Source of the DNA: Streptomyces sp. NBC_00536
GTDB lineage: Bacteria > Actinomycetota > Actinomycetes > Streptomycetales > Streptomycetaceae
Length of the DNA stretch: 64,000 nucleotides
Reading direction: 5' to 3'
NCBI RefSeq assembly: GCF_036346295.1
Contig: NZ_CP107819.1
Span: 2,480,001-2,544,000 of the forward strand
The stretch's first letter is position 1. Every line of letters starts with the position of its first letter. Shown one piece after another: positions 1 through 64,000 of this stretch. Position numbers and translations under genes: made by a program. Below the pieces are notes generated by a model. The model searched no databases, was not told the origin of the DNA, and worked only from the letters and a program-made list of their open reading frames with translations.

Positions 1-126
1 CGGCTGGCCGAAGTCGTTGACGACCACGCTCGCGCCGAGGCGGGCGAGTTCGAGCGCTTCGGCGCGCCCGAGCCCACGCCCGGCGCCGGTGACGATCGCG
101 GAAAGTCCCTCTAGGGGGAGCGACAT
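1..126 (-). CDS. SDR family oxidoreductase, N-terminal fragment (runs off the window)
   Basis: Only the first 42 residues are in the window. They hold a Rossmann N-terminus with the classical SDR cofactor motif TGAGRGLG (residues 13-20), followed by an alpha-helix and the beta-2 segment ending VVVND, where an Asp suggests NAD(H) preference. The ATG lies 35 bp after the stop of the alcohol dehydrogenase gene on the same strand, so it is probably the third gene of a MaoC-ADH-SDR operon. In steroid and acyl-CoA degradation such SDRs act as 3-hydroxyacyl-CoA dehydrogenases (Hsd4B-like), which fits the neighbours, but the substrate cannot be read from this fragment. Confidence 0.85.
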   Translation of the reverse strand, partial: MSLPLEGLSAIVTGAGRGLGRAEALELARLGASVVVNDFGQP

Positions 127-161
127 GGTGCGAGTTCCTCTCGGAATCCGAATGGAGCCGG

Positions 162-1238
162 TCAGAGTTCGATGCAGGTGCGCAGGGCGACACCCGTCCG
201 CATCTGGTCGAGCGCGTCGTTGACCTCCGCCAGCCGCACCCGGTGGGTGATCAGGCCCGCCAGGTCCACCCGGCCGGCCCGCCAGAGGTTGATGGTCCGC
301 TCGTAGGAGCGCAGGACGTCCCCGCCGCCGTACATCGAGGGCAGGATCTTCTTCTCGTCGAAGAACAGCGAGAACATGTTGATCGAGTAGTTGTCGTCGA
401 GCGCGCCCGCACCGACGACCACGACCGAGCCGCCGCGCCGGGTCATCTCGTAGGCCGTCTGCGTGGTCTGGGACTTGCCGACCACCTCGAAGACGTAGTC
501 GAAGCCCTCACCGGCGGTGATCCGGTTCTTGGCGTCGCCGAAGGCCTCCGGCGCGACCGCCTCGGTCGCACCGAACCGCAGGGCCGCCTCGCGCCGGGAC
601 GCGACCGGGTCCACGGCGATGATCTGCGCCGCGCCCTGCACCTTGGCGCCCTGGATGACGGAGATGCCGACGCCGCCGCAGCCGATGACGGCGACCGAGG
701 AACCGGCCTCCACCTTGGCCGTGTTGATGGCCGCGCCGAGTCCGGTGGTCACGCCGCAGCCGATCAGGGCGGCGATGTCGAAGGGGACGTCGTCGGGGAT
801 CGGTACCGCGCAGCCCGCCGGGACCACCATCTCCTCGGCGAAGGTGCCGGTGCCGGCGAAGCCGAAGATGTCGCTGTCGCCGCGCCGGAAGTTGGGGGTG
901 GCGACGTTCCCGAACGCCTCCAGACAGAGATGGCCCTGGCCGCGCTTGCAGGACGGGCAGTGGCCGCAGGGCGGCAGCCAGCAGACCAGCACCCGGTCGC
1001 CGATCTTGTGGCTGGTGACCCCGTCACCGACGTCCACGACCTCGCCCGAACCCTCGTGACCGGGGATGAAGGGGGCGGGCTGCGGCAGCACCCCGCTCAT
1101 CGCGGAGAGGTCGGAGTGGCACAGGCCGGTGGCCTTGATGCGGATCTTCACCTTGCCGGGGCCGAAGCCCACGGCCTCCATGTCCTCGACGACTTCGAGC
1201 TTGTCCTGGCCTATCTGGCTCTGGAGTGCTGCGCGCAC
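162..1238 (-). CDS. Zn-dependent alcohol dehydrogenase (MDR superfamily)
   Basis: A 358-residue medium-chain dehydrogenase. Visible features are the catalytic zinc ligands in CHSD (near residue 38) and GHEGSGEV, the four-Cys structural zinc lobe CGHCPSCKRGQGHLC, and a nucleotide-binding GCGGVG motif. The start is taken as the GTG at 1238 because GAGGAG lies a few bases upstream; the reading frame is open far beyond it but the extra sequence has no domain. It sits between the MaoC hydratase and the SDR on the same strand. The likely role is oxidation of an alcohol or hydroxyacyl intermediate of sterol side-chain degradation; the specific substrate is inference. Confidence 0.9.
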   Translation of the reverse strand: MRAALQSQIGQDKLEVVEDMEAVGFGPGKVKIRIKATGLCHSDLSAMSGVLPQPAPFIPGHEGSGEVVDVGDGVTSHKIGDRVLVCWLPPCGHCPSCKRGQGHLCLEAFGNVATPNFRRGDSDIFGFAGTGTFAEEMVVPAGCAVPIPDDVPFDIAALIGCGVTTGLGAAINTAKVEAGSSVAVIGCGGVGISVIQGAKVQGAAQIIAVDPVASRREAALRFGATEAVAPEAFGDAKNRITAGEGFDYVFEVVGKSQTTQTAYEMTRRGGSVVVVGAGALDDNYSINMFSLFFDEKKILPSMYGGGDVLRSYERTINLWRAGRVDLAGLITHRVRLAEVNDALDQMRTGVALRTCIEL

Positions 1239-1285
1239 GGTGCGGCTCCTCTGCTCGTTCTGCTGGTTCTGTCGCTCGTACTTCG

Positions 1286-2140
1286 TTACGCGTGCTCGAC
1301 GACGGTGTCGGCGAGGACCGGCGCGTCGTCCCGTTCGGCGGCGGTCACGGACACCAGGACCCGCCCCGGCTCCTGCCACATCCGGATGCGCAGCGTCTCG
1401 CCCGGGAAGACGATCCCGGCGAAGCGCGTGCGGTAGGCGCGCACCCGGGTCACGTCCCCGCCCAGGACCGTGTCGACCACGGCCTTGAGGGTCATTCCGT
1501 ACGAGCACAGCCCGTGCAGGATCGGCCGGTCGAAGCCGGCCAGCTTGGCGAACTCGGGGTCGGCGTGCAGCGGGTTCCAGTCGCCGGAGAGGCGGTACAG
1601 CAGCGCCTGCTCCTCGCGGATCCGCCGCTCCTCGACCCGGTCGGGCGCGCGCTCGGGCGCCTCGCCGCGGACGGAGGGCCCTCGCTCGCCGCCGAAGCCG
1701 CCCTCGCCGCGGACGAAGAGCTGGGCGTCGCTGGTCCACAGCGGGCCGTCGGCGTCGGCGACCTCGGAGCGCAGCACGATGACGGCCGCCTTCCCCTTGT
1801 CGTAGACGGCGGCGACCTTGGAGGTGGAGGTGGCCCGCCCCTTCACGGGGATCGGCCGGTGCAGCTCGATGGAGTGGCCGCCGTGCAGTACGGCGGCCAG
1901 GTCGACCTGGATCCCGGGCGCGGCAAGGCCTCCGAGCATGGCCATGCCCGCGCCCGCGACGGTGGCGAAGCTGGGCAGGACGTGCAGCTTGGATTCCAGG
2001 GTGTAGCGCAGCTCGTCGGGGTCGGTGGCCGGGAGGCCGGCGCCGAGGCCGAGGTGGTAGAGCTGGATGTCCTTGTGGTCCCAGCCGATCTCCCCCACGC
2101 GGGGGTCGGCGGCGAGGGCCTTGGCGGCATCGATCGGCAT
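1286..2140 (-). CDS. MaoC-like (R)-specific enoyl-CoA hydratase, steroid side-chain type
   Basis: A 284-residue protein with the double hot-dog layout of the MaoC/Hsd4B hydratases. The C-terminal hot dog has the hydratase-2 signature YRLSGDWNPLHADPEFAK and the following FDRPILHG, with the catalytic Asp and His. The N-terminus MPIDAAKAL and the QLYHLGLGAG segment recall mycobacterial Rv3538. The ATG at 2140 is preferred because it begins the conserved domain and has a purine-rich GGAG upstream. It is the first gene of the minus-strand operon with ADH and SDR, and two overlapping KstR-like operators lie about 100 bp upstream. It probably hydrates the enoyl-CoA formed by the acyl-CoA dehydrogenase during sterol side-chain beta-oxidation. 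Confidence 0.9.
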   Translation of the reverse strand: MPIDAAKALAADPRVGEIGWDHKDIQLYHLGLGAGLPATDPDELRYTLESKLHVLPSFATVAGAGMAMLGGLAAPGIQVDLAAVLHGGHSIELHRPIPVKGRATSTSKVAAVYDKGKAAVIVLRSEVADADGPLWTSDAQLFVRGEGGFGGERGPSVRGEAPERAPDRVEERRIREEQALLYRLSGDWNPLHADPEFAKLAGFDRPILHGLCSYGMTLKAVVDTVLGGDVTRVRAYRTRFAGIVFPGETLRIRMWQEPGRVLVSVTAAERDDAPVLADTVVEHA

Positions 2141-2236
2141 TGAGGATGCTGCTCCTTGTTCGTAGTCCACGAAGTGGAAGACCTCGGTGCGACCGTCCGC
2201 ACCGTCGGCCACACCGAGGTCGTATGCGGGTCGACC

Positions 2237-2262
2237 CAGAACCCGTTCTAGAACGCGTTCTA
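2237..2262. promoter_or_regulatory. Two overlapping KstR-type operators
   Basis: CAGAACCCGTTCTA (2237-2250) and TAGAACGCGTTCTA (2249-2262) overlap by two bases. The second is a perfect match to the published mycobacterial KstR consensus TNNAACNNGTTNNA; the first differs only in the outer base. They lie upstream of the MaoC-ADH-SDR operon and about 130 bp upstream of the divergent receiver-like gene. Regulation by the KstR homologue at 27055 is inferred. Confidence 0.7.
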
Positions 2263-2390
2263 GGAACCGATGAAGGAATGTATAACGCACGCCCGAGCAC
2301 TTGGGAAGGCTCCTGACCAAGCGTCAGTTTCCATGCTGTCCGGGTGTGTTCTACGCCGCCACGCGCATCCGGCGGCCCTACTCTGACCCG

Positions 2391-2753
2391 GTGAACGAAA
2401 TGCCCCGGGAGCACCGGACCGCCAAGTCCCTGCGGGTCCTGCTGGTCCCGCCGGACCCGGCCCTGGCCCTGCGGCTCGGCCTCCAGCCGGACATCGAGGT
2501 GGTGGCCGGGGCCACGGCCCGCCCGGCGGTGGCCCTGGTCCAGACCCCGGACGCGGTGGCCGCCGTCCACGAGGACGACCCGGAGTGCGCGGTCCTGGTC
2601 GTGACGGGCTCGGCCCACCCCGGCCTCCTGGACACCACCCTCGCCGCGGGCGCGGCAGGCCTGATCCTCCGCGACGTCCCGATCGAAGACCTGGCCGACT
2701 CCATCCGCCGAGCCTCCATGGGCGAAACGGTCATCGACCCATCCCTTGTTTAA
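2391..2753 (+). CDS. Stand-alone response-regulator receiver-like protein
   Basis: About 120 residues that read like the receiver half of a NarL/LuxR-type regulator: a beta-strand LRVLLVPPD, an alternating beta/alpha pattern, AVLVVTGSAHPGLLDTTLAAGAAGLILRD near the usual alpha4-beta5 region, and a tail IEDLADSIRRASMGETVIDP like the end of receiver domains. There is no DNA-binding helix-turn-helix afterwards; the gene stops where a linker would begin. The acidic phosphorylation pocket is not convincing, so it may be a non-phosphorylated adaptor. GTG at 2391 (or ATG at 2400) is chosen because earlier in-frame codons precede the domain without similarity. It is divergent from the MaoC operon. Its stop codon touches a dispersed repeat. 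Confidence 0.7.
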   Translation: MNEMPREHRTAKSLRVLLVPPDPALALRLGLQPDIEVVAGATARPAVALVQTPDAVAAVHEDDPECAVLVVTGSAHPGLLDTTLAAGAAGLILRDVPIEDLADSIRRASMGETVIDPSLV

Positions 2754-2788
2754 GCCCCGCCGGCGTTTGAGGCGCCCCCGGAGGGCCC
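2753..2788. repeat. Dispersed GC-rich repeat (core GCCGGCGTTTGAGG) between convergent genes
   Basis: This 36-bp stretch carries the core GCCGGCGTTTGAGGCGC followed by a CCCGGAGGG arm. It fills almost exactly the gap between the stop codons of the receiver-like gene and the thiolase. The same core recurs at 19.2, 19.35, 34.08-34.36, 36.35-36.65 and 42.18 kb. Its position between convergent stops suggests a terminator-like or REP-like role, which is inference. Confidence 0.75.
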
Positions 2789-2789
2789 A

Positions 2790-3977
2790 CTACCTGCGCA
2801 GCAGCGTCACCACAGCGGCCCCACCCAGCCCAATGTTGTGCGCCAGCCCGACGCTCGCCCCCGGCACCTGCCGAGCCCCGGCCTCCCCCCTCAACTGCCA
2901 CACCAACTCCGCCGCTTGCGCCAGCCCAGTCGCCCCCAGCGGATGCCCCTTCGAGATCAGCCCCCCGGACGGGTTGACCACCCACCGCCCCCCATAGGTC
3001 GTAGCCCCGCTCTCCACCAGCTTCCCCGAAGCCCCGTCCTCGCACATCCCGAGCGCCTCATACGTCAGCAGCTCATTCACCGAGAAGCAGTCGTGCAGCT
3101 CGATGACGTCCACGTCCTCGATGCCGAGCCCGGAGCGCTCGTACACCTGCCGCGCCGCGGCCGCCGTCATCGGCTTGCCGACCACGTCGATGCACGACCC
3201 CGACGCGAAGGACTCCCCCGTGTCCGTGGTCATCGACTGCGCCACGATCTCGACGGCCTTCTCCCCCAGCCCGTGCGCCTCCACGAACCGCTCGGAGACG
3301 ACCAGCGCGGCCGCCGCCCCGTCCGAGGTGGGCGAGCACTGGAGCTTGGTCAGCGGCCGGTGGATGGTCTTCGCGGCGAGGATCTCCTCCACCGTGTAGA
3401 CGTCCTGGAACTGCGCGTTCGGGTTGTTCGCCGAGTGCCGGTGATTCTTCGCGCCCACCGCCGCGAGCTGCGCCTCGGTGGTCCCGTACCGCTCCATGTG
3501 CTCGCGCGCCGCGTTCCCGAAGATCTGCGCGGTCGGCGGGGTCATCTCGAAGCCGTGCCCGGCGGCCATGACCCCGTAGTGCCGGGCCACCGGCGAGGTG
3601 CTGAAGTCGCCACCGTCCGCCCCGCCCCCCAGCGCCCCCCGCTTCATCTTCTCGAAGCCGAGCGCGAGCACGCAGTCGTTGAGGCCGCCCTCGACGAACT
3701 GCCGGGCCATCATCAGCGCGGTCGAGCCGGTCGCGCAGTTGTTGTTCACGTTGTAGACGGGGACCCCGCTCAGGCCCAGTTCGTACGCGGCCCGCTGGCC
3801 GGCGGTGGAGGCCTGGAAGCAGTACCCCACCGGGACCTGCTCGACCAGCCCGTAGTCCACGCCCGCGTCGGCGAGCGCCGCGCTCCCGGCTTCCTTGACC
3901 ATGTCCCAGTACTGCCAGTCCCGCGACTCCGGCTTCTCGAACTTCGTCATGCCGACGCCCACGATGTACGACTTCAT
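2790..3977 (-). CDS. Lipid-transfer-type thiolase (SCP-x/Ltp family), probable sterol side-chain enzyme
   Basis: A 395-residue thiolase-fold protein of the SCP-x thiolase/lipid transfer group. The nucleophile-region motif [12 protein letters not shown] places Cys81 at the active position, and the conserved HDCFSVNE and GHPLGATG histidine motifs are present, so all catalytic elements look intact. The start ATG ([13 protein letters not shown]) matches the typical family N-terminus. It follows the fused acyl-CoA dehydrogenase by 40 bp on the same strand, so they are probably co-transcribed. In Actinobacteria Ltp2-4-type proteins act as aldolases or thiolases on steroid side-chain CoA esters; which reaction this one catalyses is not decided by sequence. 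Confidence 0.88.
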
Positions 3978-4017
3978 TCGCTGACTCCTAGTCCCTTGAA
4001 TCGGTGGTCAGTCCTGG

Positions 4018-6150
4018 TCAGTCCCTGGGAAGGCCGAGAATCCGCTCGGCGACGACATTGAGCTGCACCTGCGTGGTGCCCCCGGCGATGGTCAGGCAGC
4101 GCGACATGAGCATCCCGTGCACCGCCCGCGCCCCCACCCCCTCGCGCACCGCGCCCGCCGGGCCGAGCAGTTCGAGCGTCAGCTCGGCGGTCCGCTGCTG
4201 GTGCGGGGTCTGGACGAGTTTGCGTACGGAGGCACCCGCGCCCGGCTCCAGCCCGGACACCTGCTGGAGGGTGGTGCGCAGCCCGATGCAGGCCAGGGCG
4301 TGCGCCTCGGCGGCGAGCGCGCCGATCCGCGCCCTGCCCGCGCCGTCGAGGTCGACGGAGCGGGCGATGAGCGCTTCGAGGCCGGTGTCGAAGGTCATCT
4401 GGTCGGCCATGTGGACGCGTTCGTTGCCGAGGGTGTTGCGGGCGACCTTCCAGCCGCCGTCGGCCGCGCCGACCAGCGCGTCGGCGGGGAGTTCGACGTC
4501 GTCGAAGTACACCTCGTTGAAGAGGGCCTCGCCGGTGATCTCCTTGAGGGGGCGTACGTCGATCCCGCGCGCCTGCTTCATGTCGACGATGAAGTAGCCG
4601 AGCCCCTTGTGCTTGGGCGCGTCCGGGTCGGTGCGGGCGAGCAGGATCCCGAAGTCGGCGCTGTGCGCGGAACTCGTCCACACCTTCTGTCCGTTGACCC
4701 TCCAGGTGCCGTCCTCGCCCCGCTCCGCCCGGGTCCGCAGCGAGGCGAGGTCGGAGCCCGCGCCCGGCTCCGAGAAGAGCTGGCACCAGGTCATGTCCCC
4801 GCGCAGGGTGGGCAGCAGATACCGCTCCCGCTGCTCGGGGGTCCCGTAGGCGAGCAGCGAGGGCACGACCCAGGTGGCGATGCCGAGGTCGGCGAGCTTG
4901 ATCCCGGCCTCCTTCAGCTCCTGCTGGACGACGAGCTGCTCGACGGGGCCCGCGCCGAGGCCGTAGGGCGGGGGCAGGTAGGGGGCGGCGTAGCCGGTGG
5001 GGGCCAGGACCCGGCGGGCGGCGGCGGGGTCGAGGCCGCGCGCGTCCGCGAGGGCGGTACGGGCCCGCGCGCGGTGCCGCTCGGCCGCGGCCGGGAGTTC
5101 CAGGCGCAGTTCGCGCCGGGCGCCGTCGGCCGCGAGCCGCACGGCCCGCACCCGGTGGCCGTCGCCGGAGCCGAGGAGCTGGCGCGCGACCAGGGCGCGG
5201 CGCAGGTAGATGTGGGCGTCGTGCTCCCAGGTGAAGCCGATCCCGCCGAGCACCTGGATGCAGTCCTTGGCGCAGCTGTAGGCGGCGTCCAGGGCCGTCC
5301 CGGCGGCGAGGGCCGCGGCGAGGGACCGTACGTCGGGGTCCTCGTCCATCGCCTGGGCCGCGTCCCAGGCCAGCGCGCGGGCCTGCTCCAGCCGCACCAG
5401 CATGTCGGCGCACAGGTGCTTGATCCCCTGGAACTGCCCGATGGGCCGCCCGAACTGCTCGCGCACCTTGGCGTATTCGGCGGCGGTGTGCAGCGCCCAG
5501 GCGGCGGTGCCGCAGGCGTCGGCGGCGAAGAGCGCGCAGGCCGCGTCCCGCACGAGGGCCGCCTCCAGCGGCAGCAGCCGCCCGGGCGGTACGGAGACCC
5601 CGCGCGCCCGCACCTCGGCGGTCGGCCGGGTCGGGTCGGCGCTCTCGTGGGTGCGGATGTCGAGGGCGGCGGCGTCCACCGCGAACCACAGGGTGCCGTG
5701 CGCGGCCTCGGCGGCCAGCACGACCAGATCGGCCTCACCCGCGCCGAGCACCGGGGGCGCGGTCCCGTCGAGCAGGTGCCCGCCGCCCTCGACGGCCACG
5801 GCGGTCAGGGTCCCGGGCCCCAGCGCGACGGCCCCGACCCGCCCGTCCAGCGGCTCGGCCCCGGCCCGCTGGAGGAGTACGGACGCCAGCGCGCTCGGCA
5901 GGAACGGCCCGGGCAGCGCCCCCCGGGCGGCCTCCTCGACCACGACGGCGAGGTCGAGGAGGGTGCCGCCCTCCAGGTGCGGCTCCAGCAGCCCGGATGC
6001 GACGAGCGCGTCCCAGTGGGCGGGGCGCGCTCCGGTCTGCGGTGCGGTGTCGAGCAGCTTGCGCACTTCCTCGGGCGGCACGGCGCGCGCCACCCAGCCG
6101 CGCATCGCGTCGGCCAACTCCCGCTGTTCCTGTGTGATTCCGATGCCCAT
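4018..6150 (-). CDS. Acyl-CoA dehydrogenase, two ACAD units fused in one chain
   Basis: At 710 residues it is nearly twice the usual ACAD length (about 380). The N-terminal ~330 residues form one degenerate ACAD unit, ending at YSCAKDCIQVLGGIGFTWEH. After an Ala/Arg-rich linker a second, better conserved unit follows, with TWCQLFSEPGAGSDLASL, WTSSAHSADFGILLARTDP and the C-terminal IAGGTTQVQLN. In mycobacteria, steroid acyl-CoA dehydrogenases are alpha2beta2 heterotetramers of two adjacent FadE genes (for example FadE26/FadE27), and a fusion would fix the pairing. It starts at ATG 6150, close to a KstR-like operator, and leads an operon with the thiolase. Confidence 0.9.
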   Translation of the reverse strand: MGIGITQEQRELADAMRGWVARAVPPEEVRKLLDTAPQTGARPAHWDALVASGLLEPHLEGGTLLDLAVVVEEAARGALPGPFLPSALASVLLQRAGAEPLDGRVGAVALGPGTLTAVAVEGGGHLLDGTAPPVLGAGEADLVVLAAEAAHGTLWFAVDAAALDIRTHESADPTRPTAEVRARGVSVPPGRLLPLEAALVRDAACALFAADACGTAAWALHTAAEYAKVREQFGRPIGQFQGIKHLCADMLVRLEQARALAWDAAQAMDEDPDVRSLAAALAAGTALDAAYSCAKDCIQVLGGIGFTWEHDAHIYLRRALVARQLLGSGDGHRVRAVRLAADGARRELRLELPAAAERHRARARTALADARGLDPAAARRVLAPTGYAAPYLPPPYGLGAGPVEQLVVQQELKEAGIKLADLGIATWVVPSLLAYGTPEQRERYLLPTLRGDMTWCQLFSEPGAGSDLASLRTRAERGEDGTWRVNGQKVWTSSAHSADFGILLARTDPDAPKHKGLGYFIVDMKQARGIDVRPLKEITGEALFNEVYFDDVELPADALVGAADGGWKVARNTLGNERVHMADQMTFDTGLEALIARSVDLDGAGRARIGALAAEAHALACIGLRTTLQQVSGLEPGAGASVRKLVQTPHQQRTAELTLELLGPAGAVREGVGARAVHGMLMSRCLTIAGGTTQVQLNVVAERILGLPRD

Positions 6151-6161
6151 GCGCGGCAGAG

Positions 6162-6209
6162 TAGAACACGTTCCATTCTGACGGAAGGTCAGAAATGAAA
6201 CGTGTTCTC
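6162..6209. promoter_or_regulatory. KstR-like operators flanking a second inverted repeat
   Basis: TAGAACACGTTCCA (6162-6175) matches the KstR consensus TNNAACNNGTTNNA. TGAAACGTGTTCTC (6196-6209) matches except for the last base. Between them TTCTGAC and GTCAGAA form an inverted repeat with a 5-bp spacer (6176-6194). The cluster starts 12 bp upstream of the fused acyl-CoA dehydrogenase start and probably overlaps its promoter. Confidence 0.65.
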
Positions 6210-6234
6210 ACCTTGTCGTTCAACCGGCCCGGGT

Positions 6235-6615
6235 TCAGGCGGTGCCGAGCGGGTTGAGGACGGTGAAGCGCCAGCCGCCGTCGGTGTCTTGGCGGGCGAT
6301 GTTCGCGGTGGTGCCGGTCGGAGCGATCCGTTCGCCGCCGGGGCCGTCGATCTCCAGGGTCCAGTCGGTGACCAGGAGGGCGGTTCCTGCGCCGATGAGC
6401 GTGTGCCGCTTGACGTTTGTCAGCCTGCCGCGGGCTGCGACGGTTCCGCCGATCTCCGCACGCAGCGCCTCGGCGCCGGTGATGTGCTCGCCGGCCACCG
6501 TGCGCATGCCCGCGCCCGGGGCGAACAGGGCCAGCACGCCGTCGACATCGCCGGCGTTCAGCGCGTCCTGGAAGAGGATCGGCAGGTTCGCGGGGTCGGT
6601 GATGACAGGGGACAT
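6235..6615 (-). CDS. SnoaL-like/NTF2-fold protein
   Basis: A 126-residue cone-fold protein. The N-terminal helix LPILFQDALNAGDVDGVLALFAPGA, the strand pair around HTLIGAGTALLVTDWTL and the terminal WRFTVLNPLG are typical of SnoaL-like/NTF2 families (isomerases, small hydrolases or ligand binders). ATG 6615 has a purine-rich stretch just upstream. It is divergent from the AraC-type regulator across a 135-bp gap, a common arrangement in which the regulator controls the small enzyme. The substrate is unknown. Confidence 0.8.
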   Translation of the reverse strand: MSPVITDPANLPILFQDALNAGDVDGVLALFAPGAGMRTVAGEHITGAEALRAEIGGTVAARGRLTNVKRHTLIGAGTALLVTDWTLEIDGPGGERIAPTGTTANIARQDTDGGWRFTVLNPLGTA

Positions 6616-6750
6616 GATGAAAGGTCCTTAACTTCACGAAGGGGTGGTGGTGACGGCTTTCGGTGCAGCGCCGGGTGTGGCGCCCGCCGTTCGGCCGTGA
6701 CACCACAGTGCCTCCGCGACGGTCCCAAGGGCGAGGTAAGGTGCGGACCC

Positions 6751-7725
6751 GTGATGGTCGAAAGTGGACAGCGTGATGTCATCGACATCGCCTACGACAA
6801 TCCTGACCGGTTGCACACCGGTGTCGAGGTGCTGACTTTCGATGCGCTGAAGGCGCGCTTGAAGCGTTCAGTCGTCCGTCGGCCGAGCCGTCTCGACTTT
6901 CACCAGATCATGCTCGTACGCGGCGGCGAGGGCACTGCGATGGTCGATTTCGCCGCACACCCCTGTGTCCGTGGCACGCTGCTGCACCTGCGGCCCGGAC
7001 AGGTGCAGCGCCTGCCTTCCGGCGCGGACGGCCACCCCGCGGACCTCGACGCCGTTCTGCTGCTGTTCACTGCCGACTTCCAGCCGTCTGTGCCCGCGAC
7101 ACGCGAGGTGATCGACGGATTCGGCCCCGTCGCATGGCGCCTACAGCCCGACGAGTTCGACGCCTTCGACCACGCCGTGACGGAGATGGACGCGGAATAC
7201 AGGACGCTGCGAGAGGAGCGGCCCCCCGGCACGACAGCGCCCGCCGATACACACGTCGAACTCACCGGAGCGTTGCTTCGCCAACTCCTCGGTGCGCTGC
7301 TCATCCGCACGGCGCGCCTCCCGGACCCGGCCGGACGCCCCGTCCCCGCTACGCCCGGCGCCGAGGTCTACCTCGCCTTCCGACGGGAGCTGGAACGCTC
7401 CTTCGCCACCACGCGCTCCATCGAGGACTACGCCGCGCGGCTGGGTTACGCCCCCCGAACTCTGACGCGCGCGTGCCTGGCGGCCACCGGCCGCAGCGCC
7501 AAGCAGCTCGCCAACGCCCGCGTCACCCTGCAAGCGCAGAGGCTGCTCGCCCACACCGACCTGCCCATGGCCGCGATCGGCCAAGCGCTGGGCTTCACCG
7601 AGGCCACCAACTTCGGCAAGTTCTTCACCCGCGTGACCGGCCACACCCCGGGCGCCTTCCGCCGTGCTCAGCACGCCGGTTACGCCCCGAGCGCGTCCAG
7701 TCCGTCCACGATGCCCTGCAGGTAG
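6751..7725 (+). CDS. AraC family transcriptional regulator
   Basis: About 324 residues. The N-terminal half is a cupin-like ligand domain (FHQIMLVRGGEGTAMVDF...GTLLHLRPGQVQRL). The C-terminal half has the two AraC helix-turn-helix units: SIEDYAARLGYAPRTLTRAC and the second motif IGQALGFTEATNFGKFFTR followed by TPGAFRR. Start is GTG 6751 or ATG 6754; no strong ribosome site separates them. It is divergent from the SnoaL-like gene, its probable target. The last 46 bp overlap the 3' end of the convergent SMI1/KNR4 gene. Confidence 0.88.
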   Translation: MMVESGQRDVIDIAYDNPDRLHTGVEVLTFDALKARLKRSVVRRPSRLDFHQIMLVRGGEGTAMVDFAAHPCVRGTLLHLRPGQVQRLPSGADGHPADLDAVLLLFTADFQPSVPATREVIDGFGPVAWRLQPDEFDAFDHAVTEMDAEYRTLREERPPGTTAPADTHVELTGALLRQLLGALLIRTARLPDPAGRPVPATPGAEVYLAFRRELERSFATTRSIEDYAARLGYAPRTLTRACLAATGRSAKQLANARVTLQAQRLLAHTDLPMAAIGQALGFTEATNFGKFFTRVTGHTPGAFRRAQHAGYAPSASSPSTMPCR

Positions 7726-8219
7726 GCCCGCCAGGATGGCGCGGCCACCTCCGGAGGCGGCCCTGCGCAGTCCACGTCGATCACCTGCCCCACCGTCCCG
7801 CCGACCAGCGGCGACATGTCCACGGCCCAGTACTCGCTGTCGCCGTTGTCGATGAGCGGGATCCATCCCCGGTACCAGGAATTGCCCTGACGCACGGGGT
7901 GGCCGTTGCGCTTGTGCCACTCACAGCCGCAGTCCTCGGGGCCATCGTGCTCGCACGAGGTGTCGATGCTTCCCATCAACCCCTCGTACAGGCCGCCGAT
8001 TTCTTCCAACGTCAGCAGTTCGCCTACGTACCATTCCTGCCCGGCGACGCGCGGCATGGGGCCGCCGTTGTGCAGCAGGTACGAGGCACGCAGATCCTCT
8101 GAGAACCGCACTCCCATCCGCTCCTCCGCCGCTCGGATCTCGCCCTCGGCCGCGCCGGGCGCAAGCCCTTCCGGCACCCGAGGCGCGAGCCGCACCCACA
8201 CATCCTCCATCGAATTCAT
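7680..8219 (-). CDS. SMI1/KNR4 (SUKH) family protein
   Basis: A 179-residue acidic protein with the SUKH pattern: EIRAAEERMGVRFSEDLRASYLLHNGG at the N-terminus, a central GDSEYWAVDM strand and a C-terminal SWRAYLQGIVDGL helix. SUKH proteins are frequent immunity proteins of polymorphic toxins but also occur alone; no toxin gene is adjacent. Several Cys/His residues (CEHDGPEDCGCEWH) in the middle could bind metal. It overlaps the AraC gene tail-to-tail. Confidence 0.8.
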   Translation of the reverse strand: MNSMEDVWVRLAPRVPEGLAPGAAEGEIRAAEERMGVRFSEDLRASYLLHNGGPMPRVAGQEWYVGELLTLEEIGGLYEGLMGSIDTSCEHDGPEDCGCEWHKRNGHPVRQGNSWYRGWIPLIDNGDSEYWAVDMSPLVGGTVGQVIDVDCAGPPPEVAAPSWRAYLQGIVDGLDALGA

Positions 8220-8270
8220 GCGCGAGAGGGTATGGCACCGCCCCGCCGCCTTCGCACTCTCACCACGTGT

Positions 8271-10247
8271 TCAGCGCTGGTAGGGGTACCCGTCTCCGTG
8301 CGCGGGTCCCACGTTGTGCTGGATCCCGTTCGGATCGCTCCGGGTGAAGAACGACGGGTCCAGGCCGCCGCCGCAGATCTGACTGGTGGTCCCGCCCGGA
8401 TCCACGGCCGCCGCGCTCACGTTGATGCGGGTGCCTCCGTTGGTCACCGACACCACCCTGGCCGTGAACTCGCAGTGGCCCACCTGGGTGTCGGCGATCA
8501 GCCGGACTCCCCCGGACCGGGAGATGGTCACCGTGTCGGGCTGGCCGAAGTTGAACTGGCCCGCGTAGCTCCAGGAGCCCACGAAGTACGAGGGGACCGC
8601 GCCCGTGTCGGAGGAGCCCCCGCCGCTCGGCGAACCGGAGCCGGAGCCGCCGGGCGTCGCGCCCGAGCCCCCGGCCGGGGATCCCCCGGCGGCAGCGCCT
8701 CCACCGGCCGCCGCGCCGGAGCCCTTGGTCGGGTCGGTGCCCGTACCCCCGGCTCCGCCGCCCGGGTTGCCCGAGCCACCCCCGGGCGCGCCCCCCGCCG
8801 CCGCGCCACCTTGAACGGCACCGCCCTGGGCCCCACCCTGAGCCGCGCCGCCCTGCGCTGCCCCGCCGACCTGCCCCGGCGGCTGCCCCGGCTGCTGGCC
8901 GGGGACGGACGGGCTCGGGGAACCGGGCGCACCGGGGGTCGGCGTACCGCCACCGGCCCCGGAAGGCGATCCGCCCACCCCACCGGGCACCACGGGAGCG
9001 CTCGCCGCCGGGGGCGAGGCGTGCTGGCCTCCCCCTCCGCCGCTGCCGAAGGGCTGGACCAGCGCCACCGTGCCGCCGCCGACCGTGAACACGAGGACCG
9101 CCGGCACGGCGATGGTCCAGCGCCGCCGAGAGCGCCGCTCACCCCCGGAAGCGGTGCTCCCGCCCACGGGCCCGACCAGCGGACCGGCGGCCGAATCGGC
9201 CACAGGAGCTACCACCAACCCACCGGCCCCGTCCTTCTTCCGCAGATCGACCGTCGCCCGGTCGGTGGCCGGCCCGGCCTCCTCCCGCACGGGCGGCGCC
9301 GCCTCCGCGTCGAGCAGCCGCGCCGCCTGCTGGGCCAGGCGCGCCACCACCTTGGGCGGCAGCCACGCCCCACCGGACGTCGCCGGACGCACCCGCTCCG
9401 GATCCTCCAGCAGCTCCGCCACACCGGGCCGCTCGTCCACGCCCTTGGTCAGGCAGCGGCCGATGAACGCGCGCAGGGCCTCGTCCTCGACCGCCTCCAG
9501 CGCGGGCTCGCCCTCCACGATCTGGAACATCACGGCGTGCTGGTTGCTGGCTCCGTGCCCGAACGGCAGCTTGCCCGTGGCCGCGTACACCAGCACACAC
9601 CCCAGGGTGAACACATCGCTCTTCGCCCCCGCGCGCTGCCCGCGCACCTGCTCGGGCGACATGAAACCGGGCGAGCCCACGACCATGCCGGTGCTGGTCA
9701 GCAGCGACTCGACGGAGGTCTCCAGCGCGCGCGAGATCCCGAAGTCGATGACGCGGACGCCCTCGACCGTCAGCATCACGTTCGACGGCTTGAGGTCGCG
9801 GTGCACGATCCCCACCGAGTGGATGTCCTTCAGCGCGCGCAACAGCCCGTCGGCGAGCGCGTGCACGGAATCCACCGGCAAGGGGCCGTGCCGCCGCACG
9901 ATCTGCTCCAGCGAGAGCCCGGGAACGTACCCCGTGGCCACCCACGGCCGGTCGGCGTCGGGGTCCGAATCGAGCACGGGCGCGGTGTACTCCTCGCCGA
10001 CCTTCCGGGCGGCGTCGATCTCGCGCCGGAAGCGGGCCCGGAACTGCGCGTTCGAGACGTGCTCCTCGTGCACCACCTTGACCGCGACCGTACGTCCGCT
10101 CTCGGACCGGGCCAGGAACACCCGCCCCATGCCCCCGGCCCCGAGCCGCCCGAGCAGCAGGTACGGCCCGATCCTGCTCGGGTCCCCGGCCGCGAGCGGC
10201 TTTATGCCCCCGTCGACGTTGTCGTCCTCACTCAGCGCAATGCCCAT
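8271..10247 (-). CDS. Membrane-anchored Ser/Thr protein kinase (PknB type)
   Basis: A 658-residue kinase. Residues ~20-280 form the catalytic domain with LGAGGMGRVFLA, VAVKVV, HRDLKPSN, DFGIS and the activation-loop GSPGFMSPEQ, all intact. A juxtamembrane region leads to one transmembrane segment (RRWTIAVPAVLVFTVGGGTVALV). An extracytoplasmic Gly/Ala/Pro low-complexity arm of about 150 residues with GGAAQGGA-like repeats follows, ending in a ~100-residue beta-rich domain (YFVGSWSYAGQFNFGQPDTV onward) that could sense a ligand. Start ATG 10247 has GGGGGA upstream; the longer reading adds only unconserved residues. A kinase-MFS fusion with a related kinase domain is 650 bp away. Confidence 0.9.
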   Translation of the reverse strand: MGIALSEDDNVDGGIKPLAAGDPSRIGPYLLLGRLGAGGMGRVFLARSESGRTVAVKVVHEEHVSNAQFRARFRREIDAARKVGEEYTAPVLDSDPDADRPWVATGYVPGLSLEQIVRRHGPLPVDSVHALADGLLRALKDIHSVGIVHRDLKPSNVMLTVEGVRVIDFGISRALETSVESLLTSTGMVVGSPGFMSPEQVRGQRAGAKSDVFTLGCVLVYAATGKLPFGHGASNQHAVMFQIVEGEPALEAVEDEALRAFIGRCLTKGVDERPGVAELLEDPERVRPATSGGAWLPPKVVARLAQQAARLLDAEAAPPVREEAGPATDRATVDLRKKDGAGGLVVAPVADSAAGPLVGPVGGSTASGGERRSRRRWTIAVPAVLVFTVGGGTVALVQPFGSGGGGGQHASPPAASAPVVPGGVGGSPSGAGGGTPTPGAPGSPSPSVPGQQPGQPPGQVGGAAQGGAAQGGAQGGAVQGGAAAGGAPGGGSGNPGGGAGGTGTDPTKGSGAAAGGGAAAGGSPAGGSGATPGGSGSGSPSGGGSSDTGAVPSYFVGSWSYAGQFNFGQPDTVTISRSGGVRLIADTQVGHCEFTARVVSVTNGGTRINVSAAAVDPGGTTSQICGGGLDPSFFTRSDPNGIQHNVGPAHGDGYPYQR

Positions 10248-10453
10248 GCTGCCCGTCCCCCGGTGATCCCCTGTGGTGGCCCGGACCGGCCTGGCCGCCG
10301 GTCGAACCCGCATCAGGGTAAAGGCAGTTACGTTCAGGTTGAAGCTAGCCGGGACGGCACAGAAGGGTTCCGGCCGAGGCCGGAAATGGCCCCGGCCGCA
10401 CGTGCGCCGGTATCGGGACCACGAGCAGACCTGCCGTCAGCTTGATCCTTGAC

Positions 10454-10702
10454 TCAGTGCACGTCGTACTTCGCCGACAACGAGGAGGGGTAGTCGCGGG
10501 GGTGGCTGTAGCAGTCGACGAACTCGCTCTCGCCGTGGTCAGTTTCCTTGTGAACCTCCCCTTCGACACATCCGCTGGACTCCTCGACGGGTGCTTCCGC
10601 CGAGAACCAGGAGTCCACTTCGGCGTCAGCCTGAGCAGGACCCGCAAACAGCCCGACAAGGCTGGCGGCCCCCAGGGCGGCGATGGCTACTTTCCTGAGC
10701 AC
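10454..10702 (-). CDS. Small secreted protein
   Basis: An 82-residue protein with a clear signal peptide (MLRKVAIAALGAASLVGLFAGPAQA, likely cut after AQA). The mature part is about 57 residues, acidic, with two Cys (near 45 and 64) that could form one disulfide. No family is recognised. It is transcribed away from the kinase-MFS fusion gene and sits just upstream of it, in its own short transcription unit. Confidence 0.7.
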   Translation of the reverse strand: MLRKVAIAALGAASLVGLFAGPAQADAEVDSWFSAEAPVEESSGCVEGEVHKETDHGESEFVDCYSHPRDYPSSLSAKYDVH

Positions 10703-10790
10703 TGTGTCTCCCTTGCATCGGCAGCGTTACTCTTCCGCCTCGGCAAACGAGCCCGTGATCAACAAGCAGCGGGTACAGGTCGTCAGCAAC

Positions 10791-10860
10791 TCAAAGGAGT
10801 GCTGCCGGGCTCACGGTGCAAGCGGGCAGCCCGGGTTCTCGGAGTCCCGCAGGATGAAGG
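10791..10860 (-). pseudogene. DUF397-like C-terminal remnant, copy 1
   Basis: Read on the minus strand, this stretch encodes ILRDSENPG, resembling the conserved RDSxxP motif of DUF397 proteins. A one-base frame change then gives LPACTVSPAALL and a stop. The 28 bp at 10804-10831 match 13260-13287 with two differences. It looks like a decayed gene end rather than a functional gene. The DUF397 assignment is tentative because so little is left. Confidence 0.4.
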
Positions 10861-10902
10861 CAAGGGCCGCCCCCCGCCGACGGCCTCCGCTAGATTCCTG
10901 CC

Positions 10903-13212
10903 GTGGACTCGCTCACCGTCGAAGATCCGACGTACATAGGCCCTTACCGCCTCATAGCCCGGCTGGGCGCGGGCGGCATGGGCCTGGTCTATCTCGGCCG
11001 CGACGAGGTCGGCCGTACGGTCGCCGTCAAGGTCGTGCAGGCCGAGTACGCCGCCCATCCCGAGTTCCGCAAACGCTTCGCCCGTGAGGTGGCGGCGGCC
11101 CGGCGGGTGGGCGGCAGTTGGACGGCGGACGTCCTTGATGCGGACACCGACGCCGGGGTGGCGGTGCCGTGGGTGGCCACGCAGTACATCGCGGGCCCCG
11201 ACCTGACCACGGTCGTCGCCCGGGACTTCGGCCCGCTGCCCGAGCACTCGGTCCGCGTCCTCGCCAACCGCCTGGCCCTCGCCCTGCAAGCCGTGCACGC
11301 GGCGGGCCTGATCCACCGCGACCTCAAACCGTCCAACGTCCTGGTCACCGTGGACGGACCCCGCGTCATCGACTTCGGCATCGCCCGGGCGATGGACAGC
11401 CTCAGCGGCGACAGCCTGCACACCCGCACCGGCATGCTGATCGGCTCACCCGGCTTCATGTCACCGGAACAGGTCCGCGGCCTCCCCCTCACCCCCGCCA
11501 GCGACGTCTTCTGCCTCGGCGCCGTCCTCGTCTACGCCGCCACCGGACGCCTCCTCTTCGGCGCCACCGACACCGGCCTCAACGCCCACCTCTTCCGCAT
11601 CGCCGAGGAAGACCCCGACCTCACCGGCGTACCGGACTCCCTCCTCCCACTCGTACGCGCCTGCCTGGCCAAGGACCCGGCCCAGCGGCCCACCCCGGCC
11701 CAGATCGCCGAACACACCGCCGGGGACGGGGGAGGAGTCTGGCTCCCGGGCGAGGTCCTGGCCCAACTGGGTCGGCACGCCGCCCAACTGCTGGACTACG
11801 TTCCGGCGGCGCGGCCCGAGGCACCGGCCGAGGTACGGGCCGCCGCGGCGCCCGCCTACATCCCGACCGCCCGAGACCGCGGCACCCCCGCCCCGTCGCC
11901 CTACCGCCGGTGGAACCTCGCCGTGATCGCCCTGGCACAACTGGCGGTGCTGCTCGGTGCGGGGGACACAAGGTCCTTCCTCGTCGGCCGGGTCACCCCG
12001 GAATTCATCACCTGCTTCGCGGTCCCCTTCGGGGCGCTGCTACTCCTCGGCGGCCACATCGTCGACCGCGTGGGAGGAAAACGGACGCTGGTCACGGGCC
12101 TGGCGGGACTCGCGATGGCCGCCACGCTCAGCGGCACGACCGGCGCCCTCGCCTCCGAGCTGCCGCTGCTCCTGGCCCGCCTCCTGCAAGGCGCTTCCGG
12201 CGCCCTGGTCACCGCGGCGGCGCTGGCCCTGGTGAGCACCGGCTTCCCCGAACCGAAGGAACGGATCAGGGCCTTCGGGATCTACGCCACGGTCAGCCTC
12301 GCCGGGCCGGTGCTGGGACTACTGATGGCCCAGTGGATGAACTGGGGGTCGCTCCTGGTGATCGTCACGCCCCTCGCTCTGATCGCCCTTGCCGGAACAC
12401 GCGTCCTCCCGTATGACCGCCCGGACCGCCCCGACACCCGCTTCGACCTGCCTGGCGTCCTACTCGGCGCCCTCGGGACCGGCGGCCTCGTCTACGGCTC
12501 CCTCAGGGTGTCGGGGAACTGGAGCGCCTCACCGGCGGAGAACTGGGGCGACCCCCTGGTGGTGGCGCCGCTCTCCGGGGGCGTCGTCCTGTTCCTGGCC
12601 TTCCTGTGGTGGCAGAGCAGCGCATCGGCGCCGCTCCTCCCGGCGTACGTCCTCAAGAACCGCACCTGGCTCGGCGGCTTCCTCGCCCTGCTTCTCGCCG
12701 GGACCGGCGTACCGGCCCTGGCCAAGCTACCGATGGCGGTCTTCAACCCCTTCGCGCACGAGACCAAATTCACCATGCTGGCCGTGGTCGCCGGGCTCGT
12801 CATCGGCTCCACGCAGGTCTCCCCCCGCCTGCTGCGGCGCGGTGTGACACCCCGCGTCCTCGTCGTGACGGGTCTGGCGATCACAATGCTCGGCCTGACG
12901 ATGGCTATCTTCCAGGTCACGTCTGGCAACGCATACCCGACCCTGCTCCCCTTCATGATCCTCGCGGGCCTCGGCATGGGCCTGGCGTTCATGCCGGTCT
13001 TTGCCACCGCGACGGCCTCCGCCTTCCCCCAGCACACAGGCGCAGCCTCGGCCGCCGTCATCGCGGCGCAGCTCGTGGGTGCGGGGATCGGCACGGCATT
13101 GGCCAACAGCCTTCCGTCGATGCCCTGGTGGGCGGTCGCCTGCCTGCTCGTCGCAGCCCTGACCGCCCACCTGACGATGCCATCCGAGGCCCCAGCCGCT
13201 CGCCGCGGCTAG
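10903..13212 (+). CDS. Ser/Thr protein kinase fused to an MFS transporter
   Basis: A single 769-residue frame. Residues ~12-275 are a complete Hanks-type kinase: LGAGGMGLVYLG, VAVKVV, HRDLKPSN, DFGIA, GSPGFMSPEQ, with no missing catalytic residue. A ~70-residue Pro/Ala-rich linker leads to a ~420-residue polytopic region. It begins NLAVIALAQLAVLLG, has the MFS motif A variant GGHIVDRVGGKRTL and a motif-C-like GPVLGLL, and shows about a dozen hydrophobic segments of the DHA-type drug/proton antiporter kind. The first MFS helix replaces the usual single kinase anchor. The GTG at 10903 has only a weak ribosome site. DUF397-like remnants flank the gene. The substrate and whether the kinase regulates transport are unknown. 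Confidence 0.88.
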   Translation: MDSLTVEDPTYIGPYRLIARLGAGGMGLVYLGRDEVGRTVAVKVVQAEYAAHPEFRKRFAREVAAARRVGGSWTADVLDADTDAGVAVPWVATQYIAGPDLTTVVARDFGPLPEHSVRVLANRLALALQAVHAAGLIHRDLKPSNVLVTVDGPRVIDFGIARAMDSLSGDSLHTRTGMLIGSPGFMSPEQVRGLPLTPASDVFCLGAVLVYAATGRLLFGATDTGLNAHLFRIAEEDPDLTGVPDSLLPLVRACLAKDPAQRPTPAQIAEHTAGDGGGVWLPGEVLAQLGRHAAQLLDYVPAARPEAPAEVRAAAAPAYIPTARDRGTPAPSPYRRWNLAVIALAQLAVLLGAGDTRSFLVGRVTPEFITCFAVPFGALLLLGGHIVDRVGGKRTLVTGLAGLAMAATLSGTTGALASELPLLLARLLQGASGALVTAAALALVSTGFPEPKERIRAFGIYATVSLAGPVLGLLMAQWMNWGSLLVIVTPLALIALAGTRVLPYDRPDRPDTRFDLPGVLLGALGTGGLVYGSLRVSGNWSASPAENWGDPLVVAPLSGGVVLFLAFLWWQSSASAPLLPAYVLKNRTWLGGFLALLLAGTGVPALAKLPMAVFNPFAHETKFTMLAVVAGLVIGSTQVSPRLLRRGVTPRVLVVTGLAITMLGLTMAIFQVTSGNAYPTLLPFMILAGLGMGLAFMPVFATATASAFPQHTGAASAAVIAAQLVGAGIGTALANSLPSMPWWAVACLLVAALTAHLTMPSEAPAARRG

Positions 13213-13228
13213 GGCCTGGGCCTGTCCG

Positions 13229-13290
13229 TCAGAGCCCGCGCACGAACTCCGCGAAGGCGGCCGGGCTCACGGTGAAGGCGGGCAGCCAAT
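13229..13290 (-). pseudogene. DUF397-like C-terminal remnant, copy 2
   Basis: On the minus strand a short frame reads DWLPAFTVSPAAFAEFVRGL and stops at 13229. This resembles the last ~20 residues of DUF397 proteins and matches copy 1 (10791-10860) at DNA level. Upstream of it the frame has no DUF397 character, so the rest of the gene is lost. It lies between the end of the kinase-MFS gene and the right end of the TnpB element. Confidence 0.45.
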
Positions 13291-13380
13291 CTGCCGATGA
13301 GGGAGCCCGTATAGAGGATGATGCTGCCGAGTCCAGTCGGATCGCTCCACACTCTGGTGACGTGAATCACTTGACTCGCT

Positions 13381-13400
13381 CCCCGCCCTAAAGGGCGAGG
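13381..13400 (-). ncRNA. Right-end hairpin of the TnpB element (putative omega-RNA scaffold)
   Basis: The minus strand reads CCTCGCCCTTTAGGGCGGGG, a hairpin covering the last codons and stop of tnpB, followed by GAGCGAGTCAAG. In IS200/IS605 elements the guide (omega) RNA comes from the right end and overlaps the tnpB 3' end, and right ends often finish with TCAA-like sites. The exact element end and RNA limits are inferred, not shown. Confidence 0.5.
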
Positions 13401-14614
13401 CTTCCAGCCTGGGTCGTTGGACCCTTCTGGCGGCTTCCTGCTTCAACGCGCTGAGCCGGGGCCTTCGCCCTGGTCTTACCGACGCTCTGCGAGGCGTTTA
13501 GCCTGTCCGCCCGTCCGGCGGCCAGGATGTTGCATGCTGCATTGATGTCCCGGTCGTGGACGGCCCCGCACTCCTGACAGGTCCACTCCCGGACCGACAG
13601 AGGTTTGGGGCCGTCTTTGGCTCCGCAGACCGAGCAGATCTGGGAGGTCGGTTCGAAGCGGCCAATCTTGCCGAAGTGTCGGCCGTACTTGGCGGCCTTG
13701 TACTTGAGCATGTTGACGAAACTGGACCATCCGGCGTCGTGGACTGACTTGGCCAGGCGCGTCCGGCCCATGGCCGACACCGCGAGATCTTCCACGTACA
13801 CCGCTTGGTTCTCGCGGATGATCTTCGTGGAAAGCTTGTGGTGCCAGTCCCGGCGCCGGTCGGCGACCTTCGCGTGCCAACGTGCGACCTCTACGCGGGC
13901 CTTCGCCCGGTTGTTACTGCCCTTCTCCTTGCGGCTCAGATTCTTCTGCGCCCGCCTCAGTTTCTTCTCCGCCCGGCGCAAGAACCGGGGAGAGCGGACC
14001 TTCAGCCCATCTGAGAGGACCGCGAAGTGCGAGAGGCCAAGATCCAGCCCCACCTCGGTCTCCAGCTCGGGGAGGATCACAGGTTCAGTGTCCACGACGA
14101 AGCTCAGGAAGTATCGGCCCGAAGAGTCCTTGACCACAGTCATGGACGTCGGGGGCGTCGGCAGACGTCGTGACCACTTCACCTTAAGCTTGCCGACCTT
14201 GGCCACGTACACCGTGCCGTCACCCTGGAGGGAAAAGGCATTGGTGTTGAGCCGGACCGACTGGCGGGCGTCCTTCTTCGACTTGAACCGGGGCGGCCCA
14301 ACCTTGCGTCCCCGACGCGCGCCCTCGACCGAATCAAAGAAGTTCTTGTACGCGGTATCGAGATCGCGGAGGGACTGCTGGAGGACGACCGATGACACCT
14401 GCCCCAGCCACGCCCGTTCTTCGGTGCGCTTGGCCTGGGTGATGTGGACCTTGGAAAGCTCGGCTGACTTCACGTAGGGGAGCCCTGCCGCCTGCGCTTC
14501 CTTCCGCGCTCGCAGGCAGTCGTTCCACACCACGCGTGCACACCCGAACGCCTGGGCCAGCGCGGTGCGCTGGGTGGCATTGGGGTAAGCCCGATAGGAG
14601 TAGCGGAGCTGCAC
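13388..14614 (-). CDS. tnpB: TnpB-type RNA-guided endonuclease (IS200/IS605 OrfB)
   Basis: 408 residues, the normal size. The RuvC-like triad appears complete: Asp191 (GLDLGLSHFAV), Glu275 (VYVEDLAV) and an Asp in HDRDINAACNIL (354/356). The zinc ribbon CSVCG...CQECG (327-349) is intact, and the N-terminal helical domain begins with the typical RYSYRAYPNATQ. GTG 14614 is chosen because the conserved N-terminus begins there. No tnpA (Y1 transposase) is next to it, so the element is of the IS1341-like solo-TnpB kind. It sits inside the remains of a DUF397/ATPase regulatory locus. Confidence 0.92.
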   Translation of the reverse strand: MQLRYSYRAYPNATQRTALAQAFGCARVVWNDCLRARKEAQAAGLPYVKSAELSKVHITQAKRTEERAWLGQVSSVVLQQSLRDLDTAYKNFFDSVEGARRGRKVGPPRFKSKKDARQSVRLNTNAFSLQGDGTVYVAKVGKLKVKWSRRLPTPPTSMTVVKDSSGRYFLSFVVDTEPVILPELETEVGLDLGLSHFAVLSDGLKVRSPRFLRRAEKKLRRAQKNLSRKEKGSNNRAKARVEVARWHAKVADRRRDWHHKLSTKIIRENQAVYVEDLAVSAMGRTRLAKSVHDAGWSSFVNMLKYKAAKYGRHFGKIGRFEPTSQICSVCGAKDGPKPLSVREWTCQECGAVHDRDINAACNILAAGRADRLNASQSVGKTRAKAPAQRVEAGSRQKGPTTQAGSLAL

Positions 14615-14745
14615 GACCGAGATCGTACGACGCTTGATCCCGCGATCGTCTACGTCAGCTTCGAAACCTGCCGAAAGAGTCGCACCTCTCGTCCAAATTC
14701 CCAGCAACTGACCACTCTGAGACCGAAGTTGACGGAATCTACCGG

Positions 14746-15036
14746 ATGGGCTTCACCGTCGGTGAGCATTCCGCCGGCTGCGCGGTGGTGATCCTGCTGC
14801 GGCCGAAGGGGCTGCGGGTGGAGGTGAGCGACGGCTCCGCCTCTCCCCCGCGCCCGGCGGCCGACCCGGCGCCGCTGGCCGACGGCGGGCGGGGGCTGCT
14901 GCTGGTCGAGGCCGTCACCGACCGCTGGGGCACGTACGCGACCGCCACCGGCAAGACGGTGTGGTTCGAGTGCGACCACCCGGCCCGCCGCAGGTCACCG
15001 CGCGGGACCCGGCCATGGCGTCCTACCGGGCAGTAG
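14746..15036 (+). pseudogene. Anti-sigma-type ATP-binding protein (HATPase), internally deleted
   Basis: The C-terminal half of an RsbW/SpoIIAB-like ATPase is clear: LRPKGLRVEVSDGS, the G-box GGRGLLLVEAVTDRWG and the end KTVWFE. Just before it is YRMGFTVGEHSAG, which looks like the N-terminal strand of the same family; the in-frame sequence TEVDGIYR continues upstream of the ATG. The middle of the domain, including the ATP-binding N-box helix (about 45 residues in relatives), is missing, so it is probably non-functional. These ATPases are often encoded beside XRE and DUF397 genes, and DUF397-like remnants lie on the other side of tnpB. Confidence 0.65.
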
Positions 15037-15098
15037 GGCAGCATGGGCCGCCACCCGCCCCGTAGGGCCAGTACCGCACCACCACCTGGAGGAACACC

Positions 15099-15740
15099 AT
15101 GGCCAGCCCCAAGCCGGAGACCCTCGCCGCCTTCGAGGCGGCCAAGGGGTTCATGCCCGTACGGGAGGGCCTCGCGCTGTACGCGGCGGCCGCCGAAGCC
15201 GCCGGGCTGGGGCTGCCACTGCTGGAGGTGGGCACGTACTGCGGGCGCTCCACGATCCTGCTCGCCGACGCGGCCCGCGAGGCCGGTGTGAGCGCGATCA
15301 CCGTGGACCACCACCGGGGCAGCGAGGAGCAGCAGCCGGGCTGGGAGTACCACGACCCGACGGTCGTGGACCCGGAGGTCGGGCTCATGGACACGCTCCC
15401 CACCTTCCGCCGGACCCTGCACAAGGCGGGTCTGGAGGAGCACGTGATCGCGATCGTCGGCCGGTCCCCGCGGGTCGCGGCGGCCTGGGGAGGCCCGCTC
15501 GGCCTGGTCTTCATCGACGGCGGGCACACCGACGAGCACGCCACCGGGGACTACGAGGGCTGGGCCCCGCACGTCGCGCCCGGCGGGACGCTGGTCATCC
15601 ACGACGTCTTCCCGGACCCGGCGGACGGCGGGCAGGCGCCGTACCGGATCTACCTGCGCGCGCTGGCGTCGGGGGCCTTCGAGGAGGTTTCCGTGACGGA
15701 TTCCCTGCGCGTCCTGCGCCGCACCGGAACCGGTATCTGA
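15099..15740 (+). CDS. Class I SAM-dependent methyltransferase (Methyltransf_24-like)
   Basis: 213 residues. Motif I is LLEVGTYCGRST, followed by AITVDHHRGSEEQQPGWEY, and the acidic loop LVFIDGGHTDEHATGDYEGW is characteristic of the Methyltransf_24/cephalosporin-hydroxylase-like group. Strand 5 is GGTLVIHDVFPDP. ATG 15099 is preceded by GGAGGAAC. It appears monocistronic. The substrate is unknown; the family methylates small molecules such as sugars or antibiotics. Confidence 0.85.
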   Translation: MASPKPETLAAFEAAKGFMPVREGLALYAAAAEAAGLGLPLLEVGTYCGRSTILLADAAREAGVSAITVDHHRGSEEQQPGWEYHDPTVVDPEVGLMDTLPTFRRTLHKAGLEEHVIAIVGRSPRVAAAWGGPLGLVFIDGGHTDEHATGDYEGWAPHVAPGGTLVIHDVFPDPADGGQAPYRIYLRALASGAFEEVSVTDSLRVLRRTGTGI

Positions 15741-15856
15741 CCAGGGCCTGACCCGGGGCTGACCAGGCATGACGGGACTCCATCCGGGCGTGCGCCCGGC
15801 CCTCGGATGGGTCAGGGTCCGGACGCGGGCCTGGCCCACGGTCTAGCATCGCCGAC

Positions 15857-16861
15857 GTGCCGTACGACGACAGTGCCCCGCAGCCCGAGTCCGCCTCTTC
15901 GGTCAGCCCTGACCGGCCGTGGTTCACGCGCCGGTCCACGCTGGCCGTGGCCATCGCCGCGATCGCGCCGCTCTGCCTCGCCGGGTGGGTGCTGGTGGAG
16001 GTGACGACCGGGGCCGGCGCCGACGACGGCCGGCCCCCGGCCGCCGCGCAGCCGCCGGCCGCCCCGCCCTCCTCGCAGCCGCGCCCGCAGGGCAGCGCCT
16101 CTGCCTCCGCGAGCGCTTCCCCCTCGGCCTCCGCTTCCGCTTCCGCCTCCCCGGGCCAGTCCACGGCGGCGGCTCCCGCCAAGGGCCCGCTGGCCGGACG
16201 TACCGTGGTCATCGACCCGGGACACAACGCGGGCAACTTCAAGCACACGAGCGAGATCGACAAGCAGGTCGACATCGGCACGGGCCGCAAGGAGTGCGAC
16301 ACCACCGGGACGACCACCAACGCCGGTTATCTGGAAGCCGACTTCACCCTCGACGTCTCCAAGCGGCTGGGCGCGATCCTCGAAGCCAAGGGCATCAAGG
16401 TGGTGTTCACGCACCAGGCCCCCGACCGGCCGTTCGGCCCGTGCATCGACGAGCGGGCCCGGATCGGCAACGCCGCGAACGCGGACGCGGTGGTCTCGGT
16501 CCACGCCGACGGCGTCGCCGAGGGCAACCGCGGCTTCCACGTGATCCTCCCGGCGAAGGTCAAGGGCGGGGCCGCGGACACCGCGAACATCGTCGGCCCG
16601 TCGCGCGAACTGGGCGAACGGATCGCCGGGAACTTCACCCGGACCACCGGCTCGGCCCCCTCCAACTACGTGGGCGGCGGCACCGGTCTGGTCGTCCGCG
16701 ACGACCTCGGCGGCCTCAACCTGTCCACGCGCCCCAAGGTGTTCATCGAATGCGGCAACATGCGTGACGCCAAGGACGCGGCGCTGCTGAACAGTCCGGA
16801 GTGGCGCGAGAAGGCGGCCCAGGGCATCGCGAACGGAATCGTCGGCTTCCTCGGCGGGTAG
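15857..16861 (+). CDS. N-acetylmuramoyl-L-alanine amidase (Amidase_3), membrane-anchored
   Basis: 334 residues. A short cytoplasmic N-terminus and one transmembrane/signal segment (LAVAIAAIAPLCLAGWVLVEV, ~30-50) are followed by a Pro/Ala/Ser-rich linker (~55-110). The catalytic domain starts GRTVVIDPGHNAGN, with the zinc His, and contains HADGV (second His) and the late FIECGNMRDAKDAALL with the catalytic Glu. It is expected to cleave the MurNAc-L-Ala bond outside the cell. GTG at 15857 is the only start that precedes the signal anchor closely. Confidence 0.9.
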   Translation: MPYDDSAPQPESASSVSPDRPWFTRRSTLAVAIAAIAPLCLAGWVLVEVTTGAGADDGRPPAAAQPPAAPPSSQPRPQGSASASASASPSASASASASPGQSTAAAPAKGPLAGRTVVIDPGHNAGNFKHTSEIDKQVDIGTGRKECDTTGTTTNAGYLEADFTLDVSKRLGAILEAKGIKVVFTHQAPDRPFGPCIDERARIGNAANADAVVSVHADGVAEGNRGFHVILPAKVKGGAADTANIVGPSRELGERIAGNFTRTTGSAPSNYVGGGTGLVVRDDLGGLNLSTRPKVFIECGNMRDAKDAALLNSPEWREKAAQGIANGIVGFLGG

Positions 16862-17003
16862 GAGAAGGGGCCGGGTACGGCCCCTGACCCCTCGGGCGCG
16901 CGAAACGTCCGTACGATGGTGCCCGCCCGCCCCGCTCCCGCACACGGACCGCGGCACCGTCGAGACGACGAGACGACCGAGACCGAGAAGGACACACATC
17001 CAA

Positions 17004-17855
17004 GTGAACATCCGCTCCCTCACTAGAGGCGACGGCGTGGTGATCGGAGCAGCGGTGCTGCTGTTCATCGCCTCGTTCCTCAACTTCTACTCCGTCGACT
17101 GTGCCGGGATCGCGGCCTGCGAGTCCCGCATCCCGAACGCGTGGGACACGGACCGGCTGGGCATCGTCCTCCCCTCGGTCTTCCTGACGGGCATCGCCGC
17201 CGCGGCCCTGATCATCACCACCCGGCTGCTGCCCGCGGGCCGCAAGGTCGCCGGGCACGGCCTGGACGTCTGGGGCACCGGTCTCGCCGTCGCCACCGCC
17301 TGGTCCGCGCTGTGGGCGCTGATCGTCACCCCGCCCAACGCCGGGCTGGGCGCCGGTGCCGTGATCGCGTTCCTGGCGGCGCTCGCGCTCGCCGTCGTCG
17401 CCGTCGGCGGTCCGAAGATCCCCGCGCTCGCGGTCGGGCTCGTGCCCGAGCCGAAGCCGGCGGCCGTCCCGCCGTACGGTGGCCAGCCGCAGCCGGGCGC
17501 CGGGTACGGGTACCCGGGCGTCCAGGGCCAGCAGCCCACGCCGTACGGAACCACCCCGCAGCCCGCGCCGCCGTACTCCGGCCACGGCGCCCCGGCGGCC
17601 CCGCAGGACGCGCAGCCTCCGGCCGCGGCCGCTCCCGCCCCGGCTCCCTCCGCCGATTTCACCCCGTTCTGGTTCGCGGTGCCGGTGGCCCGTCCCCTCT
17701 TCGGTGAGGACGGCTCGCCCACCCCGATCGCCGAACTGGCCCCGGGTACCTGGTACCTGGCGGTGGACCAGCGCGGTCCGGCCGCCCTGGTGGCCCAGAC
17801 CCAGGACGGCCGCCGCGGCGTGCTGAACGACACGACGGGCATCCAGCGCGGCTGA
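17004..17855 (+). CDS. Four-helix membrane protein with Pro/Gly-rich tail
   Basis: 283 residues. Four hydrophobic segments occur in the first ~135 residues (VIGAAVLLFIASFLNF, LGIVLPSVFLTGIAAAALIIT, GLAVATAWSALWALIV, AVIAFLAALALAVVAVGG). A Pro/Gly/Gln/Tyr-rich linker (~140-220) and a ~55-residue C-terminal region (FWFAVPVARPLF...GTWYLAVDQRG...RRGVLNDTTGIQ) follow, the latter looking like a small soluble domain. It resembles the DUF5336-like proteins of actinomycetes. GTG 17004 follows a purine-rich stretch. A strong terminator follows. Function unknown. Confidence 0.75.
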   Translation: MNIRSLTRGDGVVIGAAVLLFIASFLNFYSVDCAGIAACESRIPNAWDTDRLGIVLPSVFLTGIAAAALIITTRLLPAGRKVAGHGLDVWGTGLAVATAWSALWALIVTPPNAGLGAGAVIAFLAALALAVVAVGGPKIPALAVGLVPEPKPAAVPPYGGQPQPGAGYGYPGVQGQQPTPYGTTPQPAPPYSGHGAPAAPQDAQPPAAAAPAPAPSADFTPFWFAVPVARPLFGEDGSPTPIAELAPGTWYLAVDQRGPAALVAQTQDGRRGVLNDTTGIQRG

Positions 17856-17880
17856 CCCGCCCCGCGCCCCCGTACGGCCA

Positions 17881-17912
17881 ACGACCCCCCGCCCTTCCGG
17901 GCGGGGGGTCGT
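17881..17912. terminator. Perfect GC-rich hairpin terminator
   Basis: A 14-bp perfect stem (ACGACCCCCCGCCC and its complement) with a TTCC loop lies 25 bp after the membrane-protein stop and 67 bp before the LLM oxidoreductase. No U-tract follows, as is usual in Streptomyces. Confidence 0.85.
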
Positions 17913-17978
17913 TGCCTTACAGTCACCTGACACTTCGTCAGATACGGGATACGGCTTCGCGGAGGGACGGCACACCAC

Positions 17979-18989
17979 ATGCGCCTAGGACTCGCACTCG
18001 GCTACTGGGGTCGCGGCCCCAACCCGGCCCACCTCGACCTCGCCACAGAGGCCGAGAACCTCGGCTACCACTCCGTCTGGACCGCCGAAGCCTGGGGATC
18101 GGACGCCTTCACCCCCCTGACCTGGATCGCCGCGCACACCACCCGGATCCGGCTCGGCACCGCCATCGCACAGATGGCCGCCCGCACCCCCACCGCCACC
18201 GCCATGCACGCGCTCACCCTGGACCACCTCTCGGGTGGCCGGATGATGCTCGGCCTCGGCCTCTCCGGCCCGCAGGTCGTCGAGGGCTGGTACGGCCGCC
18301 CCTTCCCCGCCAGTCCGCTGACCGCCACCCGCGAGTACGTCGACGTCATCCGCCAAGTGCTGCGCCGCGAGGCCCCGGTAACCCTGGACGGCCGCTTCCA
18401 CACCCACCCCTACCGCGGCCCCGACGGCACGGGCATCGGCAAGCCCCTCCGCCCCATCACCCACCCCCTCCGCGCGGACCTCCCCCTCCTCCTGGGCGCC
18501 GAGGGCCCGAAGAACATCGCCCAGACCACCCGGATCGCGGACGGCTGGCTCCCCCTGTACTGGTCCCCCACCCGCACCGACGTCTATCAGGCCTCCCTGG
18601 CCACCCTCCCCGAGAACTTCATGATCGCGCCGATGGCCCGCGCCCACGTCTGCGACGACGTCGCCGAGGGACTCCTCCCGGTCAAGGCCATGCTCGGCTT
18701 CTACATAGGCGGCATGGGCCACGCGGCCCGCAACTTCCACGCCGACCTGATGTCCCGCATGGGCTACGAGGAGGAAGCCCACCGCATCCAGACCCTCTTC
18801 CTGGCAGGCCACAAACACGAAGCCATACAAGCCGTCCCGGACGCCTTCGCGGACGAGATCTCCCTGATCGGCCCCCGCGAACGCATCGCGGAACGCCTCG
18901 ACCTCTGGCGCAAGGGCCCAGTAACCGACCTCCTCCTCACCGCCCCGGACCCCCACACCCTCCGAGTCCTGGCAGACCTGAACACCTGA
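17979..18989 (+). CDS. LLM class F420-dependent oxidoreductase
   Basis: 336 residues with a luciferase-like TIM barrel. Features are the N-terminal MRLGLALGYWGRGP, EAENLGYHSVWTAEAWGSDAFTPL, IRLGTAIAQMAARTP, LDHLSGGRMMLGLGLSGPQVVEGWYG and a central LPLLLGAEGPKNI. This pattern is typical of actinobacterial F420-dependent LLM oxidoreductases. ATG 17979 follows a GGAGGGACGG ribosome site. It appears to be a single-gene unit between a terminator and a repeat-rich spacer. The substrate is unknown. Confidence 0.9.
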   Translation: MRLGLALGYWGRGPNPAHLDLATEAENLGYHSVWTAEAWGSDAFTPLTWIAAHTTRIRLGTAIAQMAARTPTATAMHALTLDHLSGGRMMLGLGLSGPQVVEGWYGRPFPASPLTATREYVDVIRQVLRREAPVTLDGRFHTHPYRGPDGTGIGKPLRPITHPLRADLPLLLGAEGPKNIAQTTRIADGWLPLYWSPTRTDVYQASLATLPENFMIAPMARAHVCDDVAEGLLPVKAMLGFYIGGMGHAARNFHADLMSRMGYEEEAHRIQTLFLAGHKHEAIQAVPDAFADEISLIGPRERIAERLDLWRKGPVTDLLLTAPDPHTLRVLADLNT

Positions 18990-18998
18990 CACCACCCA

Positions 18999-19017
18999 TG
19001 GCACCAACGTGGCGCCA
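18999..19017. promoter_or_regulatory. TGGCACCA / TGGCGCCA pair
   Basis: TGGCACCA at 18999 and TGGCGCCA at 19010 are spaced 11 bp start to start. The same 8-mers recur in the phased cluster at 19430-19479. This pair lies just after the LLM oxidoreductase stop, about 480 bp before the ribbon-helix-helix gene, and may be a secondary binding site. Confidence 0.4.
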
Positions 19018-19020
19018 CCC

Positions 19021-19200
19021 CGACCCGCCATTCCAGCTCGCCGACACCCGAGGCACCCAATCCAGCCCCACCCCCCAGCCTCGCCGCCGCTTGAGGCTCC
19101 GCTCCGACCCCGCCATTCCAGCTCGCCGACACCCGAGGCACCCAATCCAGCCCCACCCCCCAGCCTCGCCGCCGCTTGAGGCACCGCTCCGACCCCGCCA
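19021..19200. repeat. 85-bp direct tandem repeat
   Basis: The sequence beginning CGCCATTCCAGCTCGCCGAC repeats with an 85-bp period (the TTCCAG landmark is at 19031, 19116 and 19201). Two copies are nearly identical; the third starts and then diverges into the dispersed repeat. Each unit contains a degenerate form of that repeat (GCCGCCGCTTGAGG). There is no gene. The 511-bp spacer from 18990 to 19500 holds only these repeats, dispersed-repeat copies and TGGCGCCA sites. Confidence 0.85.
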
Positions 19201-19202
19201 TT

Positions 19203-19240
19203 CCAGCCCCGCCGGCGTTTGAGGCGCCCCCGGAGGGCCC
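19203..19240. repeat. Dispersed repeat copy (core GCCGGCGTTTGAGG)
   Basis: The repeat runs from CCAGCCCCGCCGGCG through TTTGAGGCGCCCCCGGAGGGCCC. It is almost identical to the 2753-2788 and 19339-19375 copies. Confidence 0.8.
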
Positions 19241-19338
19241 ACTAAGGGCCAGCGCCCCCTCCACCCCAGCCCACCATCCAGCTTCACTGACGCCCGAGGC
19301 GCCCACTCCAGCCCTGCCTCCGCTTGAGGCGCCCGCTC

Positions 19339-19375
19339 CCAGCCCCGCCGGCGTTTGAGGCGCCCCCGGAGGGCT
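19339..19375. repeat. Dispersed repeat copy (core GCCGGCGTTTGAGG)
   Basis: Second full copy in this spacer, same orientation as the 19203 copy. A degenerate one (CCTCCGCTTGAGGCGC) lies just before it at about 19315-19331. Confidence 0.8.
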
Positions 19376-19429
19376 CACCCAGCGCCAGCGCCCCCTCAAC
19401 CGCAACCCCCACACCCCCGCAACACCCCA

Positions 19430-19479
19430 TGGCGCCACCCGGCGCCAACTTGGCACCACAAAAGCTAGCCATGGCGCCA
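19430..19479. promoter_or_regulatory. Helically phased TGGCGCCA operator cluster
   Basis: Palindromic TGGCGCCA at 19430 and 19472, TGGCACCA at 19451 and CGGCGCCA at 19440 have starts separated by 10, 11 and 21 bp, i.e. on one face of the helix. The cluster ends 22 bp before the ATG of a ribbon-helix-helix-type protein. Ribbon-helix-helix dimers typically bind short palindromes cooperatively at such spacing, so autoregulation is likely but inferred. Confidence 0.6.
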
Positions 19480-19500
19480 CCCATGTGCCATGCTTCATCC

Positions 19501-20073
19501 ATGGACCTCACGCCCTACGTCGACCACCTCCGGAACGAACTCGCCGTAGCCGCCGAAGCCGGCGGCACAGAAGCCCGCGCCCTCGCCGAACGGCTCACCG
19601 CTCCGCTGGAGTCGGCCGCCCGGCTGACCCTGCTGAACGCCCTGTCCGCCGCCATGGGCGAGGTAACCCAGGACCTCGCCCCCGGCTCGGTCGACGTACG
19701 GCTGCGCGGCCTCGACCCCGAGTTCGTAGTGACCGCCCCCCCGGCCGCCGAGCCATTCGCCTACGAAGCCACCGCGCCCCAGCACACGGCCCCGGCAACG
19801 GCAACGGCACCCACCGCAACCCCAAGCGGCGGCGACGGCCCCGACGAAGGCGGCACAGCCCGCATCAACTTCCGCCTCCCCGCGCACCTCAAGAACCGCG
19901 TCGAAGACGCCGCCGGCCAGGAGGTCCTCTCGGTCAACGCCTGGCTGGTCAGAGCCGTGGCCGCCGCCCTCGAACCGGCCGCCCCCACCGGCCCCGCCCC
20001 GGCCGCCCAGGGCTTCACGACCTCCCCAGCCCGCTCCCGCGGCCAGCAGGGCTTCACAGGCTGGGTCCGCTAA
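19501..20073 (+). CDS. HicB/Arc-like ribbon-helix-helix regulator
   Basis: 190 residues. The N-terminal ~75 residues form a helical/beta domain (MDLTPYVDHLRNELAVAAEAGG...LAPGSVDVRLRGLDPEFVV). A disordered Ala/Thr/Pro linker is followed by a C-terminal ribbon-helix-helix: RINFRLPAHLKNRVEDAAGQ then VNAWLVRAVAAAL. HicB-family antitoxins share this last part, but no toxin gene is adjacent, so a transcriptional regulator role is more likely. It heads a probable operon with the DUF4097 protein and ABC exporter genes. ATG 19501 directly follows the operator cluster; no ribosome site is obvious, so the message may be leaderless or nearly so. Confidence 0.75.
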   Translation: MDLTPYVDHLRNELAVAAEAGGTEARALAERLTAPLESAARLTLLNALSAAMGEVTQDLAPGSVDVRLRGLDPEFVVTAPPAAEPFAYEATAPQHTAPATATAPTATPSGGDGPDEGGTARINFRLPAHLKNRVEDAAGQEVLSVNAWLVRAVAAALEPAAPTGPAPAAQGFTTSPARSRGQQGFTGWVR

Positions 20074-20148
20074 CGCCACCGCGACACGCACCCGCACACG
20101 CACCCACCCCCCTCTCCACACACCCCGAGCCAAGAGGACGGCACAGCC

Positions 20149-21012
20149 ATGTCCGAATTCCAGATCACCCACCACTCCGAGACCTTCGAGACCCCCGAGC
20201 CGATCTCCGCCACCGTCGAGTTCGACATCGGCAGCATCCGCGTCACGGCCTCCAAGCGCACGGACACCGTGGTCGAGGTCCGCCCGAGCAACCCGGGCGA
20301 GGATGCCGACGTACGCGCGGCCCAGCAGACCAAGATCAGCTATTCGGCCGGGCAACTGCTCGTGAAGGGACCCCGCAAACGCTCCCTCTTCGGCAAGAGC
20401 GGCTCCCTCGACATCGTCCTCGCCCTGCCCGCCGGTTCCAACCTGCGCGGCGACTGCCCGATGGCGGACTTCCTCTGCTCCGGCCCGCTCGGGCAGGCCC
20501 GGATCAAGACCTCGCTCGGCGACCTCCGCATCGAGGAGGCGGCCGCCGTGAACCTCGCCACCGGCCACGGCAACACGCACGTCGAGACCGTCACCGGGAA
20601 TGCCGAGCTGTCCGGATCGGGCCGGATCAGCGCCGACACCATCGGCGGCGCCGCGACCGTCAAGAACTCCAACGGCGATATCGCCCTCGGTGAGGTCCAC
20701 GGCGAGCTGAAGGCCACCACGTCCAACGGCTCCGTCTCGGTCGGCGCCGCGCACGCCGGGGTCGAGGCCAAGTCGGCGAACGGCCACATCCGGATCGGCG
20801 AGGTGGCGCGCGGCCAGGTCACGCTCCAGACCGCCGCCGGGAACATCTCGGTCGGCATCGCCCGGTCCACCGCCGCCTGGCTCGATGTGAACACCCGAGT
20901 CGGCAGCGTGCGCAACGGCCTCAGCGCCGCCGACGGCCCCACCGCCACGGACGAGACCGTCGAGGTCCGCGCCCGCAGCGGCGTAGGCAACATCGACATC
21001 CACCGCGCCTGA
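20149..21012 (+). CDS. DUF4097 family beta-helix-like protein
   Basis: 287 residues, no signal peptide. From ~residue 120 onward it is a ladder of short imperfect repeats of the type G(D/N)xxI/V...G.A.(V/L)K(N/T)SNG(D/S)I, typical of DUF4097 (putative adhesin-like) beta-solenoids. ATG 20149 is preceded by AAGAGGACGG. It lies between the ribbon-helix-helix gene and the ABC exporter genes on one strand with gaps under 90 bp, so it is probably co-expressed. The role is unknown; with no export signal it is likely cytoplasmic. Confidence 0.85.
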   Translation: MSEFQITHHSETFETPEPISATVEFDIGSIRVTASKRTDTVVEVRPSNPGEDADVRAAQQTKISYSAGQLLVKGPRKRSLFGKSGSLDIVLALPAGSNLRGDCPMADFLCSGPLGQARIKTSLGDLRIEEAAAVNLATGHGNTHVETVTGNAELSGSGRISADTIGGAATVKNSNGDIALGEVHGELKATTSNGSVSVGAAHAGVEAKSANGHIRIGEVARGQVTLQTAAGNISVGIARSTAAWLDVNTRVGSVRNGLSAADGPTATDETVEVRARSGVGNIDIHRA

Positions 21013-21094
21013 CCCACGCCCCACCCCCACGCACTCCCCCACCCACCACCCACCCACCACCCACTCACCCACCGGCAAAGGAGCAGAGACCGCC

Positions 21095-22075
21095 ATGACC
21101 ACAGCCGTCGCGACCGCGACCGGGTCCACCGCCCTCACATCGCCCGCGATCAGCGTCACGGGCCTGACCAAGTCCTACGGCGACAAGAAGGTGCTGGACG
21201 GCATAGATCTGCACGTCGCCCCCGGCACGGTCTTCGCCCTGCTCGGGCCGAACGGCGCGGGCAAGACCACCACCGTGCAGATCCTCACCACCCTCATCCC
21301 GGCGGACTCCGGCGAGGTCCACGTCGGCGGCCACGACCTGGCCCGCGAGGCCGCCGCCATCCGCAGCGTCATCGGCGTGACCGGCCAGTTCTCGGCGGTG
21401 GACAACCTCCTCACCGCCGAGGAGAACCTGATCCTGATGGCCGACCTGCTGCACCTCGGCCGCCGGGAGGGCAGGCGGCGCGCCGCCGATCTGCTCTCCC
21501 GCTTCGACCTGACCGAGGCCGCCCGCAAGCCCGTCTCCACCTTCTCCGGCGGCATGCGGCGCAAGCTCGACCTGGCGATGACCCTGGTCGGCGACCCGCG
21601 CGTCATCTTCCTCGACGAGCCGACGACCGGGCTCGACCCGCGCAGCCGCCGCACCATGTGGGAGATCATCCGGAATCTGGTGACCGAGCAGGGCGTCACG
21701 ATCCTCCTCACCACCCAGTATCTGGACGAGGCCGATGAACTCGCCGACCGGATCGCCGTCCTCGACCACGGGAAGCTGGTCGCCGAGGGCACCGCCGAGG
21801 AGCTGAAGCGCCGCATACCCGGCAGCCACATCCGCCTGCGGTTCGCCACACCGGCCGAACTCGACGCGGCCTCCGCGCTCTTCGCCCCCCTCGCCCTCGA
21901 CCGCGAGGCGCTCACCCTGGACCTCCCCGGCGACGGCAGCCCGGACACCCTGCGGGCCGTCCTGGACATCCTGGAGCACGCCTCCGTCCGGGCCGAGGAC
22001 CTCTCGATCCACACCCCCGACCTCGACGACGTCTTCCTCACCCTCACCGGCCCGAAGCGGGAGAACGCGCGATGA
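21095..22075 (+). CDS. ABC exporter ATP-binding protein (DrrA-like)
   Basis: 326 residues. Walker A GPNGAGKTT (51-59), the Q-loop, signature FSGGMRRKLDLAM and Walker B VIFLDEPTTGLDP are all intact, and the C-terminal ~90 residues form the extra domain of daunorubicin-resistance (DrrA) ATPases. Its stop overlaps the start of the permease gene (ATGA), so the two are translationally coupled. The substrate is not evident; DrrAB-type exporters move lipophilic compounds. Confidence 0.92.
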   Translation: MTTAVATATGSTALTSPAISVTGLTKSYGDKKVLDGIDLHVAPGTVFALLGPNGAGKTTTVQILTTLIPADSGEVHVGGHDLAREAAAIRSVIGVTGQFSAVDNLLTAEENLILMADLLHLGRREGRRRAADLLSRFDLTEAARKPVSTFSGGMRRKLDLAMTLVGDPRVIFLDEPTTGLDPRSRRTMWEIIRNLVTEQGVTILLTTQYLDEADELADRIAVLDHGKLVAEGTAEELKRRIPGSHIRLRFATPAELDAASALFAPLALDREALTLDLPGDGSPDTLRAVLDILEHASVRAEDLSIHTPDLDDVFLTLTGPKRENAR

Positions 22076-22848
22076 CCACCCTGGCCCATTCCGTCAGCGA
22101 CTCGGCGACGATGCTGCGGCGCAATCTCAGGCACGCCCTGCGCTATCCGTCGATGACCATCTCCGTGGCCGTCATGCCGGTGATGATGCTGCTCCTGTTC
22201 AACTACGTGTTCGGCGGCGCCCTCGGCACCGGAACCGGCTCGGAGCACTACATCGACTACATCGCCCCCGGCATCATCCTGATGTCCGCGACCGCCGGCG
22301 CGGTGGCCACGGCCGTCGGGGTCTGCGTCGACATGACCGAAGGCATCGTCAACCGGTTCCGTACGATGCCGATATCCCGGGCGTCGTTCCTGACCGGGCA
22401 CGTCGTGGGCGGCGTGATCCAGACCCTGATCAGCGTCGCGCTGGTGACCGGCATATCGCTGCTCATGGGCTTCCGGCCGTCCGCCGGCGCCGTCGAGTGG
22501 CTGGCCGTGGGCGGTCTGCTGACCGGGCTCGTCCTCGCCCTCACCTGGCTGGCCGCCGCGATGGGGCTGGTCGCCAAGACCCCCGAGACCGCGAGCAACA
22601 TGCCGATGCCGCTGACGTTCCTGCCGCTGCTCGGCAGCGCGATCGTACCGACCGACTCGATGCCGACGGGGCTGCGCTGGTTCGCCGAGTACCAGCCCTT
22701 CACCCCGCTCATCGAGACCCTGCGCGGACTGCTGATGGGCACCCCGATCGGGCACAACGGGATCCTGGCCGCCGGCTGGTGCGCGGGGCTGGCCCTGGTC
22801 GGGTACCTGTGGGCCCGGTCCGTCTTCAACCGGGACACGACGCGCTGA
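22072..22848 (+). CDS. ABC exporter permease (DrrB-like, ABC-2 type)
   Basis: 258 residues with six hydrophobic segments and the ABC-2 pattern: LRHALRYPSMTISVAVMPVMMLLLFNYVFGG, the intracellular loop ...EGIVNRFRTMPISRASFLTGHV and a late FTPLIETLRGLLMG. ATGA overlap with the ATPase gene. A strong terminator follows, closing the operon that begins at 19501. Confidence 0.92.
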   Translation: MTTLAHSVSDSATMLRRNLRHALRYPSMTISVAVMPVMMLLLFNYVFGGALGTGTGSEHYIDYIAPGIILMSATAGAVATAVGVCVDMTEGIVNRFRTMPISRASFLTGHVVGGVIQTLISVALVTGISLLMGFRPSAGAVEWLAVGGLLTGLVLALTWLAAAMGLVAKTPETASNMPMPLTFLPLLGSAIVPTDSMPTGLRWFAEYQPFTPLIETLRGLLMGTPIGHNGILAAGWCAGLALVGYLWARSVFNRDTTR

Positions 22849-22868
22849 TGCTCCCGTACGCACCACGT

Positions 22869-22904
22869 GGTGAGGACCCGCCGGTCGCCCGGCGGGTCCT
22901 CACC
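22869..22904. terminator. Perfect hairpin terminator between convergent genes
   Basis: GGTGAGGACCCGCCGG and its exact complement form a 16-bp stem around TCGC. It lies between the exporter permease (+) and the lipoprotein gene (-), so it can serve both. Confidence 0.9.
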
Positions 22905-22930
22905 ATGTCGCGCGTCCGGCGTCCCGGGGC

Positions 22931-23581
22931 TCAGCCGCCCAGCTGGGAGAGGCTCGGAACCTTGTCCGTGACCGGGGCGCCCGCGCTCTTGCCCGCGTCC
23001 TTGACCCCATTGATCATCTTCTCGAAGGAGCCGATGTCCGCGTCGCTCGCGTCGCCCTTGCGGAGCTTGCTGCCGAGGCCCTTGAGGGAGTCGATGCCCG
23101 CGGTGAGCGGACCCACCGCCTTCGACAGCAGCGGATCGCCCTTGGCGTTGTCGGCCGCGGCCTTCAGCCGGTTGTAGGCGAAGGCTCCCGCCAGGCCCGC
23201 CTTGACCAGCGCGAACTTGCGGCCGCTCGCGCCCTTCTTGAACTTGCCCGCGCGGTACGGCTTGATGATCCACTGGTAGGTGGCACCGGCCGCGAGCCCC
23301 GCGTTGGCGACGAAGCGCGTCTTGGCGAACTTCTGCTTCTCCGCCTGCGTGGACGGGCTGGGCGAAGGCGCCGCGTCGGCGATGGCCAGGGCCTCCTCGG
23401 CCGCGTCGGCCTCCAGGGCGGCCGGGGCCCCGCGGACCGGGACGTCCGCGCTGACGTCCGTACTCCGGTCGCTCCGGTCACCGCCGCCGCCGCAGGCGGT
23501 GGCGCCCCCGGCGAGGAGCGCGGTGGACAGGGCCAGCGCCGTGAGGCCACGGCGGAATCGGGCGGTTCTGGGTATGGACAC
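22931..23581 (-). CDS. Lipoprotein of unknown function
   Basis: 216 residues. The N-terminus RFRRGLTALALSTALLAGGATAC is a lipoprotein signal with the lipobox Cys in GATAC followed by GGGG. The mature part is Ala/Lys-rich, with a central weakly hydrophobic stretch (FVANAGLAAGATYQWIIKPYRAGKFKKG) and a helical C-terminus (SFEKMINGVKDAGKS). GTG 23581 is chosen because GGAGGAAACC lies directly upstream; the frame is open further but overlaps the neighbouring gene. No family is recognised. Confidence 0.75.
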   Translation of the reverse strand: MSIPRTARFRRGLTALALSTALLAGGATACGGGGDRSDRSTDVSADVPVRGAPAALEADAAEEALAIADAAPSPSPSTQAEKQKFAKTRFVANAGLAAGATYQWIIKPYRAGKFKKGASGRKFALVKAGLAGAFAYNRLKAAADNAKGDPLLSKAVGPLTAGIDSLKGLGSKLRKGDASDADIGSFEKMINGVKDAGKSAGAPVTDKVPSLSQLGG

Positions 23582-23687
23582 GGTTTCCTCCGGGAATGAG
23601 GTGTCCCAGGCAGCCTCACCCCGCCCCACCGACTGCGCTACTTGAGGGACCCGTTCGGGTCCCCTCAGGCGCGGGCCGGTCCCCGTA

Positions 23688-24767
23688 CTAGCAGCAGTCG
23701 GGGTCCAGTCCGTCCGGCAGGGCCAAGCCGCCGAAGACGGCCGTGGTCGGCTCGTCCCCGCCCAGCGCGGCCACGGCCAGCAGCAGGGACGCCGCCGTCC
23801 AGGTCGTCTGCTCCACGGGCCAGACCTTCCCGTCCTCGAAGACGTACCCGGTCCAGTACATGCCGTTCTCGGCCCGCAGGTGCGTGATCGAGCGCAGGAT
23901 CTCCAGCGCCCGGTCGGACTCCCCCATCGCCCAGAGCGCGAGCGCGAGTTCACAGCTCTCGCCGCCCGTCACCCACGGATTGGGCAGCACGCAGCGCACG
24001 CCCAGGTCCGGTACGACGAACTCGTCCCAGCGCTGCTCGATCCGGGCCTTCGCCTCGGCTCCGGTCAGCGCCCCGCCCAGGACCGGGTAGTACCAGTCCA
24101 TCGAGTAGTGGTTCTTGTCGAGGAACCGCTCGGGGTGCCGGCGCACGGCGTGCGCGAGCGCGCCCGCCGCCACCTCCCAGTCGGGCTGCGGCTCCTCGCG
24201 GCACTCGGCGATCGCGAGCGCGCAGCGCAGCGCCTGGTGGATGGAGGAGGAACCGGTCAGCAGCCCGTCGGCGACCACCGTCCCGTCCGCCTCGCGCTTC
24301 CAGCCGATCTGGCCGCCGGGCTGCTGGAGCCCGAGGACGAATTCGACGGCGGCGAAGACGACGGGCCACATCCGGTCGAGGAACGGGTCGTCGCCGGTGG
24401 CCAGGTAGTGGTGCCAGACCCCGACCGCTATGTAGGCGGTGAAGTTGGACTCCTTGCCCGCGTCCTGCGGGGCCTCGGTGTCCACGCCTTCGGGGCGGTC
24501 GGCGTAGGCGGCGTACCAGGAGCCGTCCTCGTTCTGGTGGGCCGCCAGCCACGCGTACGCCCGCGCGGCGGCCTCGTGCTCGCCCGCCACGTCCAGGGCC
24601 ATCGCGGCCTCGGTGTGGTCCCACGGGTCGAGGTGGTGACCGCGGAACCACGGGATGGCCCCGTCCGCGCGCTGCGCGGCGAGGATCCCGGCGACGGTCA
24701 CGGCGGCCTGCTCGGCCGTCAGTACGCCGTCCAGGACGAGGTGCTCGGTGCGCCCGGGCGAGGTCAC
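23688..24767 (-). CDS. Prenyltransferase/glucoamylase-like alpha-barrel protein
   Basis: 359 residues. Repeated helix pairs with QRADGAIPWFRGHHLDPWDHTEAAMAL, HQNEDGSWYAAY, GGESCELALALWAMGE and TTWTAASLLLAVAAL resemble (alpha/alpha)6 barrels of the squalene-cyclase/prenyltransferase repeat and glycoside hydrolase superfamilies. There is no signal peptide and no DXDD cyclase motif is visible. The GTG start overlaps the stop of the methyltransferase gene (GTGA). It is third in a glycosyltransferase-methyltransferase-barrel operon. A role in processing a glycosylated lipid or polysaccharide is plausible but unproven. Confidence 0.8.
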   Translation of the reverse strand: MTSPGRTEHLVLDGVLTAEQAAVTVAGILAAQRADGAIPWFRGHHLDPWDHTEAAMALDVAGEHEAAARAYAWLAAHQNEDGSWYAAYADRPEGVDTEAPQDAGKESNFTAYIAVGVWHHYLATGDDPFLDRMWPVVFAAVEFVLGLQQPGGQIGWKREADGTVVADGLLTGSSSIHQALRCALAIAECREEPQPDWEVAAGALAHAVRRHPERFLDKNHYSMDWYYPVLGGALTGAEAKARIEQRWDEFVVPDLGVRCVLPNPWVTGGESCELALALWAMGESDRALEILRSITHLRAENGMYWTGYVFEDGKVWPVEQTTWTAASLLLAVAALGGDEPTTAVFGGLALPDGLDPDCC

Positions 24768-25498
24768 TTGGCGGCGCCGACGGGCAGGTGGGGCTTGGTC
24801 GCGTAGGCCACGAAGCTCTTGCCGATGACCGGGTTGAGGGCCTGCTCGGCGAGCCGGGTCGCGAGGGGCTTCTTCATGATGTCCCAGACCAGGAGCTTGT
24901 GGTACGCCTTCACGGGCAGCGCCTTGTCGTTGTCCACGCCGAAGGCGCACTTCAGCCACCAGTACGGCGAGTGCAGGCCGTGCGCGTGGTGCGTGCCGTA
25001 CGGCTTGAGACCGGCCTGCTCCATCTTCCCGAGCAGCTCGTCGGCCTTGTAGATGCGGATGTGGCCGCCCTCGACCTCGTGGTAGGCGTCGCTGAGCGCC
25101 CAGCAGATCTTCTCGGGGCCGTAGCGCGGGACGGTGATGGCGATGCGGCCGCCCGGCTTGAGCACCCGGACCATCTCGGCGAGCACGCCCTTGTCGTCGG
25201 GGATGTGCTCCATGACCTCGGAGATGATCACGACGTCGAAGGAGTCGTCGGGGAAGGGCAGCGCGAGCGCGTCGCCCTCCATCGCGGTGGCGGTGGCCCC
25301 GGCCGGGGCCTCACCGGCCTCCTTCATGGCCGCGAACCACTTGGCGACCTCGCGGATCTCCTCGCCGTTGCGGTCCACGGCGACCACGTGGGCGCCGCGC
25401 CGGTAGCACTCGAAGGCGTGCCGGCCTGCGCCGCAGCCCAGATCGAGCACGCGATCGCCCGCGGCCAGCGGGAACCTGGAGAAATCGACGGTCAGCAC
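24764..25498 (-). CDS. Class I SAM-dependent methyltransferase
   Basis: 244 residues. Motif I VLDLGCGAGRHAFE, motif II acidic VAVDRNGEEI, then DALALPFPDDSFDVVIISEVMEHI and LKPGGRIAITVPRYGPEKICW. The C-terminal part (HIRIYKADELLGKMEQAGL, HSPYWWLKCAFG) is conserved in a subgroup commonly found beside GT4 glycosyltransferases in Streptomyces. GTG 25498. It overlaps the next gene by four bases (GTGA), so it is translationally coupled. Confidence 0.88.
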   Translation of the reverse strand: MLTVDFSRFPLAAGDRVLDLGCGAGRHAFECYRRGAHVVAVDRNGEEIREVAKWFAAMKEAGEAPAGATATAMEGDALALPFPDDSFDVVIISEVMEHIPDDKGVLAEMVRVLKPGGRIAITVPRYGPEKICWALSDAYHEVEGGHIRIYKADELLGKMEQAGLKPYGTHHAHGLHSPYWWLKCAFGVDNDKALPVKAYHKLLVWDIMKKPLATRLAEQALNPVIGKSFVAYATKPHLPVGAAK

Positions 25499-25551
25499 GC
25501 GGTCCTGCCTTCGCGGTCAAGGTGGGTGGGGGTGGGAGGAGGTGACGGAGG

Positions 25552-26859
25552 TCATCGACCGGCGCGGGCGGCCCGTTCGATGGCGGCCCGGTAGTGCACC
25601 ACGGTGCCCTGGGCGGCTCTGGCCCAGGTGAACCGGTCCAGCACCCGCGCGCGCCCGGCGCTGCCGAGGCGGGCCCGCAGCTGCGGATCGCCGAGCAGCC
25701 GGCCCAGCGCGGCGGCCAGCGCCCCCGCGTCACCGGGCGGCACGGCGAGGCAGGTCTCGCCGTCGGCGCCCGTCACCTCGGGGATCGCCCCGCCGGTGGT
25801 GGCCACCAGCGGGGTGCCGGTGGCCATCGCCTCGGCCGCCGGGAGCGAGAAGCCTTCGTAGAGGGAGGGCACGCAGGCGACCTGCGCGCTGCGCACGAGG
25901 TCGACGAGTTCGGTGTCGGTGATGCCCTTGACGAACTGGACCGCGTCTTCGAGCCCGTACTTCTCGATGGCCCGGGCGACCGGCCCGCGCTCGGCGCGCT
26001 TGCCGACGACGACGAGGTGCGCGCCGGGCTGCTCGGTGCGCAGCTTGGCGAGCGCCTCCACGAGGTGGACCAGGCCCTTGAGCGGTACGTCCGCACTGGA
26101 GGTGGTGACGATCCGGCCCGGGATCTCGGCGACGGACGGGTCCGGCGACCACAGGTCGGTGTCGGCGCCGATGTGCACGACGTGGATGCGGTCGTCCCGG
26201 ACGCCGAGGTGGTCGGCGATCTCCTGCTGTGAGGAACCGGAGACGGTCAGGACCGTGGGCAGCCGGCGGGCCACCCGGCCCTGCATGCGGGTGAAGCCGT
26301 ACCAACGGCGCACCGAGAGGCGCTTCTTGCGGTCCTTCGCGGCGGCAAGGTCGAGCTTCCGGTCCACCGTGATCGGGTGGTGGACGGTGGTGACCAGGGG
26401 TGCGCCCAGGTCGGCCAACAGGCCGTAGCCCAGGGTCTGGTTGTCGTGGATGACGTCGAACTCGCCGCGCCGGGCCGCCAGGTGGCGGCGGGCCCGCAGC
26501 GAGAAGGTCAGGGGTTCGGGGAAGCCACCGGTCCACATGGTGGCGACCTCCAGGGCGTCGATCCAGTCCCGGTACTCATCGCGCTTGGGGGTGCGGAAGG
26601 GGTCGGGGCTGCGGTAGAGGTCCAGGCTGGGCAGCTCGGTGAGCGTGGCGCCCGTGTCGAGCACCGGATAGGGCTGCGCGCCGATGACTTCGACGGAGTG
26701 CCCCAGGCGGACCAGCTCCCGCGCGAGGTGGCGGACGTAGACGCCCTGGCCACCGCAGAACGGGTTCCCCTTGTAGGTGAGGAGTGCGATGCGCAACGGG
26801 CGGTCGCCGTCAGTGGCGGAACCCACGAAAGGGCTCGTCACCATGGCCTCAGCGGTCAC
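25552..26859 (-). CDS. Glycosyltransferase family 4 (GT-B)
   Basis: 435 residues. The N-terminal donor half has LLTYKGNPFCGGQGVYVRHLARELVRLGHSVEVIG. The C-terminal half has the EX7E-type motif within SLYEGFSLPAAEAMATGTPLVAT and the GKR/VVVGKRAERG loop. GTG 26859 is chosen because AAGGGGG lies about six bases upstream; ATG 26844 is an alternative. It is the first gene of a three-gene minus-strand operon. A KstR-like operator lies 54 bp upstream in the gap shared with kstR, so the operon may belong to that regulon. The acceptor is unknown. Confidence 0.9.
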   Translation of the reverse strand: MTAEAMVTSPFVGSATDGDRPLRIALLTYKGNPFCGGQGVYVRHLARELVRLGHSVEVIGAQPYPVLDTGATLTELPSLDLYRSPDPFRTPKRDEYRDWIDALEVATMWTGGFPEPLTFSLRARRHLAARRGEFDVIHDNQTLGYGLLADLGAPLVTTVHHPITVDRKLDLAAAKDRKKRLSVRRWYGFTRMQGRVARRLPTVLTVSGSSQQEIADHLGVRDDRIHVVHIGADTDLWSPDPSVAEIPGRIVTTSSADVPLKGLVHLVEALAKLRTEQPGAHLVVVGKRAERGPVARAIEKYGLEDAVQFVKGITDTELVDLVRSAQVACVPSLYEGFSLPAAEAMATGTPLVATTGGAIPEVTGADGETCLAVPPGDAGALAAALGRLLGDPQLRARLGSAGRARVLDRFTWARAAQGTVVHYRAAIERAARAGR

Positions 26860-26912
26860 TCCCGGCCCCCTTCTCACTGCACTTTCGCCGGAGCGTAACC
26901 GCTCGGATAATG

Positions 26913-26926
26913 TAGAACAAGTTTCA
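26913..26926. promoter_or_regulatory. KstR-like operator between the GT4 operon and kstR
   Basis: TAGAACAAGTTTCA fits TNNAACNNGTTNNA exactly. It lies 54 bp upstream of the glycosyltransferase start and 129 bp upstream of kstR. In mycobacteria kstR is autoregulated from such a site. Confidence 0.7.
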
Positions 26927-27054
26927 GACTTGATCCGTTGAAGACCATTGAATCTACCGGCCGGAAACCACACCGTAAGAGCCGGAGCAGGTGATTCGCG
27001 CCACGGCTGACCCGCCTGCCATGCTGACCACGGAACAGCCTCGGAGCGGTGCGA

Positions 27055-27750
27055 ATGGATACCTCGGAACGCCACGGAACGGGACACATGACAGCGGAAG
27101 CCAAGGCCCTCGCCACGCCGGCGTCCCCGCCCCTGACGGAGCGGCAGGAAGCCCGCCGCCGCAGGATCCTGCACGCCAGCGCACAGCTGGCCAGCCGGGG
27201 CGGGTTCGACGCGGTCCAGATGCGGGAGGTCGCGGAGTCGTCCAGCGTCGCGCTGGGCACGCTGTACCGGTACTTCCCCTCCAAGGTGCACCTGCTGGTC
27301 GCGACCATGCAGGACCAGCTCCAGCACATGCACACCACCCTGCGCAAACGCCCCCCGGTCGCCGACAGCCCGGCCGAAGCCGTCGCGGAAACGCTCATGC
27401 GCGCCTTCCGCGCCCTCCAGCGCGAACCGCACCTGGCCGACGCCATGGTGCGCGCCCTGACCTTCGCGGACCGCAGCGTGAGCCCCGAGGTGGACACCGT
27501 CTCCCGGCTGACCACGGCGATCATCCTGGACGCGATGGGCCTGGACGCCCCGCCCACGGCCGAACAGCTCTCGGCGGTCCGCGTCATCGAGCACACCTGG
27601 CACTCGGCCCTGATCACCTGGCTCTCGGGCCGCGCGTCGATCGCCCAGGTGAAGATCGACATCGAAACGGTCTGCCGCCTGATCGACCTGACGGTCCCGG
27701 CCCCGCGGGCGGGGTCGGGGCCCACAGGTTCGGCTGAAACCGGGCGGTAG
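27055..27750 (+). CDS. kstR: TetR family regulator, KstR-like (sterol catabolism repressor)
   Basis: 231 residues. The TetR helix-turn-helix is complete: RRRRILHASAQLASRGGFDAVQMREVAESSSVALGTLYRYFPSKVHLLVA. The recognition region and the following QDQLQHMHTTLRKRPP closely recall mycobacterial KstR, which represses cholesterol catabolism genes and is released by 3-oxo-cholest-4-en-26-oyl-CoA. ATG 27055 has GGAG eight bases upstream. KstR-type operators occur beside it and at 2.24, 6.16, 30.45, 30.57 and 40.5-40.6 kb. Identity as KstR is by sequence recall plus these operators. Confidence 0.82.
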   Translation: MDTSERHGTGHMTAEAKALATPASPPLTERQEARRRRILHASAQLASRGGFDAVQMREVAESSSVALGTLYRYFPSKVHLLVATMQDQLQHMHTTLRKRPPVADSPAEAVAETLMRAFRALQREPHLADAMVRALTFADRSVSPEVDTVSRLTTAIILDAMGLDAPPTAEQLSAVRVIEHTWHSALITWLSGRASIAQVKIDIETVCRLIDLTVPAPRAGSGPTGSAETGR

Positions 27751-27759
27751 GAGGGGCCC

Positions 27760-28690
27760 GGCTGCGCCGGGTGCGGCTTCGCCGCAGAGGCGGTGGCTTC
27801 GGGCGTCCGGGGTCAGGGAGGTTCCGGGGGCTGCCCGCCAGTTCAACTGTCTCTTCGCGGTGCCGCGCCCTGTCAAGGGCGCTCCCTGCGGTCGCGTCGC
27901 TACGCGATGGCCTACGGCCACCCTTGACAGGGCACGTCCCCACGAAAAGCCAAGAACTGTCGGGCGGCCCCCGGGGGAAGGCATGGGGGACCTGGTCCCA
28001 TCGGCCACATCTTGATCACCGGCCCAGGGTCTGGGTGAGCCCAAGCCGCGCCCTCCGGGCGAACAGGCAACAGACGACAAGCAACAAGCACGCGGGCAGA
28101 TCGCTACACAGTTGCGCTCGGGGAGGCGTCTGCGGGCTGTTTGCGCCTGGAACTTCGCTCAGGCCGAAGTGGAGACGGGTCAAGCGGTCGTCCGCCCCAA
28201 GATAGGGGCTCCAAAGCGCCACAAAAGGGGCATCTTGGAGGGGTGTTGAGTGTCGGGGGCAGCTTGACCCGACTCCATGCTCGTCCAGCCGAGCTTTCGG
28301 CCTTCCCGCACCGTCCACCAGCCCAAAACGGGCCGCAGACGCCGCCCCCAGAGGAGCGCGTAGCGATATAGGTGCGGCTTGTCGCTTGTCCGCCCGGAGG
28401 GCGCGGCTTGGCCGCACCCGGGACCGGGCCCGCCCGCTCCCACCCCTGGATCGTGGATCAGGTCCCCCATGCCTTCCCCCGGGGGCCGCCCGACAGTTCT
28501 TGGCTTTTCGTGACGGGGTGGTCTGTCAAGGGTGGCCGAAGGCCATCGCGAAGCGACGCGACGAAGGAGCGCCCTTGACAGGCCGCACCGGCACGAAGAG
28601 ACAGTTGAACTGGCGGGCAGCCCCCGGAACCTCCCCGACCCCGGACGCTCGGAACGAACCCCCCGCGGCGCAGCCGCGCCCCGGCGCCAG
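27760..28690. repeat. Large imperfect palindrome (~930 bp) without a convincing gene
   Basis: The left arm (27803-27996) and right arm (28458-28648) are inverted copies. Both contain TTCAACTGTCTCTTCG, CTGTCAAGGGCGCTCC, CCCTTGACAG and CACGAAAAGCCAAGAACTGT, and both end in GGGGGAAGGCATGGGGGACC. Inside, 28042-28150 and 28320-28411 are again inverted copies (CAAGCCGCGCCCTCCGGGCG), and weaker symmetry reaches a centre near 28225. Within each outer arm CTGTCAAGGG and CCCTTGACAG form a nested hairpin. Short open frames cross it but lack codon bias, ribosome sites and domains. It separates kstR from the ferredoxin gene. Confidence 0.85.
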
Positions 28691-28695
28691 CCGGG

Positions 28696-28929
28696 TTACT
28701 CCTCCGGTGGGAACACCAGCTCCCCGCTCCCCGCCAAGGTGATCGTGATGGCCTCGACCGGGCAGCCCTCGGCCGCTGTGAGGACCGGTTCGCTGGCGTC
28801 CGTATCCGGCGTGCTCGGGTGGGACTGGCGGGCCGAGTCCAGGGTGAAGCCCGTGGGGGCATGGTTCACGCACATGCCCGATCCGATGCAGACACCTCTG
28901 TCCACCTCTACGTGCCAGCGGTCCCCCAT
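28696..28929 (-). CDS. Small [3Fe-4S]-type ferredoxin
   Basis: 77 residues. Cys ligands are seen in VCIGSGMCVNHAP and EGCPVEAI; with three Cys and CIGSGMC rather than CxxCxxC, a [3Fe-4S] cluster is expected. Such ferredoxins donate electrons to actinobacterial P450s, and a cyp125-like P450 is in this window. The ATG overlaps the stop of the aldehyde dehydrogenase gene (TGATG), so the two are translationally coupled; a GTG one codon earlier is also possible. Confidence 0.88.
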   Translation of the reverse strand: MGDRWHVEVDRGVCIGSGMCVNHAPTGFTLDSARQSHPSTPDTDASEPVLTAAEGCPVEAITITLAGSGELVFPPEE

Positions 28930-30407
28930 CACTCCCCACCTTCGGTGACCGGCGCCTGGTACCCGCCCGGCAGGCAGATCATCTTCGCTTCCAGGTACTC
29001 GCTCAGGCCCTCCGGGCCGAACTCACGGCCCAGACCACTGTTCTTGTAGCCGCCGAACGGGCCGAGCATGTCCAGGCTGAAGGTGTTCACGTTGAAGACG
29101 CCCGTGCGGATCCGGCGGCCGAAGTCGATGCCGTGCTCGACGTCGCCGGTCCAGACGCTGCCGCTCAGGCCGAACTCCGAGTCGTTGGCGATCCGTACGG
29201 CATCGGCCTCGTCGCCGTACGGGATCAGGCAGACGACCGGTCCGAAGATCTCCTCGCGGGCGATCCTCATGGAGTTGTCGACGTCCCCGAAGAGCGTCGG
29301 CTCGACGTACCAGCCCTGGTCCATGCCCGCCGGGCGCCCGCCGCCGGTGAGGATCTTGGCGCCCTCCTCCTGGCCGATCTTGATGTAGTCGAAGGAGCGC
29401 TGCTGCTGCCGCTTGGCCACCAGCGGGCCGAGCTGGGTCGCCGGGTCCAGCGGGTCGCCGACGACCAGGGCCCCGGCTGCCGCGGCGAGGGCCTCGGCGA
29501 TCTCGTCGTAGCGGCTGCGGGGGGCCAGTACGCGGGTCTGGGCCACGCACGCCTGTCCGTTGTTCATCCAGGCGGCCGGGACGATCCCGGCGATGGTGCT
29601 CTCCAGGTCGGCGTCCGGGAGGATCACGGCGGCGGACTTGCCGCCGAGTTCCAGGGTGACCCGGGTGAGGTTGCGGGCGGCGACCTCCATGACGCGCTTG
29701 CCCGCCGCGACGGAGCCGGTGAAGGCGACCTTGTCGATCCCCGGGTGCCCGACCAGGTACTCGCTGACCTCGCGGTCGGCGGGCAGGATCGACAGCACGC
29801 CCTCCGGCAGCCCGGCCTCGCGGGCGATGTCGGCGAGGATGTACGAGTCGAGCGGCGCTTCCGGTGACGGCTTGAGGATGACGGTGCAGCCGCTCAGCAG
29901 CGCGGGCGCCAGTTTCGCCGCGGCCACGAACTGCGGGACGTTCCAGGGGATGACGGCCGCGACCACGCCCACCGGCTCGCGCCGGACCAGGATCGGACTG
30001 AGCGCTCCCTGGCGGTGCTCCTCGTACGGGAAGGCGCGGGCGACCGTGATGGCGGCGTCGTAGACCATCATCGGGCCGAGCGCCTGGGCGAGCACGCTCC
30101 AGGAGTACGGCGATCCGTTCTGGGAGCTGATCGAGCGGGCGATCTCCTCGTGCCGGACGGCGATCGCGTCCTTGATCCGGGCGACGACCTCGATCCGCTC
30201 GTCCAGGGACATGCGGGGCCAGGGGCCTTCGTCGAAGGCCTTGCGGGCGACGGCGACGGCGCGGTCGACGTCCGCCCGGGAGGCGTGCGGTACGCGGCCG
30301 ATGACCTGCTCGGTGTGGGGCGAGACGATGTCGATGGTGTCGCTGCCCAGCGGGTCGGTCCATTCGCCGCCGATGAACAGCTTTCCGTGTTCCACGAGCT
30401 CGGTCAT
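28929..30407 (-). CDS. NAD(P)-dependent aldehyde dehydrogenase
   Basis: 492 residues, normal for the superfamily. Catalytic Glu254 (LELGGKSA) and Cys287 (NNGQACVAQTR) are present, with the cofactor loop FTGSVAAGKRV and the late EEIFGPVVCLIPY. ATG 30407 follows a GGAGG ribosome site. It is upstream of the ferredoxin in a two-gene operon. Imperfect KstR-like sites lie 40-55 bp upstream of the start. In this setting it may oxidise a sterol side-chain aldehyde, but the family is broad. Confidence 0.9.
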   Translation of the reverse strand: MTELVEHGKLFIGGEWTDPLGSDTIDIVSPHTEQVIGRVPHASRADVDRAVAVARKAFDEGPWPRMSLDERIEVVARIKDAIAVRHEEIARSISSQNGSPYSWSVLAQALGPMMVYDAAITVARAFPYEEHRQGALSPILVRREPVGVVAAVIPWNVPQFVAAAKLAPALLSGCTVILKPSPEAPLDSYILADIAREAGLPEGVLSILPADREVSEYLVGHPGIDKVAFTGSVAAGKRVMEVAARNLTRVTLELGGKSAAVILPDADLESTIAGIVPAAWMNNGQACVAQTRVLAPRSRYDEIAEALAAAAGALVVGDPLDPATQLGPLVAKRQQQRSFDYIKIGQEEGAKILTGGGRPAGMDQGWYVEPTLFGDVDNSMRIAREEIFGPVVCLIPYGDEADAVRIANDSEFGLSGSVWTGDVEHGIDFGRRIRTGVFNVNTFSLDMLGPFGGYKNSGLGREFGPEGLSEYLEAKMICLPGGYQAPVTEGGE

Positions 30408-30440
30408 GGCTGATGCCTCCTGCGGTTCAGAACCGGATGC

Positions 30441-30470
30441 CAGAACTGATACCAGTTCTAGTTCCAGGAG
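30441..30470. promoter_or_regulatory. Imperfect KstR-like operator upstream of the aldehyde dehydrogenase
   Basis: AGAACT and AGTTCT form an inverted repeat with a 6-bp spacer at 30442-30459, and TGATACCAGTTCTA (30447-30460) differs from TNNAACNNGTTNNA by one core base. The same AAC-to-TAC change occurs in the site upstream of the fadA5-like gene. Confidence 0.5.
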
Positions 30471-30572
30471 TCCACGGCGCGGACAGAACACCGCCCGGAG
30501 GGCGGGGAGAGATCGGCAACGGATCCGACGACTGGTCAGGAAGCCGCGAAGATGGTCGACTTGGGCTACTAC

Positions 30573-30586
30573 TGGAACAAGTTCTT
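30573..30586. promoter_or_regulatory. KstR-like operator upstream of the MBL-fold gene
   Basis: TGGAACAAGTTCTT has the intact GAACNNGTTC core and differs from the consensus only at the last base. It lies 35 bp before the MBL-fold start. Confidence 0.5.
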
Positions 30587-30620
30587 GTCAGTGAGTCTGA
30601 GGGAGTCTGGGGGCCAGCAC

Positions 30621-31742
30621 ATGCCGGCAGAAACGGCAGGAACAGCGGGAGCAGGGGGAGCCGGGGGAACAGCGGGAGCAGGGGGAACAGCGGGAGCGAC
30701 GCAGCCCCCCGATGTCACCGATCACGGCGGTGGCGTCTGGGGCATTAAGGTCCCCATCCCCGACAATCCGCTCGGCCACACCCTCGTCCACGTCGTCGAG
30801 ACCGGCCGTGGTCCCGTCCTCGTCGACACCGGATGGGACGACCCCGACTCCTGGGACACCCTCGTCGCCGGGCTCGGCGCACTCGGCATCCCGATCGCCG
30901 ACGTCCACGGCGTGGTCATCACCCACCACCACCCCGACCACCACGGCCTGTCCGGCCGGGTGCGGGAGGCCTCCGGGGCCTGGATCGCGATGCACGCCGC
31001 CGACACCGAGGTCGTCGTGCGCACCCGCGGCTCCGACCCGGGCGTCTGGCTCGACTACATGAGCGGGAAACTGCTCGCCGCGGGCGCCCCCGACGAGCAC
31101 ATCGCCCCGCTGCGCGCCGCCCGCGAGAGCGGCCGCATGCGCACCCTGCCCGGCATGCACGCGGCGGTCCCGGACCGCGAGATCGTCCCCGGCGAGCTGC
31201 TCCCGCTGGCCGGGCGCAGGCTGCGCGCGATCTGGACCCCGGGCCACACCCCCGGGCACGTCTGCCTGCACCTGGAGGAGGAGCACCCCGCGCACCTCCC
31301 CGGCAACGGCCGCCTCTTCTCCGGTGACCACCTGCTGCCCGGCATCTCCCCGCACATCGGGCTGTACGAGGCCCCCGAGGACCTGATGGCCACCGACCCC
31401 CTCGGCGACTACCTCGACTCCCTCGAACGCATCGGCCGCCTCGAACCGGCCGAGGTGCTCCCGGCCCACCAGCACGCCTTCACCGACGCTCCGGCCCGGG
31501 TCCGCGAGCTGCTGGCGCACCACGAGGAGCGCCTGGTGGGCCTGTGGGAGCTGCTCGCGCGGCCGTTGACCCCGTGGGAGCTGGCCGAGCGGATGGAGTG
31601 GAACCGCCCCTGGGCGCAGATCCCGTACGGCTCCCGCAACATCGCCGTGTCGGAGGCCGAGGCGCACCTGCGGCGGCTGGTGAAGCAGGGGCGCGCCGAG
31701 GCCGTTCCGGGCAGCGACCCGGTGACGTACCGGGCCCTGTGA
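30621..31742 (+). CDS. MBL-fold metallo-hydrolase
   Basis: 373 residues. The metal-binding motif is H102xH104xD106H107 in THHHPDHHGL, with downstream WTPGHTPGHVCLH and FSGDHLLPGISPH. The C-terminal ~80 residues (LLARPLTPWELAERM...AEAHLRRLVKQGRAE) look like the winged-helix extension found in many actinobacterial MBL proteins. Residues 6-26 are a Gly/Ala/Thr repeat (TAGAGG-type) encoded by a GC-rich DNA repeat. ATG 30621 is preferred because GGGGG lies upstream. It is divergent from the aldehyde dehydrogenase; a thioester hydrolase role is possible. Confidence 0.88.
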   Translation: MPAETAGTAGAGGAGGTAGAGGTAGATQPPDVTDHGGGVWGIKVPIPDNPLGHTLVHVVETGRGPVLVDTGWDDPDSWDTLVAGLGALGIPIADVHGVVITHHHPDHHGLSGRVREASGAWIAMHAADTEVVVRTRGSDPGVWLDYMSGKLLAAGAPDEHIAPLRAARESGRMRTLPGMHAAVPDREIVPGELLPLAGRRLRAIWTPGHTPGHVCLHLEEEHPAHLPGNGRLFSGDHLLPGISPHIGLYEAPEDLMATDPLGDYLDSLERIGRLEPAEVLPAHQHAFTDAPARVRELLAHHEERLVGLWELLARPLTPWELAERMEWNRPWAQIPYGSRNIAVSEAEAHLRRLVKQGRAEAVPGSDPVTYRAL

Positions 31743-31879
31743 CGCGTGCTGTGACGCGCGCTGCGAACGGGAGCGGGAGGCGCGCGACGCGAGGAAGCGG
31801 AGGCGGTCGGCAAGGTGGCCGGTAAGGGGCGCACCAGCCCGCCGCCACCCGGTGCGCGGGCCGCGGGCCGGTAGAGTGA

Positions 31880-32065
31880 CCGGGTCGTCAACACTTCCGT
31901 ACGGGGGGAAGCCGGTGCGAATCCGGCGCTGACCCGCAACCGTGTCCCGCCCCGGCACCGCCGGGCGGGGAGCCGGATTGCCCCGTGGCGGAGGTGCGCG
32001 GCTCGCGCCGCCGGGTCCTCCGGTGGCCGGCACCGTCGAGGTAAACGGAGCCGGAGCCCGGTACT
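31880..32065 (+). ncRNA. Cobalamin (B12) riboswitch
   Basis: The conserved B12-box region GAAGCCGGTGCGAATCCGGC is at 31908-31927, followed by CGCTGACCCGCAACCGT, a GC-rich variable stem and GAGCCGGA. This is the diagnostic core of cobalamin riboswitches. The expression platform probably extends to the ribosome site GGAGAGG at 32093-32099. It should repress the downstream barrel-protein/ECF operon when cobalamin is abundant. Ends are approximate. Confidence 0.9.
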
Positions 32066-32113
32066 CCCCGTGCCTGCCTCCCGTTCCCCTGCAGGAGAGG
32101 CACCCGCCCCACC

Positions 32114-33352
32114 ATGAACGTCCGCCGTAGCGCCGCCACGCTCGCCGCCTCCGCCGTGCTCTGCGTGGGCGCCGCTCCCGCCGCCCTCGCCGCCCCCTCG
32201 CCGTCACCGGCTCCCGTGATCCCCTCCGGGCTGTTCGGCAAGAACGACCCGACCTACGACGGCGTCTGGCGCCAGTCCTTCGCCCTGCTCGCGCAGCAGA
32301 CGGTCGGCGTGCGGCCCGCGCCGCAGGCCGTCGAGTGGCTGACCGGCCAGCAGTGCGCGGACGGTGCCTTCGCCGCGTTCCGCGCGGATGCGGGTGCGGC
32401 CTGCGACGCGAAGACGCTGCGCGACACGAACGCCACCGCCGTCGCGGTGCAGGCCCTGAAGGCGCTGGGCGGCCATGACGAGGCCGTCAAGAAGGGCGCC
32501 GGCTGGCTGAAGTCCGTACAGAACGAGGACGGCGGCTGGGCCTACAACCCGGGCAGCCCGAGCGAGGGCAGCTCCACGCCCGTCGTGATCAGCGCGCTGG
32601 TCGCGGCCGGGGAGAACCCGGCCGAGGTGAAGTCGAAGGCGGGCAAGTCGGCCTCCGAGGCGCTCCTCTCCTTCCAGCTGGGCTGCTCGGCCGAGCCCGC
32701 CGCCGACCGCGGCGCCTTCGGCTACCTGCCGCAGGACGGCAAGCTCGACGCGAACGCCGACGCCTCGGCCGCCGCGGTGCTCGCCGCGCTCGGCAAGGGC
32801 CCGGTCGTGGCCCCGGCCGCCGCGGACACCCCCGCCGCGGCGCTGGAGTGCCCGGCCGGGGCGAAGGACCCGGCGGCCGCCGCCCAGGGCGCGGCCGGAT
32901 ATCTGGCCGAGGCCCTCAAGAAGGACGGTCACCTGACCGTGAAGACCCCGGGCTCCGACGCGGTCACCCCGGACGTCGGCAACACCGCCGACGCCGTGAT
33001 CGCGCTGGCCGCCGCCGGGCACAAGCAGTCCGCCGCGGGCGCGCTGGAGTGGCTCAAGGGCAACACCGCCGAGTGGTCCAAGGGCAACCCGGCCGCCCTC
33101 GCCACGCTGATCCTGACCGCGCACGCCACGGGCAACGACCCGAAGGCCTTCGGCGGCGCCGACCTGGTGTCCGCGCTGAACGCGACCGGCCCGGCGGACA
33201 CGGCCACGGCAACCCCGAAGCCGAAGGCATCCGACGCGGGTTCTTCCTCATCCTCGAACGGGAACGTCTGGTGGATCATCGGCGCGGGTGCCGCGGCCGG
33301 TGTGGGCATCGGCATCCTGCTGAGCGGCCGCAAGAAGAAGCAGCAGCTGTGA
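32114..33352 (+). CDS. Secreted, membrane-anchored prenyltransferase-like barrel protein; candidate B12-capture protein
   Basis: 412 residues. A signal peptide (to about ALAAPS, residue 30) is followed by tandem helix-pair repeats: WLTGQQCADGAFAAF, ALKALGGHDEAVKKGAGWLK, SVQNEDGGWAYNPG, DTNATAVAVQAL, GNTADAVIALAAAG. These resemble squalene-cyclase/prenyltransferase repeats, the fold also used by transcobalamin and intrinsic factor. A low-complexity Thr/Pro/Lys/Ser linker leads to a C-terminal transmembrane anchor (VWWIIGAGAAAGVGIGILL) with an RKKK tail. The cyclase catalytic motif is absent. Being first behind the B12 riboswitch and ahead of the ECF transporter genes suggests cobalamin binding; this is inference. 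Confidence 0.8.
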   Translation: MNVRRSAATLAASAVLCVGAAPAALAAPSPSPAPVIPSGLFGKNDPTYDGVWRQSFALLAQQTVGVRPAPQAVEWLTGQQCADGAFAAFRADAGAACDAKTLRDTNATAVAVQALKALGGHDEAVKKGAGWLKSVQNEDGGWAYNPGSPSEGSSTPVVISALVAAGENPAEVKSKAGKSASEALLSFQLGCSAEPAADRGAFGYLPQDGKLDANADASAAAVLAALGKGPVVAPAAADTPAAALECPAGAKDPAAAAQGAAGYLAEALKKDGHLTVKTPGSDAVTPDVGNTADAVIALAAAGHKQSAAGALEWLKGNTAEWSKGNPAALATLILTAHATGNDPKAFGGADLVSALNATGPADTATATPKPKASDAGSSSSSNGNVWWIIGAGAAAGVGIGILLSGRKKKQQL

Positions 33353-34038
33353 TCCGCGGCCGCACCGTACCGTCCGCCCTGTCGCTTCCGGTGGCCTTCG
33401 CCATCGCGCTGGGCATGGTGCTGACCCTGCTGAGCGCCGCGCCCGCGCTGGCGGCCGGTTACCGGTACTGGTCCTTCTGGGACGGTACGGGCGGCACGTG
33501 GACGTATGCCACCCAGGGCGCCTCCCTGGTCCGGCCCAAGGACGGCTCGGTCCAGGGGTTCCGCTTCGCGGTCAGCCAGGACGCGGCCGACCAGTCGGCG
33601 AAGCCGCGCGCCGCCGCCGACTTCGGGGCGATCTGCTCCGGCACGGCCGCGGTCGAGGGCCGCAAGCGGGTCGCCCTGGTCGTCGACTTCGGCGTCCCGG
33701 CGGACGCCCCGTCCGGCGAGACCCCGCCGCAGGACGCGCCGCGCACGGCCTGCGCGGTGGTGGCCCCGGACGCGACGGCCGCCGATGCGCTGGCGGAGGT
33801 GGCGAAGCCGCTGCGGTACAACAGCTCCGCGCTGCTGTGCGCGATCTCCGGCTATCCGAAGCAGGGCTGCGGTGACCAGGTCGGCGCGGCCGAACCGCAC
33901 CCATCGGCCTCCGCCTCCGCTTCCGCGTCGTCCGACACCGGAAGCGGCCCCTCCGTGGGCCTGCTGGCAGGCATCGCGGCCGTCATCACCCTGGCCGCGG
34001 CCGCCACCTGGCAATCCCGCCGCCGCCGAACCCAGTGA
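33349..34038 (+). CDS. Small secreted membrane-anchored protein of the B12 operon
   Basis: 229 residues. The signal peptide ends near PALAAG, and the mature domain starts YRYWSFWDGTGGTWTYATQG and contains four Cys (ICSG, TACAVV, LLCAISG, QGCGDQ) that may form disulfides. A Ser/Ala linker and a transmembrane anchor (VGLLAGIAAVITLAAAATW) with an Arg-rich tail follow. The pattern corresponds to an uncharacterised family known from S. coelicolor SCO2322 (from memory). The GTG start overlaps the preceding stop and its own stop overlaps the EcfT start, so it is tightly coupled. Confidence 0.75.
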   Translation: MIRGRTVPSALSLPVAFAIALGMVLTLLSAAPALAAGYRYWSFWDGTGGTWTYATQGASLVRPKDGSVQGFRFAVSQDAADQSAKPRAAADFGAICSGTAAVEGRKRVALVVDFGVPADAPSGETPPQDAPRTACAVVAPDATAADALAEVAKPLRYNSSALLCAISGYPKQGCGDQVGAAEPHPSASASASASSDTGSGPSVGLLAGIAAVITLAAAATWQSRRRRTQ

Positions 34039-35504
34039 CCCACCCGGACGGCCCGGGGGCAGCAAATCCAGCCCGCCCGGCGTTTGAGGGCCCGCCGGAG
34101 GCCACACCAGCCGCGGAAGCCGAATCCGGCAGCACGGCCACCGTTGCCTCCGGCGGCGCCTCAAACGCCGGCGAGGCTGGTTTTGGCAGCGCTGAGTGCA
34201 TCGGCGAGGCTGGTTTTGGCGGCCCGGACCAGGCACATCCAGCCCACCCGGCTGAATCCGGCGCCCCGGGCGCGGCACATCCAGCCGACCAGGCTGATAG
34301 GGACCGCCCGGCTGACCTGGGCCGCCCAGGGGCGGAAAACCCAGCCCGCCCGGCGTTTGAGGGCCCGCCGGAGGCGAGCGGGGCGACGTACGCGCGGCCC
34401 CCTCGGCGGAAGCGCTGGGAGGCTCCGGCCGCCGCGCGGCGGAACGCGCTGCACGCCGGGGCATGGTGGCTCTGGGCACTCGGCCTCGCCACAGCCGCAT
34501 CCCGGACCACCAACCCCCTCCTCCTCGGCCTGATCGTCGGCGTCGCCGGTTACGTGGTCGCGGCCCGCCGCACCACCGCCCCCTGGGCCCGTTCGTACGG
34601 CGCCTTCGTCAAGCTCGGCCTGGTCGTGATCGGCCTGCGGCTGGTCTTCTCGATGCTGCTGGGCTCCGCCATCCCCGGTTCGCACACCCTCTTCACCCTC
34701 CCCGAGATCCCGCTGCCCGCCTGGGCGCAGGGCATCCGGTTCGGCGGCAAGGTCACCGCCGAGCAGCTGGTCTTCGCCTTCTACGACGGCGCCAAGCTCG
34801 CCGCCCTCCTCATCTGTGTCGGCGCGGCGAACGCCCTCGCCAATCCGGCCCGGCTGCTGAAGTCGCTGCCCGCCGCCCTGTACGAGGCGGGCGTCGCCGT
34901 CGTCGTCGCCATGACCTTCGCGCCGAACATGGTGGCCGATGTGGTCCGGCTGCGGACCGCCCGCCGTCTGCGCGGACGCCCCACGGGCGGGGTGAAGGCG
35001 ATCCTCCAGATCGGGCTGCCGGTCCTCGAAGGCGCCCTGGAGCGTTCCGTGGCCGTGGCCGCGTCGATGGACGCGCGCGGGTACGGCCGTACCGCCCAGG
35101 TCCCGCCCGCCGTCCGGCACACCACCAACGTCCTCACCCTCGGCGGGCTCCTCGGCGTCTGCGCCGGTACGTACGGACTCCTCGCGGCCGAAGGCGCCGG
35201 GTACGGCCTGCCCGTCCTCCTCATCGGCCTCGCGCTCGCCCTCGGCGGCCTGCGGCTCGGCGGCCGGCGCAGCGTCCGTACCCGCTACCGCCCCGACCGG
35301 TGGGGGGCGCGGGCCTGGCTGGTGTCCGGGTCCGGTGCGGCCGTCGCCGCGCTGATGATCCACGCCGGGTCGCTCGACCCGGAGGGGCTGCGGCCCGGTG
35401 TGGTGCCGCTGGTCGCGCCCGGTCTGCCGCTGTGGCCCGCGGCGGCGGTCCTGATCGGCCTGCTCCCCGCCTTCGTGGCCCCCGTCCCCCCGAAGGAGGG
35501 CTAG
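34035..35504 (+). CDS. ECF transporter transmembrane protein EcfT (CbiQ-like) with repeat-derived N-terminus
   Basis: 489 residues. From ~residue 135 it is a normal EcfT/CbiQ: hydrophobic segments WWLWALGLATAASRTTNPLLLGLIVG, SYGAFVKLGLVVIGLRLVFSMLL and LAALLICVGAANALANP, and the ATPase-coupling Ala-Arg-Gly motif in AASMDARGYGR, with a second charged loop RLRTARRLRGRPTGG. The first ~115 residues are unusual: NPARPAFEGPPEA (twice) and ASGGASNAGEAGFG are translations of the dispersed DNA repeat in both orientations. Relatives normally lack such a region. GTG 34035 overlaps the previous stop; a later start would also be functional, so the true N-terminus is uncertain. Confidence 0.85.
   Translation: MTHPDGPGAANPARPAFEGPPEATPAAEAESGSTATVASGGASNAGEAGFGSAECIGEAGFGGPDQAHPAHPAESGAPGAAHPADQADRDRPADLGRPGAENPARPAFEGPPEASGATYARPPRRKRWEAPAAARRNALHAGAWWLWALGLATAASRTTNPLLLGLIVGVAGYVVAARRTTAPWARSYGAFVKLGLVVIGLRLVFSMLLGSAIPGSHTLFTLPEIPLPAWAQGIRFGGKVTAEQLVFAFYDGAKLAALLICVGAANALANPARLLKSLPAALYEAGVAVVVAMTFAPNMVADVVRLRTARRLRGRPTGGVKAILQIGLPVLEGALERSVAVAASMDARGYGRTAQVPPAVRHTTNVLTLGGLLGVCAGTYGLLAAEGAGYGLPVLLIGLALALGGLRLGGRRSVRTRYRPDRWGARAWLVSGSGAAVAALMIHAGSLDPEGLRPGVVPLVAPGLPLWPAAAVLIGLLPAFVAPVPPKEG
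34065..34374. repeat. Dispersed repeats inside the EcfT reading frame
   Basis: Direct copies of the repeat are at 34065-34103 and 34338-34374 and an inverted copy at 34146-34181. The direct copies share GCCCGGCGTTTGAGGGCCCG; the inverted one has GCGCCTCAAACGCCGG. The first direct and the inverted copy can pair as a long stem with a ~42-bp loop. All are read through in frame. Confidence 0.85.
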
Positions 35505-35508
35505 ACAC

Positions 35509-37566
35509 GTGATCCGTTTCGAACAGGTGTCCGTCACCTACGACGGCCGGCGTGAGCCGTCGCTCCGGAACGCGGACTTCACCGTCCCCGAGGGCGAGCT
35601 GACGCTCCTCGTCGGCCCGTCGGGCGTAGGAAAATCCACTCTCCTCGGCGCGGTGTCCGGGCTGGTCCCGCACTTCACCGGCGGCACCCTGCGCGGCCGG
35701 GTCACGGTCGCGGGACGCGACACCCGTACCCACAAGCCGCGCGAGCTGGCCGATGTCGTCGGCACGGTCGGCCAGGACCCGCTCGCACACTTCGTCACGG
35801 ACGTGGTCGAGGACGAGCTGGCCTACGGCATGGAGTCCCTGGGCCTGGCACCTGCGGTGATGCGGCGCCGGGTGGAGGAGACCCTGGACCTGCTGGGCCT
35901 GAACGAACTCCGCGACCGCCCCATCACCACCCTGTCCGGCGGCCAGCAGCAGCGGGTCGCCATCGGCTCGGTCCTGACCACGCACCCGAAGGTCCTCGTC
36001 CTCGACGAGCCGACGTCCGCGCTCGACCCGGCGGCGGCCGAGGAGGTCCTGGCCGTCCTGCAACGCCTGGTCCACGACCTCGGCACCACCGTGCTGATGG
36101 CGGAGCACCGCCTGGAACGCGTGATCCAGTACGCCGACCAGGTCCTGCTCCTCCCCGCCCCCGGCGCGCCCGCCCTCCTGGGCCCCCCATCCGCCATGAT
36201 GACCATCTCCCCGGTCCACCCCCCGGTCGTCGCCCTGGGCCGCCTGGCGAACTGGTCCCCCCTCCCCCTCTCCATCCGCGACGCCCGCCGCCAGTCCGCC
36301 CCGCTGCGCACCCGACTGTCCGCCCACTCAGCGCAGCCAAACCCAGCCCCGCCGGCGTTTGAGGCGCCGCCGGAGGCAACAGCGGCCACGCTGCCGGATT
36401 CGCCGTCCGCGGCTGGTACGGCCTCCGGCGGGCCCTCAAACGCCGGGCAGGCTGAATTTGCCCCCCTGGCGCAGCCACATCCCGCCCCGCCGACCCACTC
36501 AGCGCAGCCAAATCCCGCCTCTCCGACCCACTCAGCGCAGCCAAACCCAGCCCCGCCGGCGTTTGAGGCGCTGCCGGAGGCAACAGCGGCCACGCTGCCG
36601 GATTCGCCGTCCGCGGCTGGTACGGCCTCCGGCGGGCCCTCAAACGCCGGGCAGGCTGGATTTGCCCCGCCGGCGATTGAGGCGAAGGACCGCGCCCGGG
36701 GCCAGCGGCTGCGGCGGGTGTTCCGGCGGGCCGCGGGGGCCGAGGAAGCCACCGGGACCGGGACCGGCGTCGGGACGCGGGCCGCCGAGGCCCCCGTGAC
36801 CGCCGCCCACCTCGCCGTCCGGCGCGCCCGGACCGAGGTCCTCCACGACATCACCCTCACCCTCGCCCCCGGCGAAACCGTCGCCCTCATGGGCCGCAAC
36901 GGCGCCGGCAAGTCCACCCTCCTGTCCACCCTCGTCGGCACGGTCGAGCCCGCCTCCGGCCACCTCCGCGTCGGCGGCAAGGCCCCGCACCGCACCCCGC
37001 CCGCGGAGATGGTCCGCCGCGTGGGCCTCGTACCGCAGGAGCCCCGGGACCTGCTGTACGCCGACACGGTGGGCGCCGAGTGCGCGGCGGCGGACGCGGA
37101 CGCCGGGGCCGCGCCGGGCACCTGCCGGGCGCTGGTGTCGGCCCTGCTGCCGGACGTCCCCGACGACACGCACCCCCGTGACCTCTCGGAGGGCCAGCGC
37201 CTGGCCCTCGCCCTGTCGCTCGTCCTCACCGGCGGCCCCGCACTGCTGCTCCTGGACGAGCCGACCCGCGGCCTGGACTACGCCGCGAAGGCCCGCCTGA
37301 TCGGCATCCTGCGGGACCTCGCCGCCCGCGGCCACGCGATCCTCCTGGCCACGCACGACGTGGAGCTGGCGGCCGAGCTGGCGCACCGGGTGGTGATCCT
37401 GGCGGGCGGCGAGATCGTCGCGGACGGGCCGACGGCCGAGGTGGTCGTCTCCTCCCCCGCCTTCGCCCCGCAGGTCGCGAAGGTGCTGGCCCCGGGCCAC
37501 TGGCTCACGGTCTCCCAGGTGGCCGCGGCCCTGGCCGGGCAGGCACCAGAGGGGGAGGGAGCGTGA
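35509..37566 (+). CDS. ECF transporter ATPase, two ABC domains fused (EcfA-EcfA')
   Basis: 685 residues. Domain 1 (~1-235): Walker A VGPSGVGKST, signature LSGGQQQR, Walker B VLVLDEPTSALDP. Domain 2 (~420-670): Walker A GRNGAGKST, signature variant LSEGQRLAL, Walker B LLLLDEPTRGLD. A complete heterodimer is therefore in one chain. The ~170-residue linker contains two near-identical 68-codon units (PAPPAFEAPPEA...ASGGPSNAGQ) translated from the dispersed DNA repeat. The GTG start follows a GGAGGG ribosome site that lies in the end of EcfT. The stop overlaps the S-component start. Confidence 0.93.
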   Translation: MIRFEQVSVTYDGRREPSLRNADFTVPEGELTLLVGPSGVGKSTLLGAVSGLVPHFTGGTLRGRVTVAGRDTRTHKPRELADVVGTVGQDPLAHFVTDVVEDELAYGMESLGLAPAVMRRRVEETLDLLGLNELRDRPITTLSGGQQQRVAIGSVLTTHPKVLVLDEPTSALDPAAAEEVLAVLQRLVHDLGTTVLMAEHRLERVIQYADQVLLLPAPGAPALLGPPSAMMTISPVHPPVVALGRLANWSPLPLSIRDARRQSAPLRTRLSAHSAQPNPAPPAFEAPPEATAATLPDSPSAAGTASGGPSNAGQAEFAPLAQPHPAPPTHSAQPNPASPTHSAQPNPAPPAFEALPEATAATLPDSPSAAGTASGGPSNAGQAGFAPPAIEAKDRARGQRLRRVFRRAAGAEEATGTGTGVGTRAAEAPVTAAHLAVRRARTEVLHDITLTLAPGETVALMGRNGAGKSTLLSTLVGTVEPASGHLRVGGKAPHRTPPAEMVRRVGLVPQEPRDLLYADTVGAECAAADADAGAAPGTCRALVSALLPDVPDDTHPRDLSEGQRLALALSLVLTGGPALLLLDEPTRGLDYAAKARLIGILRDLAARGHAILLATHDVELAAELAHRVVILAGGEIVADGPTAEVVVSSPAFAPQVAKVLAPGHWLTVSQVAAALAGQAPEGEGA
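36326..36665. repeat. In-frame 204-bp duplication built from inverted dispersed repeats
   Basis: The segment beginning CTCAGCGCAGCCAAACCCAG repeats with a 204-bp (68-codon) period; landmark AACCCAGCCCC is at 36340 and 36544. Each unit holds one direct repeat (CGCCGGCGTTTGAGGCGC) and one inverted copy (GCCCTCAAACGCCGGGC) about 55 bp apart, able to form a stem. The two units differ by only a few bases, so the duplication is recent or homogenised. Confidence 0.9.
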
Positions 37567-38420
37567 GCGGCCGCCCCGTCCGGATCGGCCCGCGCGCCGC
37601 CGTCGCCCTGGTCCTGGTCACCCTCGTCGGGATCGCCGCCTTCGGCTGGCCGCTGCTCGCGGACCGCCAGTCGGGCCTGGCGCACTCCCAGGACGCCCCG
37701 TGGCTGTTCGCCGCCCTGCTGCCGCTGCTCGTCGCCGTCGTGGTCGCGACGATCGCCGACGACGGCATGGACGCGAAGGCGGTGGCGATGCTCGGCGTGC
37801 TGGCGGCGGTGGGGGCCGCGCTGCGGCCGCTGGGGGCGGGTACGGCGGGCCTGGAGCCGATGTTCTTCCTGATGGTGCTGAGCGGCCGGGTGCTCGGGCC
37901 GGGCTTCGGTTTCGTCCTGGGGTCGGTGACGATGTTCGCGTCGGCGCTGCTCACGGGGGGTGTGGGGCCGTGGATGCCGTTCCAGATGCTGGCGCTGGGC
38001 TGGTTCTCGCTGGGCGCCGGGCTGCTGCCGGGCCCGGAGCGGATCCGGGGGCGGGCGGAGCTGGTGATGCTGTCGGCGTACGGCTTCGCCGGGTCCTTCG
38101 CGTACGGCACGGTCATGAACCTGCAGGGCTGGGTGATCCTGCAGGGCATGGGCCAGGGGATCTCGTTCCATCCGGGGGATCCGGTGGGGGCGAACCTCGC
38201 GCGGTTCCTGGCGTACTGCCTGGCGACCTCGCTGGGCTGGGACCTGGGCCGGGCCGTGCTGACCGTCGTACTGACGATGACGCTGGGCGCCACGCTGCTG
38301 AAGGCGCTGCGCCGGGCGACGAGGAAAGCTGCCTTCGACGCCCCTGTTTCCTTCGATTCCGGGGCTGAAAGTGGCCCCGGGCACACCCCCCAAAGGGATA
38401 CGGGCGCCCACGGAGCGTGA
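37563..38420 (+). CDS. ECF transporter substrate-binding S component (probable cobalamin specificity)
   Basis: 285 residues with six hydrophobic segments: AVALVLVTLVGIAAFGWPLL, LFAALLPLLVAVVVATI, AVAMLGVLAAVGAAL, FGFVLGSVTMFASALL, and two later ones. PMFFLMVLSGRVLGPGFGFVLG and GVGPWMPFQMLALGWF match the S-component core of the CbrT/ECF class. A ~40-residue cytoplasmic tail follows. The GTG overlaps the ATPase stop. Cobalamin specificity is inferred from the upstream riboswitch, not from binding residues. Confidence 0.88.
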   Translation: MSGRPVRIGPRAAVALVLVTLVGIAAFGWPLLADRQSGLAHSQDAPWLFAALLPLLVAVVVATIADDGMDAKAVAMLGVLAAVGAALRPLGAGTAGLEPMFFLMVLSGRVLGPGFGFVLGSVTMFASALLTGGVGPWMPFQMLALGWFSLGAGLLPGPERIRGRAELVMLSAYGFAGSFAYGTVMNLQGWVILQGMGQGISFHPGDPVGANLARFLAYCLATSLGWDLGRAVLTVVLTMTLGATLLKALRRATRKAAFDAPVSFDSGAESGPGHTPQRDTGAHGA

Positions 38421-38755
38421 GATCCGGGCCTCTGAGCGGTGACCCGCCCCACAGGACCTTGGTCACATACGGCCCGGAATAGTAGTCCTTAAACGTTCCA
38501 TATCCACCCGCTCAAACCGGCCCCCACCTGCGCCGATCCCCTCCGCCCCGGAGGGGGGCCGTTCAGCCCCGGCTGCGACCTCCACTAGTAAGAGGGGGTC
38601 ATTGCCAGGCCCTCGGCGGCCTGGCTAACTGGTGTTGTCGCCAAGGCGGCAGGGGTGCTTCACCCCCCGCCGACGAACCCCCCACCTCCGCGTGAGTGGC
38701 TCACGCATGCTTCGGCATGCGAGCGACCGTCCCTGTTCCCTACGGAAGGTTTTCC
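38421..38755 (+). other. Non-coding leader upstream of the SLT gene with several hairpins
   Basis: No gene is seen in these 335 bp. They contain GCCAGGCC/GGCCTGGC (about 38608-38629), a GGGGTG/CACCCC-type stem near 38655-38668 and a perfect GCATGC-TTCG-GCATGC hairpin at 38705-38720, 35 bp before the start. Such structured leaders precede many Streptomyces cell-wall hydrolase genes, some with c-di-AMP riboswitches. I could not recognise the conserved ydaO-type core here, so the class is open. Confidence 0.4.
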
Positions 38756-39160
38756 GTGTCCAACGCTGTCATCCGCCGCATCGCCGCTTCCAAGAAGACC
38801 TTCGCCGGTACCGTGCTCGCCCTGGGTGTGGCCGGTTCCATGCTCGCCGCGGTTCCCGCTCAGGCGGCCCCGATGGACGCGAAGTCCATCGCGCAGCAGA
38901 TGATCAAGGACCCGGCCCAGTACGCGGCGTTCGCCAAGATCGTCTCCCGCGAGAGCGGCTGGGACCACACGGCGACGAACGCTTCTTCCGGTGCGTACGG
39001 CCTGGTCCAGGCCCTGCCGGCCTCGAAGATGGCCTCGGCGGGCTCGGACTGGAAGACCAACCCGGCCACCCAGATCAAGTGGGGCCTGGACTACATGAAC
39101 TCCCGCTACGGCAGCCCGGTCGGCGCGTGGAACTTCTGGTCCGCCCACCACTGGTACTAA
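38756..39160 (+). CDS. Secreted SLT-type transglycosylase/lysozyme-like protein
   Basis: 134 residues. A signal peptide (cut near AQAAP) is followed by a compact SLT domain: FAKIVSRESGWDHTATNASSGAYGLVQALPASKM with the catalytic Glu in SRESGW, then NPATQIKWGLDYMNSRYGSPVGAWNFW. It is small compared with Rpf or full SLT proteins but typical of stand-alone Streptomyces versions. GTG 38756 is supported by GGAAGG six bases upstream. It acts on extracellular peptidoglycan. Confidence 0.9.
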   Translation: MSNAVIRRIAASKKTFAGTVLALGVAGSMLAAVPAQAAPMDAKSIAQQMIKDPAQYAAFAKIVSRESGWDHTATNASSGAYGLVQALPASKMASAGSDWKTNPATQIKWGLDYMNSRYGSPVGAWNFWSAHHWY

Positions 39161-39201
39161 GCCGACACCGGCACCAGACGCCGCGCGGAGCGACCGCGTG
39201 C

Positions 39202-39248
39202 GAAGGCCCCGACGGCCGACCTCCCCAGGTCCGGCCGCCGGGGCCTTC
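39202..39248. terminator. Hairpin terminator between convergent genes
   Basis: GAAGGCCCC...GGGGCCTTC with an inner CGGCCG/CGGCCG stem forms a long, slightly interrupted hairpin between the SLT gene (+) and the fadA5-like gene (-). It probably serves both. Confidence 0.8.
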
Positions 39249-39285
39249 TGTTTCCCATCCCACGGGGCACGGAGGCCCACGGGGC

Positions 39286-40506
<1,221 letters not shown>

Positions 40507-40507
40507 C

Positions 40508-40640
40508 TAGTACGCGTTCTAGTTCTCTGGCAGTTTTATGACCTGCGGGCCCCGCACGCAAGGGTCTTGCACACGGCTTGCACGGATTCCTCACGCAACA
40601 GTTGCCGCGCCCACCCTTGTCACTTCTAGAACTCGTTACT
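40508..40640. promoter_or_regulatory. KstR-like operators in the fadA5/cyp125 divergent promoter region
   Basis: TAGTACGCGTTCTA (40508-40521; one core mismatch, embedded in the larger palindrome GAACTAG/CTAGTTC at 40504-40525) is nearer the thiolase. TAGAACTCGTTACT (40627-40640; last base off) is nearer the P450. Each divergent promoter would thus have its own site. Confidence 0.6.
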
Positions 40641-40688
40641 ACCTTCAAGCCAAACTTCTGATGGGCCGTCAGACTTTGGAGTTGCCGA

Positions 40689-41942
40689 ATGTCCTGCCCC
40701 GCGCTGCCCGACGGCTTCGACGCCACCGACCCCGATCTGCTCCAAGTCCGCGTCCCCTTCCCGGAGTTCGCGCAGCTTCGGCAGACCGCACCGGTGTGGT
40801 GGTGCCCGCAGACCCGGGGCATCACCGGCTTCGACGACGAGGGCTATTGGGTCGTCACCCGGCACGCGGACGTCAAGTACGTGTCCACGCACCCGGAGCT
40901 CTTCTCGTCCACCACCAACACCGCGATCATCCGCTTCAACGAGCACATCCAGCGCGAACAGATCGATGCCCAGCGCCTGATCATGCTGAACATGGACCCG
41001 CCGGAACACACCCGCGTCCGCCAGATCGTCCAGCGCGGCTTCACCCCCCGCGCGATCCGCGGCCTGGAGGCCGCCCTGCGCGCCCGCGCCTCGAAGATCG
41101 CAGAGGAGGCGGCCGCGGCGGCCGGGGCCTCGGCGGACGGGAGCTTCGACTTCGTCACCCAGGTCGCCTGCGAACTGCCGCTCCAGGCCATCGCCGAGCT
41201 GATCGGCGTACCGCAGGAGGACCGCGCGCGGATCTTCGACTGGTCGAACAAGATGATCGCCTACGACGACCCGGAGTACGCGATCACCGAAGAGGTCGGC
41301 TCCACGGCGGCCATGGAACTCATCGGCTACGCCATGAACCTCTCCGCCGAGCGCAAGGAGTGCCCGGCCAAGGACATCGTCACCCAGCTCGTCGCCGCCG
41401 AGGGCCAGGGCAACCTGGGCTCGGACGAGTTCGGCTTCTTCGTGCTGCTGCTCGCGGTGGCGGGCAACGAGACCACGCGCAACGCGATCAGCCACGGCAT
41501 GCACGCCTTCCTCACCCACCCCGAGCAGTGGGAGCTGTACAAGGCGACCCGGCCCTCGACGACGGCCGAGGAGATCGTGCGCTGGGCCACCCCCGTGGTG
41601 TCCTTCCAGCGCACCGCCACCCAGGACACCGAACTGGGCGGGCAGAAGATCAAGGCCGGCGACCGCGTCGGCATGTTCTACTCCTCCGCCAACCACGACC
41701 CCGAGGTCTTCACCGACCCCGACCGCTTCGACATCACCCGCGACCCGAACCCGCACCTCGGCTTCGGCGGCGGCGGACCGCACTTCTGCCTCGGCAAGTC
41801 CCTGGCCGTCATGGAGATCGACCTGATCTTCAACGCGCTCGCCGACGCCCTGCCGGACCTCCGCCTGACCGGCCCGCAGCCCCGCCGCCTGCGCGCCGCC
41901 TGGCTCAACGGCATCAAGGAACTCCGGGTGAGCCACGGCTGA
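40689..41942 (+). CDS. cyp125: Cytochrome P450, CYP125-like steroid C26(27)-monooxygenase
   Basis: 417 residues. The I-helix AGNETTRN (258-265), the ExxR motif in EEIVR and the haem-binding loop FGGGGPHFCLGK with Cys367 are intact. The substrate-region sequence IIRFNEHIQREQIDAQRLIM recalls CYP125A1, which oxidises the terminal methyl of cholesterol/cholestenone to start side-chain degradation. The partner ferredoxin could be the one at 28696. ATG 40689 follows a weak ribosome site. It is divergent from the fadA5-like gene. Confidence 0.88.
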   Translation: MSCPALPDGFDATDPDLLQVRVPFPEFAQLRQTAPVWWCPQTRGITGFDDEGYWVVTRHADVKYVSTHPELFSSTTNTAIIRFNEHIQREQIDAQRLIMLNMDPPEHTRVRQIVQRGFTPRAIRGLEAALRARASKIAEEAAAAAGASADGSFDFVTQVACELPLQAIAELIGVPQEDRARIFDWSNKMIAYDDPEYAITEEVGSTAAMELIGYAMNLSAERKECPAKDIVTQLVAAEGQGNLGSDEFGFFVLLLAVAGNETTRNAISHGMHAFLTHPEQWELYKATRPSTTAEEIVRWATPVVSFQRTATQDTELGGQKIKAGDRVGMFYSSANHDPEVFTDPDRFDITRDPNPHLGFGGGGPHFCLGKSLAVMEIDLIFNALADALPDLRLTGPQPRRLRAAWLNGIKELRVSHG

Positions 41943-42085
41943 CCCGGCCGGCCGGCAGGGGCCCCACCACCCACGCCCCGGGCCCCTGCCGCCACTGCCC
42001 TGCCCACGCCGCGCGTACGCCACCCCGCGCGCCCGGGTCGGCGTACGCACGTCTGCACTCGCGCGCCCACGCCGGGGGCCGCGCC

Positions 42086-42297
42086 AAACCCAGCCCGCCC
42101 GGCGTCGCGCCCGCGCCACGGGCAGCACGCCAAACCCAGCCCGCCCGGCGAGCCCAGGCACGCCAAATCCAGCCCGCCCGGCGTTTGAGGGCCCGCCGGA
42201 GGCACAAACGGCCGACCGACGAACGACGGCCTGCTCCCGCTGCCCGCCCCCACCGGCCCCGGGGGCCCAAATCCAGCCCGCCCGGCGATTGAGGGCC
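42086..42297. repeat. Cluster of dispersed repeats downstream of cyp125
   Basis: Partial copies (AACCCAGCCCGCCCGGCG) occur at 42087-42104 and 42133-42150, a full copy with TTTGAGGGCCCGCCGGAGGC at 42165-42203, and a variant with GCGATTGAGGG at 42270-42297. All are in one orientation. They occupy most of the ~500-bp gap between the convergent P450 and GT87-PAP2 genes; the rest (41943-42080 and 42300-42440) shows nothing recognisable. Confidence 0.8.
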
Positions 42298-42441
42298 GCC
42301 CACCGAAGGCGCCCAGGTGGCGGCACGGGCCCACCGGGCGGATCCTGACAGGACGCGGCGATCCAAGAAGGGGGTGCCGGAGCGGGTGAAGCCCCCGCCC
42401 CGGCACCCCCTCGCCACGCCACGCGAAGCGCAGCGGAATGG

Positions 42442-44481
42442 TCAGGCCCGGCTGCGCTCGTCGGCCTTGCGCCCACCGGCCCGCTCCGGAATCCGCGGCC
42501 GGGGAACCGCCAGCCCGGAAACGGGCAGGGCGGCCCCGCCACGCGGCCCGGAGAGCGCGTACACGAGCCCGAACCCGGCACTGACGACGACCGCACCCCC
42601 CACCGCGTCGAGCACCCAGTGGTTGGCCGTCGAGACGATCGCGCACACCGTGATCACCGGGTGCAGCGCCCCGAGCAGCTTCTGCCACCCCTTGGGCGCC
42701 AGGACGACGATCACGATGCCGCACCACAGCGACCAGCCGAAGTGCAGCGAGGGCATCGCCGCGTACTGGTTGGAGATCGCGGTCATGGCGCCGTACTGCG
42801 GGTGCGCCAGGTCCTGTACGCCGTGCACGGTGTCGATGAACCCGAGGTCGGGCATGAGCCGCGGCGGCGCCAGCGGGTAGAGCCAGAATCCGGCGAGCGC
42901 GAGGACGGTCGCCAGGCCCAGCGAGGCGCGGGCCCAGCGGTAGTCGGCGGGACGGCGCCAGTACAGGACGGCCAGGATGGTCAGCGGGACCACGAAGTGG
43001 AAGGAGGTGTAGTAGAAGTTGAAGAACGCCTCCAGCCAGGGGACGCCGACCACGCCGTGGTTCACCGCGTGCTCGATGTCGATGCCCAGGGCCCGCTCGA
43101 TGGAGAGGATCTGCGCGCCGTTGCCCTCGGCGAGCGAGCGGCTGGTGGGCGCGGCGGCGCGGATGTACGAGTACAGCGAATAGCCGACCCGTATCAGCAG
43201 GAGTTCCAGCAGCAGGTTGGGGCGGGCCAGTACGCGCCGCCAGAACGGCAGCAGCGGGATCCGCGACCAGCGGGCGGCGGCCGGGCGGGCGTAGGCGGTC
43301 GGGACGGGCTCGCGCCAGTACGGCGAGGTGCGCGGCAGGAACGGCACCGCGCAGGCGGCGGCGAGGGCCGCCAGCAGCAGCACGTTGTCCCGTACGGGCG
43401 CCAGTACGGCCATGTTCGGCAGCAGCATCGTGCTGGGCAGGGTCATGGCGAGGATCACAGCGACCGGCCACACCGGCCGGTCCGCGGCCCGCTTGCCGAC
43501 CTTGCCCGCCACCGCGAGCAGCACCCACAGCAGCTGGTGGCGCCAGCCGGTCGGCGACACGGCGACGGCCACGCACCCGGTGATGGCGACCGCGAGCAGC
43601 AGCTGGCCGTCGCGGGCGTAGCGGGCGGCGCGGCGCATGCCGAGCCAGGCGATCCCGGCCGCGAGGGCGATGTACAGCAGGACCTCGGCGGGGCCCGAGA
43701 GGCCGAGGCGCAGCAGCGCGCCGTGGACGGACTGGTTGGCGAGGCCGCTGGGGCTGCCGCCGAGGCCCGTACCGGCCAGGTGGTGGATCCAGTACGTCCA
43801 GGAGTCGTGCGGCAGCGCGGCCCAGGTCAGCACCGTGCAGGCGGCGAAGGTGGTCACGGCGGTGCGCGCGGTGGGGCGGCGGCCGGTGAGCCACAGCAGC
43901 GGCGCGAAGAGCAGCAGGGCGGGCTGGAGCGCGGCGGCGAGGCCCATCAGGAAGCCCGCCGGGCGCTCGCCGGGCACCCGGAAGAAGGCCAGCAGCACCA
44001 GCAGCACCGGCAGCACGGCGGTCTGCCCCGGGGAGGCGGCCTCGCGGACGGGCAGCGAGACCATCATCAGGGCGACCAGCACGGGCGCGGCCAGCAGCGC
44101 GGTGCGCCGGGGCACCGGATCCGGCAGGCCCCGCGCGGCCACCAGTCCGATGGCGGCGACGAACAGCAGGGTCACGCAGGTCCAGGCGACCTCCAGCGAC
44201 TGGTCGGCGAGCCCGACCAGCGGCTTGAGGACGAGGCCCGCGAAGGGGGTCCCGGTGAACTGGCCGGCGTCGTAGAGCGAGCCGGGCAGTCCGGGCAGGT
44301 AGAGGCCGGTGAGCCACTCGCCGGGCGGCACGCGCAGCACGGCGGACGCCTGTCTGATGGCCAGGAGGCCCGCCAGAGCCCACAGGAGGAGGCGTGCGGC
44401 GCCAAGCCTGCTGCCGCTGCCACCACCGCCTATGACTCCGGCATGTCCGTTGACACCGCTGTGCTCCGCCGCGTTGGCCAC
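42442..44481 (-). CDS. Bifunctional membrane protein: GT87-like glycosyltransferase fused to PAP2 phosphatase
   Basis: About 679 residues, very hydrophobic. The N-terminal ~400 residues look like a GT87/mannosyltransferase-type GT-C module with many transmembrane helices (EWLTGLYLPGLPGSLYDAGQFTGTPFAGLVLKPL; SPTGWRHQLLWVLLAV). From ~residue 440 an inositol-phosphorylceramide-synthase/PAP2-like domain follows: YYTSFHFVVPLTIL, AMPSLHFGWSLW and NHWVLDAVGGAVVV with the two catalytic His. Such fusions suit polyprenyl-phosphate-sugar or lipoglycan metabolism. GTG 44481 is inferred from GGCGAGGC upstream; the frame remains open into the divergent promoter. Confidence 0.8.
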   Translation of the reverse strand: MANAAEHSGVNGHAGVIGGGGSGSRLGAARLLLWALAGLLAIRQASAVLRVPPGEWLTGLYLPGLPGSLYDAGQFTGTPFAGLVLKPLVGLADQSLEVAWTCVTLLFVAAIGLVAARGLPDPVPRRTALLAAPVLVALMMVSLPVREAASPGQTAVLPVLLVLLAFFRVPGERPAGFLMGLAAALQPALLLFAPLLWLTGRRPTARTAVTTFAACTVLTWAALPHDSWTYWIHHLAGTGLGGSPSGLANQSVHGALLRLGLSGPAEVLLYIALAAGIAWLGMRRAARYARDGQLLLAVAITGCVAVAVSPTGWRHQLLWVLLAVAGKVGKRAADRPVWPVAVILAMTLPSTMLLPNMAVLAPVRDNVLLLAALAAACAVPFLPRTSPYWREPVPTAYARPAAARWSRIPLLPFWRRVLARPNLLLELLLIRVGYSLYSYIRAAAPTSRSLAEGNGAQILSIERALGIDIEHAVNHGVVGVPWLEAFFNFYYTSFHFVVPLTILAVLYWRRPADYRWARASLGLATVLALAGFWLYPLAPPRLMPDLGFIDTVHGVQDLAHPQYGAMTAISNQYAAMPSLHFGWSLWCGIVIVVLAPKGWQKLLGALHPVITVCAIVSTANHWVLDAVGGAVVVSAGFGLVYALSGPRGGAALPVSGLAVPRPRIPERAGGRKADERSRA

Positions 44482-44590
44482 GCCTCGCCGGCCTCCCGCC
44501 TTTGTTGACTGCAACCGTGACTTCGCCTGGCTGCCGCGATGAATTACCCGGGACGACGATATCCCGCATGGGATACCTAGGATGGCGGGC

Positions 44591-44950
44591 ATGAGCATCG
44601 TGAAGATCAACGCACTGTCCGTGCCCGCTGAGCAGCGGGAGGTCTTGGAGCGGCGGTTCGCCTCGCGGGCGGGCTCCGTGGAGAACTCGGACGGGTTCGA
44701 GTGGTTCGAACTGCTGCGTCCCGTCGAGGGGACCGATCAGTACTTGGTGTACACCAGGTGGCGTTCGGAGGCCGATTTCCAGGCGTGGATGGACGGGCCC
44801 ATGAAGGCGGCACACCAAGGCCCCCAGGGCGGCGGGCAGGGCGCTGGGGGCGGCGGCGAGGGCGGCGGGGAGCGGCCGAAGCCGGCGGCTACGGCGTCCC
44901 AGGTGTGGTCCTTCGAGGTCGTGCAGCAGGCGGCGCCGAAGCAGGGCTGA
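44591..44950 (+). CDS. MhuD-like haem-degrading monooxygenase (ABM fold)
   Basis: 119 residues. The start MSIVKINALSVP and VENSDGFEWFELLRPVEGTDQYLVYTRWRSEADFQAWMDGP match the mycobacterial MhuD (Rv3592) pattern with the conserved Asn and Trp; the haem-ligand His region (KAAHQG) follows. A Gly-rich insertion (QGGGQGAGGGGEGGGE) separates this from the C-terminal strand VWSFEVV, and is not expected in MhuD. ATG 44591 has AGGATGG upstream. It is divergent from the GT87-PAP2 gene. Confidence 0.85.
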   Translation: MSIVKINALSVPAEQREVLERRFASRAGSVENSDGFEWFELLRPVEGTDQYLVYTRWRSEADFQAWMDGPMKAAHQGPQGGGQGAGGGGEGGGERPKPAATASQVWSFEVVQQAAPKQG

Positions 44951-44969
44951 CGCTTACTCGGTGGGGCGC

Positions 44970-45365
44970 TCAGCTCCAGAAGGCGTCGGACTCGTCGATG
45001 TCCGCCACGCACTCGTCGATGTCGGTGATCTTGTTGCCGATGAGGGTGAAGAAGAGCCCTCCGTGCATCTCGATCCCGCGGTCGCCGCGGTCGGCGCGCA
45101 CCTGGTGGACCGAAATCACGTGCCCCCGGCCGTCGGCGAGCACCGTCTCCAGGTCCACCCGCAGGGTGCCCTTCGTCTCGGTGCCGAGGGTCCGGTAGTA
45201 GTCGAGGACGGCTTCCCGGCCCTTGTGGTGTCCGGACAGCGGGCTCTTGCCGGGGACGTGGTGGATGACGTCGGCCGTCATCAAGGTGGCCATCGTCTCC
45301 AGGTCACCCGCGCTGAAGGCCTGGTAGCCGCGGCGGATCACGGCGACGTCGGGGTGCTCCGACAT
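44970..45365 (-). CDS. SnoaL-like/NTF2-fold protein
   Basis: About 131 residues: VAVIRRGYQAFSAGDLETMATLMTADVIHHVPGKSPLSGHHKGREAVLDYYRTL is a textbook SnoaL/ketosteroid-isomerase-like start, and VISVHQVRADRG...HGGLFFTLIGNKITDIDEC gives the following strands. ATG 45365 is chosen for its spacing to AAGGG; a GTG three codons earlier is possible. It is convergent with the MhuD-like gene. No substrate is evident. Confidence 0.85.
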   Translation of the reverse strand: MSEHPDVAVIRRGYQAFSAGDLETMATLMTADVIHHVPGKSPLSGHHKGREAVLDYYRTLGTETKGTLRVDLETVLADGRGHVISVHQVRADRGDRGIEMHGGLFFTLIGNKITDIDECVADIDESDAFWS

Positions 45366-45481
45366 GGCGTTCACACCCTTCGTTGGTGGGAGAGGAGGGG
45401 GAAATGCCCTTTTTCATATCATCGGCCCGAGGCTGTGGATATTCCAGGCGAAGGGGCGGGCCCAGCCTCCAGAATGGCGCC

Positions 45482-45991
45482 ATGAACGGCACGAAGAGCG
45501 CGGGCGTGGACGGTTGGTCGGTGGGTCCGGAGCGGTACACGGACCCCGACTCGGTCGTCCTGCGCCGCGCGTACTACGCGGAACTCGCCGGGCGGTACTA
45601 CCACCGCACGATGACGGAAGCCGAGATCGACGAGGCCCTGATCGCGGACTTCCCGGACGACGACCTCGTCCTGCCCACGGGAGAGTTCCTGGTCGGCCGA
45701 CTGGACGGCGAGCCGCTGGCCTGCGGCGGCATACGCCTGCTGGACCCGGAGACCGCCGAGCTGACCCGGGTGTACGTCGACCCCCGCACCCGCGGCACGG
45801 GCGGCGGCGCGGCGGTCCTCGCGGCGCTGGAGGCGGTGGCCTGGTCCCTGGGCGCGCGACGGGTGCTCCTGGACACCCGCTCCGACCTGGTGGAGGCCCG
45901 AGCGCTGTATGCGAAGCACGGGTACGACGAGATACCCGCGTACAACGACAGCGAGTACGCCGAGCACTGGTTCGCCAAGCGCCGCCCCTGA
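45482..45991 (+). CDS. GNAT family N-acetyltransferase
   Basis: 169 residues. The acetyl-CoA loop region is AELTRVYVDPRTRGTGGGAAVLAALE, followed by GARRVLLDTRSDLVEARALYAKHGYDEIPAYN, the usual GNAT motif A and B arrangement. ATG 45482 is the first Met that precedes the domain closely. Gly-rich GTGGGA replaces the common QGIG. Substrate unknown. Confidence 0.87.
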   Translation: MNGTKSAGVDGWSVGPERYTDPDSVVLRRAYYAELAGRYYHRTMTEAEIDEALIADFPDDDLVLPTGEFLVGRLDGEPLACGGIRLLDPETAELTRVYVDPRTRGTGGGAAVLAALEAVAWSLGARRVLLDTRSDLVEARALYAKHGYDEIPAYNDSEYAEHWFAKRRP

Positions 45992-46067
45992 CGAAGCGGC
46001 GCGGTGGGGGCAAGGGGCGGCGGGAAAGGGCGGGGCGGGGGGCTCGCGGTCAGGCGGGCTCGGCGGG

Positions 46068-48119
46068 TCAGCGGGCCTCGTGGTCGCGGCGCGGGAGGGT
46101 GTCGTAGGGCTCCTCCGCGTCGGATCCGCACAGCTCGGCGTTGATCTCGCCGACGAGTTTGATCAGGTCGGTGGGCCGGTCGGGGCCCCACCAGTCACCG
46201 AGCAGTTCGGCGAGCGATTCCTGCCGCGCGTCCGCCAGCTTTACGGCCGCCGCGCGCCCCGGCTCGGTCAGGACCAGCGGGATCCCGTCCCGGACGGCGA
46301 GTCCGCGCTCTTCGACCTGGCGGGCGGCTTCGGTGATCGCCTTGATCGGCACGCTGGTGCGTTCCGCGAGCATCGCGGGTTCGACCGAGCCGTACTTCTT
46401 CATCCGCAGCAGCAGCCAGCTGGCGGCGGGGAGCAGGTCGAAGCCCGCCTTCTCGGTGATGTTCTCGTAGACGTGCCGGCGGCCCTCCCGGGTGCCGAGG
46501 ACCGACAGCGCCCGGGCGACCTCGTCGTGTGAGGAGCGCTCGACCGGGTTGGAGGCGAGGGTCTCCGTCACATCGGGGGCGGTCACCGAGCCGCGCAGCT
46601 TGTCCTCCTTCAGGAACCAGGCGACGAGGAAGGCCAGCAGGACTACGGGGACGGCGTAGAGGAAGACGTCGGTGATGGAGGTCGCGTAGGCGTCCAGGAC
46701 CCGGGGGCGCAGTGCCGGGGGCAGGGCCCCGATCGCCCGGGGGTCGGCCTTGAGCGCGGCCGCCGTCCCGGGCGGCAGCCGGACGCCGGTGAGGGCGGAG
46801 ACGAGCTTCTCGTCGAGCCGGTTGGTGAAGACCGTGCCGAAGATGGCCACGCCGAAGGAGGCTCCGATGGAGCGGAAGAAGGTCGCGCCGGAGGTGGCGA
46901 CGCCGAGGTCGGCGTAACTGACCGAGTTCTGCACTGCCAGCACCAGTACCTGCATGACCAGGCCGAGCCCGACGCCGAAGACGAAGAAGTACGCGCTCAT
47001 CTCCCAGGTGGAGCTGGTGCGGTGCAGCTGGTGCAGGAGGAGCAGGCCGATGGCGGTGATCGCGGTGCCGGCGATGGGGAAGACCTTCCACCGTCCGGTC
47101 CGGCTGACGATCTGGCCCGAGACGGTGGAGGAGATCAGCAGGCCGAGCACCATGGGCAGCATGTGGACGCCGGACATGGTGGGCGAGACGCCCTGGACGA
47201 CCTGGAGGAAGGTCGGCAGGTAGACCATCGCGCCGAACATCGCGAAGCCGACGATGAAGCTGATCAGCGAGCAGAGCGTGAAGGTCCGGATCCGGAAGAG
47301 CCCCAGCGGCAGCACGGGTTCGGCGGCGCGGCGCTCGACGAGCAGGAACGCGGCGAGCAGCACCACGCCGACCACGGCGAGGCCGATGATCCGCGCCGAG
47401 CTCCAGCCCCAGGTGCCGCCGAAGGAGGCGACCAGCACCAGGCAGGTGGCGACGGAGGCGATCAGGAAGGTGCCGAGGTAGTCGATCGTGTGCCGGGAGG
47501 AGCGCTTGGGGATGTGCAGGACCGCCGCGATCACGGCCAGGGCGACGAGGCCGATGGGGAGGTTGATGTAGAAGACCCACCGCCAGGACAGGTGGTCCAC
47601 GAACAGTCCGCCCAGCAGCGGGCCGAGCACGCTGGTCGCGCCGAAGACGGCCCCGAAGAGTCCCTGGTACTTGCCGCGTTCGCGGGGCGGGACGATGTCG
47701 CCGACGATCGCCATCGACAGCACCATCAGGCCGCCGCCGCCGAGTCCCTGGAGTGCGCGGAAGCCGATGAGCTGCGGCATGTTCTGGGCCAGCCCGCAGA
47801 GCGCGGATCCGATCAGGAACAGGACGATGGCCGCCTGGAAGAGCTTCTTGCGCCCGTACTGGTCGCCGAGCTTGCCCCACAGGGGCGTGGCGGCGGTGGA
47901 GGCGAGCATGTAGGCGGTGACGACCCAGGACAGGTGCTCCATCCCGCCGAGGTCGCTGACGATCGTCGGCAGGGCGGTGGAGACGATGGTCTGGTCGAGC
48001 GAGGCGATCAGCAGGCCGAGCAGCAGCGCGCCGATGGAGACGAGGACTTCGCGGGAGGCGTGTTCGTCGCCCGGGCCGCGCGCGGGATCCACAGCCGATG
48101 CGGTCACTTCCTGGGCCAT
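46068..48119 (-). CDS. DHA2-type MFS drug exporter with C-terminal winged-helix (MarR-like) domain
   Basis: 683 residues. Residues ~20-540 are a 14-helix EmrB/QacA-type exporter: [19 protein letters not shown], motif [14 protein letters not shown], motif [26 protein letters not shown]. The last ~140 residues are soluble: [49 protein letters not shown] and [15 protein letters not shown], the layout of a MarR-type winged helix. Start ATG 48119 is supported by GAGGAGGAG; an upstream Met at 48158 is less likely. It is divergent from a HAD hydrolase. Confidence 0.9.
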
Positions 48120-48242
48120 CGGCTCCTCCTCGGGGACCGGGCGGTAGGACATCTCCATCCTGAGCGGTGTGTCCCGTTACGGCCTGTCGGGAGACCTTGG
48201 TCACTGAACTGGCCCAACCCCCGAAACATTTTGTATCCTGGC

Positions 48243-48297
48243 GAAACAAAGTGGCTCCGCCTGCATACCCTGACCGGTGGGCGGAGCCACTTGTTTC
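48243..48297 (+). promoter_or_regulatory. Long near-perfect hairpin in the leader of the HAD gene
   Basis: GAAACAAAGTGGCTCCGCC and GGCGGAGCCACTTGTTTC are complementary except for one bulged base, with a 17-nt loop, ending 36 bp before the HAD start. A -10-like TATCCT lies just upstream at about 48234. It could be an attenuator, an RNA-stability element, or a terminator of an upstream short transcript. Confidence 0.6.
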
Positions 48298-48333
48298 ATT
48301 TCCCCCCGCCGCGCCCTTGTCTGGAGACCCCTG

Positions 48334-49035
48334 ATGCCGGCCAGCACCACCGCCGCCACCGCAGCCGCCGCCACCCCCGTCGTCCTCAGCGCCAAGGCGC
48401 TGCTCCTGGACATGGACGGCACCATCGTCAATTCCGACGCGGTGGTCGAGCGCTGCTGGCGCGAGTGGGCGGTGACGCACGGGCTGGATCCGCACGAGGT
48501 CATCAAGGTGGTCCACGGCCGCCAGGGCTACGCCACGATGGCGATCCTGCTCCCGGAGCGTCCGATGGCGGAGAACCACGCCGAGAACGCCGTGATGCTG
48601 GCCCGGGAGACCGCCGACACCGACGGTGTGGTCCCGGTCGGTGGCGCCGAGGCCTTCATGGCCGCCATCGCGGCCCTCCCGCACGCCCTGGTCACCTCCG
48701 CGGACCTGGCACTGGCCACGGCCCGGATGACCGCGGCCGGCCTCCCGATGCCGCGGGTCCGGGTGACGGCCGAGTCGGTGTCGGCCAGCAAGCCCGACCC
48801 GGAGGGCTTCCTCAAGGGCGCCGCCGCACTGGGCGTGGACCCGGCCGACTGCATCGTCTTCGAGGACTCCGCGGCAGGCATCGCGGCGGGCCTCGCGGCG
48901 GGCATGCGCGTCATCGGCGTGGGCCCCCGCGCCGCCGCCCACGCCCCCACGGCCCATGTCCCGGACCTCACCGCCCTCGACATCACCACCACCCCCACGG
49001 GCACCCTCCACCTCACCCTCTCCCCGACCCGCTGA
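48334..49035 (+). CDS. HAD superfamily sugar-phosphate phosphatase-like hydrolase
   Basis: 233 residues. HAD motif I is LLLDMDGTIVNSD, motif II SADLALA (Thr/Ser after VTSA), motif III Lys in SASKPDPEGF, motif IV VFEDSAAGIAAG. The alpha-helical cap (ERCWREWAVTHGLDPHEVIKVVHGRQ) resembles the GPP/DOG phosphatase-like subgroup. ATG 48334 has GGAG seven bases upstream. It probably dephosphorylates a small sugar phosphate in the cytoplasm. Confidence 0.88.
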   Translation: MPASTTAATAAAATPVVLSAKALLLDMDGTIVNSDAVVERCWREWAVTHGLDPHEVIKVVHGRQGYATMAILLPERPMAENHAENAVMLARETADTDGVVPVGGAEAFMAAIAALPHALVTSADLALATARMTAAGLPMPRVRVTAESVSASKPDPEGFLKGAAALGVDPADCIVFEDSAAGIAAGLAAGMRVIGVGPRAAAHAPTAHVPDLTALDITTTPTGTLHLTLSPTR

Positions 49036-49124
49036 CCGCCCGGCGGCACCGGGCCGGGGCGCGGCCCCAGCCGCACCCCGCCCGCCCGCCGCCGGAACCA
49101 GCCGGATCAGCCGGTCCAGCCGGT

Positions 49125-49706
49125 TCAGCCCGCGATCGCCTCGTACAGCGAGAACACGGCCAGCGCCGCCATCACGCACGCCGCGACCTTCGTGATCAGC
49201 CGCAGCGGGATGTACTTCATCAGCGTGCGCCCGCCCAGGATGCCGATCCCCGCGACCGCCCACAGGGCCAGGACCGCTCCGATGCCGACCGAAAGGGGGT
49301 CGTCGTAGCGGGCCGCGAGGTTGGCGGTCATGATCTGCGTCAGGTCACCGAACTCGGCGACCAGGATCAGCATGAAGCCCGCCCCGGAGACCTTCCAGAA
49401 GGACTGGTCGGCCGGTTCCTTGACCTCCTCGTCCTCCTCGTTCTTCTTCAGGAGCAGCATCGCCGCGCCCGCCAGGAACAGGAGGCCGACGACCGCCTGC
49501 ACGAGGCGGTGCGGCAGCAGGGTCAGGACGCTGGCGGCGGCGATGGCCAGCGCCACGTGCACCGCGAAGGCCGCGGCCACGCCCACGAAGACGTAGGACG
49601 CGCGGTAACGGGTGCCGAGCATCAGCCCGGCGAGGGCCGTCTTGTCGGGGAGTTCGGCGAGGAAGACGACGCCGAACGCGATCGCCAGGATGCTGAAGCT
49701 GATCAC
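49125..49706 (-). CDS. TMEM165/GDT1 (UPF0016) family cation exporter
   Basis: 193 residues in six transmembrane segments. The two family signatures are present: FLAELPDKTALAGLMLG (ExGDKT-like) in the first half and LVAEFGDLTQIMTANLAA in the second. A charged cytosolic loop KKNEEDEEVKEPADQS separates the halves. GDT1 proteins in bacteria (for example MneA) export Mn2+. A yybP-ykoY riboswitch lies upstream, so Mn2+ export is well supported. GTG 49706. Confidence 0.92.
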   Translation of the reverse strand: MISFSILAIAFGVVFLAELPDKTALAGLMLGTRYRASYVFVGVAAAFAVHVALAIAAASVLTLLPHRLVQAVVGLLFLAGAAMLLLKKNEEDEEVKEPADQSFWKVSGAGFMLILVAEFGDLTQIMTANLAARYDDPLSVGIGAVLALWAVAGIGILGGRTLMKYIPLRLITKVAACVMAALAVFSLYEAIAG

Positions 49707-49774
49707 GGGGTGAAACCTCAATCGGTCGGGCAGGACGCCATCGGGACCGAGAGACCAGGGTGTTTCAGGGGTCG

Positions 49775-49925
49775 CTTCGGCACGGCGGCGCCCTGTGTGC
49801 AAACAGGACACTGCGGCCGAAGGTCTCGCTGGCCGACCGCTGACGCGGCCTGCCTCCGGGCGCCGGCTGGAGTGACCCAGCAGTATGTCGACGGTCCGGC
49901 GAAGAGCTACTCCCCTTCTGCTCGA
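49775..49925 (-). ncRNA. yybP-ykoY manganese riboswitch
   Basis: On the minus strand the sequence reads AAGGGGAGTAGCTC (about 49905-49918), then GTCGACATACTG, and further down GCGAGACCTTCGGCCGC (about 49812-49828). These correspond to the conserved AGGGGAGUAGC, GUCAACAUACUG-like and GAGACCUU parts of yybP-ykoY RNAs. It lies 5' of the GDT1-type gene, which it would turn on at high Mn2+. The 515-bp non-coding stretch 49707-50221 holds this plus nothing else recognised. Ends are approximate. Confidence 0.8.
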
Positions 49926-50221
49926 TACAGCGTACGCGACCCCCGGCACCGCCCCAAATAGGCCTTTGGTCCCCCAATCCGGACCCGCGCCCCGGCCCCG
50001 CGCGCACCGCCGCCCCGGGCCCGCGACCGCGACGCGACTGCCCGAACACCACCCGGAACCTCAACTTCCATTTCCACCAAGGCAGTTGCACACCTTGATG
50101 TGACGTGCTCATGTCGCCAGGCTGTCACCTGGCGCCCATCCCCGCGAAACCCGGCGCCGCAACCATGGCCGGGCCCCGCCGGGGCCGCACGGCCCGTCCC
50201 CCCACCTCAAGGGAGCCCTTC

Positions 50222-50866
50222 ATGCCCGCCGTCTACGCGCGTCGCATTGGCATGTTCGCCTCAGCAGTAGCCCTCGCCGCCGTCGCCGCGCTGGTCAACG
50301 CACCGGCCGCCCAGGCCGCCCCGCCCGCGCCGATCAGCGCCGCCGACGCCCGTGCGTACCTGGCCACGGTGACCCCCCAGCCGGAAGGTTCCTCCAGCGG
50401 CTACAGCCGCTCCCTCTTCCCCCACTGGATCACCCAGTCCGGCACGTGCAACACCCGCGAGGTCGTCCTCAAGCGCGACGGCGTGAACGTGACCCAGGAC
50501 TCCTCCTGTGCCGCCGTCAGCGGAAGTTGGTACTCCGAGTACGACGGCGCCACCTGGACCGCCGCTTCCGACCTGGACATCGACCACATGGTGCCGCTCG
50601 CCGAAGCCTGGCGTTCCGGGGCCAGTTCCTGGACCACCGCCAAGCGCCAGCAGTTCGCCAACGACCTGACCCGCCCCCAGCTCATAGCCGTGACCGACAA
50701 CGTCAACCAGGCCAAGGGCGACAAGGACCCGGCCGCGTGGCTGCCGCCGCGCACCGCCTACCGCTGCACCTACGTCCGCATGTGGGTGAACGTGAAGCAG
50801 TACTGGGGCCTGACCATCGACTCCGCCGAGAAGACCGCCCTGACGAACGTCCTCAACGGCTGCTGA
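50222..50866 (+). CDS. Secreted HNH-type nuclease (DUF1524-like)
   Basis: 214 residues. A signal peptide (cut after AAQA, ~residue 31) is followed by a compact domain with TCNTREVVLKRDGVNV, the metal/active-site motif LDIDHMVPLAEAWRSGAS and RPQLIAVTDNVNQAKGDKDPAAWLPP, the pattern of extracellular HNH nucleases in Streptomyces. Six Cys in the mature part suggest disulfides. ATG 50222 follows AAGGGAG. It probably degrades extracellular DNA. Confidence 0.88.
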   Translation: MPAVYARRIGMFASAVALAAVAALVNAPAAQAAPPAPISAADARAYLATVTPQPEGSSSGYSRSLFPHWITQSGTCNTREVVLKRDGVNVTQDSSCAAVSGSWYSEYDGATWTAASDLDIDHMVPLAEAWRSGASSWTTAKRQQFANDLTRPQLIAVTDNVNQAKGDKDPAAWLPPRTAYRCTYVRMWVNVKQYWGLTIDSAEKTALTNVLNGC

Positions 50867-51014
50867 CCCCGGCCGCCGACCCCGGCTGCTGACCCCCCGC
50901 CGGTCTCCCCCGCGCGGGGAATCGATCTCCCCCGCCAGGGGGAGCCACTCACCCCCCTCCACGTCGTACCTTGTGATTCAAGGGGACAAGGAGACGTGGA
51001 GGAGGGGGAGTTGG

Positions 51015-52688
51015 ATGACCGGACTGCTGCTGGGACCACTGCTGCGGTACGTCGACTGGGATACGGGCGCCTCGGCGACCATATGGGTCGAGTCCGACCG
51101 CCCGGCCACCGCCGAGGTCCGCTGCGCCGACGGCGCCGGCGGTAGCGCGCGCACGTTCCAGATAGCCGGTCACCACTACGCGCTGGTGCCGGTGACCGGC
51201 CTGACCCCGGGCAGCACCACGGCGTATGACGTGCTGCTCGACGGCGTCCAGGTGTGGCCGCTGCCCGACAGCGACTTTCCTCCGAGCACCATCAGCACCC
51301 CCGCCGCTCCGGGTCGTGAGCGGCCGGGCCCGGGACCCGGGCTCAAGGTCACCTTCGGGTCCTGCCGCCAGGCCGCCCCGCCCGCCGGCCGGCGCGGTCC
51401 GCACGGCGCGGACGCGCTCGACACCCTCGCCGCCCGGCTCGCCGCCGACCCCGGGGCGGAGCGGCCCGACCTGCTGCTCCTGCTCGGCGACCAGGTCTAT
51501 GCCGACCAGCTGTCCCGGGAGACCGGGCAGTGGCTCGCCGCCCGCCGGGACCTGCGCGAGGCACCCGGCGCCCAGGTCGCCGACTACGAGGAGTACACCC
51601 GGCTCTACTACGAATCCTGGCTGGACCCGGAGATCCGCTGGCTCCTGTCGACCGTGCCCAGCCTGCAGATATTCGACGATCACGACGTGTGCGACGACTG
51701 GAACACCAGCGCCGCCTGGCTGGCGGGGATGCGGGCCACGCCCTGGTGGCGGGAGCGGATCCTCAGCGCGCTGATGTCGTACTGGGTCCACCAGCACCTG
51801 GGGAACCTCTCCCCCGCCGAGCTGGCGGCCGACGCGCTCTATGCGGCGGTCCGGGAGACCCCCGACGGGACGGAGACCCTGCGCGCCTTCGCCGCCGCCG
51901 CGGATGCCGACCCCGCCACCGTCCGCTGGAGCTACCGCCGGGACTTCGGCCGGACCCGGCTGCTGATGGTGGACACCCGGGCCGCGCGGGTGCTGGCGGA
52001 GGACGGGCGGGCGATGCTCGACCCGGCGGAGCAGCAGTGGGTCCGGGACAATGCGCTGGAGGGGCACGGAAGCTATGACCACCTGCTGATCGGCTCCTCG
52101 CTGCCCTGGTTGATGCCTCCGCTGATCCACGACGCCGAGGTGTGGAACGCGGCGCTGTGCCGCGGCGAGCGCGGGCCGCGCTGGGCGCGGATCGCGGAGG
52201 ATCTGCGCCGGCGCGCCGACCTGGAGCACTGGGCGGCCTTCCCGGCCTCCTTCGAGGCGCTGAGCGACCTGATCGAGCAGGTGGGGACGGGACCGCGGGC
52301 TCCCGCGACGGTCTGCGTCCTGTCGGGAGACGTTCATCACGCGTATGTGGCCGAGCCCCGCATACCCAGCACGTCCCGCGTCTACCAGCTGACGTGCTCC
52401 CCCGTGCACAACTCGATCCACACCGCGGTGAAGCTGGGGTTCCGGCTCGGCTGGTCGCGGACCGGGCGGTGGCTGGGCCGCGGGCTGTCGCGGCACGGGC
52501 GTACGGGCCGGCCGCCGCTGAGCTGGCGGCGTACGGGCGGGCCCTGGTTCGGCAACCAGCTGATGACCCTGGCCCTGGCGGGACGTACGGCGCGGCTGCG
52601 GCTGGACCAGGCCCACAAGGGGCGCTGGCCGCGGCGCGGCGGGGCCCGACTGGTGACCGTCATGGACCGCGAGCTGACCGGGGTGTGA
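51015..52688 (+). CDS. PhoD-like phosphatase/phosphodiesterase
   Basis: 557 residues. An N-terminal beta domain (~1-95) precedes the metallophosphatase core: FGSCRQAAPP, LLLLLGDQVYAD, FDDHDVCDDWNTSAAW, the later MVDTRAARV and CVLSGDVHHAYVAE, which supply the usual Asp/Asn/His metal ligands. No signal peptide or Tat motif is visible, so it may be cytoplasmic, unlike classical secreted PhoD. ATG 51015 is supported by GGGGGAG. Confidence 0.88.
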   Translation: MTGLLLGPLLRYVDWDTGASATIWVESDRPATAEVRCADGAGGSARTFQIAGHHYALVPVTGLTPGSTTAYDVLLDGVQVWPLPDSDFPPSTISTPAAPGRERPGPGPGLKVTFGSCRQAAPPAGRRGPHGADALDTLAARLAADPGAERPDLLLLLGDQVYADQLSRETGQWLAARRDLREAPGAQVADYEEYTRLYYESWLDPEIRWLLSTVPSLQIFDDHDVCDDWNTSAAWLAGMRATPWWRERILSALMSYWVHQHLGNLSPAELAADALYAAVRETPDGTETLRAFAAAADADPATVRWSYRRDFGRTRLLMVDTRAARVLAEDGRAMLDPAEQQWVRDNALEGHGSYDHLLIGSSLPWLMPPLIHDAEVWNAALCRGERGPRWARIAEDLRRRADLEHWAAFPASFEALSDLIEQVGTGPRAPATVCVLSGDVHHAYVAEPRIPSTSRVYQLTCSPVHNSIHTAVKLGFRLGWSRTGRWLGRGLSRHGRTGRPPLSWRRTGGPWFGNQLMTLALAGRTARLRLDQAHKGRWPRRGGARLVTVMDRELTGV

Positions 52689-52845
52689 CCGGGGTGTGAC
52701 AGCAACCTGACACAGGAGGTGCCCCGGGGGCACGCGGTGCCAGTGTGCGGCGTACGCTGTATGGCTGTCAGCCGCCCCTGCCGCTCCCCCGCGACGTCGC
52801 GGCGCTTCAACGCTGAAGCACGTCACTTGGACTGGGGAGTCCGTT

Positions 52846-53472
52846 TTGTTTGAGACTGTGGGGTCGCTGACCACGAGCCCGTGGATCTACGCCGTGGTGG
52901 CACTGTCCGTGCTGCTCGACGTCTTCCTGCCCGTACTGCCGAGCGGTGTCCTGGTGATCGCCGCGGCCGCCGCCGCGGCCACCGGAGGCGGCTCACCCGT
53001 GGCGATGCCGGGTCAGGTGCCCGACATCCTGCCGCTGCTGGCCGTGGCCACCAGCGCGTCCGTACTGGGCGACCTGGCCGCGTACCGGGCGGGCCGCCGT
53101 GGCGGGGACTGGCTCGACCGGGCCATCGGCCGTTCGCGTCGGCTCAGCCGCGCCCAGGAGCGCCTCGGTGTGGCGCTGGCCCGGGGTGGTGGCGCCCTCG
53201 TGGTGATCGCCCGCTTCGCCCCGGCCGGCCGCTCGGTGGTCTCGCTGGGCGCGGGCAAGCGCCACCGTGAGGTGCGGGAGTTCCTGCCCTGGTCCCTGCT
53301 GGCCGGCATGGCGTGGGCGGGGTACAGCGTCTCGCTCGGCTACTACGGCACGCAGTGGCTCGGCGCGACCTGGCTCGGCACCGCGGTGTCGGTGATCGCC
53401 CTCTTCGGCGCGGGCGGCCTGGCCGCCTACATGGTCCGCCGCCCGGCCCCGGTTCCCGTCCCGGCCTCCTGA
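52846..53472 (+). CDS. DedA family membrane protein (TTG start)
   Basis: 208 residues with about five hydrophobic segments. The VTT/DedA hallmarks are the re-entrant PSGVLVIAAAAAAAT, GDLAAYRAGRRGG (G-rich helix) and the R-containing VIARFAPAGRSVVSLGAG. The only start that fits the domain is TTG 52846, nine bases after GGGGAG. DedA proteins take part in lipid-carrier scrambling and envelope homeostasis. Confidence 0.85.
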   Translation: MFETVGSLTTSPWIYAVVALSVLLDVFLPVLPSGVLVIAAAAAAATGGGSPVAMPGQVPDILPLLAVATSASVLGDLAAYRAGRRGGDWLDRAIGRSRRLSRAQERLGVALARGGGALVVIARFAPAGRSVVSLGAGKRHREVREFLPWSLLAGMAWAGYSVSLGYYGTQWLGATWLGTAVSVIALFGAGGLAAYMVRRPAPVPVPAS

Positions 53473-53490
53473 CCGCCGCGGAGGTCCACT

Positions 53491-53536
53491 CCCCCGGGGA
53501 TCCGTACAGGCCTCCCCCGGGGATCCGTACAGGCCT
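53491..53536. repeat. 23-bp tandem duplication
   Basis: CCCCCGGGGATCCGTACAGG plus three bases occurs twice in a row, just after the DedA stop. It is a simple local duplication with no evident role. Confidence 0.7.
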
Positions 53537-53675
53537 CCCCAGGGGGCTCCCTCGGGCGGAGCAGTGGCCTCACCCGTTCACCCGGCTCCGATCGCCGCCC
53601 CGGGGCCCGGCTCCTAGCGTCCACAGCACGGTGCGCGACCGGCTGCGCCGTTCCAGGAGCCGAGGAGTTCCGTCC

Positions 53676-54182
53676 ATGCCCGCCACGCACCGCCGTCTGC
53701 CGCCCCTCGCGACCGTCCTCCCCGGCGCCGCACTCTGCGCGCTCGCCCTGTCCGCCGTCACGCCGACCCTCGCGCACGCCAATCCCTCCGCCACCGTGTC
53801 CCCCGTCTCCGTCGCGCCGGGCCAGCGGATCGCGCTCAACGTCACCGGCTGCGGCACCAAGACCGGCCGGGCCTCGTCCCGGGCCTTCGGGGAGGTACAG
53901 CTCACCCCGGGGAACCTGGAGGCAGCCAACCTCTTCGGCGGCGCCGACGTACTGCGTACCGCGGCCGTCGGCTCCCACCCGGTGACCTTCGAGTGCGGGG
54001 GCCCCGGCGGCACCCGCGTCACCGTCCCGCTGACCGTCATCGCGGGCGGAGCGCGCGGCGGCACCGGCGGCAGCGTCGGATCGACGAGCACCGGCCAGAT
54101 CGCGGTTGGCGGCGCCCTGGTCGCGAGCGCGCTCGGCGCGGGGGTCTGGGTGATGCGGCGCCGCGCCGAAGCGGCCGCCTGA
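53676..54182 (+). CDS. Secreted, membrane-anchored protein of unknown function
   Basis: 168 residues. A signal peptide ending near LAHANP is followed by a ~95-residue beta-rich domain with two Cys (GCGTKTG, FECGG) that may pair. A Gly/Ser linker and a C-terminal transmembrane segment (IAVGGALVASALGAGVWVM) with RRR tail complete it. The layout is common for small Streptomyces surface proteins. ATG 53676 has GAGGAG nine bases upstream. No family is recognised. Confidence 0.75.
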   Translation: MPATHRRLPPLATVLPGAALCALALSAVTPTLAHANPSATVSPVSVAPGQRIALNVTGCGTKTGRASSRAFGEVQLTPGNLEAANLFGGADVLRTAAVGSHPVTFECGGPGGTRVTVPLTVIAGGARGGTGGSVGSTSTGQIAVGGALVASALGAGVWVMRRRAEAAA

Positions 54183-54322
54183 GGGGAAGCGGGCGGGTCG
54201 GGGCGGGGCCGATCGGGGTGGGGCGGGTGGCCGATGGTCCCGTCGACCCGGGACCTTCCCCCCTCCCGCTCCGCGGCGTGCTCCGCAAGGCTGAGGCCAC
54301 GCACTTCTGCAAGGAGCCCGCC

Positions 54323-55219
54323 ATGGACCAGCGCCCAGTGATCGCCGCCGTAGACGGTTCGGAGAACGCCAACCGGGCACTGGAATGGGCGATGTCGCAG
54401 GCCCTGATGGCCGGGGCGCCCCTGCGGATCGTGCACGCCCGGCTCTACGCGTCCTCGATCGGCTCCGTCATGGCGAGCGCCTTCGAGCAGCCGGGACAGG
54501 ACGACGACCCGGTGCTGATCCGGGTCCGCGCCGCCCTCGCGGGCCGCACCGGGCTGCCGGTGATCGAGTACGCGTCCCACCCCGGCACCCCTGACAACGT
54601 GCTGCCGGAACTCGGCGGCGGCGCCCGGATGATGGTGCTGGGTTCCCGCGGGCGCGGCGGCTTCGCCAGCCTGCTGCTCGGCTCGAACGGTCTGGCGTGC
54701 GCGAGCCGCGCCGCCTGCCCGGTCGTGGTGGTGCCGCGCGCCGAACCGCCGTCGCACGACCCGTACGGCCAGGTCGTCCTCGGCCTGAACAGCGCCGCCC
54801 CCGACGACGGCACCAGCCACTTCGCCTTCCGCGAGGCGTCCCGGCGCGGGGCCCGCCTGCAGGTGGTGGCGGCCCACGCGTGGCCGGGCCCGATGTTCAC
54901 GCCAGCGGGCACCCTCACCACCGCCGCGCACGACGAGGCGGCAGCCGGGTACCAGGTCACCGCGCTGGCGTCGGCGCACCTGCGTCCGCACCGGGAGCGG
55001 TTCCCCGGCGTGGACGTGGAGGTGGTCGCTGCGCCGGGCGACGCCGCGGGTCACCTGGTCGCGGCCTCGCAGGCGGCCGACCTGATCGTCATCGGCCGCC
55101 ACCGCAAGCGGCCGTTCTCACCGCACCTGGGTTCGGTGACCAACGCGGTGCTGCTGCACACGGCCTGCCCGGCGGCGGTGGTCCCGCTGGAGGAGAACGC
55201 GGTGCCGGTCACCGCGTGA
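54323..55219 (+). CDS. Universal stress protein, tandem UspA domains
   Basis: 298 residues with two UspA units. Unit 1: VIAAVDGSENANRALEWA ... MMVLGSRGRGGFASLLLGSNGLACASRAACPVVVV, an ATP-binding GxRGxGG type. Unit 2: VVLGLNSAAPDDGTSHFAFREA ... LIVIGRHRKRPFSPHLGSVTNAVLLHTACPAAVVP. ATG 54323 has AAGGAG upstream. Confidence 0.93.
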   Translation: MDQRPVIAAVDGSENANRALEWAMSQALMAGAPLRIVHARLYASSIGSVMASAFEQPGQDDDPVLIRVRAALAGRTGLPVIEYASHPGTPDNVLPELGGGARMMVLGSRGRGGFASLLLGSNGLACASRAACPVVVVPRAEPPSHDPYGQVVLGLNSAAPDDGTSHFAFREASRRGARLQVVAAHAWPGPMFTPAGTLTTAAHDEAAAGYQVTALASAHLRPHRERFPGVDVEVVAAPGDAAGHLVAASQAADLIVIGRHRKRPFSPHLGSVTNAVLLHTACPAAVVPLEENAVPVTA

Positions 55220-55246
55220 GTCACGCCGTGACCGGAGCCGCGTGAG

Positions 55247-55501
55247 TCACGCGGTGACCGGAGCCGCCTCCGGCTGCGGCTGCGGCTGCGGCTGCCCGCG
55301 TACGTGCACCCCGTCGAGCAGCACCCGGGTCGCCTCGGCGATGGCGGCGACGGCCGCGTCGAAGACCTCCCGGTTGTGCGCGGCGGGCGCCCGGAACCCG
55401 GACACCTTGCGCACGTACTGCAGCGCGGCGGCCCGGATCTCCTCCTCGGTGGCCTTCTCGGGGATGGCTGGCGGTCGCAACGTCTTGATACTCCGGCACA
55501 T
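55247..55501 (-). CDS. DUF2277 family protein
   Basis: 84 residues. The start MCRSIKTLRPPAIPEKATEEEIRAAALQYVRKVSGFRAPAAHN is the DUF2277 signature. The C-terminus is a QPQPQPQP repeat that relatives need not have. It follows a membrane protein gene by only about 20 bp. Function unknown. Confidence 0.88.
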   Translation of the reverse strand: MCRSIKTLRPPAIPEKATEEEIRAAALQYVRKVSGFRAPAAHNREVFDAAVAAIAEATRVLLDGVHVRGQPQPQPQPEAAPVTA

Positions 55502-55521
55502 ACCCCCACTATCCCCCGCCG

Positions 55522-56220
55522 CTATCCCTCTGCGGGCGGCAGCTCGGCGCCGGACAGCTTCATGATCAGACCGGCTTGCAGGCGCGCCTTCAGTGCCGGA
55601 TCCGTCACCTGCGCCAACAGCCCGATGGCCTGCTGCGTGGTCTCGGCGGCCCGCCGGTCGTCCCGCAGCGAGGCGGTCTGCTCGGACATGTGCCGCAGCG
55701 CGAGGTCGGCCCGCCGGTGGAAGAGCTGCCCGATCAGCGTGACCACCACCCCGACCGAACTGGTCACGATCCCGAGGTACAGGTCCCCGGTGCTCTCGGC
55801 CTTCCACACCGCGAGCCCCACCCCGAGCAGCAGGATCGTCGCCCCGAACCCGGCGAACCGCTGGCTGGTGGCGAAGCTGCTGCGCGCCTGGGTGAGCCCG
55901 TACGCGTAGTACTCGACGAGCAGCGGAGTGAAGTCGTCCCGCCGGTCCCCGAGCCGCGCCACCACCGGCGGCACGGGCCGACTCCCGCCGACATCCACGT
56001 ACTTGGGATCCGCGCCCTCCCCCACCACCTCCCCCGGCGGGCGCCCGTCCGGCACGTCACTCCCCGGGCCGACCTGCGCGAGCAGCCGCTCCCGCTCCTC
56101 GTCCCGCTTCCGCTCGAACCGCGCGTCGTCGCGCCACGAGAGCACGGCCCCGACCGTCCCCACCGCCAGCGCGACGGCACCCACCCCCACGCCGCCGACC
56201 CACTCAAGGCTCCCCACCAT
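55522..56220 (-). CDS. Three-helix membrane protein, possible TRADD-N-associated membrane domain
   Basis: 232 residues. An N-terminal transmembrane segment (VGGVGVGAVALAVGTVGAVLS) is followed by a charged stretch. Then a pair of helices (FAGFGATILLLGVGLAVW and LGIVTSSVGVVVTLIGQLFHRRADLALRHM) leads into a coiled-coil-like tail (RDDRRAAETTQQAIGLLAQV). This resembles a membrane module recently linked to predicted bacterial conflict/apoptosis-like systems; I recall it under the TRADD-N-associated name, but no effector domain is present, so the link is tentative. Confidence 0.55.
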   Translation of the reverse strand: MVGSLEWVGGVGVGAVALAVGTVGAVLSWRDDARFERKRDEERERLLAQVGPGSDVPDGRPPGEVVGEGADPKYVDVGGSRPVPPVVARLGDRRDDFTPLLVEYYAYGLTQARSSFATSQRFAGFGATILLLGVGLAVWKAESTGDLYLGIVTSSVGVVVTLIGQLFHRRADLALRHMSEQTASLRDDRRAAETTQQAIGLLAQVTDPALKARLQAGLIMKLSGAELPPAEG

Positions 56221-56271
56221 CCCCCGACCATCCCACGCCCACGCCCCGCACGAAATGGCCCCGCCGCACGC

Positions 56272-56307
56272 AAAACCCCCCGCCGATCATGGCAGCGGGG
56301 GGCCTTT
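56272..56307. terminator. Hairpin terminator between DUF1059 gene and upstream operon
   Basis: CCCCCCGC and GCGGGGGG form a strong stem. On the minus strand it follows the DUF1059 stop by 17 bp, flanked by an A-run/T-run (AAAA...CTTT). Confidence 0.75.
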
Positions 56308-56323
56308 GTACGGGGCGGGGACG

Positions 56324-56515
56324 TCAGGCGTGCTGAGGCACCTCGTCCTTCAGCAGGCTCCGCAGCGTGGCACGGAATTCCGGGGTGTCGGCCTCGCTGT
56401 GCACGGACGCGCCGTGCTGGGCGGCCGCGACGATCACTTCCTCTTCCTCGCCGGAGATGGCCAGGCTGCACTTGGCTTCGCTTGGGTAGTCCCTGCAGTC
56501 GATGACCTTGCGCAT
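56324..56515 (-). CDS. DUF1059 family small protein
   Basis: 63 residues: MRKVIDCRDYPSE..CSLAISG...VIVAAAQHGASVHSEADTPEF is the DUF1059 pattern with two conserved Cys and a His. ATG 56515 is preceded by GGGAGG. It is monocistronic with its own terminator. Function unknown. Confidence 0.87.
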   Translation of the reverse strand: MRKVIDCRDYPSEAKCSLAISGEEEEVIVAAAQHGASVHSEADTPEFRATLRSLLKDEVPQHA

Positions 56516-56651
56516 GGTGTGCCTCCCGGTTGGTGGTGCGACTGCCGACGTCGCCGTCCGAGCGGCGCCCGGGCGGGAGGGCGGGGGCAGGTGCGTACAG
56601 GGTCACCTTCCACGATCCTCCTTACGGATCCGGGACGCGCTCTGAGGCACG

Positions 56652-56885
56652 TCATCCACTCACGGATCCCTCATCCCCATCCTCGGCCTCCCAGCGCAGC
56701 AGGTCGCCCGGCTGGCACCCGAGCACCTCGCAGAGCGCGGCGAGCGTCGCGAAGCGCACCGCCTTGGCCCGGCCGTTCTTGAGGACCGCCAGGTTGGCGG
56801 GCGTGATCCCGACACGGTCCGCGAGCTCGCCCACGGACATCTTCCGCTTGGCCAGCATCACGTCGATGTCGACGGCGATCGGCAT
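56652..56885 (-). CDS. XRE family regulator (YozG/Cro-CI-like)
   Basis: 77 residues: MPIAVDIDVMLAKRKMSVGELADRVGITPANLAVLKNGRAKAVRFATLAALCEVLGCQPGDLLRWE is a complete helix-turn-helix of the YozG/HTH_26 type. Its ATG overlaps the stop of the DUF2975 gene (TGATG). This pair is common in actinomycetes and firmicutes, where the regulator and membrane protein are thought to act together. Confidence 0.9.
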   Translation of the reverse strand: MPIAVDIDVMLAKRKMSVGELADRVGITPANLAVLKNGRAKAVRFATLAALCEVLGCQPGDLLRWEAEDGDEGSVSG

Positions 56886-57376
56886 CAGATGACCTCGTCC
56901 AACTCGGCCTGCATGTGGGTCGCTTCGACGTCGCGCGCGACGGCCTGCGCGAGCAGCATCCGCAGCACGAGCACGATGAGCGCGACCCCCAGGATCGCGA
57001 CGCCGACCCCGGCCATGATGACGGTGACGCCCGGGTCCTCCCGCTGCCCCGGCGCATTGACGGCCGTGACCGCGAACCACACGAGGGAGGCCGCCACGAT
57101 CGAGCCGATGACGCCGTCCACGTACCGGAAGGCCGCAGGGGAGAACACGGTTCCGCGCCGCACCATCGTCACCAGCCGCCCCACGCAGACCAGGGCGACC
57201 TGGACGGACACCATGCCCAGGATCGTGATCACGCGCAGCGGCGTCAGCGGCAGCGCCCCGTCCTCCGGATCGCCCCCGCTGACCAACGCCCACACCATCA
57301 ACGCCTGTACGAACACGGTCCCGGCGAACACCACCACGAGCACGGCGCGCAGCGCACCCACAGTCAGCTTTCCCAC
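56885..57376 (-). CDS. DUF2975 family membrane protein
   Basis: 163 residues with four hydrophobic segments: GALRAVLVVVFAGTVFVQALMVW, ILGMVSVQVALVCVGRLV, VIGSIVAASLVWFAVTAV and VTVIMAGVGVAILGVALIVLVL. RRGTVFSPAAFRYVDGVIG is the conserved DUF2975 stretch. GTG 57376 follows GGGAGGAGGGG. It is coupled to the downstream XRE gene. Function unknown. Confidence 0.88.
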   Translation of the reverse strand: MGKLTVGALRAVLVVVFAGTVFVQALMVWALVSGGDPEDGALPLTPLRVITILGMVSVQVALVCVGRLVTMVRRGTVFSPAAFRYVDGVIGSIVAASLVWFAVTAVNAPGQREDPGVTVIMAGVGVAILGVALIVLVLRMLLAQAVARDVEATHMQAELDEVI

Positions 57377-57457
57377 AACCCCTCCTCCCATCGAGCAACG
57401 ATGGAAATCTATCGAATCTCGATAGCCCAAGCAAGGACTGGCAAGCACGGGAACGCA

Positions 57458-57492
57458 GAAGACCCCCCGCCGTGATCGGCGGGGGGTCTTCT
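57458..57492. terminator. Perfect hairpin terminator downstream of tRNA-Val
   Basis: AGAAGACCCCCCGCCG and its complement form a 16-bp stem around TGAT on the tRNA strand, eight bases after the tRNA 3' end, and can also serve the opposite strand. Confidence 0.85.
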
Positions 57493-57500
57493 CTTCACTG

Positions 57501-57572
57501 TGGGCGCGGACGGTTTCGAACCGCCGACATCTGCTTTGTAAGAGCAGCGCTCTACCCCTGAGCTACGCACCC
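57501..57572 (-). tRNA. tRNA-Val (anticodon TAC)
   Basis: 72 nt fold into a full cloverleaf: acceptor GGGTGCG/CGCGCCC with discriminator A, D-arm GCTC/GAGC, anticodon stem CTGCT/AGCAG with loop CTTACAA (anticodon TAC, codon GUA), and T-arm GGCGG TTCGAAA CCGTC. CCA is not encoded. No integrase or duplicated 3' end is seen nearby, so it is not an occupied attachment site here. Confidence 0.95.
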
Positions 57573-57687
57573 GTGAATGAGTGGACAGCCTACATGCAGG
57601 GCGGACCCCGGACGAAAACACGATCGTGTGGGGGAGAATGGGGGCGGGCATGGTGGACGCGGTTGGACGCGGTACGGGAGAGGGATT

Positions 57688-58932
57688 GTGACAACGGCTT
57701 CCCGGCGGTGGTTCGGTGGGCGGGACGAGAGCCGGCGGGCGGAGGCGCAGGCCGCGAAGGATGCGGCCGCCGCCGCGTTCTACGCGCTCGACACCGCGCA
57801 GCGGGATCTGCGGATCTCGATAGAGACGATCACGGCGGCCGACGGGTCTCCCGCCGGGCGGCGGGCGGTCGAGGGGTTCGCGGAGCTGGGGCGGCGGATC
57901 GACGAAGTCAGCCAGGTCTACATCGAGGCCGTCGACGCGCACGACCTCGACCGGGACGATCTCGACGGTGCGGTGGCCGCGCGGGCCAAGCGGGAGCTGG
58001 AGCGGGCCCGGGACGAGCTGGTGCGGGTCAAGGGTGAGCTGGAGCGGTTCGACCAGGGGCTGCGGCCGCTGCTCGACAACGCCGAGTCGCAGCTGGCGCG
58101 GGTCGCGCCCGCCCGGGAGCGGGCCAAGGCCTCGCTGCTCGCGGCGGCCAACGCGCTGGACGCCGTACGGGCCTCCGGCATGCGCGCCGACGATCTGGCC
58201 GCGCGGCTCGCGGCGCTCGGCCCGGAGCTGACCATGCTCAACCAGGGCGCCGCGCAGCACGGGGTGCCCGCGACGGTGCAGCGGGCCGACCGGATCCTGC
58301 GGGACGCGGAGGCGGTCCGGGTGGAGGCGGCCCGGCTGCCGGAGCTGGCGGCCGAGATGGACCGGCGGCTGGCGAGCCTGCGGACCCGGGCGCAGGCGCT
58401 GCGCAACCGCGCCGACCGGGTGGATCCGGTGCTGAGCGAGCTGCGGCGGCGGTTCAGCGCCGACTGCTGGCAGGACCTCCAGCACGTACCCGAGCAGGCG
58501 CTGGCGTCCGTACGGCAGGCGGAGGAGCGGCTGAAGGAGGCGGGGCAGGCGCGCCACGAGCAGCGCTGGGGGGACGCTTCCGAGCTGATCGCCACCGTCC
58601 GCGAGCTGTTCGACACGGTGGACGAGGCCGTGTCGACCGCCCAGGACCGGCTGACCCGGCTGGAGGCGGTGGCCAAGGATCCGCAGGCCGAGGTCCAGCG
58701 GACCCGGTTCGCGATCCGGGACGCGCAGCGCCTCGCGATGGACGGGCGCAGCGTCCCCGATCCGCGGCACGCGCGGCCGCTGGACGAGGCGGTGGCGCGG
58801 GTGGAGCGGGCGCTGGCCGGGCTGGAGGGGCGGCACCCCGATTACTGGCACTTCCTCCAGGAGATGGAGGGCGTACGGGCGTCCGTGGCCGGGGTCGTCA
58901 ATGACATGCGGGGGCGGCGCGGCACCGGGTGA
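57688..58932 (+). CDS. Long coiled-coil protein of unknown function
   Basis: 414 residues, no signal peptide or membrane segment. Almost the entire chain is heptad-rich and charged (AKRELERARDELVRVKGELERFDQGLRPLLDNAESQLARV; AEMDRRLASLRTRAQALRNRADRV; QAEERLKEAGQARHEQRW). It ends in a conserved-looking HPDYWHFLQEMEGVRASVAGVVNDM. GTG 57688 has GGGAGAGGG upstream. It may be a structural or scaffolding protein; no family can be named with confidence. Confidence 0.75.
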   Translation: MTTASRRWFGGRDESRRAEAQAAKDAAAAAFYALDTAQRDLRISIETITAADGSPAGRRAVEGFAELGRRIDEVSQVYIEAVDAHDLDRDDLDGAVAARAKRELERARDELVRVKGELERFDQGLRPLLDNAESQLARVAPARERAKASLLAAANALDAVRASGMRADDLAARLAALGPELTMLNQGAAQHGVPATVQRADRILRDAEAVRVEAARLPELAAEMDRRLASLRTRAQALRNRADRVDPVLSELRRRFSADCWQDLQHVPEQALASVRQAEERLKEAGQARHEQRWGDASELIATVRELFDTVDEAVSTAQDRLTRLEAVAKDPQAEVQRTRFAIRDAQRLAMDGRSVPDPRHARPLDEAVARVERALAGLEGRHPDYWHFLQEMEGVRASVAGVVNDMRGRRGTG

Positions 58933-59016
58933 GCCCGGAATCGCTGCGGGCTGGGTTGTCGGGGGGTGGGCATCGATGGATGCTGGAGGAGCCGCACCGG
59001 AACAGAGGAGGGCGCC

Positions 59017-59736
59017 ATGGCTGCCCACACTTTCCACAGGCCCCAGGCGTCCCCCGCGCCGCATGAGCACGAACCGCATGAGGCGCACGAGCCGTACGCG
59101 GCCCATGCGCTCTACGGGTGCCACGAGGCCCATGAGCACTACGCGCCGTACATGGCCCACGAGCCGTACCCGTCGTCCCATGAGCCACCGGCATCCGCGG
59201 GCGTGCTGAGCCGCCTGCTGCATCCCGTCAACGCCCAGCTCGACGAGCACCTGCCCGCCGACCACAAGCTCAACACGGTCTACCGGGTCGGCGCGGGCCT
59301 GACCGGTCTGCTGCTGGTGGCCTTCGGGATCCTGGGGCTCATCGACCGGATCGGGTTCTTCGACACCGGCGGAGCCACCGTGCTCGCCCTGAACACCAAC
59401 GGCACCCTGAGCGTCCTGTCGATCTGTATCGGGGCGCTGCTGTTCCTCGGGATGGTGATCGGCGGGACCTTCGCCTCGACCCTCAACATCACCTTGGGCC
59501 TGCTGTTCATCGCGAGCGGCTTCGTCAATCTCGCCCTGCTGGACACCGGCCTGAACTTCCTGGCCTTCCGGATCCAGAACGTCCTGTTCAGCTTCGTGGT
59601 CGGCGTGATGCTGATGTGGTTCGGGATGTACGGGCGGGTGGGCAGTGCCCTGCCGCACGACAATCCGTACTGGCGCGCCAGGCACCCGGAGGAGGCGGCC
59701 AGGGAACAACGGCGCCTGGTGTCCACCGGCCGGTAG
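59017..59736 (+). CDS. DUF4383 membrane protein with His-rich N-terminus
   Basis: 239 residues. The first ~60 are an unusual His/Glu/Pro/Tyr stretch (repeats of HEPHEAHEPY, HEAHEHYAPYMAHEPY). From ~75 (HKLNTVYRVGAGLTGLLLVAFGILGLID) it is a four-helix DUF4383 protein (FASTLNITLGLLFIASGFVNLALLD). ATG 59017 follows GAGGAGG. The His-rich leader could bind a transition metal, which is speculative. Four 14-bp repeats follow the stop. Confidence 0.82.
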   Translation: MAAHTFHRPQASPAPHEHEPHEAHEPYAAHALYGCHEAHEHYAPYMAHEPYPSSHEPPASAGVLSRLLHPVNAQLDEHLPADHKLNTVYRVGAGLTGLLLVAFGILGLIDRIGFFDTGGATVLALNTNGTLSVLSICIGALLFLGMVIGGTFASTLNITLGLLFIASGFVNLALLDTGLNFLAFRIQNVLFSFVVGVMLMWFGMYGRVGSALPHDNPYWRARHPEEAAREQRRLVSTGR

Positions 59737-59791
59737 ACCTGGGCCGGTAGACCTGGGCTTGTAGACCTGGGCTTGTAGACCTGGGCCGGTA
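59731..59791. repeat. 14-bp tandem repeats upstream of the FmdB-like gene
   Basis: The unit (CG/TT)GTAGACCTGGGC occurs four times head to tail and then a fifth, shortened CGGTAGCCTG leads into the ATG ten bases later. The last GTAGCCT could act as a -10 box. The repeats start inside the DUF4383 stop codon. Confidence 0.8.
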
Positions 59792-59801
59792 GCCTGTGCG
59801 C

Positions 59802-60026
59802 ATGCCCCGTTACGAGTACCGCTGCCGGACCTGCGAGGACGTCTTCGAGGTCAGCCGGCCCATGGCCGAGTCCGCCGCGCCCGCGAGCTGCCCCGCCGGG
59901 CACGGCGACACCGTCAAGCTGCTGTCGGCCGTCGCCGTCGGCGGGACCAGCGCGGGCCCCGCCCCCGCCCGCTCCGGTGGAGGCGGCGGCGGAGGCGGGT
60001 GCTGCGGAGGCGGCGGCTGCGGCTAG
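59802..60026 (+). CDS. FmdB-type zinc ribbon protein with Gly-Cys tail
   Basis: 74 residues. PRYEYRCRTCEDVFEVSRPM with a CxxC knuckle, then ASCPAGH as the second half of a zinc ribbon, is the FmdB/CxxC_CXXC_SSSS family. It ends in GGGGGGGGCCGGGGCG, a Gly-rich tail with three more Cys often seen in this family. The start is close to a probable promoter, so the mRNA may be leaderless. Confidence 0.88.
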   Translation: MPRYEYRCRTCEDVFEVSRPMAESAAPASCPAGHGDTVKLLSAVAVGGTSAGPAPARSGGGGGGGGCCGGGGCG

Positions 60027-60059
60027 CCGCTTCCGCCACCGCTTCCGCTACCGCTACCG

Positions 60060-60719
60060 CTACCGCTTGCGCGACAGCGTCAGGCCGTCCGAGATCGCGA
60101 GCATCACGGACTCCATCCGCTTGTCCGCCACCACGTGCTCGTTGAAGGCGTGGACCCCGGCCGCCGAGCCGGTCGCCGACGGGTCGAGCACCGTGCCGTG
60201 GAAGAGGGTGTTGTCCGTGACGATCAGGCCGCCCGGGCGCAGCCGCGGGACCAGCTCCTCCCAGTAGGCGATCTGGCTCTGCTTGTCCGCGTCGAGGTAC
60301 ACCAGGTCGATGTGCTCCTCGGACGGCATCGCCCGCAGCGTGTCCAGGGCGGCCCCGATCCGCAGTTCGACGCGGTCCGCGACCCCGGCGGCGGCCCACG
60401 CCTCGCGCCCGTACGCCGTCCACTCCTCGGAGATGTCGCAGGCGATCAGCCGCCCGTCGGCGGGCAGCGCCTGGGCCATCGACAGCGACGAGAAGCCGGT
60501 GAAGGTGCCGACCTCCACCACGTGCCGGGCGCCGGTCAGCCGGACGAGGAAGGCCAGCAGCGGCCCCTGCTCCTCGGCCGACTGCATTCCGGCGTCGTCC
60601 GGGAACTTCTCTTCGGTCGTCTCGACCAGTCCCCGCTGGACCTCGTCGAGCGGCGGGTTGTGGGCGAGCATGTACGCGTACAACTCGTCCGTGATCTTCG
60701 TGCTGTTGCCTTTGCTCAT
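60060..60719 (-). CDS. Class I SAM-dependent O-methyltransferase (caffeoyl-CoA OMT-like)
   Basis: 219 residues. VVEVGTFTGFSSLSMAQALP (motif I), GRLIACDISEEWTAYGREAW, the metal/catalytic LVYLDADKQSQIAYWEELV and GGLIVTDNTLFHGTVLDP are all as in cation-dependent O-methyltransferases. Its ATG overlaps the stop of the HAD gene (ATGA), so it is third in an operon with the HAD and PRTase-StiP genes. Substrate unknown. Confidence 0.9.
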   Translation of the reverse strand: MSKGNSTKITDELYAYMLAHNPPLDEVQRGLVETTEEKFPDDAGMQSAEEQGPLLAFLVRLTGARHVVEVGTFTGFSSLSMAQALPADGRLIACDISEEWTAYGREAWAAAGVADRVELRIGAALDTLRAMPSEEHIDLVYLDADKQSQIAYWEELVPRLRPGGLIVTDNTLFHGTVLDPSATGSAAGVHAFNEHVVADKRMESVMLAISDGLTLSRKR

Positions 60720-61537
60720 GCGCTCAGTCTGCCCACCGCACGGCTGAACTGGCGGACGATTTCCTCACCCGCCACGACTCCCCTGGTGGTCAGCGCACGC
60801 ACGTTCGGGGCGTGCCATTCGGCATCGGCCAGCTCGCCGTGCCCCGGCCGCCACCCCTCGTCCGCCGCCTCCAGCAGGTCCGCGTCCAGCAGCGAGTCCC
60901 CGGCGGCCAGCGTGTGCTCGGCGCCGGTGCGCCGGGCCACCTCGCGCATGGCCGCGCTCTTGGTCAGCGGGCGCGGGACGGCGTAGATCTTGCGGCCCTG
61001 GAGCGAGACGGTCCAGCCGCGCGACCCGGCCCATTCCTCCAGCGACTTCAGCCATTCGTCCGGCACCAGGTCCCGCTCCACCACCAGGTAGGCGAAGAGG
61101 TCCTCCGCGACCCGCGCCTTGCGCAGCCACAGCGGATCGGCGGAGTCCAGCAGGTGCCCGTGCACCTCCTCCAGCGGCGCGCACTCCTGCGCGAGCCGCT
61201 TGGCCACCTGGCGCCGCCAGTCCCGGTCGGGCGCGCCGTCGACCAGCAACTGCCCGCCGTTGGCGCAGATCGCGTACGGGGCGGGCCGCCCGGGGAAGCG
61301 GATCCGCTGGTACTGCTTGCGGGTGCGCGTGGTGGTCGGGACGAAGACCACGCGGGAGTCGGCGGTGAGTTCCGCGAGCAGCGCGGCCGCCGTCTCCGTC
61401 ATGAAGGAGAGCGGGCGGCTCTCGTGCACCTCGACGCACAGCAGCCGGGGGGCCACCGGGTCCGGCATGGTCAGCCCGAGGGCCGCCGCCGAGTAGATGA
61501 GCGTTCGGTCGAGATCACTGGCTACCAGGACGGTCAC
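60716..61537 (-). CDS. HAD family hydrolase of the Ter-associated biosynthetic type
   Basis: 273 residues. HAD motif I is VASDLDRTLIYS, motif II VVFVPTTTRT, motif III RPLTKSAAM (Lys), motif IV LAAGDSLLDADLL. A Cof/SPP-like cap (RLAQECAPLEEVHGHLL...) lies between. GTG 61537 overlaps the stop of the upstream PRTase-StiP gene (GTGA). Such HAD enzymes occur in the conserved tellurite-resistance-linked gene neighbourhood together with PRTase and StiP/TRSP-domain proteins. Confidence 0.87.
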   Translation of the reverse strand: MTVLVASDLDRTLIYSAAALGLTMPDPVAPRLLCVEVHESRPLSFMTETAAALLAELTADSRVVFVPTTTRTRKQYQRIRFPGRPAPYAICANGGQLLVDGAPDRDWRRQVAKRLAQECAPLEEVHGHLLDSADPLWLRKARVAEDLFAYLVVERDLVPDEWLKSLEEWAGSRGWTVSLQGRKIYAVPRPLTKSAAMREVARRTGAEHTLAAGDSLLDADLLEAADEGWRPGHGELADAEWHAPNVRALTTRGVVAGEEIVRQFSRAVGRLSA

Positions 61538-64000
61538 TTGGAGGCCACAGCCTTTCCGTCGGCGCCCGTGGCGCCGCGTGTGAAGCGGGGATGGATGAGT
61601 CCTACGCAGGTGTACGGCAGCCCGTCGGCCTCTTCGACCGGCACCCCGCGCTGCTCGGCCAGCAGGCGTACGTGGTCCAGGTCGGCCCCGGCGCCGCGCC
61701 GGGCCAGGATCTTCCACGGCACGCGGCGCAGCAGCACCCGGGTGGTCTCGCCGACGCCCGGCTTGACCAGGTTGACGTCGTGGATGCCGTACTCCTCGCT
61801 GATCCGCTCCACCGCCGCCCAGCCCTCCCAGGTCGGCGAACGGTCGGCCGCCAGCAGCTCCTTGACCTCGGCGTCGACCGCGTCGGCCACCTCGTCGAAG
61901 TGGGCGGCGACGGTGTCGACGAAGTCGACGGACACGTCGGCGCCGGCCAGCTCGCGGTAGAACTTGGCGCCGTGGAAGTCGTCCGGGCCCACCAGGTCGG
62001 AGCGCAGCACGGTCCGCGATATGAGCCCGGAGACGGTCGAGTTGAGGCAGGCGGAGGGGATCAGGAAGTCCTCGCGGGTGCCGTACGTCGACACGCAGCC
62101 ACCGGGGTCGGCGAGGACCACGATCTCCGGGTCGAAGCCCGGGCCGCCCGTTTCCTCCCGGTGGGCGTCGAGGGCCGCCTTGAGTTCGCGGGTGATGGCG
62201 CCCTTGCCGGTCCAGCCGTCGACGAAGACGACGTCGGCCGGGTCGTGGTGGGCGGCGAGCCAGCGCAGCGCGTTGGCGTCGATGCCCCGGCCCCGGACGA
62301 TGGAGACGGCGTAGTGCGGCAGGTCCAGACCGTGCCGCAGCTGCGCCCAGCGGCGCATCAGGACCCCGACGGGGGTGCCCGCGCGGGCGAGCGAGACCAG
62401 CACGGGGCGCGGGGACCGCTCGGCGAGGACGGTTTCGGTGACCGTGCCGACGGCGCGCGCGATGCGGGCGGCGGAGGTGGTCAGGGCGCCGCGGTACAGC
62501 TCCTGGTAGTGCGCGCTGGGCTGGTATTCGACGGGCAGGGACTCGGCGTAGTGCGCGCCGCCCGCCTGGATGGCCTCCTCGCGCTCCTCGGTGGGGGCCT
62601 CCAGCTCCAGGTCGGAGAGGTCCTGGAGGAGCCAGCCGACGTCCTCGGCCGGGTAGGAGGAGAAGGCGGGTCCGCGCAGGGGCTCGGGCAGGGCCCGCTC
62701 GTGCGTCGGCCCGTGCGTGATCGGCTCGGGCATGATCGGCTCCCGCCGGTCGTCGGGTACGGAGGACGGGGCGGGCGCGGGCCCGGTCACCGGCGCGGTC
62801 GCGGGCACGTGGGACGGTACGACCGCCAGCGCGACCCGGCCGGTGTGCGGGGCGAGCCGGGCGAGGAGGCCGTCCGGGGCGTGCAGGGCCGGGGTGTCCC
62901 CGGCCGAGTCCACGACCACGACCACGGTGTCGAAGGCGGCGCCCTCGCCGCCGGGGACGTCGCGGGCGGCCGCGACGTTGTAGGCGTAGCGCTCGCCGGG
63001 TCCGTCGGCGGGGTCGTCGTGGGCGGGGAAGACCAGCCGGGTGCGGATCGCGTAGCCGGGGTCGTCGACGGCCAGGACGGGCGAGCGGGTGGTGGTGGAG
63101 AAGCGCACCGCGTCGGCGGCGCCGGTCTCCTCCAGCGCCAGGGCGAGCCGCAGCGGGGCGTACATCAGCTCTTCGTTGCCGAGGACGAGGACCCGTCCGG
63201 GGCGCTCGCCGAGGGCGCGGGCGAGCTGCGCCCCGAGCGCGGGCAGGGCCGCCTCCAGCCGGGTGCGGTGGGCGGGCGTGAACCCGTGCCGTCCCCCGTC
63301 GGGGACCCCGGCGGGCCAGTCGAGGCGGATCCGGGCGGCGGGGGCGGGGGTCCCGGCGAGGGGTGCCTCCTGCGCGGCCTCGTACTCCTCGACCAGGCGC
63401 GTGCCCCGTTCCAGGACCCCTTCCGGCAGGCGTACGGTGCCGCTCGCCAGGGCGATCAGGTCCACCCGGGCGCCGAGGCCGTCCGCGAAGGCGGTCAGCC
63501 GGTCGCGGTCGGCCGCCGAGCGCATGTCCACCAGGGCGACCACGACATAGTGCCCGCGCGGATGGCGTTCGTGCAGGTCACGGATGGTGTTCAGGACGGT
63601 GTTGCCGGTGGAGAACTCGTCGTCGACCAGCACCAGCGGACCGGTCCCCGCCAGCAGCGCGGGGTCCTCCGGCAGCAGCAGGTGCGAGGTGGCGTGCGAG
63701 TGGGCCTCCTCGAAGCCCCCGGCGGGCCGGACGCCTGGCACCGGGCGGCGGGTGGAGTGCAGGTACGGGGCCACCCCGAGGCCGTCGGCGACGCTGTGCC
63801 CGAGCCCGGTCGCGGTCTCGGCGTACCCGAGCACCACGGCGGAGGCGGCCGCGTCACCGAGCAGCTCGCGCACCCGCAGGCCCAGCCCGTACCCGGCGCC
63901 GTGGACCACGGCCGGGGACTGCGGGACGTGCTTGCCGAGCACCTGGGACACCAGCAGGTGCGCCCGCTTGGGGTTGCGGCGCAGCGCCAGCCCGAGCAGC
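61534..64000 (-). CDS. Phosphoribosyltransferase fused to a StiP-like cysteine-protease domain (5' end outside window)
   Basis: At least 822 residues; the reading frame runs off the window edge (LLGLALRRNPKRAHLLVSQVLGKHVP at the border). The first ~400 residues are a PRTase (GTGPLVLVDDEFSTGNTVLNTI is the PRPP loop) plus TRSP-like C-terminal part. After a Pro/Ala linker a second domain begins PAFSSYPAEDVGWLLQDLSDLELEAPTEEREEAIQAGGAHYAESLPVEY and contains LVSLARAGTPVGVLMRRWAQ, FVDGWTGKGAITRELKAAL and DFLIPSACLNSTVSGLISRTV, the StiP/cysteine-protease-like family. These are often separate genes; here one frame encodes both. It is predicted to work with Ter proteins in a nucleotide-like stress metabolite pathway. 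Confidence 0.85.
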   Translation of the reverse strand, partial: LLGLALRRNPKRAHLLVSQVLGKHVPQSPAVVHGAGYGLGLRVRELLGDAAASAVVLGYAETATGLGHSVADGLGVAPYLHSTRRPVPGVRPAGGFEEAHSHATSHLLLPEDPALLAGTGPLVLVDDEFSTGNTVLNTIRDLHERHPRGHYVVVALVDMRSAADRDRLTAFADGLGARVDLIALASGTVRLPEGVLERGTRLVEEYEAAQEAPLAGTPAPAARIRLDWPAGVPDGGRHGFTPAHRTRLEAALPALGAQLARALGERPGRVLVLGNEELMYAPLRLALALEETGAADAVRFSTTTRSPVLAVDDPGYAIRTRLVFPAHDDPADGPGERYAYNVAAARDVPGGEGAAFDTVVVVVDSAGDTPALHAPDGLLARLAPHTGRVALAVVPSHVPATAPVTGPAPAPSSVPDDRREPIMPEPITHGPTHERALPEPLRGPAFSSYPAEDVGWLLQDLSDLELEAPTEEREEAIQAGGAHYAESLPVEYQPSAHYQELYRGALTTSAARIARAVGTVTETVLAERSPRPVLVSLARAGTPVGVLMRRWAQLRHGLDLPHYAVSIVRGRGIDANALRWLAAHHDPADVVFVDGWTGKGAITRELKAALDAHREETGGPGFDPEIVVLADPGGCVSTYGTREDFLIPSACLNSTVSGLISRTVLRSDLVGPDDFHGAKFYRELAGADVSVDFVDTVAAHFDEVADAVDAEVKELLAADRSPTWEGWAAVERISEEYGIHDVNLVKPGVGETTRVLLRRVPWKILARRGAGADLDHVRLLAEQRGVPVEEADGLPYTCVGLIHPRFTRGATGADGKAVASK

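Follow-up and report, generated by a model that had tools for sequence, protein, structure and literature searches.

The window, i.e., the 64-kb stretch of Streptomyces DNA that was analyzed, contains an ecf operon in which two neighboring genes carry copies of a short dispersed repeat within their coding sequences. The features of this locus are the following:

34035..35504, plus strand: EcfT-like gene, 489 aa, GTG start
34062..34190, minus strand: composite head-to-head module, 129 bp (43 codons), 90% identical to the EcfA module, cores 82 nt apart, reversed relative to the EcfA copies
34062..34102, plus strand: stem-loop element, core at 34077, arms GCCC/GGGC, read as PARPAFEGPPEA
34146..34190, minus strand: stem-loop element, inverted core at 34159-34171, arms CGCC/GGCG, read as ASGGASNAGEAGF
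34335..34375, plus strand: third EcfT element, core at 34350, read as PARPAFEGPPEA
35509..37566, plus strand: fused EcfA with two ABC domains, 685 aa, repeat-bearing linker at about residues 265-430
36333..36465, plus strand: composite module copy 1, direct core at 36352, inverted core at 36434, read as PAFEAPPEA...ASGGPSNAG
36537..36668, plus strand: composite module copy 2, direct core at 36556, inverted core at 36638, 98% identical to copy 1 at an offset of 204 bp (68 codons)
36653..36682, plus strand: truncated variant element, one-mismatch core at 36670, loop GGCGATTGA, read as PPAIEA

Repeat copies inside EcfT and EcfA

The EcfT label comes from gene order together with a CbiQ match below threshold (E 0.003) and weak similarity to solved EcfT chains (E 0.006-0.14). 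Each half of EcfA contains strings of the Walker A, signature and Walker B motifs. One composite of approximately 129 bp, consisting of two head-to-head repeats, occupies three places: two in EcfA and, in the opposite orientation, one in EcfT. An earlier note on this DNA had counted six copies in the two genes; there are in fact seven of the 11 exact copies of the window (34077, 34159 and 34350 in EcfT; 36352, 36434, 36556 and 36638 in EcfA), besides the one-mismatch copy at 36670. The peptides it had read from them, PAFEGPPEA, PAFEAPPEA and ASGG(A/P)SNAG, are indeed found in the translation. Its interpretation, a dispersed REP-like repeat that lies in frame within coding sequences in both orientations, is supported.

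The conserved core of EcfT follows after 139 residues, of which about the first 115 contain the repeats. A translation start downstream of the repeats, e.g., at a CTG codon, would make these copies ordinary intergenic ones at a gene end. A codon model scores the N-terminal stretch as non-coding and places the start at 34554, in-frame CTG codons are present at 34317 and 34449, and the sections of PMC3733652 used here caution that, through misannotation, REPs assigned to predicted N-termini may in many cases be extragenic. However, there is no in-frame ATG, GTG or TTG between 34035 and 34554, the latter position being inside the conserved membrane domain, and the GTG at 34035 overlaps the stop of the preceding gene. 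In 115 of 132 orthologous EcfT loci, an upstream open frame of at least 100 codons terminates at an in-frame NTGA start, and several relatives carry long N-terminal extensions of low complexity that begin at such a start. The EcfT N-terminus, repeats included, is therefore likely translated, as judged from sequence, and a late start, which the earlier note had named as evidence against its reading, is unlikely. Moreover, a late start cannot apply to EcfA or to two further repeat-bearing genes described below, HrpB and the MCC-alpha-like gene, because there the element has conserved domains on either side. In the ortholog comparison that had been proposed for EcfT, the closest relative (96%) has 34 residues ahead of the conserved core and no repeat there.

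The repeat unit and its place in the genome

The core CCGGCGTTTGAGG has eight direct exact matches in the window (2760, 19212, 19348, 34077, 34350, 36352, 36556 and 42178) and three inverted ones (34159, 36434 and 36638), in agreement with the counts given before (at least eight direct, three inverted). Allowing up to two mismatches, the window has 17 matches, compared to a mean of 3.79 and a maximum of 10 in 100 shuffles. The genome-wide count that the earlier note had suggested gives 429 exact cores, and none for a reversed-pattern control. An apparent run of plus-strand copies only, in a listing of 100 places, was dismissed as an artifact of that shortened list, from which even the minus copies of the window are absent. 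In a class-wide sample, exact cores are present in 11 of 16 Streptomyces genomes; outside the genus, 18 of 181 genomes have one or two and the remainder none. The copies of the window outside the ecf genes are:

2743..2785, plus strand: intergenic copy, core at 2760
19195..19373, plus strand: intergenic cluster, cores at 19212 and 19348, with degenerate copies close by at 19084 and 19169
42161..42300, plus strand: intergenic copies, core at 42178 and a variant at 42282

The repeat unit of approximately 42 bp forms a hairpin, 4 bp of stem around a fixed 9-nt loop, GGCG[T/A]TTGA, flanked by CCAGCC and often CCGGAGG, in a host genome of 72% GC. The hairpin arms vary between subtypes yet remain complementary. 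A stem of at least 4 bp, with G-T pairs allowed, is formed by 120 of 123 GGCGTTTGA and 50 of 55 GGCGATTGA copies in 1.264 Mb. Of 178 elements, 170 and 172 have Watson-Crick pairs at the two outer stem positions (shuffled means 90.6 and 82.8), which co-vary, whereas the two inner pairs are nearly invariant and show no covariation. Repeats are sometimes paired head-to-head with cores 82 nt apart: among neighbors within 200 nt, seven of 22 in the +- arrangement lie at exactly this distance (three of the seven in ecf genes), while the other arrangements (++ 39, -+ 27, -- 21) have no comparable spacing mode.

Placement was determined for 305 elements in 2.464 Mb, 27% of the genome, using the later of two gene callers. 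Element density is 1.9/kb in convergent gaps, 0.73/kb in tandem gaps, 0.19/kb in divergent gaps and 0.007/kb in called genes, so that genes are depleted approximately 100-fold and convergent gene ends are favored. The repeat had been described as lying mostly between genes; this is true of the wider genome, where the part examined is overwhelmingly intergenic, but not of the window, where most copies are coding. The cruder first gene caller placed 16 of 119 exact cores in genes; EcfT and EcfA account for seven of the 16, and several are in doubtful calls or at gene starts.

The preference for convergent gaps, together with the position of tandem-gap elements closer to the end of the upstream gene in 46 of 66 cases, the co-varying outer stem and the fixed loop, might suggest that the hairpin acts as RNA, in 3′ end processing or mRNA stability, and that its spread was selected for this role with the coding copies as by-products. 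This explanation is rather improbable, as orientation relative to genes shows no clear preference (tandem, 29 same and 37 opposite; convergent, 34 the same as the nearest gene and 49 opposite) and no Rfam family reaches its gathering score over the copies. In the window, only a tRNA reaches a gathering score; the match of an EcfA copy to naRNA4 (E 0.8, 21.4 bits against a cutoff of 59.5) was taken as chance. An intrinsic terminator was likewise rejected, since the consensus lacks a T run and orientation is without clear preference.

Besides the ecf genes, at least four genes in the 2.464 Mb carry the repeat, encoding HrpB, a SpoIIE-type phosphatase, an MCC-alpha-like carboxylase and an SPFH protein. 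Two sites of the MCC-alpha-like gene show intact, degenerate and empty states. All in-gene copies found in the 2.464 Mb are read in the PAFE frame (nine), the PQTP frame (four) and the SNAG frame (two), and neither in Arg-rich nor in stop frames, although these counts are not independent because the copies have common descent and have undergone local duplication. The other host genes also bear on the idea that copies arose only by local duplication and gene conversion within the ecf operon, the element otherwise staying outside genes. Module identity is 90-98% inside the operon and at most 83% elsewhere among the listed matches of at least 110 bp; the two EcfA modules are 98% alike at 204 bp, and the EcfT and EcfA modules have a common middle part that is absent elsewhere at that identity. 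Nevertheless, with at least four further genes carrying the element, and with inverted copies in the EcfA of relatives requiring nine changes for nine rows, a purely operon-internal origin is quite unlikely.

With respect to mobility, a search for Y1_Tnp, the RAYT domain, found only a 47-position fragment in this genome and none in the copy-rich genomes G002, G051 and G074, leaving a RAYT-driven REP unsupported; G085 (163 cores) has seven matches. The repeat profile fades at both ends without terminal repeats. No target-site duplication was found; the filled and empty sites compared are too diverged to show one. A plasmid or phage reservoir found no support, as the composite module had no match in either collection at E 1e-5 with the low-complexity filter on.

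The EcfA linker across Streptomyces

The intact element is present in 29 of 117 resolved EcfA linkers across Streptomyces, in the frames PAFE (37), PQTP (eight) and SNAG (two), and never in the Arg-rich frame. Its presence follows lineages. The tree requires 12 changes, of which at least nine are forced by well-supported branches: the EcfA linker has gained or lost the repeat many times across the genus. Universal conservation of the linker, the other finding that would have spoken against the earlier note, is excluded by a length range of 25-206 residues in 108 linkers. DNA matches outside ecf genes were found for 41 of these 108 (nine with a single match), compared to one of 108 for the reversed control. 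Presence also tracks genome copy number in part: the intact element is found in four of 10 resolved linkers from genomes with at least 20 exact cores, compared to one of 31 from the other genomes (Fisher p = 0.009, counting the window genome), although the linker of copy-rich G002 (190 cores) is resolved and lacks it. G004 (locus L096) has no exact core, yet its linker retains a degenerate PAIEARGSGGGAP segment of the kind expected from an old insertion. To the letter, and in a mild form, G004 is also a case of the same peptides in orthologs from repeat-free species, to which the earlier note had pointed as counter-evidence.

In another clade, an unrelated dispersed repeat family sits in the same EcfA linker and gives an Arg/Gln-bearing peptide (L013, L022, L029, L040 and L109, which matched a short regex for this second family, were left out of its linkers). 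Arginine as such is therefore not barred there. The recurrent occupation of one linker in many lineages, the restriction to Pro/Ala/Gly-rich frames, and degenerate remnants without intact hairpin in six of 108 rows could indicate that the element was co-opted because its PAFE, PQTP or SNAG peptide is of use as a flexible tether of the two ABC domains. Against this, 69 of 108 rows have neither repeat, linkers without the intact element span 25-203 residues, the second family yields a linker of different composition, and purifying selection alone can account for the choice of frame. Selection for the peptide has, in our estimation, perhaps one chance in a handful.

The explanation that we prefer, with a probability of about 0.8, is a lineage-specific REP-like dispersed hairpin of Streptomyces that is largely purged from genes, flexible linkers tolerating in-frame copies that grow by local duplication. 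Copies would spread by a copying mechanism, and those inserted in folded domains, or in stop or Arg-rich frames, would mostly be purged. An insertion that falls in a flexible linker, a terminus or a loop may be tolerated and then enlarged by local duplication, resulting in long, probably disordered linkers, the disorder being deduced from composition and length variation only. Within the ecf operon, the module may have been copied between the neighboring EcfT and EcfA genes, or both may have received it from a third source, none being found in this genome. A broader claim is possible, though less likely than not: inter-domain linkers in Streptomyces would routinely be built from selfish hairpins, with the EcfA linker as a genus-wide landing pad, settled repeatedly by this family and by an unrelated one in another clade, and, the element being protein-safe in three of six frames, mobility of non-coding DNA as a main source of new disordered linker.

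With many lineages, one linker and two unrelated families, these bacteria offer a cultivable system for following how intergenic repeat DNA turns into protein, in steps that can be counted and with a frame bias that can be seen. They open a direct route to asking where flexible linkers originate and how much inserted sequence conserved proteins tolerate. The case is also a warning that such repeats may lead gene callers to wrong start positions.

Relation to known repeat families

In the papers searched, neither the core nor any of the 17- to 21-base stretches of either repeat that served as queries occurs, and among the publications listed on REP-like or interspersed repeats in Streptomyces no title describes the present family. 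Strings of 11-13 bases do occur in 27 papers, with apparently unrelated titles among the 20 matches listed.

According to the parts of PMC2759123 drawn on, the enterobacterial RU elements are small, dispersed and have open frames within annotated genes. By description, the Streptomyces element is alike in these respects but shorter, the RU units measuring 103-168 bp.

REPs, in the portions of the study by Di Nocera et al. (2013; PMC3733652) considered here, are high-copy, mostly extragenic repeats of unidirectional and convergent gaps that can form head-to-head dimers. Intragenic dimers or clusters encode up to 43-82 residues, linkers and loops are proposed to tolerate them, and different REPs occupy about the same recB site in two Xanthomonas species. 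Streptomyces is unmentioned in its main text. The Streptomyces stem-loop is similarly short, present in more than 100 copies and mostly extragenic, and its opposite-orientation dimers with regular 82-nt spacing are BIME-like. In contrast to REPs, it has a short stem and a long fixed loop, and no RAYT was found. REP tags are virtually missing within 8 nt 5′ and 3′ of 170 stem-loops (GTAG 0/0, CTAC 0/0, CGTC 0/1, GACG 0/1), and GTAG followed by CCAGCC has no match in the window. The term REP-like used in the earlier note is thus apt for a dispersed, mostly extragenic hairpin, but not in the sense of a tagged, RAYT-associated REP.

The Rickettsia RPEs and their Wolbachia counterpart are palindromic elements that, as far as the consulted parts of PMC2229807, PMC10969869 and PMC3733652 go, are known from intergenic DNA and also, with the reading frame kept, from genes of conserved proteins, and the product of one gene bearing an RPE-type insert is active. 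Most measure about 105-150 bp and have terminal inverted repeats, RPE-4 and RPE-6 being equated with short CGTC repeats. The Streptomyces unit is set apart by description, with its approximately 42 bp, 4-bp stem and fixed 9-nt loop. Because intragenic REPs and Rickettsia RPEs have already been published, the coding copies, which the earlier note had called unusual, are so only in a relative sense: the Streptomyces element resembles the RPEs in lying both in intergenic DNA and, read in frame, in genes of conserved proteins.

The element and its genomic distribution

The window (positions 2480001-2544000 of an 8.66-Mb contig, in a genome of 9.15 Mb) holds eight direct and three inverted copies of the exact core CCGGCGTTTGAGG, the fixed string of a short dispersed stem-loop repeat. 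By search, the named sequences closest to the window are from Streptomyces. Genome-wide the core is present 429 times, compared to 0 times for the pattern read backwards. Seven of the 11 exact copies in the window, and also a one-mismatch core at 36670, are located inside two adjacent genes, encoding an EcfT-like protein and EcfA. The genes in this region are:

32114-33352, prenyltransferase-toroid-like protein, adjoining the SCO2322-family gene
33349-34038, SCO2322-family protein with a C-terminal GPS-CTERM domain, directly upstream of the ecf genes
34035-35504, EcfT-like protein of 489 residues (Pfam CbiQ hit below threshold, E 0.003; weak similarity to EcfT chains of solved structure; gene order)
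35509-37566, EcfA, a fused ATPase in which two ABC domains were found

The gene next after EcfA matches an ECF substrate component. The EcfT-like protein scores under the Pfam and NCBIfam thresholds, despite its position and the weak matches that indicate a transmembrane partner; the models of both databases miss its lineage. The SCO2322-family protein might be sorted to the surface and act as a partner of this transporter.

Aligned copies in 1.264 Mb of the genome (103 copies being outside genes according to a first gene caller) gave a consensus of approximately 42 bp, i.e., GGcCAAntCCAGCC, followed by the stem-loop and, in most copies, CCGGAGG. A longer form runs on into a GGGGCGGAGCCCC-type hairpin. 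Stems of 4 bp or more enclose the loop GGCGTTTGA in 120 of its 123 occurrences and the loop GGCGATTGA in 50 of 55. From eight other loop strings tried, five lack such a stem (one of them never occurring), and it is found for GGCGCTTGA in 4/19, for GGTGTTTGA in 1/2 and for reversed AGTTAGCGG in 1/2 occurrences. The stem arms are mostly CGCC/GGCG, GCCC/GGGC and GTCC/GGAC. Both outer stem pairs are predominantly Watson–Crick (170/178 and 172/178; shuffled means 90.6 and 82.8), while the two inner pairs are nearly invariant and hence uninformative on covariation. As the covariation is between about three subfamilies, it represents few independent events. No GTAG or CGTC tag, as used to define REP super-families, is characteristic of the sequence beside the stem-loop in the Streptomyces family.

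To place the elements, a simple codon-based gene caller was run on 2.464 Mb (27% of the genome), comprising stretches around the window and the middle of the chromosome. Convergent gaps contain 138 of the 305 elements in 73.4 kb, tandem gaps 130 in 179.3 kb and divergent gaps 17 in 89.3 kb; 15 are inside called genes, which span 2.12 Mb, and 5 straddle a gene edge. The three copies of EcfT are missing from these 15, because the caller starts EcfT at 34554. Within 1.264 Mb, orientation relative to neighbouring genes has no clear preference, and elements are clustered, only 17 of 172 being isolated by at least 200 nt. Moreover, there are 22 head-to-head neighbours within 200 nt in this stretch, and in seven of them, including three in ecf genes, the cores are spaced by exactly 82 nt.

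Copies inside genes

Such head-to-head composites lie in the ecf genes. The linker between the EcfA ABC domains contains two composites of 132-133 bp, which share 98% identity and are offset by 204 bp (68 codons), and EcfT carries a reversed version, 90% identical to the EcfA composite over 129 bp (43 codons). One composite is thus present in opposite orientations in neighbouring genes of one cluster, and is open in both. Among the matches listed, other genomic matches of at least 110 bp reach at most 83% identity, with shorter half-matches up to 100%; no record in two plasmid and phage collections matched the composite.

Four other proteins encoded in the 2.464 Mb carry in-frame copies:

L143:6618-9485, HrpB helicase, three copies separating the helicase core from HrpB_C
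L227:8287-10491, biotin carboxylase with an MCC-alpha BT domain, two copies
L123:11618-12661, SpoIIE-type phosphatase, one copy, the SpoIIE domain being matched as two stretches
L229:17417-19549, Band 7 protein, three copies on the N-terminal side of the SPFH domain

One more in-gene call, at 2836201, falls at the very 3′ end of its gene and is perhaps trivial. In relatives, both sites of the MCC-alpha-like gene were seen intact, degenerate and empty. The motif scan covered 11 of 30 fetched loci, with L300 (where the frame ends early) and L304-L321 excluded; intact PQTP-type copies are found in L292 and L296, and those of the PAFE or PAIE type are intact in L292, L298, L299 and L302.

Read in all six frames, the short element gives a stop in one, arginine-rich peptide (5-8 Arg/Lys per about 15 residues) in two, and PAFE-, SNAG- and PQTP-type peptides in the remaining three. 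In called genes of the 2.464 Mb these are used 9 (PAFE), 4 (PQTP) and 2 (SNAG) times, compared to 0 for the Arg-rich and stop frames, and the EcfT copies add two PAFE and one SNAG, although these counts are not independent events. The earlier note considered it unusual that intergenic elements become protein linkers in both orientations and without stops. In-frame reading in both orientations is indeed observed, but a stop-free reading is by itself unremarkable, since five of the six frames are open. The informative part of the pattern is the absence of copies in the two Arg-rich frames.

In EcfT, the GTG at 34035 overlaps the stop of the upstream gene. Of 132 orthologous loci, 115 have an in-frame NTGA start at the end of an upstream frame of at least 100 codons, 4 have one with a shorter frame, and 13 have none. 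The first later in-frame ATG, GTG or TTG, at 34554, comes only after the conserved membrane domain has begun. Against translation, the stretch scores non-coding in a codon model and contains in-frame CTG codons at 34317 and 34449. Judged from the sequence, the repeat stretch is likely translated.

The EcfA linker and the EcfT N-terminus across Streptomyces

Of 147 orthologous ecf loci, 15 were duplicates, and the remaining 132 gave 117 EcfA linkers with definable ends. One or more intact stem-loops (stem of at least 3 bp) are present in 29 of these linkers; the copies are read 37 times as PAFE, 8 times as PQTP, twice as SNAG (both in the window) and in no other frame. In an earlier set of 108 linkers, searched against other loci or 1.264 Mb of the window's genome, 41 had DNA matches (E 1e-6) outside ecf genes, 9 of them by a single hit, compared to 1/108 for reversed linkers. 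On a tree of 108 rows, built from EcfT and EcfA domain 1, the intact element requires 12 changes, losses included, at least 9 of which are forced by well-supported branches. As the shuffled mean is 22.7, the element is also clustered by descent. Inverted copies, present in 9 rows, require 9 changes (shuffled mean 8.7). The linker has thus repeatedly gained or lost the element.

In L001, the nearest relative, EcfT is free of the repeats and EcfA holds two direct copies. Of the 119 loci with an NTGA start, three have the loop motif in the EcfT N-terminal stretch: the window, and L040 and L048, where it is in each case a single direct copy read as PAFE. In L040 this core, read PAFEELG, is another compensated variant of the stem, with CTCC/GGAG arms.

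The exact core count ranges from 0 to 429 across 101 Streptomyces genomes, the window's genome having the highest count in the sample. We suggest that copy number rose in bursts. For 41 genomes with a resolved linker and a known core count, an intact linker element is present in 4 of 10 with at least 20 cores versus 1 of 31 with fewer (Fisher p = 0.009), yet genome G002, with 190 cores, has a linker without one.

In four related loci from another Streptomyces clade, the EcfA linker contains a second, unrelated dispersed repeat of the GGGGCGCGGGGAACTGCGCGA type, in frame; L202 and L203 were identified by a 21-base core, L204 and L207 by a related form judged by eye. The 21-mer has 48, 67, 55 and 33 exact copies in the genomes of these loci (G007, G026, G009 and G022, respectively) and 641 in G059; in the window's genome it has 0, and 0 when reversed. 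Its peptide bears arginine, which speaks against a strict no-arginine rule. Different short-peptide tandem expansions are found in the EcfA linker of L013 and L020 (GAQPQAGS and GAQPKAGA types) and, with a HGAAAADGAQAPTG-type peptide, at the EcfT N-terminus of L010. Because other lineages expand different peptides there, both regions look like general expansion sites.

Origin and comparison with known repeats

The element is multicopy, structured, preferentially extragenic and, within the sample, restricted to the genus; other genomes of the class contain 1-2 exact cores, a chance level, in 18 of 181. It is present in frame in several proteins, with a bias in frame. Some machinery would copy the element, which would land widely in the genome, and copies inside genes would be retained only at places where a soft insert can be tolerated by the protein. 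The findings do not support a RAYT transposase as this machinery.

Earlier reports describe in-frame palindromic repeats in Rickettsia and Wolbachia, REPs within genes of several bacteria, clusters included, with flexible linkers or loops as the suggested seat, and, in two Xanthomonas species, unlike REPs located at about one and the same site of recB (PMC2229807, PMC10969869, PMC3733652). In-frame occurrence is already known from these repeats and is shared by the Streptomyces element. In contrast to REPs of the GTAG/CGTC super-families as described there, the Streptomyces element has a fixed loop and a variable stem without such a tag. As far as the literature searched shows, this family and its form are new, as are the use of three frames in both orientations and the occupation of one linker in many lineages by two unrelated families.
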